Below are positions 1-37,089 of a stretch of DNA of 37,089 nt, one piece after another. Both the position numbers and the translations under genes were made by a program. Within the stretch, counting starts at the first letter, position 1; each line of letters starts with the position of its first letter. Below the pieces are notes generated by a model. The model saw only the letters and a list, made by a program, of their open reading frames with translations, was not told the origin of the DNA and ran no database searches. Source of the DNA: a virus; IMG/VR virus record IMGVR_UViG_3300032134_000009, positions 1 to 37,089 of that record; one strand, 5' to 3'.

Positions 1-176
1 TCATTCAAATCATAAATTGCAAATTCTGTTGGAAAGACTTCTTTCACTTCAGCCGATGCAACTATATTTTTCATTGCAGACATTGTAGAGATATTGCTGC
101 CTGCTTTGATCACAAGGTTCTGATTGATTGTTGCAAAATTCTTCAATACAGATACCGTTTCATTACTAAGATTCAT
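1..176 (-). CDS. 45: Sliding clamp, T4 gp45-like (N-terminal part only)
   Basis: Only the first 58 codons lie in the window; the gene runs off the left edge. The N-terminus (MNLSNETVSVLKNFATIN, later FAIYDLNE) matches the T4 gp45 pattern of a short helix ending in LKNFATIN and a strand ending in AIYDLNG. In the family, gp45 is a trimeric ring that tethers the replicative polymerase to DNA and also activates late transcription together with gp55, which is encoded at 12248-11703. The start ATG shares its A with the stop of the upstream gene (TAATG), so translation is probably coupled. The full T4 protein is about 228 residues. The identification is by sequence resemblance recalled from the family and by its place near 46, 47 and 55. 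Confidence 0.9.
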   Translation of the reverse strand, partial: MNLSNETVSVLKNFATINQNLVIKAGSNISTMSAMKNIVASAEVKEVFPTEFAIYDLN

Positions 177-343
177 TATATCAAATTCCTTAAATTTACA
201 CCATTTGGAACTGGAAGACCTTGTATATCTTTTCTAACAATCTCCCAAAGTTGTTCAATACTAATTGCCGCAGTTTCAGCAAATTCACGCAGTTTAAAAT
301 TTTCATCTTCTAAATTTTCTATGCGTTCTTCAAGTTCACTCAT
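176..343 (-). CDS. Small hypothetical coiled-coil protein
   Basis: Encodes 55 residues starting MSELEERIENLEDEN. I prefer the ATG at 343 over an in-frame ATG at 364, because GGAG sits 9 bases before 343 and nothing like a ribosome binding site precedes 364. The first half is a heptad-like charged helix (E, L, I and N repeated), so a short coiled coil is likely. The rest is a second helix with EQLWEIV and a PVPNGVN tail. There is no signal peptide or membrane segment. It overlaps the upstream gene by 8 bases and the clamp gene by 1 base, so it is translated as part of the clamp operon. I do not recognise a family. Confidence 0.7.
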   Translation of the reverse strand: MSELEERIENLEDENFKLREFAETAAISIEQLWEIVRKDIQGLPVPNGVNLRNLI

Positions 344-614
344 TTTCACTATTCTCCATTTCATTAATATATAAAGCTATAATACCATAATGTATCACTT
401 TTAGCAAGTCCCTTCTGTCCTTGCCATTCTTTTTTCCATACCGTTGTGCATACTTTAATATGTTCCCGATACAGAAACCTTCACCATGACCGCCATCTAT
501 AATAAACTCTGTAGCTTGAAACTTGTTTTTGCTATAGTGTTCATCATAGGTGGAGTCAATATACTTTGATAGTTCTTCTAAGGCTTTATCTTCGTTGTAT
601 TTGTAATCAATCAA
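336..614 (-). CDS. DUF3310-like small protein
   Basis: A 92-residue protein. The centre, GFCIGNILKYAQRYGKKNG followed by a DLLKVIHYGIIAL helix, resembles the DUF3310 (SaV-like) phage family, where an F-C-x-G-N-x-x-K-Y-x-x-R-Y-x-x-K-x-G core precedes a short helix. No function is established. The start is TTG at 614: no in-frame ATG exists near it, GGAAG lies 7 bases upstream, and the TTG overlaps the stop of the oxygenase gene as TTGA. This argues for reinitiation by ribosomes finishing that gene. It ends in a run of N and E residues and overlaps the next gene by 8 bases. The family assignment is from motif resemblance only. Confidence 0.7.
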   Translation of the reverse strand: MIDYKYNEDKALEELSKYIDSTYDEHYSKNKFQATEFIIDGGHGEGFCIGNILKYAQRYGKKNGKDRRDLLKVIHYGIIALYINEMENSENE

Positions 615-1534
615 GAAGAAACTTCCTTTTCGGCCTTAGCTTTTTCATAATTTTCTTTCTCACGAACAGACATGTGCTTCATAATCTCTTGTTCTGAATC
701 TACTACATTCCAATTCATAGCCATAGATCGTCTTTCACCATCACCAAAGAAAGGCATTACTTGATGCTTCAACCAATTAGGAAATACTAGCATTACACCA
801 ACAATAGGTTTCACAAAATCCTCAGTTTGACCATGCAACTGTAAAATATCTCTCCGACCACTTTGTCCCCAAATTAAATGAGTAAATCCATCAATAGAAC
901 CACTAGCATTATGTAATGAAGTAGGAACTTCATCAAGCATCTCAATACAAGTAGGAACTTTCAACCAAAGAAAACCAGACAGACCAGCCATAGTTTGGCA
1001 TCCATGATCATGATAAGGATTATAATCTCCAGCATAAGCATGGTTTGTCCAGCACTGGAAAACTTCAGCTTTTGAATCTCTATCATATCCTTGTTTCAGA
1101 TATGTACTACCGATCTGATTAAATACAGTTTCTAATTGCTTGCCAACTTCATCGTCAAGAGGAAAATCTAATTGAGCAGACCTTTCATTATTTTTAAGTT
1201 GGCCAACAAGACCACCAGCAAAACTATCGTTTGCTGGAATAATGACATTATCGATATGCTCATTAACTTCAGCAATAATTCCAAGAGGAAATTCTATTCT
1301 ACCAATTGCAAAATCCTTTACAGGCCGGATTGCAAATTTCAACCCATGATTATCTTCTTCAAATTTTTGTTCAGCTGACTGTTCTGATTCTGCAAGTGCA
1401 GCCACATTTTCTTGAGCAATTCTTGCCTTGCGTTGATCTTCAGTTTCTTCAACAGGATTTCCTTCGCCGTCAACCTGTTTTGCAACAGCACCGTCAGTCA
1501 TAGCTTCTGGGCTATCAAATTCAAATATTTTCAT
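611..1534 (-). CDS. Putative 2OG-Fe(II) oxygenase (large form)
   Basis: Encodes 307 residues from the ATG at 1534, chosen because AAGGAG lies 5 bases upstream; an in-frame start 57 bases earlier has no such site. The C-terminal half has the layout of the phage-type putative 2OG-Fe(II) oxygenases (PF13759-like): N-P-Y-H-D-H at about 172-177, a cupin strand GLSGFLWLKVP, then FPNWLKHQVMPF with His257, and an Arg-rich end (ERRSMAMNWNV, R268/R269) that would bind 2-oxoglutarate. The N-terminal 60 residues are acidic and polar. Such enzymes hydroxylate unknown targets in phages. Three more oxygenase genes are in the window (14816-14205, 15370-14804 and 27965-27372). It heads an operon with the DUF3310-like gene and the clamp. 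Confidence 0.8.
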   Translation of the reverse strand: MKIFEFDSPEAMTDGAVAKQVDGEGNPVEETEDQRKARIAQENVAALAESEQSAEQKFEEDNHGLKFAIRPVKDFAIGRIEFPLGIIAEVNEHIDNVIIPANDSFAGGLVGQLKNNERSAQLDFPLDDEVGKQLETVFNQIGSTYLKQGYDRDSKAEVFQCWTNHAYAGDYNPYHDHGCQTMAGLSGFLWLKVPTCIEMLDEVPTSLHNASGSIDGFTHLIWGQSGRRDILQLHGQTEDFVKPIVGVMLVFPNWLKHQVMPFFGDGERRSMAMNWNVVDSEQEIMKHMSVREKENYEKAKAEKEVSS

Positions 1535-1562
1535 TATAACTCCTTCATTAATTATATATTTT

Positions 1563-1591
1563 ATAATACAGGAAAAGGGAGTCAAAGTCAA
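1563..1591 (-). promoter_or_regulatory. Sigma70-type promoter before the oxygenase-clamp operon
   Basis: On the minus strand, TTGACT (1591-1586) and TATTAT (1568-1563) are separated by 17 bases. The predicted start near 1556 gives a leader of about 20 bases containing AAGGAG before the ATG at 1534. The -35 box lies in the loop of the 1573-1600 hairpin. No experimental support; spacing and hexamers only. Confidence 0.5.
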
Positions 1592-1600
1592 CTCCCCTTT
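1573..1600 (-). terminator. Stem-loop between hsp20 and the oxygenase gene
   Basis: A 10-bp stem (AAAGGGGAGT with ACTCCCTTTT, one G-T pair) closes an 8-base loop. It is the second of two hairpins downstream of hsp20. On the minus strand the 3' arm ends in four T but is followed by CCTG, so it is not a textbook rho-independent terminator. It may act as a terminator or an RNA-stabilising end. Confidence 0.45.
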
Positions 1601-1613
1601 CCCTTTTATATTT

Positions 1614-1641
1614 CCTCTATGACCCCAAAGGGTCAGGGAGG
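1614..1641 (-). terminator. Stem-loop just after hsp20
   Basis: GACCC and GGGTC enclose a 4-base loop, extended by one T-A pair and, after a 2-base mismatch, four more pairs (CCTC with GAGG). It lies 35 bases after the hsp20 stop. An additional AT hairpin (ATAATCA/TGATTAT) at 1651-1668 sits between. There is no U-run, so its role as a terminator is inferred from position. Confidence 0.45.
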
Positions 1642-1675
1642 AATGATGATATAATCAATTGTGATTATTACCATC

Positions 1676-2119
1676 TTACTTCACCGAAATTAGGCGAGGC
1701 TTCTTCTCTTCTGGAACAACTCGCTCAAGTTCAACCAAGAGCATACCATTTTCCAGTTTTGCGCCATTAACAACAACGGCGTCTGCAAGAGTAAACTTAC
1801 GTTCAAACTTGCGATAGGCAATCCCACGATATAGTTGATTGCCATCAAGGTCCGAATCTTCCTCTTTCACTGAACGAATAGAAAGAGTACCATCGGCAAC
1901 TTCCACCTCAATGTCCTTCTTACCGAAACCGGCAAGGGCCATTTCAATTACGAAATTATATTCACCTTCCTTTCGAATGTTATAAGGCGGGAACCCTGTA
2001 GATTGTACGTTATTTGTAACGTACTGATTGAGTTGATCAAAGACTCGATCAAACCCAACAGCGTAGGGTGTAAGTTGATTGAAATTATCGAATAGACTTA
2101 ATGCTCTGCTAGTATTCAT
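1676..2119 (-). CDS. hsp20: Small heat shock protein, Hsp20/IbpA type
   Basis: A 147-residue protein with a short N-terminal arm (SLFDNFNQLTPYAVGFDRVF, as in IbpA), then an alpha-crystallin domain from about residue 45 to 140. Typical features are NFVIEMALAGFGKKDIEVEV, the L-S-I-R strand, YRGIAYRKFERKFTL and the ENGMLLVELER strand, ending in a short basic tail. Members are ATP-independent holdases. Phage copies are common in marine T4-like genomes and are thought to assist folding or scaffold proteins during infection. The start is firm: AAGGAG lies 6 bases before the ATG. A long structured leader of about 165 bases precedes it, and two hairpins follow it. It is transcribed separately from the CobS-like gene behind it. 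Confidence 0.95.
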   Translation of the reverse strand: MNTSRALSLFDNFNQLTPYAVGFDRVFDQLNQYVTNNVQSTGFPPYNIRKEGEYNFVIEMALAGFGKKDIEVEVADGTLSIRSVKEEDSDLDGNQLYRGIAYRKFERKFTLADAVVVNGAKLENGMLLVELERVVPEEKKPRLISVK

Positions 2120-2152
2120 GATTATCTCCTTTACTAAGCAAGATTATGTTAT

Positions 2153-2288
2153 GCATCCCAAAATGGCGATGCGTTAAGCGGTAGTTTTTTTTGGTTATTC
2201 AGAGAAACTACCAAAACTCATTGTAGTTTTGTTAAAAGTAGAATGATAACCAACATCACTCTAACAAGGAGAACTACTGAAACTCCTT
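2153..2288 (-). other. Structured 5' leader of hsp20
   Basis: The 221-base gap between cobS-like and hsp20 holds no gene. In the RNA of the minus strand I see: a hairpin AAGGAG/CTCCTT (2266-2288); a set of mutually complementary 8-mers, GGTAGTTT at 2180-2187 and AAACTACC at 2205-2212, plus a second GTAGTTTT at 2223-2230, so two alternative pairings are possible; and a GCATC/GATGC hairpin at 2153-2172. The hsp20 ribosome binding site itself is not obviously paired. Function is inferred. Confidence 0.4.
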
Positions 2289-2292
2289 ATTA

Positions 2293-2320
2293 TATATAGG
2301 GATTTTTTTTGAAATTTCAA
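2293..2320 (-). promoter_or_regulatory. Possible sigma70-type promoter of hsp20
   Basis: TTGAAA (2320-2315) and TATATA (2298-2293) are 16 bases apart on the minus strand, followed by ATAAGG. The -35 is half of a 12-base palindrome, TTGAAATTTCAA. This is the only promoter-like sequence I see in the gap before hsp20. The AT-rich context makes chance matches likely. Confidence 0.35.
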
Positions 2321-2328
2321 CCCCTATA
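2295..2328 (-). terminator. Stem-loop after the CobS-like gene
   Basis: TATAGGG and CCCTATA form a 7-bp stem around a 20-base AT loop that itself contains the palindrome TTGAAATTTCAA. It begins about 12 bases after the CobS-like stop. On the minus strand it is followed by TATAATAAGG and not by a U-run. It overlaps the possible hsp20 promoter, so either role is uncertain. Confidence 0.35.
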
Positions 2329-2340
2329 CATAACTTTTTT

Positions 2341-3504
2341 TTAAAACGCCTCCTTTTCAGCAGGAGTATCATATCCAGTTAATCCACCATCTGCATTTTC
2401 CTCAGAAATAACTATGCCTGCGTCCAGCTTTTCGTACAAGTCAACGAAGCTCTCTTTCGTATCTTCGGCAAAACGAGCGCAGCAAAGTTCTATGGCTTCA
2501 CGTTTATCCCCGAAGATCGAATAGGCTTTGACTATGCTATCTAAACGCCGGGTACTGATCACGCTATCAACTCCACCGTCGGCGAAGGTTTTCCGAATTA
2601 CATCCGCCCAGGCTACCAAGTTGCTGGCAAACTCCTCATCAACTTTTCCACATTTTTTCATGGAATTGACTACGATCTTCTTCTCAGTCGCAGCAGTTGC
2701 ATAGGGTTGCTCCAGAGTGATTGCAAACCGCTCTAAAAAAGCTTCATTTAGGATATTCGCTCCGATGAACATCCCTGAATCTGACCCCTGGCCTTTTGTA
2801 TTTGCGGTGGCCATGCAATTAAACCCCTTGGCAGGCTTGACCCAGCGATTAACCTTCTTGAGATAAACACCGTTACCTTCAAGGACAGGCTGCAAGGCTA
2901 AAAGTTTGTTGCTTCCCAAGTCTACTTCATCAAGTAACAATGTGCAACCCCGTTCCATCGCTTCGATGACAGGTCCGGGCACAAATTTGGTTTCCCCGTT
3001 GACTAACCGGAAGCCACCCAGCAAATCATCCTCATCAGTTTCGATGGTGATGTTCACCCGAATAAGCTCTTTCTTGAGTTTATGATGGGCTTGCTCTACC
3101 ATAAGGGTTTTGCCATTTCCTGAGAGCCCGGTGATAAAGATGGGATAAAACAAACCAGATTTTATAACCTTCTCAATTTTTGAGTAGTGGCCCCAAGGAA
3201 CAAACCCCTCAAACAGAGCAGGAACTAAATTCTGCTTTTCCATATTAGTTGCAACCAGATTTACAAAAGCGGTTTCAGTATTCTCAACCGCAGCAGGAAC
3301 CGGAACAGCAACAGAACCGCCTTCTGAAGGCAGTTTATAAGAACCGTAATGGGCCTTGAACTCAGGCTTCATAAACCAAGTAGGAAAGGGAACACCAGCC
3401 TTCACAGCGGCTTCCCGAACATTTTGCTTGGAGACAATAGAACCATCACCGAACATTTCGGCAGCGGTATCCACAAACAACTTTTTACGAGGTGAGAGAT
3501 ACAT
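2341..3504 (-). CDS. cobS: CobS/MoxR-like AAA+ ATPase
   Basis: A 387-residue protein from the ATG at 3504; AAAGGA lies 7 bases upstream, while a TTG two codons earlier has no site of its own. Walker A GLSGNGKT is at 126-133, Walker B LLLDEVD at 189-195, sensor region MATANTKGQG follows, and an arginine-finger-like LERFAITLEQPY comes later. This is the MoxR/CobS (cobaltochelatase ATPase) branch of AAA+. Marine T4-like phages often carry it under the name cobS. MoxR-type ATPases work with a VWA-domain partner, and the gene immediately upstream encodes one. A cobalamin role is not shown by the sequence; remodelling of a protein target through the VWA partner is equally possible. Its own early promoter lies at 3537-3565. 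Confidence 0.85.
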   Translation of the reverse strand: MYLSPRKKLFVDTAAEMFGDGSIVSKQNVREAAVKAGVPFPTWFMKPEFKAHYGSYKLPSEGGSVAVPVPAAVENTETAFVNLVATNMEKQNLVPALFEGFVPWGHYSKIEKVIKSGLFYPIFITGLSGNGKTLMVEQAHHKLKKELIRVNITIETDEDDLLGGFRLVNGETKFVPGPVIEAMERGCTLLLDEVDLGSNKLLALQPVLEGNGVYLKKVNRWVKPAKGFNCMATANTKGQGSDSGMFIGANILNEAFLERFAITLEQPYATAATEKKIVVNSMKKCGKVDEEFASNLVAWADVIRKTFADGGVDSVISTRRLDSIVKAYSIFGDKREAIELCCARFAEDTKESFVDLYEKLDAGIVISEENADGGLTGYDTPAEKEAF

Positions 3505-3536
3505 AATCAATCCTTTTCATTTCTCATCATATATAC

Positions 3537-3565
3537 ATTATCGCATTTTTTACAAGATTTGTCAA
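3537..3565 (-). promoter_or_regulatory. Early promoter of the CobS-like gene
   Basis: TTGACA (3565-3560), 17-base spacer, GATAAT (3542-3537), with TG one base before the -10 (extended -10). The spacer starts AATCTTG, as in the promoters at 5921-5949 and 6134-6162 (AATCCTG). The predicted start is about 26 bases before the ATG at 3504. Confidence 0.75.
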
Positions 3566-3596
3566 GTGAAAAATGACCATTTTGAACATTTTTCTG

Positions 3597-3617
3597 AAAG
3601 TGTGACATTTTTACCAC
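3597..3617 (-). repeat. 21-bp repeat, copy A (upstream of cobS promoter)
   Basis: AAAGTGTGACATTTTTACCAC on the plus strand matches 6205-6225 at 20 of 21 positions. This copy abuts the stop codon of the CobT-like gene and ends 31 bases before the -35 of the cobS promoter. The minus-strand form contains GTG...CAC half-sites. A regulator-binding site is an inference. Confidence 0.6.
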
Positions 3618-5914
3618 TATGCCACCATGCCGACAAATTTATTTAGAAGTTGGCGACTGGCCAACTTACCTTTTGACATCTTACCAAAAGCAGTCTTCAG
3701 TTTGGCTTTACCAGCACCAATCAATTCATCATCAAGAGTCTCATTCTCAGTCTTGAGCGCATCACCGCCGGGGAGAATATAATACTCATCATATCCCAAT
3801 TGAGTGAGTGCAAGATATTTGTTCTTATTCAGAAACTTGATTTTTTCCAGAACCTCCTGATGCCGAACCTCATAGTTCATAAGAGCAGAAAGAGTCTTCT
3901 TATCAACCCGGCCATTTTTACCAGAACCAGCGATAAAGAACCCAACCACATTCATTCCAGGCACCCGATTTTTCAGTATCCGAAGCAAATCGTTAGTCAT
4001 TTCTGTAACTTCATAAGTTTTATTCATTACAGGATCGCTAATAACGATTTTAGAATCCTTATGCTGGTTCCAATAAGTGTAATGACAAGGATTGACAGTT
4101 TCAGTATGCTCGTTAGTGTGAGGATTAAAGTTATAATCAAACACACCAGCAAGACGGTGGCTGGCACCATCAGTCAGAAAAATTGTGTTAACTTTCTGAA
4201 CACCAGTATCATTCTTAAACTTAGGAACCAAATCCATCATAGCAATGATTGACTCATTCAGAGGAGTCCCGCCGAGACTTATAGTATAAGGTTCATGGTA
4301 GGGATGACCCAGCTCATTCCAATTCCGAAATCCAGCATATCGTGCAGCATACATCCAAAGAATATGCATCATATCCATTTCTTCAGCAGAAGTCATATTA
4401 CTGGAGAAGAAATTTAGAAGATTGAAATTGTTAAGAGCAAAATCACCAGCCTTAAATTCATTCGCCCAATCTTTGCCGGCATCTGCCCGATTATGACGGC
4501 TACGGCGAGCATACATATCAGAGAACGCAAAAACCTCAAAAGGAATCTTTGTCCGGCGGCAGAACCAAATCAGGTTATACATCTGCGACAAAGTGCCCAG
4601 AAGATTTCCTGCCATGGAACCAGACCAATCCAGAACCATGACCATACCGTGATTAGTCGCACCGGGCAGAGTAGTCACCTTACGAAACAAGTCTTCATTG
4701 TATTTGTAAGTATGAAGTTTGCCCATATCCAAAGTACCAGTTTTTGAAGTAGAGGCCCGAGCATACTGATCAGCAGCCTTCTTCATTTCAAATTCTTTGA
4801 CCATATAAGCAACAGTCTTTTTGGAATCGTTCTTGAGAGTCTCAACTTCCTCACGGGTCTTATCCCAGTAAAGAGAAGTCTTATTTTTTTCAGCAAGATA
4901 ATGAGTCTTATATTCTTCCAGAAGAGTCTTAGTATCGACTACGATATCTTTAAGGTCTACTTTAGGAATCCGAGCATATGTCCGATCACGGGCACCCTTA
5001 TCCCGAAGGGCATCCATACCCTTACCAGAAGCGGTATCAGTCTCAGCAACAGGAGGTCCGCTCTTACCAGTGGAATTCTTTCCACCTTCTACGGAGCTAG
5101 ATTTACCAGTTTCTTCACCAGCATCAGATTTGTCTTCAGTGTCGCCTTCGCCAGTTTCATCTGATTTGCCTTCAGTAGAATCTCCATCAGAGTCTCCATC
5201 ATCGGCATCACCGCCATCAGCATCAGAAGATTCACCATTTTCTGTGTCATCGCCTTCATCACCTTCATTATTTCCAGCACCTTCAGTACCTTCATCACCT
5301 TCAGTACCTTCAGCATTTTCACCATTTTCATCCGGCGCACCAGAGTCATGGTTATCAGTTTCAGATTCATTTTCTGACATCCAAGCATAAAGCTCTTCAG
5401 CGAGATCAAGAACCTCATCTTCAGTTTCGGTTTTCGCAACCCGATCTACCCATACCTTTTCCTCATCAGAAAATACGATATTGGTGTCAGCGGTCTTAAA
5501 AAAGATATTAATCCGGTCAATCAAATTGTAGGTATTGGCATCCTTACCAGCAGTTCCAAAGAAATCCTTCTTGACTAGATCAGTATATCCACGCTTGAAA
5601 ACACCGACTAGGCCAGGATATTTCCGTACCGCAAATTTCTCAATCCGAGCATCTTCAATGATGTTCACAAAACCATGATTGATACCCCGAACCTGAGCTC
5701 TCTCAAGCATATCCAGAGGAGTCCAAAGAGCATGCCCGATCTCATGGCCAACCATCAGATCGTAAATGTCCTTGGTCATTTCCTCATCCTTCCAGATGGG
5801 CAAACCAAGTTCACGGCTCTTAGAATTGAAATACGCCGTTTCCATCTGTTTATGGACAACGAAGATATCCTCTTCAGCGAGGAGCTTTGCAAGTGTCGAT
5901 TTATTTTTGATCAT
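3617..5914 (-). CDS. cobT: CobT-like protein: HExxH metallopeptidase-like head plus VWA domain
   Basis: A 765-residue protein. Residues 57-61 read HEIGH, with N-I-I-E-D-A-R-I-E about 25 residues on, the layout of a gluzincin-type zinc site (HExxH...E). Residues about 185-290 are an acidic low-complexity linker of D, E, G, S and N repeats, as in CobT. A VWA domain follows: the MIDAS motif DWSGS is near 428, and a conserved TDG is near 582. Marine T4-like phages carry such proteins beside CobS. VWA-MoxR pairs assemble or insert metals into targets; whether this one has protease activity is unknown. No ribosome binding site is visible, and the ATG falls where transcription from 5921-5949 should start. 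The GC content (30 of 60 in the block 4501-4560) is above that of nearby replication genes. Confidence 0.85.
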   Translation of the reverse strand: MIKNKSTLAKLLAEEDIFVVHKQMETAYFNSKSRELGLPIWKDEEMTKDIYDLMVGHEIGHALWTPLDMLERAQVRGINHGFVNIIEDARIEKFAVRKYPGLVGVFKRGYTDLVKKDFFGTAGKDANTYNLIDRINIFFKTADTNIVFSDEEKVWVDRVAKTETEDEVLDLAEELYAWMSENESETDNHDSGAPDENGENAEGTEGDEGTEGAGNNEGDEGDDTENGESSDADGGDADDGDSDGDSTEGKSDETGEGDTEDKSDAGEETGKSSSVEGGKNSTGKSGPPVAETDTASGKGMDALRDKGARDRTYARIPKVDLKDIVVDTKTLLEEYKTHYLAEKNKTSLYWDKTREEVETLKNDSKKTVAYMVKEFEMKKAADQYARASTSKTGTLDMGKLHTYKYNEDLFRKVTTLPGATNHGMVMVLDWSGSMAGNLLGTLSQMYNLIWFCRRTKIPFEVFAFSDMYARRSRHNRADAGKDWANEFKAGDFALNNFNLLNFFSSNMTSAEEMDMMHILWMYAARYAGFRNWNELGHPYHEPYTISLGGTPLNESIIAMMDLVPKFKNDTGVQKVNTIFLTDGASHRLAGVFDYNFNPHTNEHTETVNPCHYTYWNQHKDSKIVISDPVMNKTYEVTEMTNDLLRILKNRVPGMNVVGFFIAGSGKNGRVDKKTLSALMNYEVRHQEVLEKIKFLNKNKYLALTQLGYDEYYILPGGDALKTENETLDDELIGAGKAKLKTAFGKMSKGKLASRQLLNKFVGMVA

Positions 5915-5920
5915 GTCTAT

Positions 5921-5949
5921 ATGCTACCATACCCAACAGGATTTGTCAA
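5921..5949 (-). promoter_or_regulatory. Early promoter of the CobT-like gene
   Basis: TTGACA (5949-5944), 17-base spacer beginning AATCCTG and ending TATGG, then TAGCAT (5926-5921). Exactly six bases (ATAGAC) separate the -10 box from the ATG, so the expected +1 is the A of the start codon. The -35 and spacer match the promoters at 3537 and 6134. Confidence 0.65.
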
Positions 5950-5962
5950 GAAGAATCTTCAT

Positions 5963-6103
5963 TTAGTGGATAATTAATTCGCCAGTGATATTCGGAGTCT
6001 TCACAACGTAACCCCAGAAGAAACCCTTGGCTTCCTTGACAGTTTCAAAGTGTTTCTCATAGTGGTACTTACCATACATCTTGTATTTAACGGTGGCAAC
6101 CAT
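5963..6103 (-). CDS. Small basic/aromatic protein, 46 residues
   Basis: A real short gene: ATG at 6103 preceded by AAGGAG at 8 bases, a good promoter at 6134-6162, and 46 codons ending in TAA. The product begins MVATVKYKMYGKYHYEKHF and continues with TVKEAKGFFWGYVVK. It is rich in K, Y, H and F. The alternating pattern suggests a small beta-alpha fold with the helix TVKEAKGF. There is no signal peptide or membrane segment. I do not recognise a family. It stands alone between def and the CobT-like gene, and its promoter is of the same type as those of the cobS/cobT-like genes, so all three are probably switched on early. Confidence 0.8.
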   Translation of the reverse strand: MVATVKYKMYGKYHYEKHFETVKEAKGFFWGYVVKTPNITGELIIH

Positions 6104-6133
6104 GACTAGTCTCCTTATTTCTGACTATACCTT

Positions 6134-6162
6134 ATTATCGCATATTCAGCAGGATTTGTCAA
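6134..6162 (-). promoter_or_regulatory. Early promoter of the 46-residue protein gene
   Basis: TTGACA (6162-6157), 17-base spacer beginning AATCCTG and ending ATGC, then GATAAT (6139-6134). The extended -10 TGC-GATAAT is identical to that at 3537. The predicted leader is about 25 bases with AAGGAG before the ATG at 6103. Confidence 0.75.
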
Positions 6163-6204
6163 TCAAAAAAGTAGATTCTTTGTCGATTTATTGATATTTA
6201 GTCA

Positions 6205-6225
6205 AAAGTGTGATATTTTTACCAC
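6205..6225 (-). repeat. 21-bp repeat, copy B (upstream of the 46-residue protein promoter)
   Basis: AAAGTGTGATATTTTTACCAC on the plus strand, one base different from 3597-3617. In this copy GTGTG...CACAC can form a 5-bp stem with the flanking base pairs. It ends 42 bases before the -35 box, against 31 bases for copy A, a difference of 11, close to one helical turn. Confidence 0.6.
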
Positions 6226-6237
6226 ACTACTATGTCG

Positions 6238-6753
6238 CTAAGTCTTTGATTTCATTGACTTTTTTTTCATCTTCGCAGCACGTTTTCTGGCCATATCCAA
6301 CTTCAATTTACTGACTCGTTTCGTAAAATTGGTTCCTTCCATATGATCCATCTCATGCTGAAAAATACGACATTCCAATCCCATCATAGTTACCTCATGA
6401 AGCACCCCTAGCTCGTCCTCAAACGTGCAAGAGACGTGATCTGGGCGTCTTACCTTCAACCACATCCCAGGATACGTCAGGCACCCCTCATCCATTATTA
6501 TCATCTCTGTACCCTCACTGATGATTTGAGGATTGAAGCAGGATATAATTTCATCCTTATTTACATCCGAATACATTACGAATACTCGCTCCATGACGCC
6601 GCATTGACTTGCAGATAGTCCAATACCATGAAAAGTCTTCATGGTTTCTATCATATTTTCCTTTAGTTCTTTTCGATCCAAGTCTTCGCTGCATCCCGAC
6701 AAGGGAATCGTGAGAGCTAGATTGTTATTTTCAAGTAGTGTGTAAGTTGCCAT
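6238..6753 (-). CDS. def: Peptide deformylase
   Basis: A 171-residue protein with all three deformylase motifs: GIGLSASQ at 43-50 (family GxGLAAxQ), EGCLTYP from E89 (family EGCLS, metal ligand C91), and QHEMDH at 132-137 (HExxH, metal ligands H133 and H137, catalytic E134). It removes the formyl group from nascent proteins. Phage versions are frequent in marine T4-like genomes and are thought to keep host or viral proteins maturing during infection. The basic C-terminal tail (KLKLDMARKRAAKMKKK) may bind RNA or the ribosome. Its ATG overlaps the stop of the methyltransferase gene (TAATG), so it is the last gene of the 55-47-46 operon. Confidence 0.95.
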   Translation of the reverse strand: MATYTLLENNNLALTIPLSGCSEDLDRKELKENMIETMKTFHGIGLSASQCGVMERVFVMYSDVNKDEIISCFNPQIISEGTEMIIMDEGCLTYPGMWLKVRRPDHVSCTFEDELGVLHEVTMMGLECRIFQHEMDHMEGTNFTKRVSKLKLDMARKRAAKMKKKSMKSKT

Positions 6754-7730
6754 TATATAAACTCCATTAGTGGCGATGCAGATTTAATTCGTTTCTCTGC
6801 GATTTCAAAATATTCTTTTTCTCTTTCTATACCGATAAACTCAAATCCCTCATCCTTAGCAGCCATTCCTGTCGAACCACTACCCATAAATGGGTCTAGC
6901 ACAGTGCCGCCCTTTGGTGTTACGAGTCGGCATAGGTATTTCATCAACTCTTGCGGTTTCACTGTGGGATGCGTATTATCCTCGCCTCTCTCTGACTTGG
7001 ATACTTTTGGAGAGTAGAAGTATCTTGCCCAATCTTCTTGTAATCCATCATGCATTATATTGGCAGGGAATCTACCCGGCGGTTCAGAATATTCAATCTT
7101 ATTGTTTGCTTTAGTAAACCAACCATCTTCATTGCTTCCAGTTCTATTTCCAGAATATGAACCACCTTTATTTAATCTATCATTTTCATCTAACCCTACT
7201 CTACATCCATCAATGTTGATGCCACCAGTTCCATATTTCTCTCTGTTATTTTTATTTGTTCCTTCAATAAACTTTCTTGCCATCACAATAGGTTCATGTG
7301 CAGGCTTGAGAGCAGTTCCCCAACCATCACCAAGATTATGTGACTTGGGAAATCCACTTCCATACAACCACATCAACTGGTCACGAATCTCAAAACCAGC
7401 ATCTTCTATCACAACTGCCATTCTGTGATAATTACGAGAAGCAGAAAATGCAAGTATATGACCCCCTGGCTTCAAAAGTTTCAATGCAAGCTCCCAAGTC
7501 TCTTTACGAAATGCAATATCTCCACCATCCCATTCTTGTCCCATAAAACCTTTTGATGCTCTTGCAAACGCACCATCAGTTCCATGTTGAGCTGGAGCAG
7601 AATTTTCCTTACCGAATCTATCTACAATAGACTGTAGATGATATGGCGGGTCTGTAACAATAGAGTCAACCTGTACTCCATCATCAATTAGTTTTTGCAT
7701 TGCCTTCAAGCAATCATCATTCAACAACAT
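6753..7730 (-). CDS. DNA methyltransferase (DPPY type, N6-adenine or N4-cytosine)
   Basis: Encodes 325 residues from the ATG at 7730; an upstream in-frame TTG is less likely. DPPY (motif IV) is at 27-30 and DPFMGSGST (SAM-binding motif I) at 279-287, so the order is catalytic motif first, the beta-class arrangement. Between them lie WLYGSGFPKSHN and HPTVKPQELMKYL, typical of phage and bacterial DNA modification methylases. It transfers a methyl group from SAM to a base in a short recognition site; the site cannot be read from the sequence. No partner endonuclease is adjacent, so protection against host restriction or regulation is more likely than a full restriction system. It overlaps gene 46 by 14 bases and def by 1. 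Confidence 0.9.
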   Translation of the reverse strand: MLLNDDCLKAMQKLIDDGVQVDSIVTDPPYHLQSIVDRFGKENSAPAQHGTDGAFARASKGFMGQEWDGGDIAFRKETWELALKLLKPGGHILAFSASRNYHRMAVVIEDAGFEIRDQLMWLYGSGFPKSHNLGDGWGTALKPAHEPIVMARKFIEGTNKNNREKYGTGGINIDGCRVGLDENDRLNKGGSYSGNRTGSNEDGWFTKANNKIEYSEPPGRFPANIMHDGLQEDWARYFYSPKVSKSERGEDNTHPTVKPQELMKYLCRLVTPKGGTVLDPFMGSGSTGMAAKDEGFEFIGIEREKEYFEIAEKRIKSASPLMEFI

Positions 7731-9426
7731 GACTAAAATTTCTAACCTTCTCAAATTTGATTGTACTTCTAAACTTGTCTACCAGCACATCCTGTTTATG
7801 ACTGATCACAAAAATGTTTTCATCAGAGAGTGTATTGAGAATCTTCAAAAACTCATCTGTGCCTGCACCATCAAGAGAGCTATCAAAAATCTCATCCAGC
7901 ATCAGCAGATTAGTGTTGGTACTGTTCTTCATTTTTGCAACAGCTCTCCATGTAAATAGAAGTGCCAAATCAATACGCATCTTCTCACCTTCACTGAATG
8001 AATCATAAGTAAACTCATCACGATATCTTGACTTGATGGTTTCCTCAAAACTTTCATTCAGAGTGAAGTTCACATAGAACTCCATAGAAGTCAGATAGGT
8101 ATTAATCAATTTATTCATGATAGGAAGATACTGCTTGATAATCTTGGTCTTGATACCTGTATCTTGCAGCATATTTTTTGCAGCAGATGAATAAGTCAAA
8201 TCCTCACGCAATTTTGATTTGTGTTCTTCTATAGCTTTCAAGGTTTCTTTTAGTTCTTCCATTCTCTCATAATCAGATTTACTTACATCACCAGTTTCTA
8301 ATTGTGCAATCTCGGTTTGAAGTGTAGAGTTAAATTTTTCCAGTTGAACAACAGAGCTGTTGTCTTTTGCAACCTGTACTTCATTCTCTCGTATTTTATT
8401 CGCAATATCAGCTATCTCTTTTTGTCTCTCCTTTGATTTCTTCAGTTCATCTTCAAGTTCCTTCAGGCCATTTGAGAATTTGGTTACATCTTTCTGCTTA
8501 TCAGATATCATTTCCTGTTTGAAAATTTCATCTATGTGTTGCTGACAGGTAGGGCAATCATCATTATTCTCAAAGAAGTCAACAGCTTTAGAATGTGCTT
8601 TATGCTTCTCTACTAGAGTAGACTTTATATCTCTTAGCTTATTATAACTATTTTTAACTTTATCGTTATCAGAAATTTGACTTAACAGGTTATCGTTCTC
8701 CTGTTGAAGTTTTTTAATAATAGCTTTCCTTGAGAAAATCTCTTCTTCATTACCAGCAATGAGATTATTCTTTTCTTCAATCAATTTATCTTTATTCTTC
8801 TTTACATCATCAATATACTTTTCTTGTAGTCCAACCTTCTCCGTAGTAAGCTCCACCTGATAATCAATGTCACGAATGTCATCAGATATATTTTTAAGTT
8901 TATGTTTCAGCAACATATTCATTAACGAGAAAATCTGAATGTCAAGTATCTCTTCAACCACTTCACGGCGATGCTTAGACTTCAGTTGCATAAAGGGAAT
9001 GAATGTAGAAGAACCTAGAATAACAACTTGAGTGAAGCTACGATAGTTTAATTTAAGGATTTGTTGTTCAAGATACTTCTGATAGTCTCTTACATTTGCA
9101 TCCTGATTATACATCTTACCGTTGATGTATATCTCAAAGATGCTTGGTTTGATACCACGAACCACTTTGATATTCTTAGAACCAATTTTAAATTCTATCT
9201 CTACAACACAACCAGAGCCATTCACAGAATTTAATAGTTGGGGCTTGTTGATACCCCGAAAAGGCTTACCAAACAAACCAAAGCACAGTGCATCAAGAAT
9301 CGTAGACTTGCCTGCGCCATTATCACCAATAATTAATGTAGTGGGGTTTCGGTCTAGTTGTATTTCTATAAAATTATTACCAGTTGAAAGAAAATTCTTC
9401 CAACGAACATATTTAAATTCAATCAA
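7717..9426 (-). CDS. 46: Recombination endonuclease subunit gp46 (Rad50/SbcC-like)
   Basis: A 569-residue protein, close to the 560 of T4 gp46. Walker A GDNGAGKST is at 34-42, a long coiled coil follows, a zinc hook CPTC sits at about 290-293, and the C-terminal lobe has the ABC signature FSEGEKMRID and Walker B LLMLDEIF. With gp47 it resects DNA ends for recombination-dependent replication. The start is TTG at 9426: AGGAG lies 5 bases before it, and the nearest ATG is out of frame. An unknown gene and a methyltransferase gene separate it from gene 47, unlike the close pairing usual in T4 relatives. Its last 14 bases overlap the next methyltransferase gene. Confidence 0.95.
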   Translation of the reverse strand: MIEFKYVRWKNFLSTGNNFIEIQLDRNPTTLIIGDNGAGKSTILDALCFGLFGKPFRGINKPQLLNSVNGSGCVVEIEFKIGSKNIKVVRGIKPSIFEIYINGKMYNQDANVRDYQKYLEQQILKLNYRSFTQVVILGSSTFIPFMQLKSKHRREVVEEILDIQIFSLMNMLLKHKLKNISDDIRDIDYQVELTTEKVGLQEKYIDDVKKNKDKLIEEKNNLIAGNEEEIFSRKAIIKKLQQENDNLLSQISDNDKVKNSYNKLRDIKSTLVEKHKAHSKAVDFFENNDDCPTCQQHIDEIFKQEMISDKQKDVTKFSNGLKELEDELKKSKERQKEIADIANKIRENEVQVAKDNSSVVQLEKFNSTLQTEIAQLETGDVSKSDYERMEELKETLKAIEEHKSKLREDLTYSSAAKNMLQDTGIKTKIIKQYLPIMNKLINTYLTSMEFYVNFTLNESFEETIKSRYRDEFTYDSFSEGEKMRIDLALLFTWRAVAKMKNSTNTNLLMLDEIFDSSLDGAGTDEFLKILNTLSDENIFVISHKQDVLVDKFRSTIKFEKVRNFSHVVE

Positions 9427-9438
9427 GGGAGCTCCTCA

Positions 9439-9975
9439 TCATGTAAATTTCTCCAACGTGGAACTACCATATTTTTCTTCTGCATACATTCTAGTATACT
9501 TTATTGGGCCTTGGTATCCTCTTTTATAATAAATACAACCTACAACAAACCCAAACGGAAAACCATGCATACCACCAGTGCCCATATGTATGACTTCCTT
9601 AATTCCCCCATATGCGTATATTTTTTTGTCAAGTTTAATAGATTTGAATACTTTATTTAATGGACAAAAGAATACAATATTATCAGATATCTTTAACGAA
9701 TGTTCAAGAAATGAATCAAAAATAGAAAATGGCGGATTAGTTATAATCCAATCAACGTGTTTTTCATATTGAAGAAAATCTTTTCCTTCTGATATTTCAC
9801 ACCAATCTTTATCTTCGTTAAGAAAATTATTATAAAACGAACCAGTTCCACGACAAGGTTCTAGAATACTCCCATTTGGTTGAAAGTGTTCTATGATTTT
9901 AATTGCCGTCTTTTCTGGCGTCATTACAACATCATTTGGTGTAGAATTGTTTGTCCTATTAGGCTGCGTCGGCAT
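9439..9975 (-). CDS. DNA adenine methyltransferase-like protein (NPPF motif)
   Basis: A 178-residue protein with motif I LEPCRGTGSF (38-47) and motif IV NPPF (80-83), the order expected of gamma- or alpha-class N6-adenine methyltransferases. It is short and has no clear separate target-recognition domain; the end GMHGFPFGFVVGCIYY forms the last strands of the fold. It overlaps the upstream unknown gene by 17 bases and lies 12 bases before gene 46. Together with that upstream gene it forms a two-gene insert between 47 and 46, which invites the idea of a modification partner for a nuclease. It could equally be a lone methyltransferase. Base composition is as AT-rich as its neighbours. Confidence 0.8.
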   Translation of the reverse strand: MPTQPNRTNNSTPNDVVMTPEKTAIKIIEHFQPNGSILEPCRGTGSFYNNFLNEDKDWCEISEGKDFLQYEKHVDWIITNPPFSIFDSFLEHSLKISDNIVFFCPLNKVFKSIKLDKKIYAYGGIKEVIHMGTGGMHGFPFGFVVGCIYYKRGYQGPIKYTRMYAEEKYGSSTLEKFT

Positions 9976-10630
9976 ACATAAACCTTTCTAAACCATTCTC
10001 AACTTCGATCTTTTCTTTATTCCACCATTTAATAAATTCATCAGAATTGCCTACAAAGACATTTTCTTTTGGATAATCAGACGAAATTAAATTATAATAA
10101 TTTTCTCTTGATCTAGGATTATTATCATCCATAATAGCTATGAGTTTTGTGGTATTTTGTTTACCTTGTTCTACTAAATCTATTGATGCAATCCTAATCC
10201 ACTTTTCAATATTATCTCGTTGTTCGTTTTGTGATCCACCATTTGCATCTTTTGAAATAAGTTTAAGCATCACAAAAATGTTATCACCAATTAGAGCATC
10301 AATAGAATTTGTCTCTTCATTTTTGTACTGAAAACGAAGACCTTTAGTTTTTGATTGTATTAGTATTGGAATATCTATATATTTTTTTATATATTTTACT
10401 TGGAAGTTTTCTTGTATGTTTTGTTTAGTTGGATTTTTGAAAACCACATATGCATATACACGATCACCTTCTTTAAGTTTATTAATATACTCTTCTACAG
10501 GTACATCAATATCTTTAGATGCCTTTTTTATTTTTTCCATATAATGACTAGGATTTTCAATGACATCATTAATATTTTTTGTAATTAATATCTTTACATA
10601 TTCATCATATTTTTTGCAAACCTTACTCAT
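9959..10630 (-). CDS. Unknown protein beside a methyltransferase; possible restriction-type nuclease
   Basis: A 223-residue protein that I do not recognise with certainty. The N-terminal 80 residues are charged and helical. The middle reads NSIDALIGDN (D111), then VMLKLISK (K123, K127), then GGSQNEQRDNIEKW. An acidic residue, a strand ending in lysine and a GGSQ-x-x-Q stretch are reminiscent of some type II restriction enzymes, but the E/D-x-K of a classical PD-(D/E)XK site is not plain. The C-terminal half has IAIMDDNNPRS and NVFVGNSDEFI, an alternating alpha/beta pattern. It overlaps gene 47 by 4 bases (ATGA) and the methyltransferase by 17, so expression is coupled. A structural search would decide; the nuclease call is an inference. 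Confidence 0.5.
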   Translation of the reverse strand: MSKVCKKYDEYVKILITKNINDVIENPSHYMEKIKKASKDIDVPVEEYINKLKEGDRVYAYVVFKNPTKQNIQENFQVKYIKKYIDIPILIQSKTKGLRFQYKNEETNSIDALIGDNIFVMLKLISKDANGGSQNEQRDNIEKWIRIASIDLVEQGKQNTTKLIAIMDDNNPRSRENYYNLISSDYPKENVFVGNSDEFIKWWNKEKIEVENGLERFMYADAA

Positions 10631-11706
10631 AATTCCAAATCCTGAGCTTCATTATAAAGTGCTTTCATAGTATTTTTAAGTCTAGTCTTATCTAGTGTAA
10701 CATCCAAATCATCAACATATTTTTCAAGCAGAGTCATGGTATCTTCTGTATTTTCTACAATGTCATCTGATACATTGTCAGCATCCAACTCTGAGAAGTC
10801 CTCAATAATCTTGACTTCATATGCATCAGCCTGTAGTAGTCGGTCTGTGAATTTATCAAACTCATACAAGTCCTTCTTATTAACCACAATTAGTTTTACA
10901 TACTTGTCTTTATACTTAGACACGTCCTCATTAGTATAATCATTAATTGTATCATCATAGAAAATCTTTTCATGAAGTGTATGTGGATTAACAATACGCT
11001 CTAGTTTGCGTGAATCAGTATCAAAGATATGAAACCCTTTCGAATCATTGTAGTCGCTCCAAGTAATTTCATACGGAGTTCCCAAATAATATATCTGGCC
11101 GTCATCTGATTTATGATGAAAATGCCCACTAAAACATAGGTCAAACCGACTAAACAGCTGTTTATCGTATCCACTGTCAGATTTATAACCCCTGTGCATT
11201 TCAAAACCATTCACTTCTAGATGGCCCATAAGAATCTGTGCTGATGAATGTTTCAACGCATTCATCGACTCATCATAATTATTGGAATTAATCCAAGGCA
11301 TGAATTGAATGGGAGTACCATCAAATTTTACAATCTGCGGCTCTGAATAAATCCATACTTTATCATCAGAAAATGGGTTTTCACCGCCCCTTCCCACAAG
11401 TTCATCCATAGAATTTACTTCATTGGTGTTCCTATAGTAAGTGTCATGATTGCCAATGATAATATGTAAATCAATACTCATCTCCTTAAACTTCTCAATA
11501 AAGCGACTACGGAAATCGTGAGCAATACGATAGCTTATATACTTACGGCGATCAACAACATCTCCCATATGAATACATGTTGCGATACCTCTTTCCTTCA
11601 ATGTAGGAAAGAAAATATTTTCATAAAATTTAAAGAAGTATTCGTTGAAATTTAGATTATCATTTCTTGCACCAAAATGTGTATCAGTAATAATTGCAAT
11701 TTTCAA
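10627..11706 (-). CDS. 47: Recombination endonuclease subunit gp47 (Mre11/SbcD-like)
   Basis: A 359-residue protein with the metallophosphoesterase motifs DTHFG (D8, H10), GDVVDRR (from G48), GNHD (85-88) and GHFHHK, in that order. It is the nuclease partner of gp46 and acts at DNA ends. The C-terminal third is acidic. The start is TTG at 11706, overlapping the stop of gene 55 as TTGA; GGAAG lies about 9 bases upstream and no other start is near, so reinitiation after gp55 is likely. T4 gp47 is about 339 residues. It is followed by the two-gene insert (unknown gene and methyltransferase) and then by gene 46. Confidence 0.95.
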   Translation of the reverse strand: MKIAIITDTHFGARNDNLNFNEYFFKFYENIFFPTLKERGIATCIHMGDVVDRRKYISYRIAHDFRSRFIEKFKEMSIDLHIIIGNHDTYYRNTNEVNSMDELVGRGGENPFSDDKVWIYSEPQIVKFDGTPIQFMPWINSNNYDESMNALKHSSAQILMGHLEVNGFEMHRGYKSDSGYDKQLFSRFDLCFSGHFHHKSDDGQIYYLGTPYEITWSDYNDSKGFHIFDTDSRKLERIVNPHTLHEKIFYDDTINDYTNEDVSKYKDKYVKLIVVNKKDLYEFDKFTDRLLQADAYEVKIIEDFSELDADNVSDDIVENTEDTMTLLEKYVDDLDVTLDKTRLKNTMKALYNEAQDLEL

Positions 11707-12248
11707 ATTTCTTCTTCCATAAATGTTTCAAGGCCTTTTGACTTAGGCGCCACTTTCTTTTTTGGTTTATATACATCTTCATCTGGAAGCATAACATTAG
11801 GATCAAATCCTATTACAGAATATGATGCATCATCACCATCCATTGTTACCCAAGATTGATATTGCGAATTTTCTATCATTTTATTTTTGACATGAGTTTG
11901 CTTTTTCTCTTTTGCAATCCTTCTAAGAAATGCATAATATATAATTTGCGTAAAATATGCAAATGGATTATTTGATTTCTCTGGATTAAAATTTGAAACA
12001 TACTGCAAGCAATTTTCAATGCCATCAGATATCATATCATCTCTGTATGTGTAATTAATAAAATTAGGCCGATAAGAAAGATGTGTTGCTATTTTAAGAA
12101 AACACTCTCCAATATAATTAGATACTGGTGGTTGTTCTTTTTCATTTTCTTCAGCAACTTTACATTTTTCTTTAAACCCAACCATAGCCTTCAGAAATTC
12201 TTTATTGTCAACGTAATGTACGCCCTTTGCCTTTTTTGTTTTAGCCAT
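11703..12248 (-). CDS. 55: Late transcription sigma factor gp55
   Basis: A 181-residue protein, close to T4 gp55 (185). It has the family layout: basic N-terminus, a central sigma region 2-like segment (YRDDMISDGIENCLQYVSNFNPEKSNNPFAYFTQIIYYAFLRRI) and a C-terminal tail ending in LETFMEEEI, the clamp- and coactivator-facing end. It redirects host RNA polymerase to TATAAATA promoters, several of which are present in this window before structural genes. AAGGAG lies 7 bases before the ATG. It is the first gene of an early/middle operon driven from 12280-12308, running through 47, 46 and def. Confidence 0.95.
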   Translation of the reverse strand: MAKTKKAKGVHYVDNKEFLKAMVGFKEKCKVAEENEKEQPPVSNYIGECFLKIATHLSYRPNFINYTYRDDMISDGIENCLQYVSNFNPEKSNNPFAYFTQIIYYAFLRRIAKEKKQTHVKNKMIENSQYQSWVTMDGDDASYSVIGFDPNVMLPDEDVYKPKKKVAPKSKGLETFMEEEI

Positions 12249-12279
12249 AATAACTCCTTAAACAATTTACTATTATTAC

Positions 12280-12308
12280 ATCATACATTATAATAACTAT
12301 AATGTCAA
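12280..12308 (-). promoter_or_regulatory. Sigma70-type promoter of the 55-47-46 operon
   Basis: TTGACA (12308-12303), 17-base spacer, TATGAT (12285-12280) on the minus strand. The predicted +1 is near 12273, giving a leader of about 25 bases with AAGGAG. It stands back to back with the plus-strand promoter at 12323-12350. Confidence 0.75.
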
Positions 12309-12322
12309 GGTACAAAAGGGAA

Positions 12323-12350
12323 TTGACAAATTAAAAAAAATGTGTATAAT
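12323..12350 (+). promoter_or_regulatory. Perfect-hexamer sigma70-type promoter pointing antisense
   Basis: On the plus strand TTGACA (12323-12328) and TATAAT (12345-12350) are 16 bases apart. Both hexamers are exact consensus. The predicted start near 12357 would transcribe plus-strand RNA antisense to the end of the 12366-12767 gene and then uvsW. No plus-strand gene of any plausible kind follows. Confidence 0.6.
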
Positions 12351-12365
12351 AGACTATGTAGTTAG

Positions 12366-12767
12366 TTAATGAATAGTATCATTTTCAGTTTCTAAATCTT
12401 CTAGCAATTCATCATATACATCTTCATCTCTAATATCATCTAAAGTTGATCTTTTTTCTGGAGCATCTAAATGTTTAATTTCTTTTATTACATGCTCATA
12501 ATATCTAGACAAGCCAGGTGATGCATTAGCAACCAACAATACATGATCGCTCTTTATTGAAAATTTAGATTGTTCTGTGTAGGGCCCTATCCATCGACTA
12601 AGATTTAAAGAATCAACAGGGCCTTCTTTTGTCAAAACTGAATGAACTTCCATTTTGAGAGGAAAATTTATTTTATATTCACCATTGTCAATATCATCAC
12701 CCAATTGACAAACGATTTCTTCTCCGTTTGTTAATTTGACAATTTTATATGGTGCAGCTGTGTTCAT
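12366..12767 (-). CDS. Conserved-looking hypothetical protein between uvsW and 55
   Basis: A 133-residue acidic protein. The N-terminal part (YKIVKLTNGEEIVCQLGDD, then KINFPLKMEV, then HVLLVANASPGLSRYY) reads as a run of short beta strands around turns, weakly reminiscent of Sm/SH3-like small barrels. The last third is charged and helical (KEIKHLDAPEKRSTLDDIRDEDVYDELL). I cannot name a family. It overlaps the end of uvsW by 4 bases (ATGA), so it is translated with the helicase. Its 3' end faces the divergent promoter region, and it is the gene that plus-strand RNA from 12323-12350 would cover first. Confidence 0.7.
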   Translation of the reverse strand: MNTAAPYKIVKLTNGEEIVCQLGDDIDNGEYKINFPLKMEVHSVLTKEGPVDSLNLSRWIGPYTEQSKFSIKSDHVLLVANASPGLSRYYEHVIKEIKHLDAPEKRSTLDDIRDEDVYDELLEDLETENDTIH

Positions 12768-14218
12768 TTTAAATTTACCCTACTTATTTCGTATGCAAAT
12801 TGTTGTTCATTATAGATATTTATTCGTTCTGTGAAGTGTGTTAGTGTGAAATTTCTTCTTTGTTTATAAGATACGTCATCAGCTATATCAAAAACTAGAA
12901 TGGAATTTTTATTTTCGCTAATACGCAATCCTCGGCCGATTGATTGCAAAACTCTAATTTTAGATTTGGACGGTGAAGAGAACACAATATTGTTGATATT
13001 CCTAATATTAATGCCAGTAGAAAAGGTGCCATAACTCGCAATGATAATTGAATTTTTTTCATTCTCTACTATACTTCTAATATCTTCTCTTGTTCCTGTA
13101 TCTGTTCCCCCATAAACAAAAAATATTTTACGGTCTTTTATTTCATCTTCTACTTGCTTATATAAAATTTTTCCATGTTTCTCTACGAGCTGAAATAAAC
13201 ATAATGTATTGCCAGGAATATTGCGACACAAATCAACAATGAATTTATTCCTAGTGCTATTCGTAACCAAATATTCAAGCTCTTCAACATAGGTCATTTT
13301 GCTTCTTATATTTGGATGTTTTAATACTATGCATTTAATTTTAAGATTTGCAAGGGTCTTTTTGTCCATCAACTCCTTTGTTGTTGTTACATTTTCAACT
13401 GCACCAAATAGTCCCTCTAGTACAAGCCTATGCGTCTGAGTACCGTCCAGCGTCCCTGTAAGACCGAACCTGTACTTACATTGATGCAACTTAGTCATTA
13501 TACCCGTAAGAGATTTTGCCTTAAACAGATGAGCTTCATCTCCAATCACACAACCAAACTGCTCAAAATATTTCTTCGGCATTTTATAGATAGACTGCCA
13601 CGTTGATATCGCAACGTCTTTAGTTATTTTTCTATCATGGCCCTGATATATTTTTTGGCAGTATGTGCCAGAACTCCAGCCATAATCTTCAAAATCAGTA
13701 TACATCTGTTCAACTAAAGATGTAGTAGGAACCAAGATTAAAGTCTTGAGTCCCATCATATGATAATAACGAACTAGTGCATATATTATTAACGACTTAC
13801 CACTAGCAGTAGGAGAAACGAGTAAAGCACGATTTCTGGCAATCGCATGGTGTACAGCATCGATTTGATAATCACGGATTTTAAGGGATTTTCCTTTGGT
13901 CTTTGGTTTGAGACTTTTGATAAAGCCTCTAACAACCTGACGTACAACATTCCGCTCATCTTCTACTCCTTCATCAATATTATATATTATGTTATTTTTT
14001 TTACAGTAATCTTTTACATACGATAACAGGCCCACATATATTTCACCTGAGGCGGGAGAGAATAAACGTATTTTTCCATCCCAAATTCTGTTGCGGTATG
14101 TGGGCATGAACTTAAATCCTGGCACTTCGAAGGTGAAGAAATCAGATAGCTCAGCACTTTCACTGGTAGATATATCAGTAATTTGTAAATATACTTCATT
14201 TTTTTTAGATATACGCAT
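12764..14218 (-). CDS. uvsW: UvsW-like DNA/RNA helicase
   Basis: A 484-residue superfamily 2 helicase. Walker A SPTASGKS is at 135-142, motif II is GDEAHLF, motif III-like LTGTLDGT follows, and motif VI is QSIGRGLR near the end. The N-terminal 100 residues (FKFMPTYRNRIWDGKIRLFSP) match the DNA-binding head of UvsW. In T4 it unwinds R-loops and branched DNA, switching replication from origins to recombination, and works in the same pathway as UvsY and gp46/47, encoded alongside. It overlaps the upstream oxygenase gene by 14 bases and the following unknown gene by 4. Confidence 0.95.
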   Translation of the reverse strand: MRISKKNEVYLQITDISTSESAELSDFFTFEVPGFKFMPTYRNRIWDGKIRLFSPASGEIYVGLLSYVKDYCKKNNIIYNIDEGVEDERNVVRQVVRGFIKSLKPKTKGKSLKIRDYQIDAVHHAIARNRALLVSPTASGKSLIIYALVRYYHMMGLKTLILVPTTSLVEQMYTDFEDYGWSSGTYCQKIYQGHDRKITKDVAISTWQSIYKMPKKYFEQFGCVIGDEAHLFKAKSLTGIMTKLHQCKYRFGLTGTLDGTQTHRLVLEGLFGAVENVTTTKELMDKKTLANLKIKCIVLKHPNIRSKMTYVEELEYLVTNSTRNKFIVDLCRNIPGNTLCLFQLVEKHGKILYKQVEDEIKDRKIFFVYGGTDTGTREDIRSIVENEKNSIIIASYGTFSTGINIRNINNIVFSSPSKSKIRVLQSIGRGLRISENKNSILVFDIADDVSYKQRRNFTLTHFTERINIYNEQQFAYEISRVNLK

Positions 14219-14816
14219 TTTGAAAAGTGCCGGTGTCGCCGTAGTCGCCTCTTAGAATAATGTTCCAAGATAAACTAATCCTGCCACGCTTGCACTGAGT
14301 TGGTGGAACCCAATGTTGTAACCAAGAAGGAAATATTAGACCAGTACCTTGACTAGCAATAAATGATAACATATTAGAATTATATCTATTAACTTTTTCT
14401 CTTCGTGGAACTAAAATACTGGATTGTGCTCTTGGATCAAAAAAATGGATAGGTGAAGAATCAGCAGAAGATTGTAGATAATAAACTCCTGACAAAAAAT
14501 TATTTGAATGTGTGTGTGGAGGATGTGCATCTCCACTATACATATGATTTGACCACATATTAGTAATTTCTATTTGATCATATTTATATTCAAGATTTCT
14601 AATAATGTCAACATGCAGTACATCAAGTTCATTTACCAAAGGTTTGAATATTTGATATTTATGTAAGTCAGTACTACTTTGTCGAGTTGTTTTGGACATC
14701 GCAAGTGTTTCTTCTTCAACACTATAGATATAATCTATCATTTTGTCATGAGTTATATCTAATTTAAATTCATGTACTAATGTAGGAAAACATACATGAT
14801 TTTTTACATCAGCCAT
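14205..14816 (-). CDS. Putative 2OG-Fe(II) oxygenase (PF13759-like)
   Basis: Encodes 203 residues from the ATG at 14816, which sits inside the end of the upstream gene (13-base overlap) with GGTGGAG before it; an in-frame GTG 15 bases earlier is less likely. Features are MWSNHMYSGDAHPPHTH with H101 and H103, FLSGVYYLQ, FPSWLQHWV with H168, and R179 followed by ISLSWNI. This is the double-stranded beta-helix pattern of phage-type 2OG-Fe(II) oxygenases. The substrate is unknown. It lies directly downstream of a second oxygenase of prolyl-hydroxylase type and upstream of uvsW, so it is co-expressed with recombination genes. Confidence 0.85.
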   Translation of the reverse strand: MADVKNHVCFPTLVHEFKLDITHDKMIDYIYSVEEETLAMSKTTRQSSTDLHKYQIFKPLVNELDVLHVDIIRNLEYKYDQIEITNMWSNHMYSGDAHPPHTHSNNFLSGVYYLQSSADSSPIHFFDPRAQSSILVPRREKVNRYNSNMLSFIASQGTGLIFPSWLQHWVPPTQCKRGRISLSWNIILRGDYGDTGTFQNAYI

Positions 14817-15370
14817 GTTAATGCACTCCACCTCGTTCCTTTGGTTACAGGCTTGACTTCATGAGGATATAAAAAATTAGAAGGAAAAATAATTCCTGAT
14901 CCTTTTTTGGGATTGTAGATTTCCCCTGCAACAACAAACTCTCCACCTTCATAGTCATCACTTAAAAACAATAATGCAGAGACTTGAGGAAATCCATACT
15001 CTTGGCCATGACTGTGATGAATGTTATCGCAATGCTTAGACATAAATCCACCTTCAGAATATTTGTTCAATCTAAAATCTGTATGACGTTGACAGGAAAA
15101 TTCTTTATGATCCGTCGAATATTTTGATATAACTTTTAAAAAAGTAGTTTTAAAACTTTTATAAAATGGCATACTTTGTTCAATCCACACTTCATTCATT
15201 TTAACACGCTCATCACTTGTTTTAGTTTTTCCCACATCATTTGAATAAGTAGATTTTTGCATTTTCCAATCATGGGACATAATTTCATCACAAACATTTT
15301 CTGACATACAATCTTCGTAGTATCCAATATAATCAGTAATTGGTGGAATCCAACATTTAGCACATGACAT
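14804..15370 (-). CDS. Prolyl 4-hydroxylase-like 2OG-Fe(II) oxygenase
   Basis: A 188-residue protein with the P4H-like iron site: H113-x-D115 (KHCDNIH), a second histidine H170 in FLYPHEV, and R180 before WSALTW for 2-oxoglutarate. The strands LNKYSEGGFM, SALLFLSDDYEGGEF and GSGIIFPSN are typical. The N-terminus has several Cys residues (C3, C6, C21, C27). Family members hydroxylate proline or other residues in proteins; phage targets are not known. Its ATG overlaps the uvsY stop by one base (TAATG). It belongs to a different oxygenase subfamily from the gene that follows it. Confidence 0.85.
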   Translation of the reverse strand: MSCAKCWIPPITDYIGYYEDCMSENVCDEIMSHDWKMQKSTYSNDVGKTKTSDERVKMNEVWIEQSMPFYKSFKTTFLKVISKYSTDHKEFSCQRHTDFRLNKYSEGGFMSKHCDNIHHSHGQEYGFPQVSALLFLSDDYEGGEFVVAGEIYNPKKGSGIIFPSNFLYPHEVKPVTKGTRWSALTWLM

Positions 15371-15801
15371 TATATCATCCCCGCTTCAAATTTCTTCCAC
15401 TCAATTGCGTTCTTGATATCCCAACCACGATTGTCAATAGACTTGATAACTCCTTCAAGATATTTTATTACCGTTTCCAGATAACCAATTTTATCTGCTA
15501 GTGCAATGACTTCTTCATCGGAAGTAATGTACATAGCCAGATCATTTTTTAAAACTTTTAGATCAAATGGTTTTGCAACATAAACTTTGGCATCAGATTT
15601 GCCGCCATAGTACTCCCACTTCTCTCTGTACATTCGCTGGTAATCACCATTAGATTTTTGCAACAGTAATTGAAATCTTGACCGTTGATCAAGATACTTT
15701 GTTTTAATTTTTTGATTTTTAAGAGATTCAGAACCAAGCTGTTCTTCGTTCTCTATGATAAGGTCTTTTCTTGCTTCTTCTTTTAACTGGTCTAGATTCA
15801 T
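15370..15801 (-). CDS. uvsY: UvsY recombination mediator
   Basis: A 143-residue protein, near T4 UvsY (137). The C-terminus SIDNRGWDIKNAIEWKKFEAG matches the family end (SRGF-x-IK-x-x-x-x-x-x-x-FEAG), the middle has YREKWEYYGGK where T4 has an ARLDYYSGR stretch, and the N-terminus is LDQLKEEARKDL. UvsY loads the UvsX recombinase onto single-stranded DNA. It heads a run uvsY-oxygenase-oxygenase-uvsW in overlapping order. The only Shine-Dalgarno-like sequence is weak (GAAAG), and the leader of about 105 bases can fold back on itself. A TATAAATA late promoter lies upstream, although UvsY is usually made earlier. Confidence 0.93.
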   Translation of the reverse strand: MNLDQLKEEARKDLIIENEEQLGSESLKNQKIKTKYLDQRSRFQLLLQKSNGDYQRMYREKWEYYGGKSDAKVYVAKPFDLKVLKNDLAMYITSDEEVIALADKIGYLETVIKYLEGVIKSIDNRGWDIKNAIEWKKFEAGMI

Positions 15802-15820
15802 AATATAACTTTCAAAAATG

Positions 15821-15907
15821 TGAGCAGAGTTTTGATTTACTCTCTTTTTGTATATTGTCGTTTAAGACTAAAGTTTGAAAACTGTTAAAGTTTATCGCAT
15901 CTGCTCA
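15821..15907 (-). other. Long-range inverted repeat in the uvsY leader
   Basis: TGAGCAGA (15907-15900 on the minus strand) and TCTGCTCA (15828-15821) are perfect complements 71 bases apart. The expected +1 of the late promoter at 15912-15919 is about 15906, so the first arm would be the very 5' end of the mRNA. Between the arms there are AAACTTTA direct repeats but no gene. Confidence 0.45.
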
Positions 15908-15911
15908 GACT

Positions 15912-15919
15912 TATTTATA
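15912..15919 (-). promoter_or_regulatory. T4-type late promoter before uvsY
   Basis: Exact TATAAATA on the minus strand, inside the last codons of the gene 3-like protein. The predicted start near 15906 gives a leader of about 105 bases to uvsY. Confidence 0.55.
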
Positions 15920-16499
15920 ATGTTTTTATTTCATAAATTTGATATGCAAACTCAGCTGTTGCAACCATATAATCTACATCTGTTGCATTTTGGGTATAAT
16001 CTAATGCACTTAAAGATATAGGAAATGCATTTTCGAAATTCACTTCGACAATGGGATTGTTTTTATTGGAAAGAATTTGAATAAATGCATCTGAAAACAA
16101 TGCTATATCAGGAATAGCTTTACCTACCAAGTCCGTTGGCGGTGTCTTACCACTTGCTGGAGTGTTTGATGTAACATCTCTGTATATTCTAAATTGATCT
16201 CTTTTTTCTGGAAAACCGATACCTATCATCCAATTATGAAGCGAAATATAATTTTCTAAATATTCGTCTACTATAAATGATATAGATAAATTTGCATAAT
16301 CTAACTTCTCTCCCATAAGAGGAATGTCTTTAAATGGGGTTGGATATGGTGTAGTGGGTAATGTAATGCCAGGAAGATTTGCACTTACTGTAAAGAATTC
16401 CACTTTCGGTAATTGATGAATACCAAAACGAAATTGAGTCGGGCTTGCATAGTCTAGTTGATCCGGTTGTCTTGCTAAAGGTGATTGTGCGGTTGCCAT
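15915..16499 (-). CDS. 3: Tail tube-like protein, probably gp3 tail completion protein
   Basis: A 194-residue protein. The pattern FEFFTVSANLPG-like strand (here VEFFTVSANLPGITLP), then YPTPFKDIPLMGEKLDYANLS, then ISFIVDEYLENYISLHNWM is that of the gp19/gp3/gp54 tube fold. In several T4-like cyanophages gene 3 lies between 23 and uvsY, exactly this position, so gp3 (the cap on the tail tube end) is the best guess; it is clearly distinct from the gp19 gene at 23305-22772. T4 gp3 is about 176 residues. The ATG follows TATAAATA by only five bases with no ribosome binding site, so the mRNA is probably leaderless. It is transcribed apart from capsid gene 23, which ends in a strong terminator. Confidence 0.75.
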   Translation of the reverse strand: MATAQSPLARQPDQLDYASPTQFRFGIHQLPKVEFFTVSANLPGITLPTTPYPTPFKDIPLMGEKLDYANLSISFIVDEYLENYISLHNWMIGIGFPEKRDQFRIYRDVTSNTPASGKTPPTDLVGKAIPDIALFSDAFIQILSNKNNPIVEVNFENAFPISLSALDYTQNATDVDYMVATAEFAYQIYEIKTL

Positions 16500-16504
16500 A
16501 TTAC

Positions 16505-16512
16505 TATTTATA
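16505..16512 (-). promoter_or_regulatory. T4-type late promoter at the start codon of the gene 3-like gene
   Basis: Exact TATAAATA, then five bases (GTAAT), then ATG. With the T4 late numbering (box at -13 to -6) the transcript begins at the A of the start codon. It begins immediately after the U-run of the gene 23 terminator. Confidence 0.8.
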
Positions 16513-16514
16513 AT

Positions 16515-16542
16515 AAAAAAAGGGAGGACCGAAGCCCTCCCT
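16515..16542 (-). terminator. Rho-independent terminator of gene 23
   Basis: AGGGAGG pairs with CCTCCCT, extended by a G-T and a C-G pair around a TTCG tetraloop: a 9-bp stem with the very stable C(UUCG)G loop, followed by a run of T. It starts 28 bases after the gene 23 stop. It is the strongest terminator in the window. Confidence 0.93.
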
Positions 16543-16570
16543 AAGTTTTACTCTACTATACTTCTTGATT

Positions 16571-17920
16571 TTACATCAAGTTCGTAACCTTAACCCGGCG
16601 ATACCAAGCGTTGGTATTTGCATCCAATGAAGCATCGGAGTTAACCGTGTCACCAGCAGCAACCGCACCAGAGGCGGCGAAAGGATTAGCAGCAAGACCA
16701 TAACGAGTCTTGAAACCAATCTTGGGCTGGAAGGAGTTCTCACCAACCGCACGGACCATCTGTAGGGGAACGTATGGGCAGTAGAAGAACCCGGCGTCAT
16801 AAGGAGAAGTGCCCTTATAACCAACAACATAGTACTGCGAAGCAGCTACGTTGGCAGAATATGGATCAACATACACCTTGTAACGACCATTCATAACACC
16901 AGCAAATGTGGTGGTGGTGTCGTCAACATTTAGATTATTGCTGAGAGCAGGAGTGTAATCAAGAACACCAGCCATCTGAAGTGCAGAAGCAACATCAGCA
17001 GAGCAGATGACCATGTTACCCTTGCCGCGACGAGTCTGTTGACCAATCGCATTGGCATCACGCTCAATAGCAAACATCAGACCCTTGAATTTCTCAACGG
17101 ACCAACGACCATTAGAATCGGTATCCAAATCAAAGATACCAGCAGTTGTCGTATTAACCTGGGCACCCTTAACAGCGGTGACATACAGGGAACGAACTAC
17201 CTCACGGTTAATTTCCGCAAGAATTTCAGAACTAAGAATATTCGCAAGTTCTGTCTCGGCGTCCAAACCGTGGATCGCTTTCAAGTCTTGCGCCAACTCC
17301 ATTGTGTACTCGGCCTTCAGGGCACGGGATACAGCAGTAACAGTTGACTTCTCAATCGAGAAAGCCATTTGACCAAAAGCGTTTGTGGAACTATCGCCCA
17401 ACGCCTCAGCCTGGGCCCGGGTCATACCAGTAGCACTTACATAAGTACCAGCAGAAGGACTATCGTTAAGAACGGCAGGGTTAGTTTCTGTCGCACCGAC
17501 ATCGCCACCACCAATAGTACCAGCAGCGTTCTGATTTGAACGACCAGCAGCACCAGGCATTGACTCGTCAACGAGAGCCTCGGCACCGTCTTGCGACAGG
17601 AGCGAGGAGCGCATGGCAAAGATCAGACCCGTTGGGCCTGTCATTGGCTGCACACCACATACGTCATACGCAATCAGGTTAGGCATCGCACGACGAACCA
17701 GTGAGATCAAAATCGGATCCCAAGTATCCATCTGCCCGCCGCCCATGCTGTTGACTGGCGCTGTTTCCGAAAGAAAACCACGATCTTCCACTAAAGCCTT
17801 TTCTTGGTTTTCCAAGATGAGAGTGGTAACTGCCCGCTTGTAAGAATCCTCAATCCGTGGAAGATCGGGGTGTTCTAGGACTGGCTGCCACTTTTCTTGT
17901 AGATGTTCTGTTTGAAACAT
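16571..17920 (-). CDS. 23: Major capsid protein gp23
   Basis: A 449-residue protein of the T4 gp23 family (T4: 521, marine relatives shorter). The N-terminus MFQTEHLQEKWQPVLEH is the usual pro-piece start, and LSE at 50-52 followed by TAPVNSMG is a plausible gp21 cleavage point (after E52). DTWDPILISLVRRAMPNL, the QPMTGPTGLIFAMRS stretch and the C-terminal FFYCPYVPLQM and GFKTRYG segments are family hallmarks. It forms the hexamers of the head shell on a scaffold of gp22. AAGGAG lies 7 bases before the ATG. Its DNA is richer in GC than the replication genes, as in other highly expressed structural genes. It ends in a strong terminator, so it makes a discrete late mRNA. Confidence 0.97.
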   Translation of the reverse strand: MFQTEHLQEKWQPVLEHPDLPRIEDSYKRAVTTLILENQEKALVEDRGFLSETAPVNSMGGGQMDTWDPILISLVRRAMPNLIAYDVCGVQPMTGPTGLIFAMRSSLLSQDGAEALVDESMPGAAGRSNQNAAGTIGGGDVGATETNPAVLNDSPSAGTYVSATGMTRAQAEALGDSSTNAFGQMAFSIEKSTVTAVSRALKAEYTMELAQDLKAIHGLDAETELANILSSEILAEINREVVRSLYVTAVKGAQVNTTTAGIFDLDTDSNGRWSVEKFKGLMFAIERDANAIGQQTRRGKGNMVICSADVASALQMAGVLDYTPALSNNLNVDDTTTTFAGVMNGRYKVYVDPYSANVAASQYYVVGYKGTSPYDAGFFYCPYVPLQMVRAVGENSFQPKIGFKTRYGLAANPFAASGAVAAGDTVNSDASLDANTNAWYRRVKVTNLM

Positions 17921-17935
17921 TTTGTTTCTCCTTTT

Positions 17936-17943
17936 TATTTACA
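17936..17943 (-). promoter_or_regulatory. Possible late promoter of gene 23 (one mismatch)
   Basis: TGTAAATA, seven of eight bases of the late consensus. The expected +1 would fall inside the AAGGAG ribosome binding site, about 10 bases before the ATG, so the real start must be a few bases upstream, or the match is fortuitous. Confidence 0.4.
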
Positions 17944-17960
17944 TCCGTTAATATAATGTT

Positions 17961-19220
17961 TTATGCACTCGCCTTTTGATTACGACTGATGGCCGACATA
18001 TACGCTCTCATTGCATCTGTCGTATCAACGTCCTGTGCGGTGCTACCATCTTCATCATGATATGTTTCCTCACTAAAGTACACTTGCTGTTTTGGAAAAT
18101 AATTTTCCTTTAGTGTGTCGAGTTTTTCACGGAAAGACTCTTCATCACCAAAATCAACATCTTGAGTAAGTGATTTAAACTTTTCAAATTCGGTATCGGC
18201 CAAATCCTCAGAAACTTCGGAAATAACCTGTTCACGAACTAGAGTTGAATTAGAAGATGTAAGGTCAATACTATTTTGAATTGACTCATTCAACCTCTCT
18301 TCTAGTTCGGAAATCTTCTCTGATTGTGCTTCAAGAATGTCATACTTCTCATCAGGCACATCAATGTAATGGTCTTCAAACAATTGTTTCAATCCAGAAA
18401 TAAAGTCTTCTGCAATCTCACCCTTCAAACCACGCTCGATTGCCAACTCGTTTTCTTTAGTCCATTCCTCAACAACATAATTGAGATATGTATCTACCTT
18501 CTCTGTAAGAACATCTTTATAAATATCAACTTCTTCAGATGCTTCAGAATAAATCTCTTCTTGGATACGCTCGATCTCTGAACGTACTCTTGACTTTACT
18601 GCTGCTTCAAAGATTGTAGCAGCCTTAATTTTAAACTCTTCGGAAAGATCATCATCAGCACTTACCAAAGCCATAACGTCTTCTTCAACATTAATGTTTC
18701 CGATACGATCTTCAAGACTCAAATCTTGTTCTATCATACCCGTATAACTATACCGAGCATATTCTTCATCTCCTTCAGCAGCCTCAACAACAGTAAGAGT
18801 TCCATCCTCGTCCTCTTCTATCTGATAAGCGCCTTCCTCGTCTTCCTCAAACATGTGAGTCTCACCGGCCTCGTCTTCAAACTCATAACTAGCAGCAAGA
18901 GTCTTCACTGAATGCATTGGTTCGGCAGCTGTCTCACCCTTTTGTTGAGGATCGCCTTTACGTTCTTTGGCAGCTGCAGAAGCTTTCTTACCGATAGCTT
19001 TTTCTGGACGATCTTCATCAGCGCCCTTTTCCACTTTTGCATCCGGCGTGGCGCCGCCCATCATATCGGCCTTTTTGCCTTGGCCTGGAGTTGGTTCATC
19101 AATATGATCAACCGCTTGAGCAGGAGCAGCACCCTTTTTCTGGGGGTCTTCTGCCTCTTCAAGTTCAGCAAGAACCTCAGCTTCAAGCTCTTCAATTGTT
19201 TGGTCTAGTTCATCGGACAT
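17961..19220 (-). CDS. 22: Prohead core scaffold gp22
   Basis: A 419-residue very acidic protein, longer than T4 gp22 (269). The N-terminal 100 residues are low-complexity with K/A/P/G; the middle (residues about 110-160) is a cluster of acidic short repeats (EFEDEAGETHMFEEDEEG). The C-terminal half has the conserved scaffold core YLNYVVEEW, LAIERGLKGEI, LFEDHYIDVPDEKYDIL and a coiled-coil stretch (EKISELEERLNESI). It forms the inner core on which gp23 assembles and is then cut up by gp21. GGAAGGAG precedes the ATG at 19220, with a late promoter at 19252-19259. Gene order 21-22-23 supports the call. Confidence 0.92.
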   Translation of the reverse strand: MSDELDQTIEELEAEVLAELEEAEDPQKKGAAPAQAVDHIDEPTPGQGKKADMMGGATPDAKVEKGADEDRPEKAIGKKASAAAKERKGDPQQKGETAAEPMHSVKTLAASYEFEDEAGETHMFEEDEEGAYQIEEDEDGTLTVVEAAEGDEEYARYSYTGMIEQDLSLEDRIGNINVEEDVMALVSADDDLSEEFKIKAATIFEAAVKSRVRSEIERIQEEIYSEASEEVDIYKDVLTEKVDTYLNYVVEEWTKENELAIERGLKGEIAEDFISGLKQLFEDHYIDVPDEKYDILEAQSEKISELEERLNESIQNSIDLTSSNSTLVREQVISEVSEDLADTEFEKFKSLTQDVDFGDEESFREKLDTLKENYFPKQQVYFSEETYHDEDGSTAQDVDTTDAMRAYMSAISRNQKASA

Positions 19221-19251
19221 AGGGGTCTCTCCTTCCCGTTTGTTATTGTTA

Positions 19252-19259
19252 TATTTATA
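19252..19259 (-). promoter_or_regulatory. T4-type late promoter of gene 22
   Basis: Exact TATAAATA on the minus strand, beside the stop codon of gene 21. The predicted leader is about 26 bases with GGAAGGAG before the ATG. Confidence 0.85.
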
Positions 19260-19261
19260 AA

Positions 19262-19918
19262 TTATAATCTTTTGAGGAATTTAGCAAATGCTAAAGATTC
19301 CAATTTTGCGTCTCTATTACGTTGTTTAACATCAAATTTCCGCTTCATTTCAACAAGTTCTGATTCGATTAGAGCGCCATTGTTCCAAACCCATTCCTTT
19401 CCTTCCATAATACCTTCTACGAAAGCATTAGGTGCGGAAGGGTCGGCAACAATGTCAGCTGCTGTTGCAAGATAAAAATCATCTCTCACATATTTAGCAC
19501 CACCTCTATCATCTAAACTACCCATTCCTCTAGATGATACTCCTAATTTACAATCCTCATCCATAAGATTTTTTACAATCTTACCCATTGGTGTATCCAT
19601 AATTTTTGCTTCACCAATAAAATTCTGACCATCTGGACGTAAAGATGTAATTCTATGAGAGACTCTTTCTAAATTAACTGTTGGGCCATCTGGATGACCT
19701 AATTCTCCGAAAGCACGATTTTGCTCAACAAAATTCTTATTATATTTCTCAACTTCTTTTGAAAGAACTTCCATAGGATAAACCCGGCCATTACGGTTTT
19801 TAACTTCTGCTTGCATAAATGGTCCACGAATACTATATTTCTTGGGCCCATCAGCTGATGCCTCGCAAATATATTCTACATTTTCTACTGCTTCCGAAAA
19901 TAATTTTACCGTGTGCAT
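19262..19918 (-). CDS. 21: Prohead protease gp21
   Basis: A 218-residue protein, close to T4 gp21 (212). The catalytic triad of the herpes/phage prohead serine protease family is visible: H75 in GELGHPDG, S128 or S129 in LGVSSRG, and an acidic residue in DFYLATAADIVADPSAPNAF. The N-terminal VKNRNGRVYP and RVSHRITSL are family sequences. It matures the prohead by cutting gp22, gp23 and other core proteins at motifs such as L-x-E. The ATG is preceded by AAAGGAT. It lies between the portal-core genes and gp22, as in T4. Confidence 0.95.
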   Translation of the reverse strand: MHTVKLFSEAVENVEYICEASADGPKKYSIRGPFMQAEVKNRNGRVYPMEVLSKEVEKYNKNFVEQNRAFGELGHPDGPTVNLERVSHRITSLRPDGQNFIGEAKIMDTPMGKIVKNLMDEDCKLGVSSRGMGSLDDRGGAKYVRDDFYLATAADIVADPSAPNAFVEGIMEGKEWVWNNGALIESELVEMKRKFDVKQRNRDAKLESLAFAKFLKRL

Positions 19919-19929
19919 GACATTATCCT

Positions 19930-20307
19930 TTATGTGATATTATCCCAACCAGACACTTTTCTGAATTTAATTATAAGAGTTCCCACAGAAGTTCCGTTAG
20001 TTACAAGAACATCTCCTGTAACACCACTTCCAGCATTATTAGGAAGTGCAGGCATACCATCTCCAAATCCCCATTTACCACTTCCATTACAAGTAAAAGC
20101 TACCACATTTGATGTAGCATCCCATAAAATTTGTGTTGTAGCAGCAACTGACCATTCTAATCCAACAATTGAAACTCTTGGATCAGTCGCAGCACCTTCT
20201 GCCGCAGATACATCTAAAAGACTTGCTGCACTATTTGTACCTGATGTGGTAGCTTTAAGTACATAATCAAAATCAGAATCTACTATTTCATGTAATACGA
20301 CTGCCAT
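19930..20307 (-). CDS. Hypothetical virion-associated protein between core genes and 21
   Basis: A 125-residue protein rich in S, T, G, A and V with few charges. The pattern of alternating short strands (FDYVLKATTSG, VSIVGLEWSVA, NVVAFTCNGSGKWGFG, VLVTNGTSVGTLIIKFRK) suggests an all-beta domain such as a decoration or structural protein. There is no signal peptide. AGGAG precedes the ATG. T4 has no equivalent at this place. I do not recognise a family; the location inside the head block makes a virion role likely. Confidence 0.75.
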   Translation of the reverse strand: MAVVLHEIVDSDFDYVLKATTSGTNSAASLLDVSAAEGAATDPRVSIVGLEWSVAATTQILWDATSNVVAFTCNGSGKWGFGDGMPALPNNAGSGVTGDVLVTNGTSVGTLIIKFRKVSGWDNIT

Positions 20308-20316
20308 TGCCCACTC

Positions 20317-20562
20317 CTATATTGATAACATTTCTTTTTCAAAATAATTCATAAGTTCCTTTTCAGTCACTTTAAATTTTTTTGATACATCTTGTATAGT
20401 TTTCTCGAAAGTATTTAGGAAATCTGAAGGTTTAGAGTCCATAATTTTAAATATTTGGTCAACAGCATCCTTCATCTTCGGAGATAATTTCTTATACTGC
20501 CGAGATTTTCTATGCTCATCCTTTTCATTTACGGATGAATAAAGTTCTTCAAGTTTTATCAC
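20317..20562 (-). CDS. Small helical protein, possible prohead core component
   Basis: An 81-residue, highly charged, all-helical protein with three segments: SSVNEKDEHRKSRQYKKL, MKDAVDQIFKIMDSKPSDFL and EKTIQDVSKKFKVTEKELMNYFEKE. The start is GTG at 20562, overlapping the stop of the upstream core gene as GTGA; no ATG lies near the start, so this coupling decides it. In T4 the small core proteins gp67 and gp68 occupy this position between 20 and 21, which makes a core role likely. Sequence resemblance to them is not clear. Confidence 0.7.
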   Translation of the reverse strand: MIKLEELYSSVNEKDEHRKSRQYKKLSPKMKDAVDQIFKIMDSKPSDFLNTFEKTIQDVSKKFKVTEKELMNYFEKEMLSI

Positions 20563-21053
20563 TTTTTAACCTTACCACCCATTGCACCTGGCGATTTTCC
20601 TGAACCTACAACGCCTTTTATAGCTCCCTTAATAGCTTTTTTCTTTGCGGCGTCCATTTTATCATCAAGTGTGCCTCCATATGCCCATTTCCGAAATTTC
20701 TTGCCAACTATATCACTAAGCCACCCGTTTTCATCTAGAGCTGCCTCTGATACTTCATCATCATCTTTATATTTTTTATTTGGTAAAGCTGCTTTTGCTT
20801 CATCTTCGGACTCATGTTCACTAACAATATTTCCTTCTGCATCATAGACACACCAAGTACCATCTGGTTTTTGTTTAACATATGGTTTGGAGTCTTCTTC
20901 TACTAGTCCATTATTACCAGCAAAAGTCTGAGCTATCTCTTTTCTCCTAAACTCTAGTGCATCACCGACCTTTGAAGAAATTGAATTATTGAATTCATCT
21001 CCAGCCTCTAAATTATCTCCTGATTCAATTGCATCTATAAATTCTCTGCTCAT
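20559..21053 (-). CDS. Prohead core-like protein (gp67/gp68 position)
   Basis: A 164-residue protein. The first 45 residues (MSREFIDAIESGDNLEA, then FNNSISSKVGDALEFRR-KEIA) have the layout of the marine phage prohead core proteins (short start, EFIDAI helix, a V-x-D-A-L-x-x-R-R helix), seen next to the portal. The middle contains a small domain with PYVKQKPDGTWCVYDAEG, NIVSEHESEDEAKAAL, which looks like a separate two-strand, one-helix unit. The C-terminus is basic and glycine-rich (KKKAIKGAIKGVVGSGKS). AAAGGAT precedes the ATG. It shares four bases with the next gene. Identification rests on position and the N-terminus. Confidence 0.7.
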   Translation of the reverse strand: MSREFIDAIESGDNLEAGDEFNNSISSKVGDALEFRRKEIAQTFAGNNGLVEEDSKPYVKQKPDGTWCVYDAEGNIVSEHESEDEAKAALPNKKYKDDDEVSEAALDENGWLSDIVGKKFRKWAYGGTLDDKMDAAKKKAIKGAIKGVVGSGKSPGAMGGKVKK

Positions 21054-21067
21054 GGTCTTATCCTTTC

Positions 21068-22732
21068 TTATTGTTGTTGAGCTTCTTCAGGCGGAACTTC
21101 TTCGCCGCCTTCTTCAGCGGGTGGTATTCCCATTGCCTGATCCTCTCTCTCAGCTGGTGACGTGTATGGATCAATTGGATTGCCGCCTTGATCAGTTGGT
21201 ACTCTCTTAATGCCATCACCACCGGCTGGCATAACGATTCCGCCATCCATTGGGTCTGTTTCAACTTCACTTGCAATCTGATCCCTCATTTCTTCTATTT
21301 CTGAATCAGTCATGCGTAAAATTTTCTTAAGCACATATTCTTTACTAAAGAATGTTCCAATATAAGATTCCACTGTCTGTAATTGATTAAGTCTATTCTC
21401 CAAAAGTTCTGCATCTTTCAATTCTGCAAAATGGCCATCTGCAAGAAAATCATATTGAAGATGCTCTTGTATTTCTTGCCAATCATCTTCGGCAATAATT
21501 CCTTTTAGCAAAAGTTGAGTTTTGAGAATATCTGTAAATAGTGGAGAAAATTTCTTACGAATTCGTTGCACAAACTTTGTAAACTTCAATTCATCTCTTG
21601 TTATTTCTGTTGTCTTCCCAAGACTAAATCCAGCATCAGATTCCATACGAGAAATCGGCACATTCAAAGAGCGATATAATTTTCTCTGGAAATATACTAT
21701 ATCATCAATTTCTCCAAGATTAGTACCACCAGGCAAAGTATTAATCTCTGTTCCTCTACCACCCTCTCGGCGTGGGAGCCAGAAATCTTCTAGCATGCTC
21801 ATATGATTTCGGTCATCACGAATCTCACCTGTAGTTGCATCGTACACAAGCTTATTGCGATAACGATTCATCACATCTTTGAGATATTGCTCTGCTTTAA
21901 TTTTAGGAAGATTACCAACATCAATATAAAAGATGCGGCGTTCTGGAGCTCTTGAAATACGATAGATAACAAGCGCATCCTCAATCATACGCAATTGATT
22001 GACAGGTTTTATAGCCTTATGTAAATAAGAAAGTACCCGACCACTATTACCATCAATCAAACCAGAAGGAACATATGCGATAGCATCTGGTGCAATTTTT
22101 ATTCCTTGGCCAGTAAAACCTGTTCCTACACCAGCTACACCACCCAATCCTTTTTCATTGTAAACAAAATATTCATTGATTTTTTCAACCATCTCAACGC
22201 CGGTTTTATTATTTCTTTCTTTTTTAACTTCTCTGACTTTTTTAATTTTTACCGCATCAATCCACCTTAATTCGGTAATACCTTTTCTTGGATTTTTTGT
22301 GTCAATAACTTTGTGATAATAGATTCTACCATCAACATACCAGCGTCGAAAAATGTCATGACCTTTGGCTTCAAAATTAAGCAGACGTAAAATTTCATCA
22401 AATTCATCACGAATTTTTCTTTTAATTTTTTCTGGATAAGGTAAACGATCTAAACTAATATGTACTGCTTGATCGTTTTGATTTGAAACAATTCCTTCGT
22501 TCATAATATCTTCAACAGCAGTATCACATTCAGGCTGTTGAGCAATATTACGATATCGCCGAATTAAATCTAAATCAGTTCGTTCTCTGCTACTTGTGTC
22601 AAGAATTTGCCCAAAGAACCCGCCACCAGCAATATCAACTGTACCATCATCAGGAGTTGGAGTGGAGAATGTTTTTTCTCCACTCGTATCCCGATTTTTT
22701 CTTTGTATACTGAATCCGAAAAGGTCTGCCAT
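21068..22732 (-). CDS. 20: Portal protein gp20
   Basis: A 554-residue protein, near T4 gp20 (524). The family signatures are RYRNIAQQPECDTAVEDIMNE near residue 60, FRRWYVDGRIYYHKVID, ELRWIDAVKIKKVRE, and the central VIYRISRAPERRIFYIDVGNLP with the KAEQYLKDVM helix. The C-terminus is acidic and P/E/Q-rich (PPAEEGGEEVPPEEAQQQ). The dodecameric portal connects head and tail and starts prohead assembly. AGGAG lies 6 bases before the ATG but inside a hairpin (22733-22752). It follows the tail tube gene and precedes the small core genes, as in T4. Confidence 0.97.
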   Translation of the reverse strand: MADLFGFSIQRKNRDTSGEKTFSTPTPDDGTVDIAGGGFFGQILDTSSRERTDLDLIRRYRNIAQQPECDTAVEDIMNEGIVSNQNDQAVHISLDRLPYPEKIKRKIRDEFDEILRLLNFEAKGHDIFRRWYVDGRIYYHKVIDTKNPRKGITELRWIDAVKIKKVREVKKERNNKTGVEMVEKINEYFVYNEKGLGGVAGVGTGFTGQGIKIAPDAIAYVPSGLIDGNSGRVLSYLHKAIKPVNQLRMIEDALVIYRISRAPERRIFYIDVGNLPKIKAEQYLKDVMNRYRNKLVYDATTGEIRDDRNHMSMLEDFWLPRREGGRGTEINTLPGGTNLGEIDDIVYFQRKLYRSLNVPISRMESDAGFSLGKTTEITRDELKFTKFVQRIRKKFSPLFTDILKTQLLLKGIIAEDDWQEIQEHLQYDFLADGHFAELKDAELLENRLNQLQTVESYIGTFFSKEYVLKKILRMTDSEIEEMRDQIASEVETDPMDGGIVMPAGGDGIKRVPTDQGGNPIDPYTSPAEREDQAMGIPPAEEGGEEVPPEEAQQQ

Positions 22733-22752
22733 AATAACTCCTACCAGTTATT
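22733..22752 (-). other. Hairpin enclosing the gene 20 ribosome binding site
   Basis: AATAACT and AGTTATT form a perfect 7-bp stem around GGTAGG; the ATG follows at once. The AGGAG is split between loop and stem. This would dampen or regulate initiation of the portal gene. Confidence 0.55.
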
Positions 22753-22771
22753 TCTATTTAGTAGGTTCAAA

Positions 22772-23305
22772 TTAGAAGTTAACGGCGGAAGCTTCAAAGT
22801 GTTGATACCTCCAAGTTACACTAAATTCTTCAATAGCAGTTGCATTTTCTGAAGTTAAATCGATTGAAGAAACTGCGATTGGCCAGGCACTTCTAAAGAT
22901 ATAACTCTTTAAAACAGTATCATCACGATCTAATTGTTCTACAGTCAGATCAGTTTGATAATCTGCCGGCGCAATTACACCAGTATTATCTGCAAGATCA
23001 TTGATACCGTTAGACCATCTTTCCATGGCATTACGAATCATGAAGTCTGTATCATTGAAGAAAGTAGTTGTCCAAGCTTCATCAAATGTACGATCACCCG
23101 CAATATAAATGTTTCTGCCTCTAAAAGCAATTGGAATTTCTCCTAAAGACATTGCCGGCAAATTTGAAGATCGCACAAGAAAAGATGTTCTACGAACATC
23201 AAGTCCAATTGCAATGCCTGTAGGTGCAGTAATTGTAACCCTAAACTGGTTAGATCGAGCACCACCACCGATTAGATTAGCTTTGAAGTCATCTATGTTA
23301 GCCAT
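22772..23305 (-). CDS. 19: Tail tube protein gp19
   Basis: A 177-residue protein of the tail tube family (T4 gp19: 163). Characteristic pieces are RSNQFRVTIT, SFLVRSSNLPAMSLGEIPI, FRGRNIYIAGDRTFDEAWTTTFFND, and the closing strand IEEFSVTWRYQHFE. Rings of gp19 form the inner tube of the contractile tail. Its ribosome binding site (GGAGG) lies in the last codons of gene 18, two bases before the start codon region, and both are clearly co-transcribed. Gene order 18-19-20 is that of T4. Confidence 0.95.
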   Translation of the reverse strand: MANIDDFKANLIGGGARSNQFRVTITAPTGIAIGLDVRRTSFLVRSSNLPAMSLGEIPIAFRGRNIYIAGDRTFDEAWTTTFFNDTDFMIRNAMERWSNGINDLADNTGVIAPADYQTDLTVEQLDRDDTVLKSYIFRSAWPIAVSSIDLTSENATAIEEFSVTWRYQHFEASAVNF

Positions 23306-23307
23306 GA

Positions 23308-25326
23308 TTAACCTCCTACCTCACTAAACGATACACCAGTTCGCACGGCGATAAAGTTTAGTGTAATGAAGTTGATTGATCTAGCGGGTTTGATGTAGAT
23401 GTCTCCAATAAATTCGTTTCGATCAATAACCTCACCTGTGTTATTTGTGCTGTCACATACGACCTTAAAGTCAAAGATACCTCGGCGACCTTGAACATCT
23501 CGCAAGAAAGGTTCAATCATATTACGGAACTGAGCCCGTGTAAACTCATCGTTGAACTCAAAAAGCATGTACTTAGCAGCAGTTGCGATAGCTTTCTCTA
23601 GAACCAAGAACAACCTACGCACGTTAATACGATCAAACGCACTTGGTTTCGCAAGAGAAGTTTTATCACCAAAAAGAACCACACCTTGGCCTGGGAAATT
23701 GACAACAGGATTAACCCTTGCTTGATAAAGAATGTCCCTGGCTGCCTTATCTGGATTGAAGGACAATTTAATTGCACCTCTTACATTACCCCGATTATAA
23801 CCAGCAGGAGAGAACCAAGGATCAGCAACACCATCTGTATATGCACAAAGTCCAGCAGTATCGCCACACATGGGAACATACCGATATACATCATTGTATT
23901 TGTCATACATGTATTTGTATGAACTATCAAATACCATATAAGATGATGCGGGGCAAAGATCAAATGCAGTCTTTACATTATTGATTGCCCTAGCAGCAGT
24001 GGCCGCAGAAGTTGCAACACCAACTGTCGCAGAGCGATATGGAGAAACAAATCCCACACAATCCTTACGAATTTCAACAAGGTCTGTAATCATTGTTACA
24101 TGAGTGTCTTGTGTAGCAGCTGTATCACCAGCACCACCACCTTTACCACCAATTACTAGATTGATGTCATGCAACTCTGTATCAGCAAACTTGTCATATG
24201 CAAGTGTCAGTTCTCCAGCAGAAACAGCATGATCGTCTGTTCCACCCGAAAGTTCATCAATTGTGATTGGATGCACAACTGTATAAGTAGACGTTGTATC
24301 TGTACCCCAGTTTGAACCAGAAGAAATATGATCTGTCCAGTAGATGTAATTTGATTCTCTGAAAATTACATCTGCGTAATAATTGCTACTACCTTGAGAA
24401 TCTCTGGCTACTGAACTTTTTGACACATTTGCATAGGTTTCTATAACACTAGAAGTTCTCTGTCCAGCAACATCAGAATCGTATCCAGTAATATCGCCAG
24501 TTGTGTCATAAACAACAATGTGCATTTCATCACCAATACCACGGCCATTATCTTTTGACCACTGAGATTGTCCAACGGTATTTGCAAACAAATCGTGATA
24601 CTTCCATTTCCGCCTTATATACGAATTATCTGCAATAGCATTTTGCAAACCGCCACTATTTGGATCATCTTTTAGACGAATTGACAATACATTAGTTGAT
24701 GTATTGATAGCTGTTACTTCATACTCATTAAATTCATCAACTGGCACTGTAGCCGAAGTATCTGAAAAGAAAGAAATCATATCACCTACATTAAATGCAT
24801 GTCCCGACTCATCTGCATTATCAACCGTAATTGAAGTAGCTGCGGCCGACGCAGCACCGGCAACTAACTGATTTGACGTATCGACCACTTGCTCGTATCC
24901 TGTTGCAGTAGAACAAATCTGAACACCGATTGAGTTGCCCCAAGTACCAGCAGTACGGGCAGCCCACTCACCATGCGAACCTTGTCCTGTGGAGAATGAT
25001 GCCTCATAATGGTCATCATCACGAATGAGAATTCCGCTGTTCGCACCAGCATTTAAAACTGCTGATTCGCAACGAACAACTTTAAGATGGTCTGAATACT
25101 GCAAGAAATTTGCTGCAGCAAACCAATTTTCAAATTGATTACTTGTACCGCTTGGTTTACCAAAAAGTGCAACCAACTCTTGTTCTGAACTGACTGATGT
25201 TACAGTAGACACTGGACCCTTTTCAAATGGGCCCGCAATCGCACCAATCGTAGTTTGTACGGATGGAACAACATTTGTAAGATCAATCTCTCTGACATGT
25301 ACGCCAGGGGAAACTAAAAAGCTCAT
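23308..25326 (-). CDS. 18: Contractile tail sheath protein gp18
   Basis: A 672-residue protein (T4 gp18: 659). The N-terminus LVSPGVHVREIDLTN, with VPSVQTTIGAIAGPFEKGP, is the signature of phage sheath proteins. The C-terminal part (INVRRLFLVLEKAI, FEFNDEFTRAQFRN, PFLRDVQGRRGIFDFKVVCD, PARSINFITLNFIAV) is the conserved sheath domain that slides on contraction. Between them lie variable insertions rich in S, T and G. AAAGGAG precedes the ATG with a leader of about 33 bases from a late promoter at 25365-25372. It opens the 18-19-20 late operon. Confidence 0.96.
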   Translation of the reverse strand: MSFLVSPGVHVREIDLTNVVPSVQTTIGAIAGPFEKGPVSTVTSVSSEQELVALFGKPSGTSNQFENWFAAANFLQYSDHLKVVRCESAVLNAGANSGILIRDDDHYEASFSTGQGSHGEWAARTAGTWGNSIGVQICSTATGYEQVVDTSNQLVAGAASAAATSITVDNADESGHAFNVGDMISFFSDTSATVPVDEFNEYEVTAINTSTNVLSIRLKDDPNSGGLQNAIADNSYIRRKWKYHDLFANTVGQSQWSKDNGRGIGDEMHIVVYDTTGDITGYDSDVAGQRTSSVIETYANVSKSSVARDSQGSSNYYADVIFRESNYIYWTDHISSGSNWGTDTTSTYTVVHPITIDELSGGTDDHAVSAGELTLAYDKFADTELHDINLVIGGKGGGAGDTAATQDTHVTMITDLVEIRKDCVGFVSPYRSATVGVATSAATAARAINNVKTAFDLCPASSYMVFDSSYKYMYDKYNDVYRYVPMCGDTAGLCAYTDGVADPWFSPAGYNRGNVRGAIKLSFNPDKAARDILYQARVNPVVNFPGQGVVLFGDKTSLAKPSAFDRINVRRLFLVLEKAIATAAKYMLFEFNDEFTRAQFRNMIEPFLRDVQGRRGIFDFKVVCDSTNNTGEVIDRNEFIGDIYIKPARSINFITLNFIAVRTGVSFSEVGG

Positions 25327-25364
25327 GTTTCTACTCCTTTACATTAAGAGTGTTATTTCAATTA

Positions 25365-25372
25365 TATTTATA
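25365..25372 (-). promoter_or_regulatory. T4-type late promoter of gene 18
   Basis: Exact TATAAATA on the minus strand. The predicted start near 25359 leads to the ATG at 25326 with AAAGGAG. It stands divergent to the plus-strand late promoter at 25416-25423. Confidence 0.85.
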
Positions 25373-25415
25373 AAAAATCAGTTTCCAAAAACTCTGTTTT
25401 ATAAGTGTTATAACA

Positions 25416-25423
25416 TATAAATA
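25416..25423 (+). promoter_or_regulatory. T4-type late promoter of the plus-strand HNH-like gene
   Basis: Exact TATAAATA on the plus strand, five bases (ATTTC) before the ATG at 25429. By T4 late numbering the transcript starts at the A of the ATG. The gene has no ribosome binding site. Same geometry as at 16505-16512. Confidence 0.8.
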
Positions 25424-25428
25424 ATTTC

Positions 25429-25731
25429 ATGGCAAATGCACATTATGAAAAATATAAAGACACTATTAAAAAAGTAGCTCGTAGAAATTATCGTAAAAGA
25501 ATTGTTTTACTAAACGAATTTCTAGCAGACAAGTCTTGTCAACACTGTGGAGAAAGTGAAACTGTATGTCTCAAATTCTATCCACATAACGCAGAAATAC
25601 GAAAGATTACAAAAAGAGTTGGTACTAGCGATGAAAGTCGCAAAGAAATATTTCATCTATTAGACAATTCAATCATACTATGTTCAAATTGTTGGATCAA
25701 AATTGATAATGATTTAATTGAATTTATTTAG
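25429..25731 (+). CDS. HNH-like zinc-ribbon protein (possibly inactive endonuclease)
   Basis: A 100-residue protein and the only convincing plus-strand gene. A basic helical start (YEKYKDTIKKVARRNYRKR) is followed by C37-x2-C40-G, LKFYPHN, and C85-x2-C88. This is the frame of small phage HNH endonuclease-like proteins in which LEFDHR lies after the first Cys pair and NCHRR at the second. Here the DH is replaced by YPH, and the second pair reads CSNCWIK. The zinc-binding cysteines are kept but key HNH catalytic positions look altered, so it may bind DNA without cutting. It sits between genes 17 and 18, ends 4 bases before the convergent gene 17 stop, and has its own late promoter. Free-standing homing genes typically insert this way. 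Confidence 0.75.
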   Translation: MANAHYEKYKDTIKKVARRNYRKRIVLLNEFLADKSCQHCGESETVCLKFYPHNAEIRKITKRVGTSDESRKEIFHLLDNSIILCSNCWIKIDNDLIEFI

Positions 25732-25735
25732 TTTT

Positions 25736-27370
25736 TCACCAATCTGTATTATAATCTCTAACTACAGGCGACCATCTAGTTCCATATTCATCTATCGTAT
25801 CTTCAAATGGATTATCTATACCATTAACAATAAATCCAAATGGTGCCATATCTTGATCTAATGCATCCTGTTGTTCTTTAAGCATGGTTTGTCTAATATC
25901 ATTATCAGTTAATTCTTTAAAATATGTTTGATCTGTTGCCCAACCAAATATAAACAAGCAAGCAACCAAATCATCATTACATCCATCATCAGCTGTGAAA
26001 GATGATCCTTTTACTATAAAAGTAGACAATTCATTTATGCAATCATAATCTTCTATTATTAATTTGTTATCCTCAATCATTTGCTTTAAATTGGAACAAC
26101 CTATTTTTTTAACTGCTTTAGTTGTTCTTACACCCAATTGAGCTCGACCACCAGAAAACCCTGCACCAAGAATTTGACCTGCTCTGCCACGCATAGAAGC
26201 CATAACTAAATTATCATATTCTAAATCAAATTGTAAAGTGTTTGCAACCTGTTCACCAATATCATTTACTTCTACCATAACATATGCTTGATTATAAACT
26301 TTAGCAACATCATATATTTTAGAAGGAAAAATTAATGGTTTAATCTCATTGTCTCTATATTTAGCAACAACTCTATATGGTATTTCAGTTATATCAAAAA
26401 CTAAAAAGGCAGAATAATCATTTTTTGTTCCTCTAGCAACATCAGCAGTTAGCATATAAATGTGGTTTTGCTTAGGTTTTTCATATATGTCTAGACCAGC
26501 ATTTGTTTGCAATGATGTTTTGTATGCCATCTGTCTCAATTTTACAGCAGATATAAGAGTGTCAATTGATCCAAGAAATTCACATTCAAATTCTGAATTA
26601 AACTGTGCTTCTGAAGTATTTTTTATTGTTTCTTCTTTCCATGCATCATCACGGCCAGGAACTTCTCTCCAACTAACTTCTGTTGGAATATATGCATTTC
26701 TTCCATCTTGAGCATCCACCCAAAGCTTATAAAACATATTCATACCATGAGGGGTTGAAACTATAATAACTTTTGTAGTCTGACCAGAAGTGATTGTGGG
26801 ATATACTGATGAAAAAAACTGTTCTGCAATTGTGGAAGGAACATATGCAAACTCATCTAAAAATATTACATTATATGAACCACCACGAACAGCACTGGAA
26901 GATGTAGCAGATGCAACTATTTTTGAACCATTCTCTAATTCAATATTACCTTTATTCCAAGAAAGAATACCTTGCTGCATCCAAACAGGTAAATTTTCAT
27001 ATGCAAGTTGCAACCTTCCTAATATATCTCTTGCAGTTGCAGATTTATTAGCTAGTACAGCAACGCTTACACTAGGATTAAACAAAACAAAATGTAAAAG
27101 ATATGAAATGATGATAGTGGACTTGCCTGATTGTCTGGGTAATTTATGAATGGTAAATCTATTATTATGCATAGAATTTACCATATCTCTTTGAAAATCA
27201 TACATATCAAATGGTACAAGACCGTGATCAAGAGATACTATTCTAACAAAGTTTTCAATAAAATACAAAGGATCATTAGAACATTTATTATATTCTATTA
27301 TATTTTCCTCGCTAAATTCTTGAGGAACATTAACCCTCTTTAGGTTAGGATTTCCTAGATATGATTCCAT
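25736..27370 (-). CDS. 17: Terminase large subunit gp17
   Basis: A 544-residue protein (T4 gp17: 610). Walker A RQSGKST begins at R79, Walker B VIFLDEF is at 168-174, a coupling motif IIVSTPHG follows, and the C-terminal nuclease domain has LTADVARGTKNDYSAF with its catalytic aspartate. It packages DNA through the portal and cuts concatemers. The ATG lies one base after the stop of the upstream oxygenase gene. An HNH-like gene reads toward its 3' end from the other strand with only four bases between stops and no visible terminator. The order 16-oxygenase-17 differs from T4 by the inserted oxygenase gene. Confidence 0.97.
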   Translation of the reverse strand: MESYLGNPNLKRVNVPQEFSEENIIEYNKCSNDPLYFIENFVRIVSLDHGLVPFDMYDFQRDMVNSMHNNRFTIHKLPRQSGKSTIIISYLLHFVLFNPSVSVAVLANKSATARDILGRLQLAYENLPVWMQQGILSWNKGNIELENGSKIVASATSSSAVRGGSYNVIFLDEFAYVPSTIAEQFFSSVYPTITSGQTTKVIIVSTPHGMNMFYKLWVDAQDGRNAYIPTEVSWREVPGRDDAWKEETIKNTSEAQFNSEFECEFLGSIDTLISAVKLRQMAYKTSLQTNAGLDIYEKPKQNHIYMLTADVARGTKNDYSAFLVFDITEIPYRVVAKYRDNEIKPLIFPSKIYDVAKVYNQAYVMVEVNDIGEQVANTLQFDLEYDNLVMASMRGRAGQILGAGFSGGRAQLGVRTTKAVKKIGCSNLKQMIEDNKLIIEDYDCINELSTFIVKGSSFTADDGCNDDLVACLFIFGWATDQTYFKELTDNDIRQTMLKEQQDALDQDMAPFGFIVNGIDNPFEDTIDEYGTRWSPVVRDYNTDW

Positions 27371-27371
27371 T

Positions 27372-27965
27372 TTATCTTTCTATTAAAAAATTACTCGCTA
27401 TACTTATTCTTATTGCATCTTTAGTTGCAACACCAACACCATGTTCTAACCAACTTGGAAAGAGTATTGCTTCGCCAGCATCAAATGGTCTTTTTCTAAT
27501 TATATTAGCATATGGTTGTTTCAAAAAATGATGAGACTTATCCATTTGCTCTAATAGTCTTGGGTCTTTAAGATAAAGATTTGCGTCCTCTGTTGGTGTA
27601 ACATAATAGACGCATGACCAACTAGCTTCCTCATGAATATGAAGCATGGTACATTCGCCTTTTCGACTTATGTTTGCCCAACTATTAATCATTTTAATAG
27701 AAGCATCATCAATATAAATCTGACCTAATATTTCATTTACGCCAATAAGAAGAGATTTTTTTAAAAAAGAAAATTCATAATCGAGCAAGTCTTTATTACT
27801 TTGCCACCCGCCGCCCTGTATAGGATCAAAACGAAACCCTAAATCTTTTTGCTCTCTCTCTAAAATATTATTTTTTATAAATTCATTATCAATATTATTA
27901 ACTGTAAAAGTGTAAGTGGTTGTTGGCCACATGTCCTTATTTTTTACATTCTCAATTACTTCCAT
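27372..27965 (-). CDS. Putative 2OG-Fe(II) oxygenase between terminase genes
   Basis: Encodes 197 residues from the ATG at 27965, which overlaps gene 16 by 14 bases; an in-frame TTG two codons upstream is less likely. MINSWANISRKGECTMLHIHEE has H109-x-H111, followed by SWSCVYYV, AILFPSWLEHGVGV with H175, and R186 in RISIASNF. This is the same PF13759-like pattern as the oxygenase at 14816-14205. It is wedged between the small and large terminase genes, which are normally adjacent, and so would be expressed late with the packaging motor. Substrate unknown; a virion or packaging protein is possible from the context. Confidence 0.85.
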   Translation of the reverse strand: MEVIENVKNKDMWPTTTYTFTVNNIDNEFIKNNILEREQKDLGFRFDPIQGGGWQSNKDLLDYEFSFLKKSLLIGVNEILGQIYIDDASIKMINSWANISRKGECTMLHIHEEASWSCVYYVTPTEDANLYLKDPRLLEQMDKSHHFLKQPYANIIRKRPFDAGEAILFPSWLEHGVGVATKDAIRISIASNFLIER

Positions 27966-28377
27966 CCTCAATTTTATCCTTCAACATTTTTTGTAATTCC
28001 GTTGTAGAACCAACGAACAATGCGTTTGTCACATTCTTGGGTGCATTATTTGGCACCTCTTTTAATCTACGCATCTTCTCTTGCAAATCACCTAACTTCT
28101 CTGTCACTTCAGCAACATTCTTTATCAATTGTCCAGCAACCTCATATGCTCTTGGATGCTCTCCCTCTTTTGCGAGTTCCAATATTCCATCAATTGCATC
28201 TGAACCCTTTTCAACCAAGTTGTAAAAATTGTCCCTCTGATATTTGTAATCATTCTCAATATCATCTTCACTAACTTCTACTGTGTTAGGTATGATTTTA
28301 GGCATAGTAGTTGGAACTACTTTTTCTATAATACCAAATTCTTTATCTAGTCTTAATGTAGAATCTTTTGTCGTCAT
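27952..28377 (-). CDS. 16: Terminase small subunit gp16
   Basis: A 141-residue protein (T4 gp16: 164). The acidic DDIENDYKYQRDNFYNL, the central helices DAIDGILELAKEGEHPRAYEV and KNVAEVTEKLGDLQEKMRRL, and the end NALFVGSTTELQKML match the gp16 pattern (ending in FMGSPTELM in T4). It forms a ring that recognises concatemers and starts packaging. Its ATG overlaps the gene 15 stop as ATGA. An oxygenase gene separates it from gene 17. Confidence 0.9.
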   Translation of the reverse strand: MTTKDSTLRLDKEFGIIEKVVPTTMPKIIPNTVEVSEDDIENDYKYQRDNFYNLVEKGSDAIDGILELAKEGEHPRAYEVAGQLIKNVAEVTEKLGDLQEKMRRLKEVPNNAPKNVTNALFVGSTTELQKMLKDKIEDGSN

Positions 28378-29183
28378 GATTTATTATCGTCTTCACCTGT
28401 TTCTGAATTATAGCCTTGTGCATCTTGGAAGAATGATGTAGTTTCACTAAATCCAAAATCATCATCAGCATCAGCAGTTGTTGGATTTGGTACAACTTTA
28501 TATCTCTGTTCCCGTTTTGGAGATTGATCTGGCAAATCTGTATACTGATCTACTATTGCAGTTTTAATAACCTTACTAGAAGTGATGGGCCCGTATAGAT
28601 AAAATTTTGTGACAAATGATAGTGTATATATCAAAGCTCTACGAGTAGTAAAATCTCCATCATAAGTATCATCATAACTAATGCTGTTTAAAATTATAGG
28701 AACATCTCTCTTAATTCCCAAATCTGGATCATCGTTAATAGTTAAAGTATAATCGGGCTGAAAGAATGGAAGAATTTGTTCTACTATCTGTAACGCATCA
28801 TCAGATTGTTTTGCCATAATATACAATTCAAGATCAAGATTATATGGTACTGGCATGTACTGTGTATCTAATTGTTTTGTATTTGTGCCTTTAACTTTTT
28901 TAAATTTTTGTACACGACTCAATTTTCTTATAGGATCATAAGAAAGATTTTTAATTTCAAACCCAATACGAGGAAGAGTAATAGCAACTTGTTTTGTCAG
29001 ATCAGCATCTTCACGCAAGCGCACAAGAAACTTCTCTCTTGGGCCATACGCAAGAGGAACTTTCATATGTTGTATTATATTTCCAGAATTATCTTTGCGA
29101 ACAAGACTGATATCATTAAACAATGTTCCAAAAGAAACAATAACCTTACGGATTGTTTCATGGTAAAACTGAGTTCCTAACAT
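28374..29183 (-). CDS. 15: Tail sheath stabilizer and completion protein gp15
   Basis: A 269-residue protein, the same length as T4 gp15 (272). Shared elements are the start FYHETIRKVIVSFGTLFND, MKVPLAYGPREKFLVRL, LPRIGFEI, QIVEQILPFFQPDYTLTIND, and RDVPIILNSISYDDTYDGD with TTRRALIYTLSF. The C-terminus is acidic and less conserved (DADDDFGFSETTSFF). It caps the tail and joins it to the neck. The ATG overlaps the gene 14 stop by one base. Order 13-14-15-16-17 matches T4. Confidence 0.95.
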   Translation of the reverse strand: MLGTQFYHETIRKVIVSFGTLFNDISLVRKDNSGNIIQHMKVPLAYGPREKFLVRLREDADLTKQVAITLPRIGFEIKNLSYDPIRKLSRVQKFKKVKGTNTKQLDTQYMPVPYNLDLELYIMAKQSDDALQIVEQILPFFQPDYTLTINDDPDLGIKRDVPIILNSISYDDTYDGDFTTRRALIYTLSFVTKFYLYGPITSSKVIKTAIVDQYTDLPDQSPKREQRYKVVPNPTTADADDDFGFSETTSFFQDAQGYNSETGEDDNKS

Positions 29184-30211
29184 TACGAGCTACTCCCTGC
29201 ATCCCCAAATGGATTTGATTCACTAAAGTCTAGAACTGATCTGCTTTGAGATTCAAAAAGTTCGTTCTGTGATGTCTTATCTTGATCAAAATCTCCTACT
29301 ATATAGTCCTCTTGTATGAGATATTCTGCGTCACCACTATCAGCAGCCTGTTCAAGAATGATACTTTCACCAACAGAAGTGCTGTCGCTTTCACCAAGTA
29401 TATTGTCACCATCTGTTTCTTCAAGTAGCAACCCAGAAGCAACATCGTCATCAGTGCCATACTCCAACCTAATATCTTCTGTAACCGCTGAGGATTGTTC
29501 CAGAGTAAACTGATAGATAAGAGCATTTTGCGATTGTTCACTTTCAATATCATCAATACCCGAAATGCCGGTATCAATAATTTCTGAACTATAATCATAC
29601 AGACGGCATCTTAATTTGTATACTGGATTGTTATCTAATTGATAAAATGGCTCATCGTGATCCACAAAATTTATCTGAAACATCTTGTCAAGAATTGGAT
29701 GATAAATTGCATCACCTTCTTGTGGCCTATCAGAATCCGTTGCGGCAGTATCTTGTAAAATATAAAAAACATTGTCGCCACTTGCCGTGGTCAAAGTAGA
29801 TGAAGAAGATGATTGATCTATGGTTCCAGCTTCTAATTGTATTGAGCCACCAGAGCTAGTATCTGTTCCATCTTGAATTTGTATTTGCCGATCTAATTCT
29901 TGAAATCTTTCTTTATTTACAACAAAGGTTGCGTCACTTAAATTTTGCAAACCAAACTGATTCATCAATTCCTTTTCGCCAGCAAATCCACCATCTGCAT
30001 CTTCCATATACATTTCTATGGGATGCTGAGTTCTAAATTTGGAAAGAGAATCTTCGCCCAGAATCGTATCTTCAGCAACAAGAGTACGATCCATGTAATA
30101 AACATCATGGCCATATATTTGAATTGCTTCCTTTACAAGATCACTATATAAATTTCGTTCAGTTACGATTGAAGCAAAATTGCTTGTATGAAATGCTGTA
30201 TTAACTGCCAT
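29183..30211 (-). CDS. 14: Neck protein gp14
   Basis: A 342-residue protein, longer than T4 gp14 (256). Conserved parts are DLVKEAIQIYGHDVYYMDRTLVAEDTILGED, GFAGEKELMNQFGLQ, PQEGDAIYHPILDKMFQINFVDHDEPFYQL and YDYSSEIIDTGI. The extra length comes from a serine- and threonine-rich segment around residues 115-150 and a C-terminal tail with repeated short units of the form I/L-x-L-E followed by an acidic glycine turn (SIQLEAGT, GLLLEETDGDN, SIILEQAADSGD). Such repeats are common in marine phage structural proteins. It joins head and tail with gp13. Its ATG lies four bases past the gene 13 stop. Confidence 0.92.
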   Translation of the reverse strand: MAVNTAFHTSNFASIVTERNLYSDLVKEAIQIYGHDVYYMDRTLVAEDTILGEDSLSKFRTQHPIEMYMEDADGGFAGEKELMNQFGLQNLSDATFVVNKERFQELDRQIQIQDGTDTSSGGSIQLEAGTIDQSSSSSTLTTASGDNVFYILQDTAATDSDRPQEGDAIYHPILDKMFQINFVDHDEPFYQLDNNPVYKLRCRLYDYSSEIIDTGISGIDDIESEQSQNALIYQFTLEQSSAVTEDIRLEYGTDDDVASGLLLEETDGDNILGESDSTSVGESIILEQAADSGDAEYLIQEDYIVGDFDQDKTSQNELFESQSRSVLDFSESNPFGDAGSSS

Positions 30212-30215
30212 TCAT

Positions 30216-31037
30216 TTATCCAATCATGTAATTTATTGGTAGCTCAAAGGCAAGTTGAATTTGTTCCTCAAGTTTGTTTTGCTCTTCTAATGCTTGGGTG
30301 TAAATGGTTTCACCATTCATGGTAATTCCACCAAGCATAGTAACTCCACCAAATTTACTAAGGTTTGCTCCCCATTGTTTTTTGATAAGGGCGGTTGCAT
30401 ATCGTTTCAGATAAATGTCATCGTAAATATCTGTATATGTAGTGGGGTCTAGTTTTCGATAGCATTCAATAAGAAGATAATCAACATCAGCTGTTATATC
30501 ATTTGCCCAATCCATATCAATATAAAGACGATTTTGATGCTGATTAAAACGAATAGGAGTTTCACCAACAAGTATGTGTTCTAGCAAATCAATGTTGTCC
30601 ATTGTCATTTGATATTGAATAACAGATGTTGAAGAGAAATCAAACAAATCATTCAATCGCAACTGATACCGAATATCAAACATGCTGCTTCCACCGCCAG
30701 TATCAGTAAATGGAAATACTTGCACAACAGACACAACAGAGCTGGGAATTGGAATAAAGTTCTTTCCTTCCTTCCAAGTAGCAGTTATTGAATTATCAGC
30801 AGTATCAGTTGCGGTAGTTGATGCATCAGAACGGGCCCTAGTTACCTCATCAGAAGTAATAAGATGCTTGAGATACATTTTTTCAATACCATCATAGTGA
30901 TATTGAGCAAAGTATTGAAGTGCTTCATCTAAACGATCATCAGCCTGATCATCGGATATATTAATATCGATAACTCCATATCCGAGTGATCTGAGGCAAT
31001 AACTTTTTAATGTAGCTTTTGTTGTAGGGACAGCCAT
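30216..31037 (-). CDS. 13: Neck protein gp13
   Basis: A 273-residue protein (T4 gp13: 309). Family features are the start TKATLKSYCLRSLGYGVIDINISDDQADDRLDEALQYF split by short turns, the KEGKNFIPIPSSVVSVVQVF strand, the DLFDFSSTSVIQYQMTMDNIDLL segment and the end YLKRYATALIKKQWG with TMNGETIYTQALEE. It sits at the head-tail junction with gp14. AAGGA lies before the ATG, and an exact late promoter at 31058-31065 puts it at the head of the 13-14-15-16-17 late operon. Confidence 0.95.
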   Translation of the reverse strand: MAVPTTKATLKSYCLRSLGYGVIDINISDDQADDRLDEALQYFAQYHYDGIEKMYLKHLITSDEVTRARSDASTTATDTADNSITATWKEGKNFIPIPSSVVSVVQVFPFTDTGGGSSMFDIRYQLRLNDLFDFSSTSVIQYQMTMDNIDLLEHILVGETPIRFNQHQNRLYIDMDWANDITADVDYLLIECYRKLDPTTYTDIYDDIYLKRYATALIKKQWGANLSKFGGVTMLGGITMNGETIYTQALEEQNKLEEQIQLAFELPINYMIG

Positions 31038-31057
31038 ACTTATATTCCTTTTCTACA

Positions 31058-31065
31058 TATTTATA
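31058..31065 (-). promoter_or_regulatory. T4-type late promoter of the 13-17 operon
   Basis: Exact TATAAATA on the minus strand. The predicted start near 31052 gives a leader of about 15 bases with AAGGA before the ATG at 31037. Confidence 0.85.
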
Positions 31066-31082
31066 TGCACTGTATCTCCAAG

Positions 31083-31316
31083 TTAGGAACGATTACCTAC
31101 TAACTCCTTGAGAAGATTTTTAATTTCATGCATTTCAGATTTAAGATGATTTATTTCTCTTGTTGTATCTCGTATTTCATCTCTTTGTGCTTGTGCTGCA
31201 GCAGCACGTTTTCTTGCCTGTTCATAAGCACCGACATTACGATTAATAATTGCATGAGAAGTAGTATCTCTCACTAAATCTGGATGTCCTTCAACTTCTC
31301 TATATTTTCTTGTCAT
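31083..31316 (-). CDS. Small coiled-coil protein of the virion gene block
   Basis: A 77-residue protein. It starts MTRKYREVEGHPDLVRDTTS, then HAIINRNVGAYEQ, and ends in a charged coiled coil (EINHLKSEMHEIKNLLKELV). A GHPDLVRD motif followed by AIxN is one I associate with small proteins encoded among structural genes of marine T4-like phages, but no function is established. No signal peptide or membrane segment. No good ribosome binding site is visible; the gene lies 10 bases after the preceding virion gene. It may be a small virion or assembly factor. Confidence 0.7.
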   Translation of the reverse strand: MTRKYREVEGHPDLVRDTTSHAIINRNVGAYEQARKRAAAAQAQRDEIRDTTREINHLKSEMHEIKNLLKELVGNRS

Positions 31317-31326
31317 TTTATATTTT

Positions 31327-33186
31327 TTATGTTGCTAAAGCTAAAACTCTTAAATCCTTTATTCTTGGTGGTGTAGATGTATTTGTCCCTTGCATAATAA
31401 TTTTAATCTGAAAAGATATGAATTCTGTAAGAGAATCACCTATCCCGTCATCAGTTATACCAGCAGTATAAACATATTCTTGAAAATCATCTATATCAGC
31501 TGATGGTTGAATCGTAGTATCAGATGAGCCATCACTATTAAAATATCTATAACCTAAACTCTGAAAATCCACTGACTCATCAGCACCCAAAATCTTATAC
31601 ATAACTTTAATATCATTAGATGCGGGTCGATGTGCAGCAAATATTACTTTCAGACTTGTTGCTAAGCTCTCAAGGGAGACTTGTTTAGTAATATAAATTG
31701 CTGCATTTTGATCTCCCTCTGTTAATTCAGATGAAACATAATCTGTTGTAGGATATATATCAGAAGATGAATCAATATTATTCAATCTATTTGATACTGT
31801 CAATAAAGATGATCTTTCCATATCAATAACAGGAGAAATATCTGATGTTTCTGAAGTCAGTGTAAGTTGTGTTTCATATGATTTTAAAGAAGCTAATTCA
31901 TTTTCTTCATTAATTGCCGAAGTTACCATACGAGGAGCTTCAAATTTATAATTATCATTTAGTGGATATGTTACAATCGGTACAGCTGTTGTATTATTTC
32001 TGCCAGTAGTAAATGATGTTTGTGTTCCGCTTGGACTTGTAGCAGAAGTTAATGTTGCCGTTGAAGAAATTCTAGTATTTTGAAATTCCAATGCAGAAAC
32101 AATGGTCTGCATATAATCCATCAAAGCATTTTCAGTTGCAGTTACAACAGTGCCACCAAATTCAGATACAGATGCTGACCCATCAGTTACAGGAGTTGTA
32201 TCTAACAAAACTGTATAGCTATCTATTTCTGGATTTGCAATAGCAGTATGAGTTTTATTAATTTCAGTAAATGGAATTTTATGCGACTGATACAAATACA
32301 CAGTTGCACCATCAGCATGTACTGCAGCAGTTGTACTGTCTACACCTCTTGAAAGTCCTGATACCGCATTTGTGCTGATCGTAGTATATGTCATTATCTC
32401 ATCATCAATTTTAATATACCAAAGATTATTTGCCAACTTTGAATACTTACCAGAAGTATCATCAAAACTAGTTCCGCTTGTTAGTGTTAATGTAGTTCCG
32501 GCAGCAGTCATTGCGCCATTGAGTGTTGTTGATGCGCCAGATACAACGCCACCAATAGTTACATTATTACTAGTAGCATACATATGATGATCTGGATGTT
32601 TAATTTTTAGAGTTGTACTTTCATCCATAATAATAGGATCACGGCCCAAGGTGGCACTTGGCACAACATCATTAACTAAAGTTACAAGACCATCAGCATC
32701 AGTATCAAATAAAGCAGCTTTAACAGAAAATTTCATATCTTCCATTGGAGACATTGCAAATGCAGTACCATTATGAGATTTAAATAAAACTCCAACATGT
32801 GGTTGTTTCGAAACAGTTCTAGTTCCTCCTATATCAACATCTCCCATTCTTGTAATCCAAACTTTATGATGTGGAGTATTAGAAAGTACAGCAAGAGCAT
32901 ATTCAGTTTCAGTTGTAACATAAACTGGCGAAGGAAATGTAAATGTTGTTGCAGTAGCACCAGTATCCGATACATTAATATCAGCTACATTTTTAGTAAC
33001 TCTAGAATAAGGTAAAATTTTGCTGCCGGGGTATCCATTAACAACATTTCTTATTTCCACTGTTACAGGAAGAGTATCATCTTTAGCTCCAAAATAAATA
33101 TCAACAGATGTTAAAAATCTACCAACTGTAGATACTTCTGGATTTTTTTCAACTTTAAATGTTTGTGCTAATGGACTACCGGCCAT
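31327..33186 (-). CDS. Large virion protein, C-terminal-like part of a baseplate/fibre protein
   Basis: A 619-residue protein rich in T, S, V and D, with all-beta character. The start SPLAQTFKVEKNPEVSTVGRF-LTSVDIYFGAKDD, VTVEIRNVVNGYPGSKILPYSRV is a segment I recall inside very large marine T4-like structural proteins, downstream of a DUF4815-like region. The centre has beta repeats (TTLTLTSGTSF), and the end (DIKVMYKILGADESVDFQSLGYRYF, PPRIKDLRVLALAT) resembles a fibre or baseplate cap. AAAGGA precedes the ATG. It follows the large gene at 33227 and may once have been joined to it. Confidence 0.7.
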   Translation of the reverse strand: MAGSPLAQTFKVEKNPEVSTVGRFLTSVDIYFGAKDDTLPVTVEIRNVVNGYPGSKILPYSRVTKNVADINVSDTGATATTFTFPSPVYVTTETEYALAVLSNTPHHKVWITRMGDVDIGGTRTVSKQPHVGVLFKSHNGTAFAMSPMEDMKFSVKAALFDTDADGLVTLVNDVVPSATLGRDPIIMDESTTLKIKHPDHHMYATSNNVTIGGVVSGASTTLNGAMTAAGTTLTLTSGTSFDDTSGKYSKLANNLWYIKIDDEIMTYTTISTNAVSGLSRGVDSTTAAVHADGATVYLYQSHKIPFTEINKTHTAIANPEIDSYTVLLDTTPVTDGSASVSEFGGTVVTATENALMDYMQTIVSALEFQNTRISSTATLTSATSPSGTQTSFTTGRNNTTAVPIVTYPLNDNYKFEAPRMVTSAINEENELASLKSYETQLTLTSETSDISPVIDMERSSLLTVSNRLNNIDSSSDIYPTTDYVSSELTEGDQNAAIYITKQVSLESLATSLKVIFAAHRPASNDIKVMYKILGADESVDFQSLGYRYFNSDGSSDTTIQPSADIDDFQEYVYTAGITDDGIGDSLTEFISFQIKIIMQGTNTSTPPRIKDLRVLALAT

Positions 33187-33210
33187 TTTATTTCCTTTCT
33201 TACATTAGTA

Positions 33211-33230
33211 ATCATGAAAAACCTGATCAT
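33211..33230. repeat. 20-bp direct repeat, copy 1 (at the stop of the large virion gene)
   Basis: ATCATGAAAAACCTGATCAT matches 33296-33315 at 19 of 20 positions, 85 bases away. This copy spans the stop codon; the other lies inside the coding region. Confidence 0.7.
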
Positions 33231-36200
33231 GTAGCTACACGGGCTTTCTCTGCGGCAGTGTGCCACGATCTCGTATGATCATGACCGCCATCATGATCAT
33301 GAAAAACCTGACCATCCGTTGCATTCGGGTGAGGCCCCGTACCCACCGCATGCCAGCTGCCCGACGATATAACGTCACGGGTGCTATGCAGAATGGCATA
33401 CCTTCCGCCCTTGTTCGCTGGCCAGCTCTGGGTTTGCTTTGCTGCCGGCGTTACAGGTGCAGGATTACCATGTGTAACAATTGGTCCTGTTGAAGTAGCA
33501 GAACTGCTAGTAGATTGACTAACTGAAGTTTTTACAACTTCTGCAACTTTTGTTGCAATTATTGTTTCTTGCTGAGTTTCAAGCATACCAGCTGCACGAT
33601 AAATTATATCTCCAGCTGTACCATGACTTGATTCTACGTTAGTTGGGCCATCTATAGGACTAGAAGTAAGTCTAAATTTAAGTTCACCTGTAGAAAATCT
33701 GGGATTTCCAGAAATTTTAGGATCAGGTATTACAAATGTTCCTTCAATTTTTCCTGTTGCAGTTGTAACTAACTCGCTACCAGCAGTTATAGTTGTTTCA
33801 GGACTATAGTCCGAACTGGCAGGAGTAACATAATCAGAAACATCCGTTTTATTAAAAAATGGAAATATTCTTGTTTTTGGTTTAAAATTCTCACCAGTAA
33901 ATGTTATTGTATTTGACCTAGCTATTGGAATAGCCACCTTAGAAATAGATTTAAACCCTTGAGACTCCGTATCAACTCTAGGAGTAACTTGAGTATTAAC
34001 ACCTGTTCTAGTTGATTTTGTTGTTACAGTTTCAATTGTTCTTGATTGTTTTTGAGTGCCAGTAAGATTACCAGACCACGTTCCCCATTGAGTTTCAGAA
34101 TCAGTCACGCCTGACCATCCAGTTTGCCATGAGTTCCAAATTGTTCCAAGATTATTTCGTTCTTTTGCAAGCACCGCATCATAATCACCATTACGATTTA
34201 TAATGAGATCAGGAGCAATCTCTGTCTCAAACCATGTGTCAGAATCAGGAGTTATATCAATGTTACCAATCCAAGTGGCCGTGAGAAAAGGAGCAACTCT
34301 TTCTAATCTTGTAGCAAAAGAATTTTCTGTTAATGTTACTTCGGTATAAGGAAGAGTTATTAAGTTACCTGTTTTTTGATATCCAGCTGCCGTTCGAGCA
34401 GCTGTAGTTGTAGCATCTTCTATCAAAGGTATTGCTTTAGTTCTATGTTGTGGACGTAATTCTCCTAATTGAAAATCCATAGAACATTTATAATCTTTAT
34501 GAACAGTATCACCAACACGATGACCTTTAAAATTATCAACCATAAATCCAGACTTGAATCTATTCAATCCATTTGCGTCTGTTACTTCAAAACTTTCAGC
34601 AGTTCTTTCCAATAAATTTAATGCAGTATAATATTCAACATCTTCTAATCTATCTGCAAGCTTACCAATGTCTTTCATAGTATATCTTTGATGTTTTTCT
34701 CTTTTTACTAAAACATCATTTGGTTCAAAAGTATATGCCGGAATAAACATCGTTGCAATTAACATTGAATCATCAGGTATTTTTGGAACAACTGGATTTT
34801 CAGCACTAGAACCTACATATACTTTAAATATTCCTAATTGACTTAATGCTATTGCTGCTGTTTTAGGAAGATAATATTCAAAATCTGCTTGAATAAAAGA
34901 ACCTGGCTTTAGAGTATCTGCTGTAGAACCACCTGTTCCACCAAAAGTTCTACTTGCAAAATTAAAAGAATTTCCAGTTATTTCATCTACAGTAGACAAA
35001 GTTGTTGATGCACCAGCGACATCATCAACAGTGGGACGATAATCGTAACTATCAGCAAGAGGAAAAGTGCCGCTTGGAATTGGTTCATCTGGATCAATTT
35101 TTGAACCAGTATATGTTGGAATATCATCATATTCCATTTGTAAGGCAATATCATTATAAGAATCAACTGTGAATAAATCTCCAGCGCCATGTTCAAGATA
35201 ATCATAAACAACAAGAAGTTTTCCGATTGGTGCTGATGATCCTTTTTTTCTGGTAATTCTTGAAATATCATAAAAGTTATCTCGTTGACCAGTATCAAGA
35301 ACATATCTTGTGGTAATTACAAGATCGCCTTCTGATGTTGCAGAAGTTGTAGCCTTTGCACCAGAACTTTGTCCCGTAATTGTTTCACTACTAGTGAAAT
35401 AAATAGCATTTGTAGAAACATAACTCATAGGACTTGATGTACTAATAAGTCTACCTGTGGCACCAGATGATCCACCAGTAACAGTTTCTCCTCTAGTAAA
35501 TGTTCCTGTAATTGTCCCAACTGTAAGAGTAGGAGCTACAGCATCTACACTTGTATCCTGTGAGTCGAAAACACCCACCATTTTAAATGCATCTGCTCGT
35601 CCAAGAGAAATATCTCTATCTGATGGACGTGTACCATATGCATCTGTCGCACCAGTTGAAACTTTAAGTTGCTTCATAAGTCTTGTAGATTTTATTTTTT
35701 GTGTTACGGAAGTTTTAAGAATAGTTGCAGTAAGTTTTACTTTTGCCGAAGCACCAAAAATAGTATCATCAGTAATTGTAAGTGTAACTGTTCCGGCACC
35801 AGAAGCTGTATCAGCAATACTAACAAGTTGACCTTGAACGCCTGTTCCATCACCAGCAGTAAGAATTGACATAACATAATCTTTTTCTGCAAGAGCAACA
35901 AAAGTTTCATTAGAACTAGCATTAAATGCAACTACACCAGAAGAATTTGTAGTACCAATAAATTGTCTACGAACAGTATATTGCGTATCCGTTATACCAG
36001 AATTGTTAGTAGTCAAAAGTGTCTTAATAACTCTCTTTGGAAGTTTTTCTAATGCATTATTTTTAGCAGGATCAGTAAGTCTTGGAACAAAAGCTTCTTC
36101 CATAAGAGTGCCGCCGGTATTGGCATTTGCATCACCTGATTCACCCCCACCTGATAAATCACCCGCATTAGCACTATTAGCATCCGTTCCATCTAGTGTT

Positions 36201-37089
36201 AAAGAACCTAATTCTCCTGCCCTTCTTACTGGTGGTTGTAAAACAATATCAGCAGTAAAGTTTTGACCAGCTGTTTGTCCTGTATCTTCCATAAAGAAAG
36301 ATCGAGCTTGAGAAAAAGTAAAAGTTTGGTCAGCAGCATTACCAAGTTCTGATGAAACAGTAAGATCAGTATTACCCGAATTTTCTATAAGTCCACCTGT
36401 TTCAGCAGATTTTGAAGAAATAAGTTTCTCTCCACTTGTGAAAATTCCTGATTCTTTTATAAGAATTAATCTTGTTCCAGTTGTAGTTGCTTGCTCATTT
36501 ACAACATAGCCAATCGCACCAGATGAGGCACCTTCTATTCTTACTCCACCAGATGTATACCCTGCAATAAGTGTTGGGGAAGGAGTACCACTAAGAGTAA
36601 TAAAGGTAAACATCTTAATATCCCAAATATACAATTTATATTGTGTATCAGTTTGACCAACTGTACCAGAAGAATATTCTATAGCTCTTGCTCGGCATTG
36701 ACCAATTATATTATTTTTATTAGAAACTGCAGCATTAGCAGACCCTCTAGTACTATTAAAATCTGAATAGATATGCATAGTTTTGTATGCAGTATTTTCG
36801 CCAGAAATTGCTGAGATATCAGGTGTACCATACGCATTATCAATAAGAACATAATTTCCAATATTTGCTAAGGTTTGTCCAGCATTTACTGTTTCAAAAT
36901 CTCTTGCCTTGGAAACATCCTTATATGTCACAGCAATTTTTTCAACTTCATAACCTTTAATATATGCCTTGCCCAAAGATACTTCTGCAACCAAACGAGT
37001 ATTATTTACACTATTACCATCATCTGATACATCACCAGATGCGTATACACCAACTCTCTCATTTAAATTTACTTGTTCTTTCATTTGAA
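33227..37089 (-). CDS. Large virion protein, DUF4815-like baseplate/fibre (5' end beyond window)
   Basis: At least 1285 codons are present. The reading frame stays open to the window end, and the first visible Met (37084) looks internal, so the gene continues upstream. Near the start are VGVYASGDVSD and LVAEVSLGKAYIKGYEVEKI, a DUF4815-like virion domain. Long beta-rich repeats follow; then DIGKLADRLEDVEYYTALNLLE, DNFKGHRVGDTVHKDYKCSMD and YRAAGMLETQQETIIAT, as in giant baseplate or fibre proteins of marine T4-like phages. The last ~65 residues differ: SGSWHAVGTGPHP, FHDHDGGHDHTRSWHT, His-rich and encoded in DNA of about 56% GC (33241-33420), against about 37% just upstream (33481-33540). That end looks acquired or replaced. 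Confidence 0.75.
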   Translation of the reverse strand, partial: QMKEQVNLNERVGVYASGDVSDDGNSVNNTRLVAEVSLGKAYIKGYEVEKIAVTYKDVSKARDFETVNAGQTLANIGNYVLIDNAYGTPDISAISGENTAYKTMHIYSDFNSTRGSANAAVSNKNNIIGQCRARAIEYSSGTVGQTDTQYKLYIWDIKMFTFITLSGTPSPTLIAGYTSGGVRIEGASSGAIGYVVNEQATTTGTRLILIKESGIFTSGEKLISSKSAETGGLIENSGNTDLTVSSELGNAADQTFTFSQARSFFMEDTGQTAGQNFTADIVLQPPVRRAGELGSLTLDGTDANSANAGDLSGGGESGDANANTGGTLMEEAFVPRLTDPAKNNALEKLPKRVIKTLLTTNNSGITDTQYTVRRQFIGTTNSSGVVAFNASSNETFVALAEKDYVMSILTAGDGTGVQGQLVSIADTASGAGTVTLTITDDTIFGASAKVKLTATILKTSVTQKIKSTRLMKQLKVSTGATDAYGTRPSDRDISLGRADAFKMVGVFDSQDTSVDAVAPTLTVGTITGTFTRGETVTGGSSGATGRLISTSSPMSYVSTNAIYFTSSETITGQSSGAKATTSATSEGDLVITTRYVLDTGQRDNFYDISRITRKKGSSAPIGKLLVVYDYLEHGAGDLFTVDSYNDIALQMEYDDIPTYTGSKIDPDEPIPSGTFPLADSYDYRPTVDDVAGASTTLSTVDEITGNSFNFASRTFGGTGGSTADTLKPGSFIQADFEYYLPKTAAIALSQLGIFKVYVGSSAENPVVPKIPDDSMLIATMFIPAYTFEPNDVLVKREKHQRYTMKDIGKLADRLEDVEYYTALNLLERTAESFEVTDANGLNRFKSGFMVDNFKGHRVGDTVHKDYKCSMDFQLGELRPQHRTKAIPLIEDATTTAARTAAGYQKTGNLITLPYTEVTLTENSFATRLERVAPFLTATWIGNIDITPDSDTWFETEIAPDLIINRNGDYDAVLAKERNNLGTIWNSWQTGWSGVTDSETQWGTWSGNLTGTQKQSRTIETVTTKSTRTGVNTQVTPRVDTESQGFKSISKVAIPIARSNTITFTGENFKPKTRIFPFFNKTDVSDYVTPASSDYSPETTITAGSELVTTATGKIEGTFVIPDPKISGNPRFSTGELKFRLTSSPIDGPTNVESSHGTAGDIIYRAAGMLETQQETIIATKVAEVVKTSVSQSTSSSATSTGPIVTHGNPAPVTPAAKQTQSWPANKGGRYAILHSTRDVISSGSWHAVGTGPHPNATDGQVFHDHDGGHDHTRSWHTAAEKARVAT
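33296..33315. repeat. 20-bp direct repeat, copy 2 (inside the large virion gene)
   Basis: ATCATGAAAAACCTGACCAT, one base different from 33211-33230. On the minus strand it encodes the GQVFHD part of the His-rich end. Confidence 0.7.

Follow-up and report, generated by a model that had tools for sequence, protein, structure and literature searches.

A conserved sigma70-type promoter aimed antisense into the uvsW-LSm operon of Kyanoviridae phages

The stretch of DNA analysed here, hereafter the window, covers the 37,089 nucleotides of virus record IMGVR_UViG_3300032134_000009, a genome fragment from an uncultured virus, and the closest named relatives of this virus are Methylophilales phage Melnitz and the Pelagibacter phages HTVC008M and Mosig (Kyanoviridae). 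Its minus strand carries an operon of the order uvsY - oxygenases - uvsW - X, where uvsY (15370..15801; phrog_231) is the first gene, followed by two 2OG-Fe(II) oxygenase genes (14205..15370; phrog_81 and phrog_61), the uvsW helicase gene (12764..14218; phrog_16, PF21241 UvsW_N) and gene X (12366..12767), which overlaps uvsW by 4 nt. At the head of the operon the late-type promoter element TATAAATA is found upstream of uvsY (15912..15919, minus strand), as in gp55-dependent late promoters. Past the 3' end of X, and on the same strand, lies gene 55 for the late sigma factor (11703..12248; phrog_234, 1e-63), whose promoter reads TTGACA-17-TATGAT at 12280..12308 (TTGACA 12308-12303, TATGAT 12285-12280). 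Between this promoter and X, a sigma70-type promoter is located on the plus strand, with the -35 hexamer TTGACA at 12323..12328 and the -10 hexamer TATAAT at 12345..12350, and from the position of the latter the antisense transcript is predicted to start at about 12357-12358.

Gene X very probably encodes a phage Sm-like (LSm) protein with putative RNA binding, as judged from profiles and a structural model. In fact, PF16243 (Sm_like) matches 43 of 70 members of the X family, with 1.3e-43 for the P-RSM4 copy, and the window's own X taken alone stays below the threshold (E 0.17). The family profile matches two structures, the Sm/LSm-like protein of PDB 3by7 (3.4e-15) and TIP60 (9e-17), a designed cage that is itself a fusion protein based on this Sm-like fold. 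Moreover, the AlphaFold2 model of the window X (pLDDT 82) matches 3by7 (TMt 0.79-0.87) as well as spliceosomal Sm proteins, so that family profile and predicted structure agree on the Sm fold. The database label "methylamine utilization" is misleading for this gene. It can also be seen that X ends (12366-12374) in a conserved KTIH behind an acidic, variable linker, an ending which is typical of phages of the pelagiphage and Methylophilales type, while cyanophage X proteins have no KTIH.

The initial annotation had regarded TTGACA-16-TATAAT as the best sigma70 match in the window, and our search agrees: the pair at 12323-12350 is the sole 12/12 match with a spacer of 15-18. It had also stated that about 13 kb of minus-strand genes lie downstream, and indeed the plus side beyond 12350 faces only minus-strand genes (X, uvsW, the two oxygenase genes, uvsY, and head and tail genes) until an ORF at 25429-25731. 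This ORF of 100 aa, the only plus-strand gene of the region, lies between terminase and tail sheath genes and has a late-type TATAAATA of its own at 25416; in Melnitz, a gene on the opposite strand is found at the place corresponding to 25416-25731. The match in the window is by itself only mildly improbable, since dinucleotide shuffles of the window give 0.15 perfect pairs on average and 15 of 100 shuffles contain at least one; its significance comes from its conservation in relatives instead.

To evaluate this conservation, gp55 relatives were collected from four viral-contig scans together with named phages, giving 333 gp55 loci that were reduced to 220 non-redundant upstream regions. The antisense promoter scores at least 9 in 88% of these regions as against 11% of shuffled regions; the -35 hexamer is TTGACA or TTGACT in 195 of the 220, and the spacing is 16 or 17 in 199. 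Both hexamers are kept across the family while the spacer sequences drift, as expected for a sigma70 promoter with hexamers 16-18 nt apart and a spacer free to vary, and a T-G is conserved at the predicted start site. When loci rather than upstream regions are counted, the promoter with free spacer sequence is present in 190 of 210 non-redundant loci from cyanophages, pelagiphages and the Methylophilales phage, where the criteria were loosened by eye in places and part of the 20 loci scored as lacking it still show hexamers in degraded form. Position and direction in these 190 loci fit, at the sequence level, a cis-antisense locus. Among isolates, it is seen in P-RSM4, S-SSM4, S-T4, P-HM1, Sf-FS3, S-RIM32, HTVC008M and Mosig, and also in Syn9, P-SSM4, S-SKS1, S-CAM1, S-ShM2 and the freshwater phage DSL-LC02, while in S-B68, checked alongside Syn9, P-SSM4 and others, it is absent. 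In Syn9 (DQ149023) the site falls between gp143, whose end is at 123673, and gp55 at 123769. In the genomes of P-RSM4 and AG-345-L05, it is the sole match to the promoter pattern on the reverse strand.

Loss of both hexamers in close relatives with neighbouring genes kept, which had been put forward as an argument against the promoter, does occur in a few lineages, for example in L004/L059, with gp55 at 87% identity, while about 90% of the loci retain it. Clean deletions are found in L004/L059, L046/L064 and L053/L054/L068, and the gp55 tree requires at least three losses, in about three lineages. Might the match then be a chance or relic promoter without function? The frequency of such matches in shuffles of the window alone and the few clean losses would allow this, yet the hexamers are retained family-wide with drifting spacers, so that, unless the alignment is biased, this idea can hardly be credited. 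On the evidence of sequence conservation, the reading as an antisense promoter is borne out, and the promoter is a real, selected and family-wide element. We know of no earlier description of it in the sources consulted.

The rearranged loci indicate what this promoter is tied to. In 190 loci, the -10 hexamer and the stop of X are only 14-69 nt apart (median 28), while in the same loci the interval between the gp55 start and the -35 hexamer ranges over 19-2949 nt. Insertions between gp55 and X amount to four genes and 2.9 kb in L391, 1.7 kb in L392, 1.0 kb in L393 and 0.6 kb in L394, and in L251 and L252 a stretch reading as a tRNA gene stands between the gp55 promoter and the antisense promoter. 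In every locus with such an insertion the promoter remains beside X, and it is also unmoved where genes have been inserted between uvsW and X. Because it stays by X despite insertions, at a tightly kept distance, the antisense promoter belongs to the 3' end of X and not to the gp55 promoter. This bears on the earlier idea of a pairing with the promoter of gene 55. The two are back to back in the window as had been noticed, and they overlap in many cyanophages; nevertheless the pairing is not the conserved feature, and the promoter is kept where genes or a tRNA put 0.2-2.9 kb between the two. We therefore reject a role as half of a divergent pair that aids the gene 55 promoter by supercoiling or mutual exclusion as most improbable.

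As for the product, the simplest one predicted is a long antisense RNA across X and uvsW. An intrinsic terminator within 900 nt downstream is lacking in 170 of 178 loci and has a candidate in the other 8, and a short RNA ended by an intrinsic terminator is rejected, as none is conserved. A small plus-strand protein is likewise discarded: ORFs within 160 nt have a median of 22 codons, in mixed frames and with few ribosome sites, and no plus-strand ORF downstream of the promoter is conserved among the relatives compared. Searching Rfam near the site returned no family save one sub-threshold match. It is also conceivable that the LSm protein encoded on the other strand handles this product as a regulatory RNA, either in feedback or as an Hfq-like partner RNA. 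The promoter is linked to the LSm gene even where uvsW and gp55 have moved away, and P-RSM4, S-SSM4 and Melnitz each have a single sense-oriented copy of its start and leader sequence; on the other hand, no 3' end is conserved, the leader sequences vary among phage groups and the RNA binding of this LSm family is putative only, which together make this role quite unlikely.

Around the predicted start, an inverted repeat GACT-ATGT-AGTT with one G-T pair is found at 12352..12363 of the plus strand. Its TGT centre (12357-12359) is conserved at the expected start, while the arms are diverse among phages, such as AACGG/CCGTT, GACT/AGTC, CCGG/CCGG, CAAC/GTTG and AGAGT/ACTCT. The arms covary, with 3.44 Watson-Crick pairs (maximum 5) as against 2.67 +- 0.06 after an exchange of arms among phages, and this coupling holds also inside three of four phage groups. 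Read on the plus strand, the arm mismatches comprise 31 G-T versus 5 A-C, a bias that exceeds all 1000 swaps, and that strand-biased mutation (transcription-linked deamination of C in the non-template strand) could also favour. Covariation and mismatch bias point to a structure in a single strand of plus polarity, which may be RNA or non-template DNA. Since the first arm precedes the expected start, transcription would have to begin unusually early for the hairpin to form in the RNA; the alternative is a hairpin in the opened non-template strand. A protein operator at the start site is unlikely, as the arm sequences vary yet remain complementary, and a 3' hairpin of X on the sense strand is disfavoured by the G-T/A-C asymmetry and by the position of the repeat, which adjoins the -10 hexamer and not the stop of X.

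Promoter and repeat also occur together in sense orientation, one copy each in P-RSM4 (53261-53320), S-SSM4 (26765-26830) and Melnitz (about 73655-73710), each upstream of a small early-type ORF, and the ORFs of P-RSM4 and S-SSM4 look related. An unbiased scan with the cyanophage version of the pattern gave 94 contigs: 65 have the match antisense at X, a further 5 close to gp55, 3 upstream of the small gene of P-RSM4 type and 21 at other places, so that the LSm/gp55 junction holds the motif in 70 of the 94. Two of the 21 are Synechococcus genome contigs, one of which (L408, about 3410-3470) may be chromosomal while the other (L420, about 3020-3080) looks phage-related. This distribution marks it as a promoter type whose commonest copy is at the LSm locus. 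One may go further and imagine a distinct promoter class, common to phages and some marine cyanobacteria, where the discriminator and first transcribed bases form a hairpin of the non-template strand (structure selected, G-T tolerated, A-C not) that would stabilise the open complex or an R-loop, and whose Kyanoviridae copy behind the LSm gene would be an early brake or a source of LSm-bound RNA; we hold this to be a doubtful extrapolation. Two further features of these genomes may be recorded: sense early promoters of Melnitz (for example at 6198, 33499, 38992 and 66590) share in their spacer an inverted repeat TGTT-N5-AACA, perhaps an operator, and in S-SSM4 a DnaA-box-like word TTATCCACA is found at about 26590, inside the long intergenic stretch that precedes the sense copy.

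The initial annotation also considered a promoter for an R-loop or primer at a replication origin. In favour of it, an early promoter is ascribed to T4 oriE (PMC3016281), and an R-loop could be kept open by a hairpin of the non-template strand at the start site. GC skew is one-signed along HTVC008M, Melnitz, AG-345-L05 and S-SSM4, and the detrended curves of these four genomes have no recurrent extremum at the site. Moreover, the promoter tracks the LSm gene through rearrangements and has been lost in viable lineages, and the oriF promoters of T4 are MotA middle promoters, oriE being the only origin said to use an early one (PMC3016281). The idea is thus not supported, nothing having been found in favour of an origin, and it is regarded as very unlikely.

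The reading that we favour, with a probability of roughly 45%, is that early antisense transcription would hold down the late LSm/uvsW operon up to the point at which gp55 assumes control. A host-type sigma70 promoter, early in kind, stands behind the last gene of the late uvsY-uvsW-LSm operon and is aimed back into it; from there, the polymerase of the host would, early in infection, produce a long RNA antisense to uvsW and the LSm gene; both genes would be held low, by head-on transcription and by pairing of the RNAs, at a time when early leak-through could reach them; and when gp55 redirects the RNA polymerase to TATAAATA promoters, the antisense output would drop and the sense operon would be expressed. 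Here we infer the firing of the promoter, its early timing and the repression, all three alike. In T4, uvsW has a late promoter, and its product clears R-loops at origins (PMC3016281); this suggests that early UvsW would be harmful. Accordingly, the link with UvsW drawn in the initial annotation may stand by way of timing, where an early antisense RNA would help keep UvsW late, and not by way of R-loops at origins.

The sense side of this scenario varies among phages. In a set of 58 loci, TATAAAT is located within 140 nt upstream of uvsY in 27, with 2 on the opposite strand, while neither TATAAAT nor a sigma70 promoter is common directly upstream of uvsW. A sigma70 promoter precedes uvsY in about 12 of the 58, which means that expression of the sense operon is not exclusively late in every phage. 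Against the repression model count also the about three lineages that exist without the promoter and the fact that the same promoter type drives other genes in sense direction, and the start-site inverted repeat is left unaccounted for by simple antisense repression. An insulator at the operon end, which is compatible with the repression model, fits nearly as well: a polymerase bound to the promoter, or leaving it, would meet the sense polymerases and keep late transcription from running on into gp55, 47 and 46, with no part played by the antisense RNA. The promoter sits exactly at the end of the operon, the usual place of a terminator, 14-69 nt from the X stop whatever lies beyond; yet a plain terminator would suffice, and read-through matters most late in infection, just when little activity is expected of a sigma70 promoter, so that we consider this explanation unlikely, if well worth keeping in mind.

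Antisense repression may also be compared with known systems. The antisense promoter behind X, reading against uvsW, differs in position and direction from T4 ori(uvsY), for whose location see PMC3016281. As in T4, uvsW is under late control and promoters matter for the substrates of UvsW; the T4 origins (oriF, oriG and oriE) use sense middle or early promoters, and the review describes no antisense promoter behind uvsW (PMC3016281). From what PMC2984593 reports of it, CfrI of the T4-like cyanophage S-PM2 is an RNA of about 225 nt that lies antisense to two genes, psbA and one for a homing endonuclease; the RNA predicted here would resemble it as a cis-antisense RNA that runs back across the 3' end of its sense gene. 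CfrI is short, belongs to a photosynthesis locus and has been shown experimentally, whereas the present element lies at the core uvsW-LSm-gp55 locus, is family-wide, has no conserved terminator and is known from sequence alone. Gene X shares its fold family with the phage Sm-like protein of PDB 3BY7 and PF16243, the sources for which describe no regulatory element tied to the Sm-like gene. Finally, as in bacteria with convergent promoters or overlapping transcription of the excludon type, the RNA of this promoter would oppose a neighbouring operon, but in the present case the effect would be to set early phage transcription apart from late.

The Kyanoviridae are among the commonest phages of the sea, yet little is known of how they time their gene expression. 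With its family-wide antisense promoter, the uvsW/LSm/gp55 junction would offer a single testable site for early/late switching in these phages; meanwhile, a regulatory element is now attached to the phage LSm protein, together with a covarying structure around the predicted transcription start.
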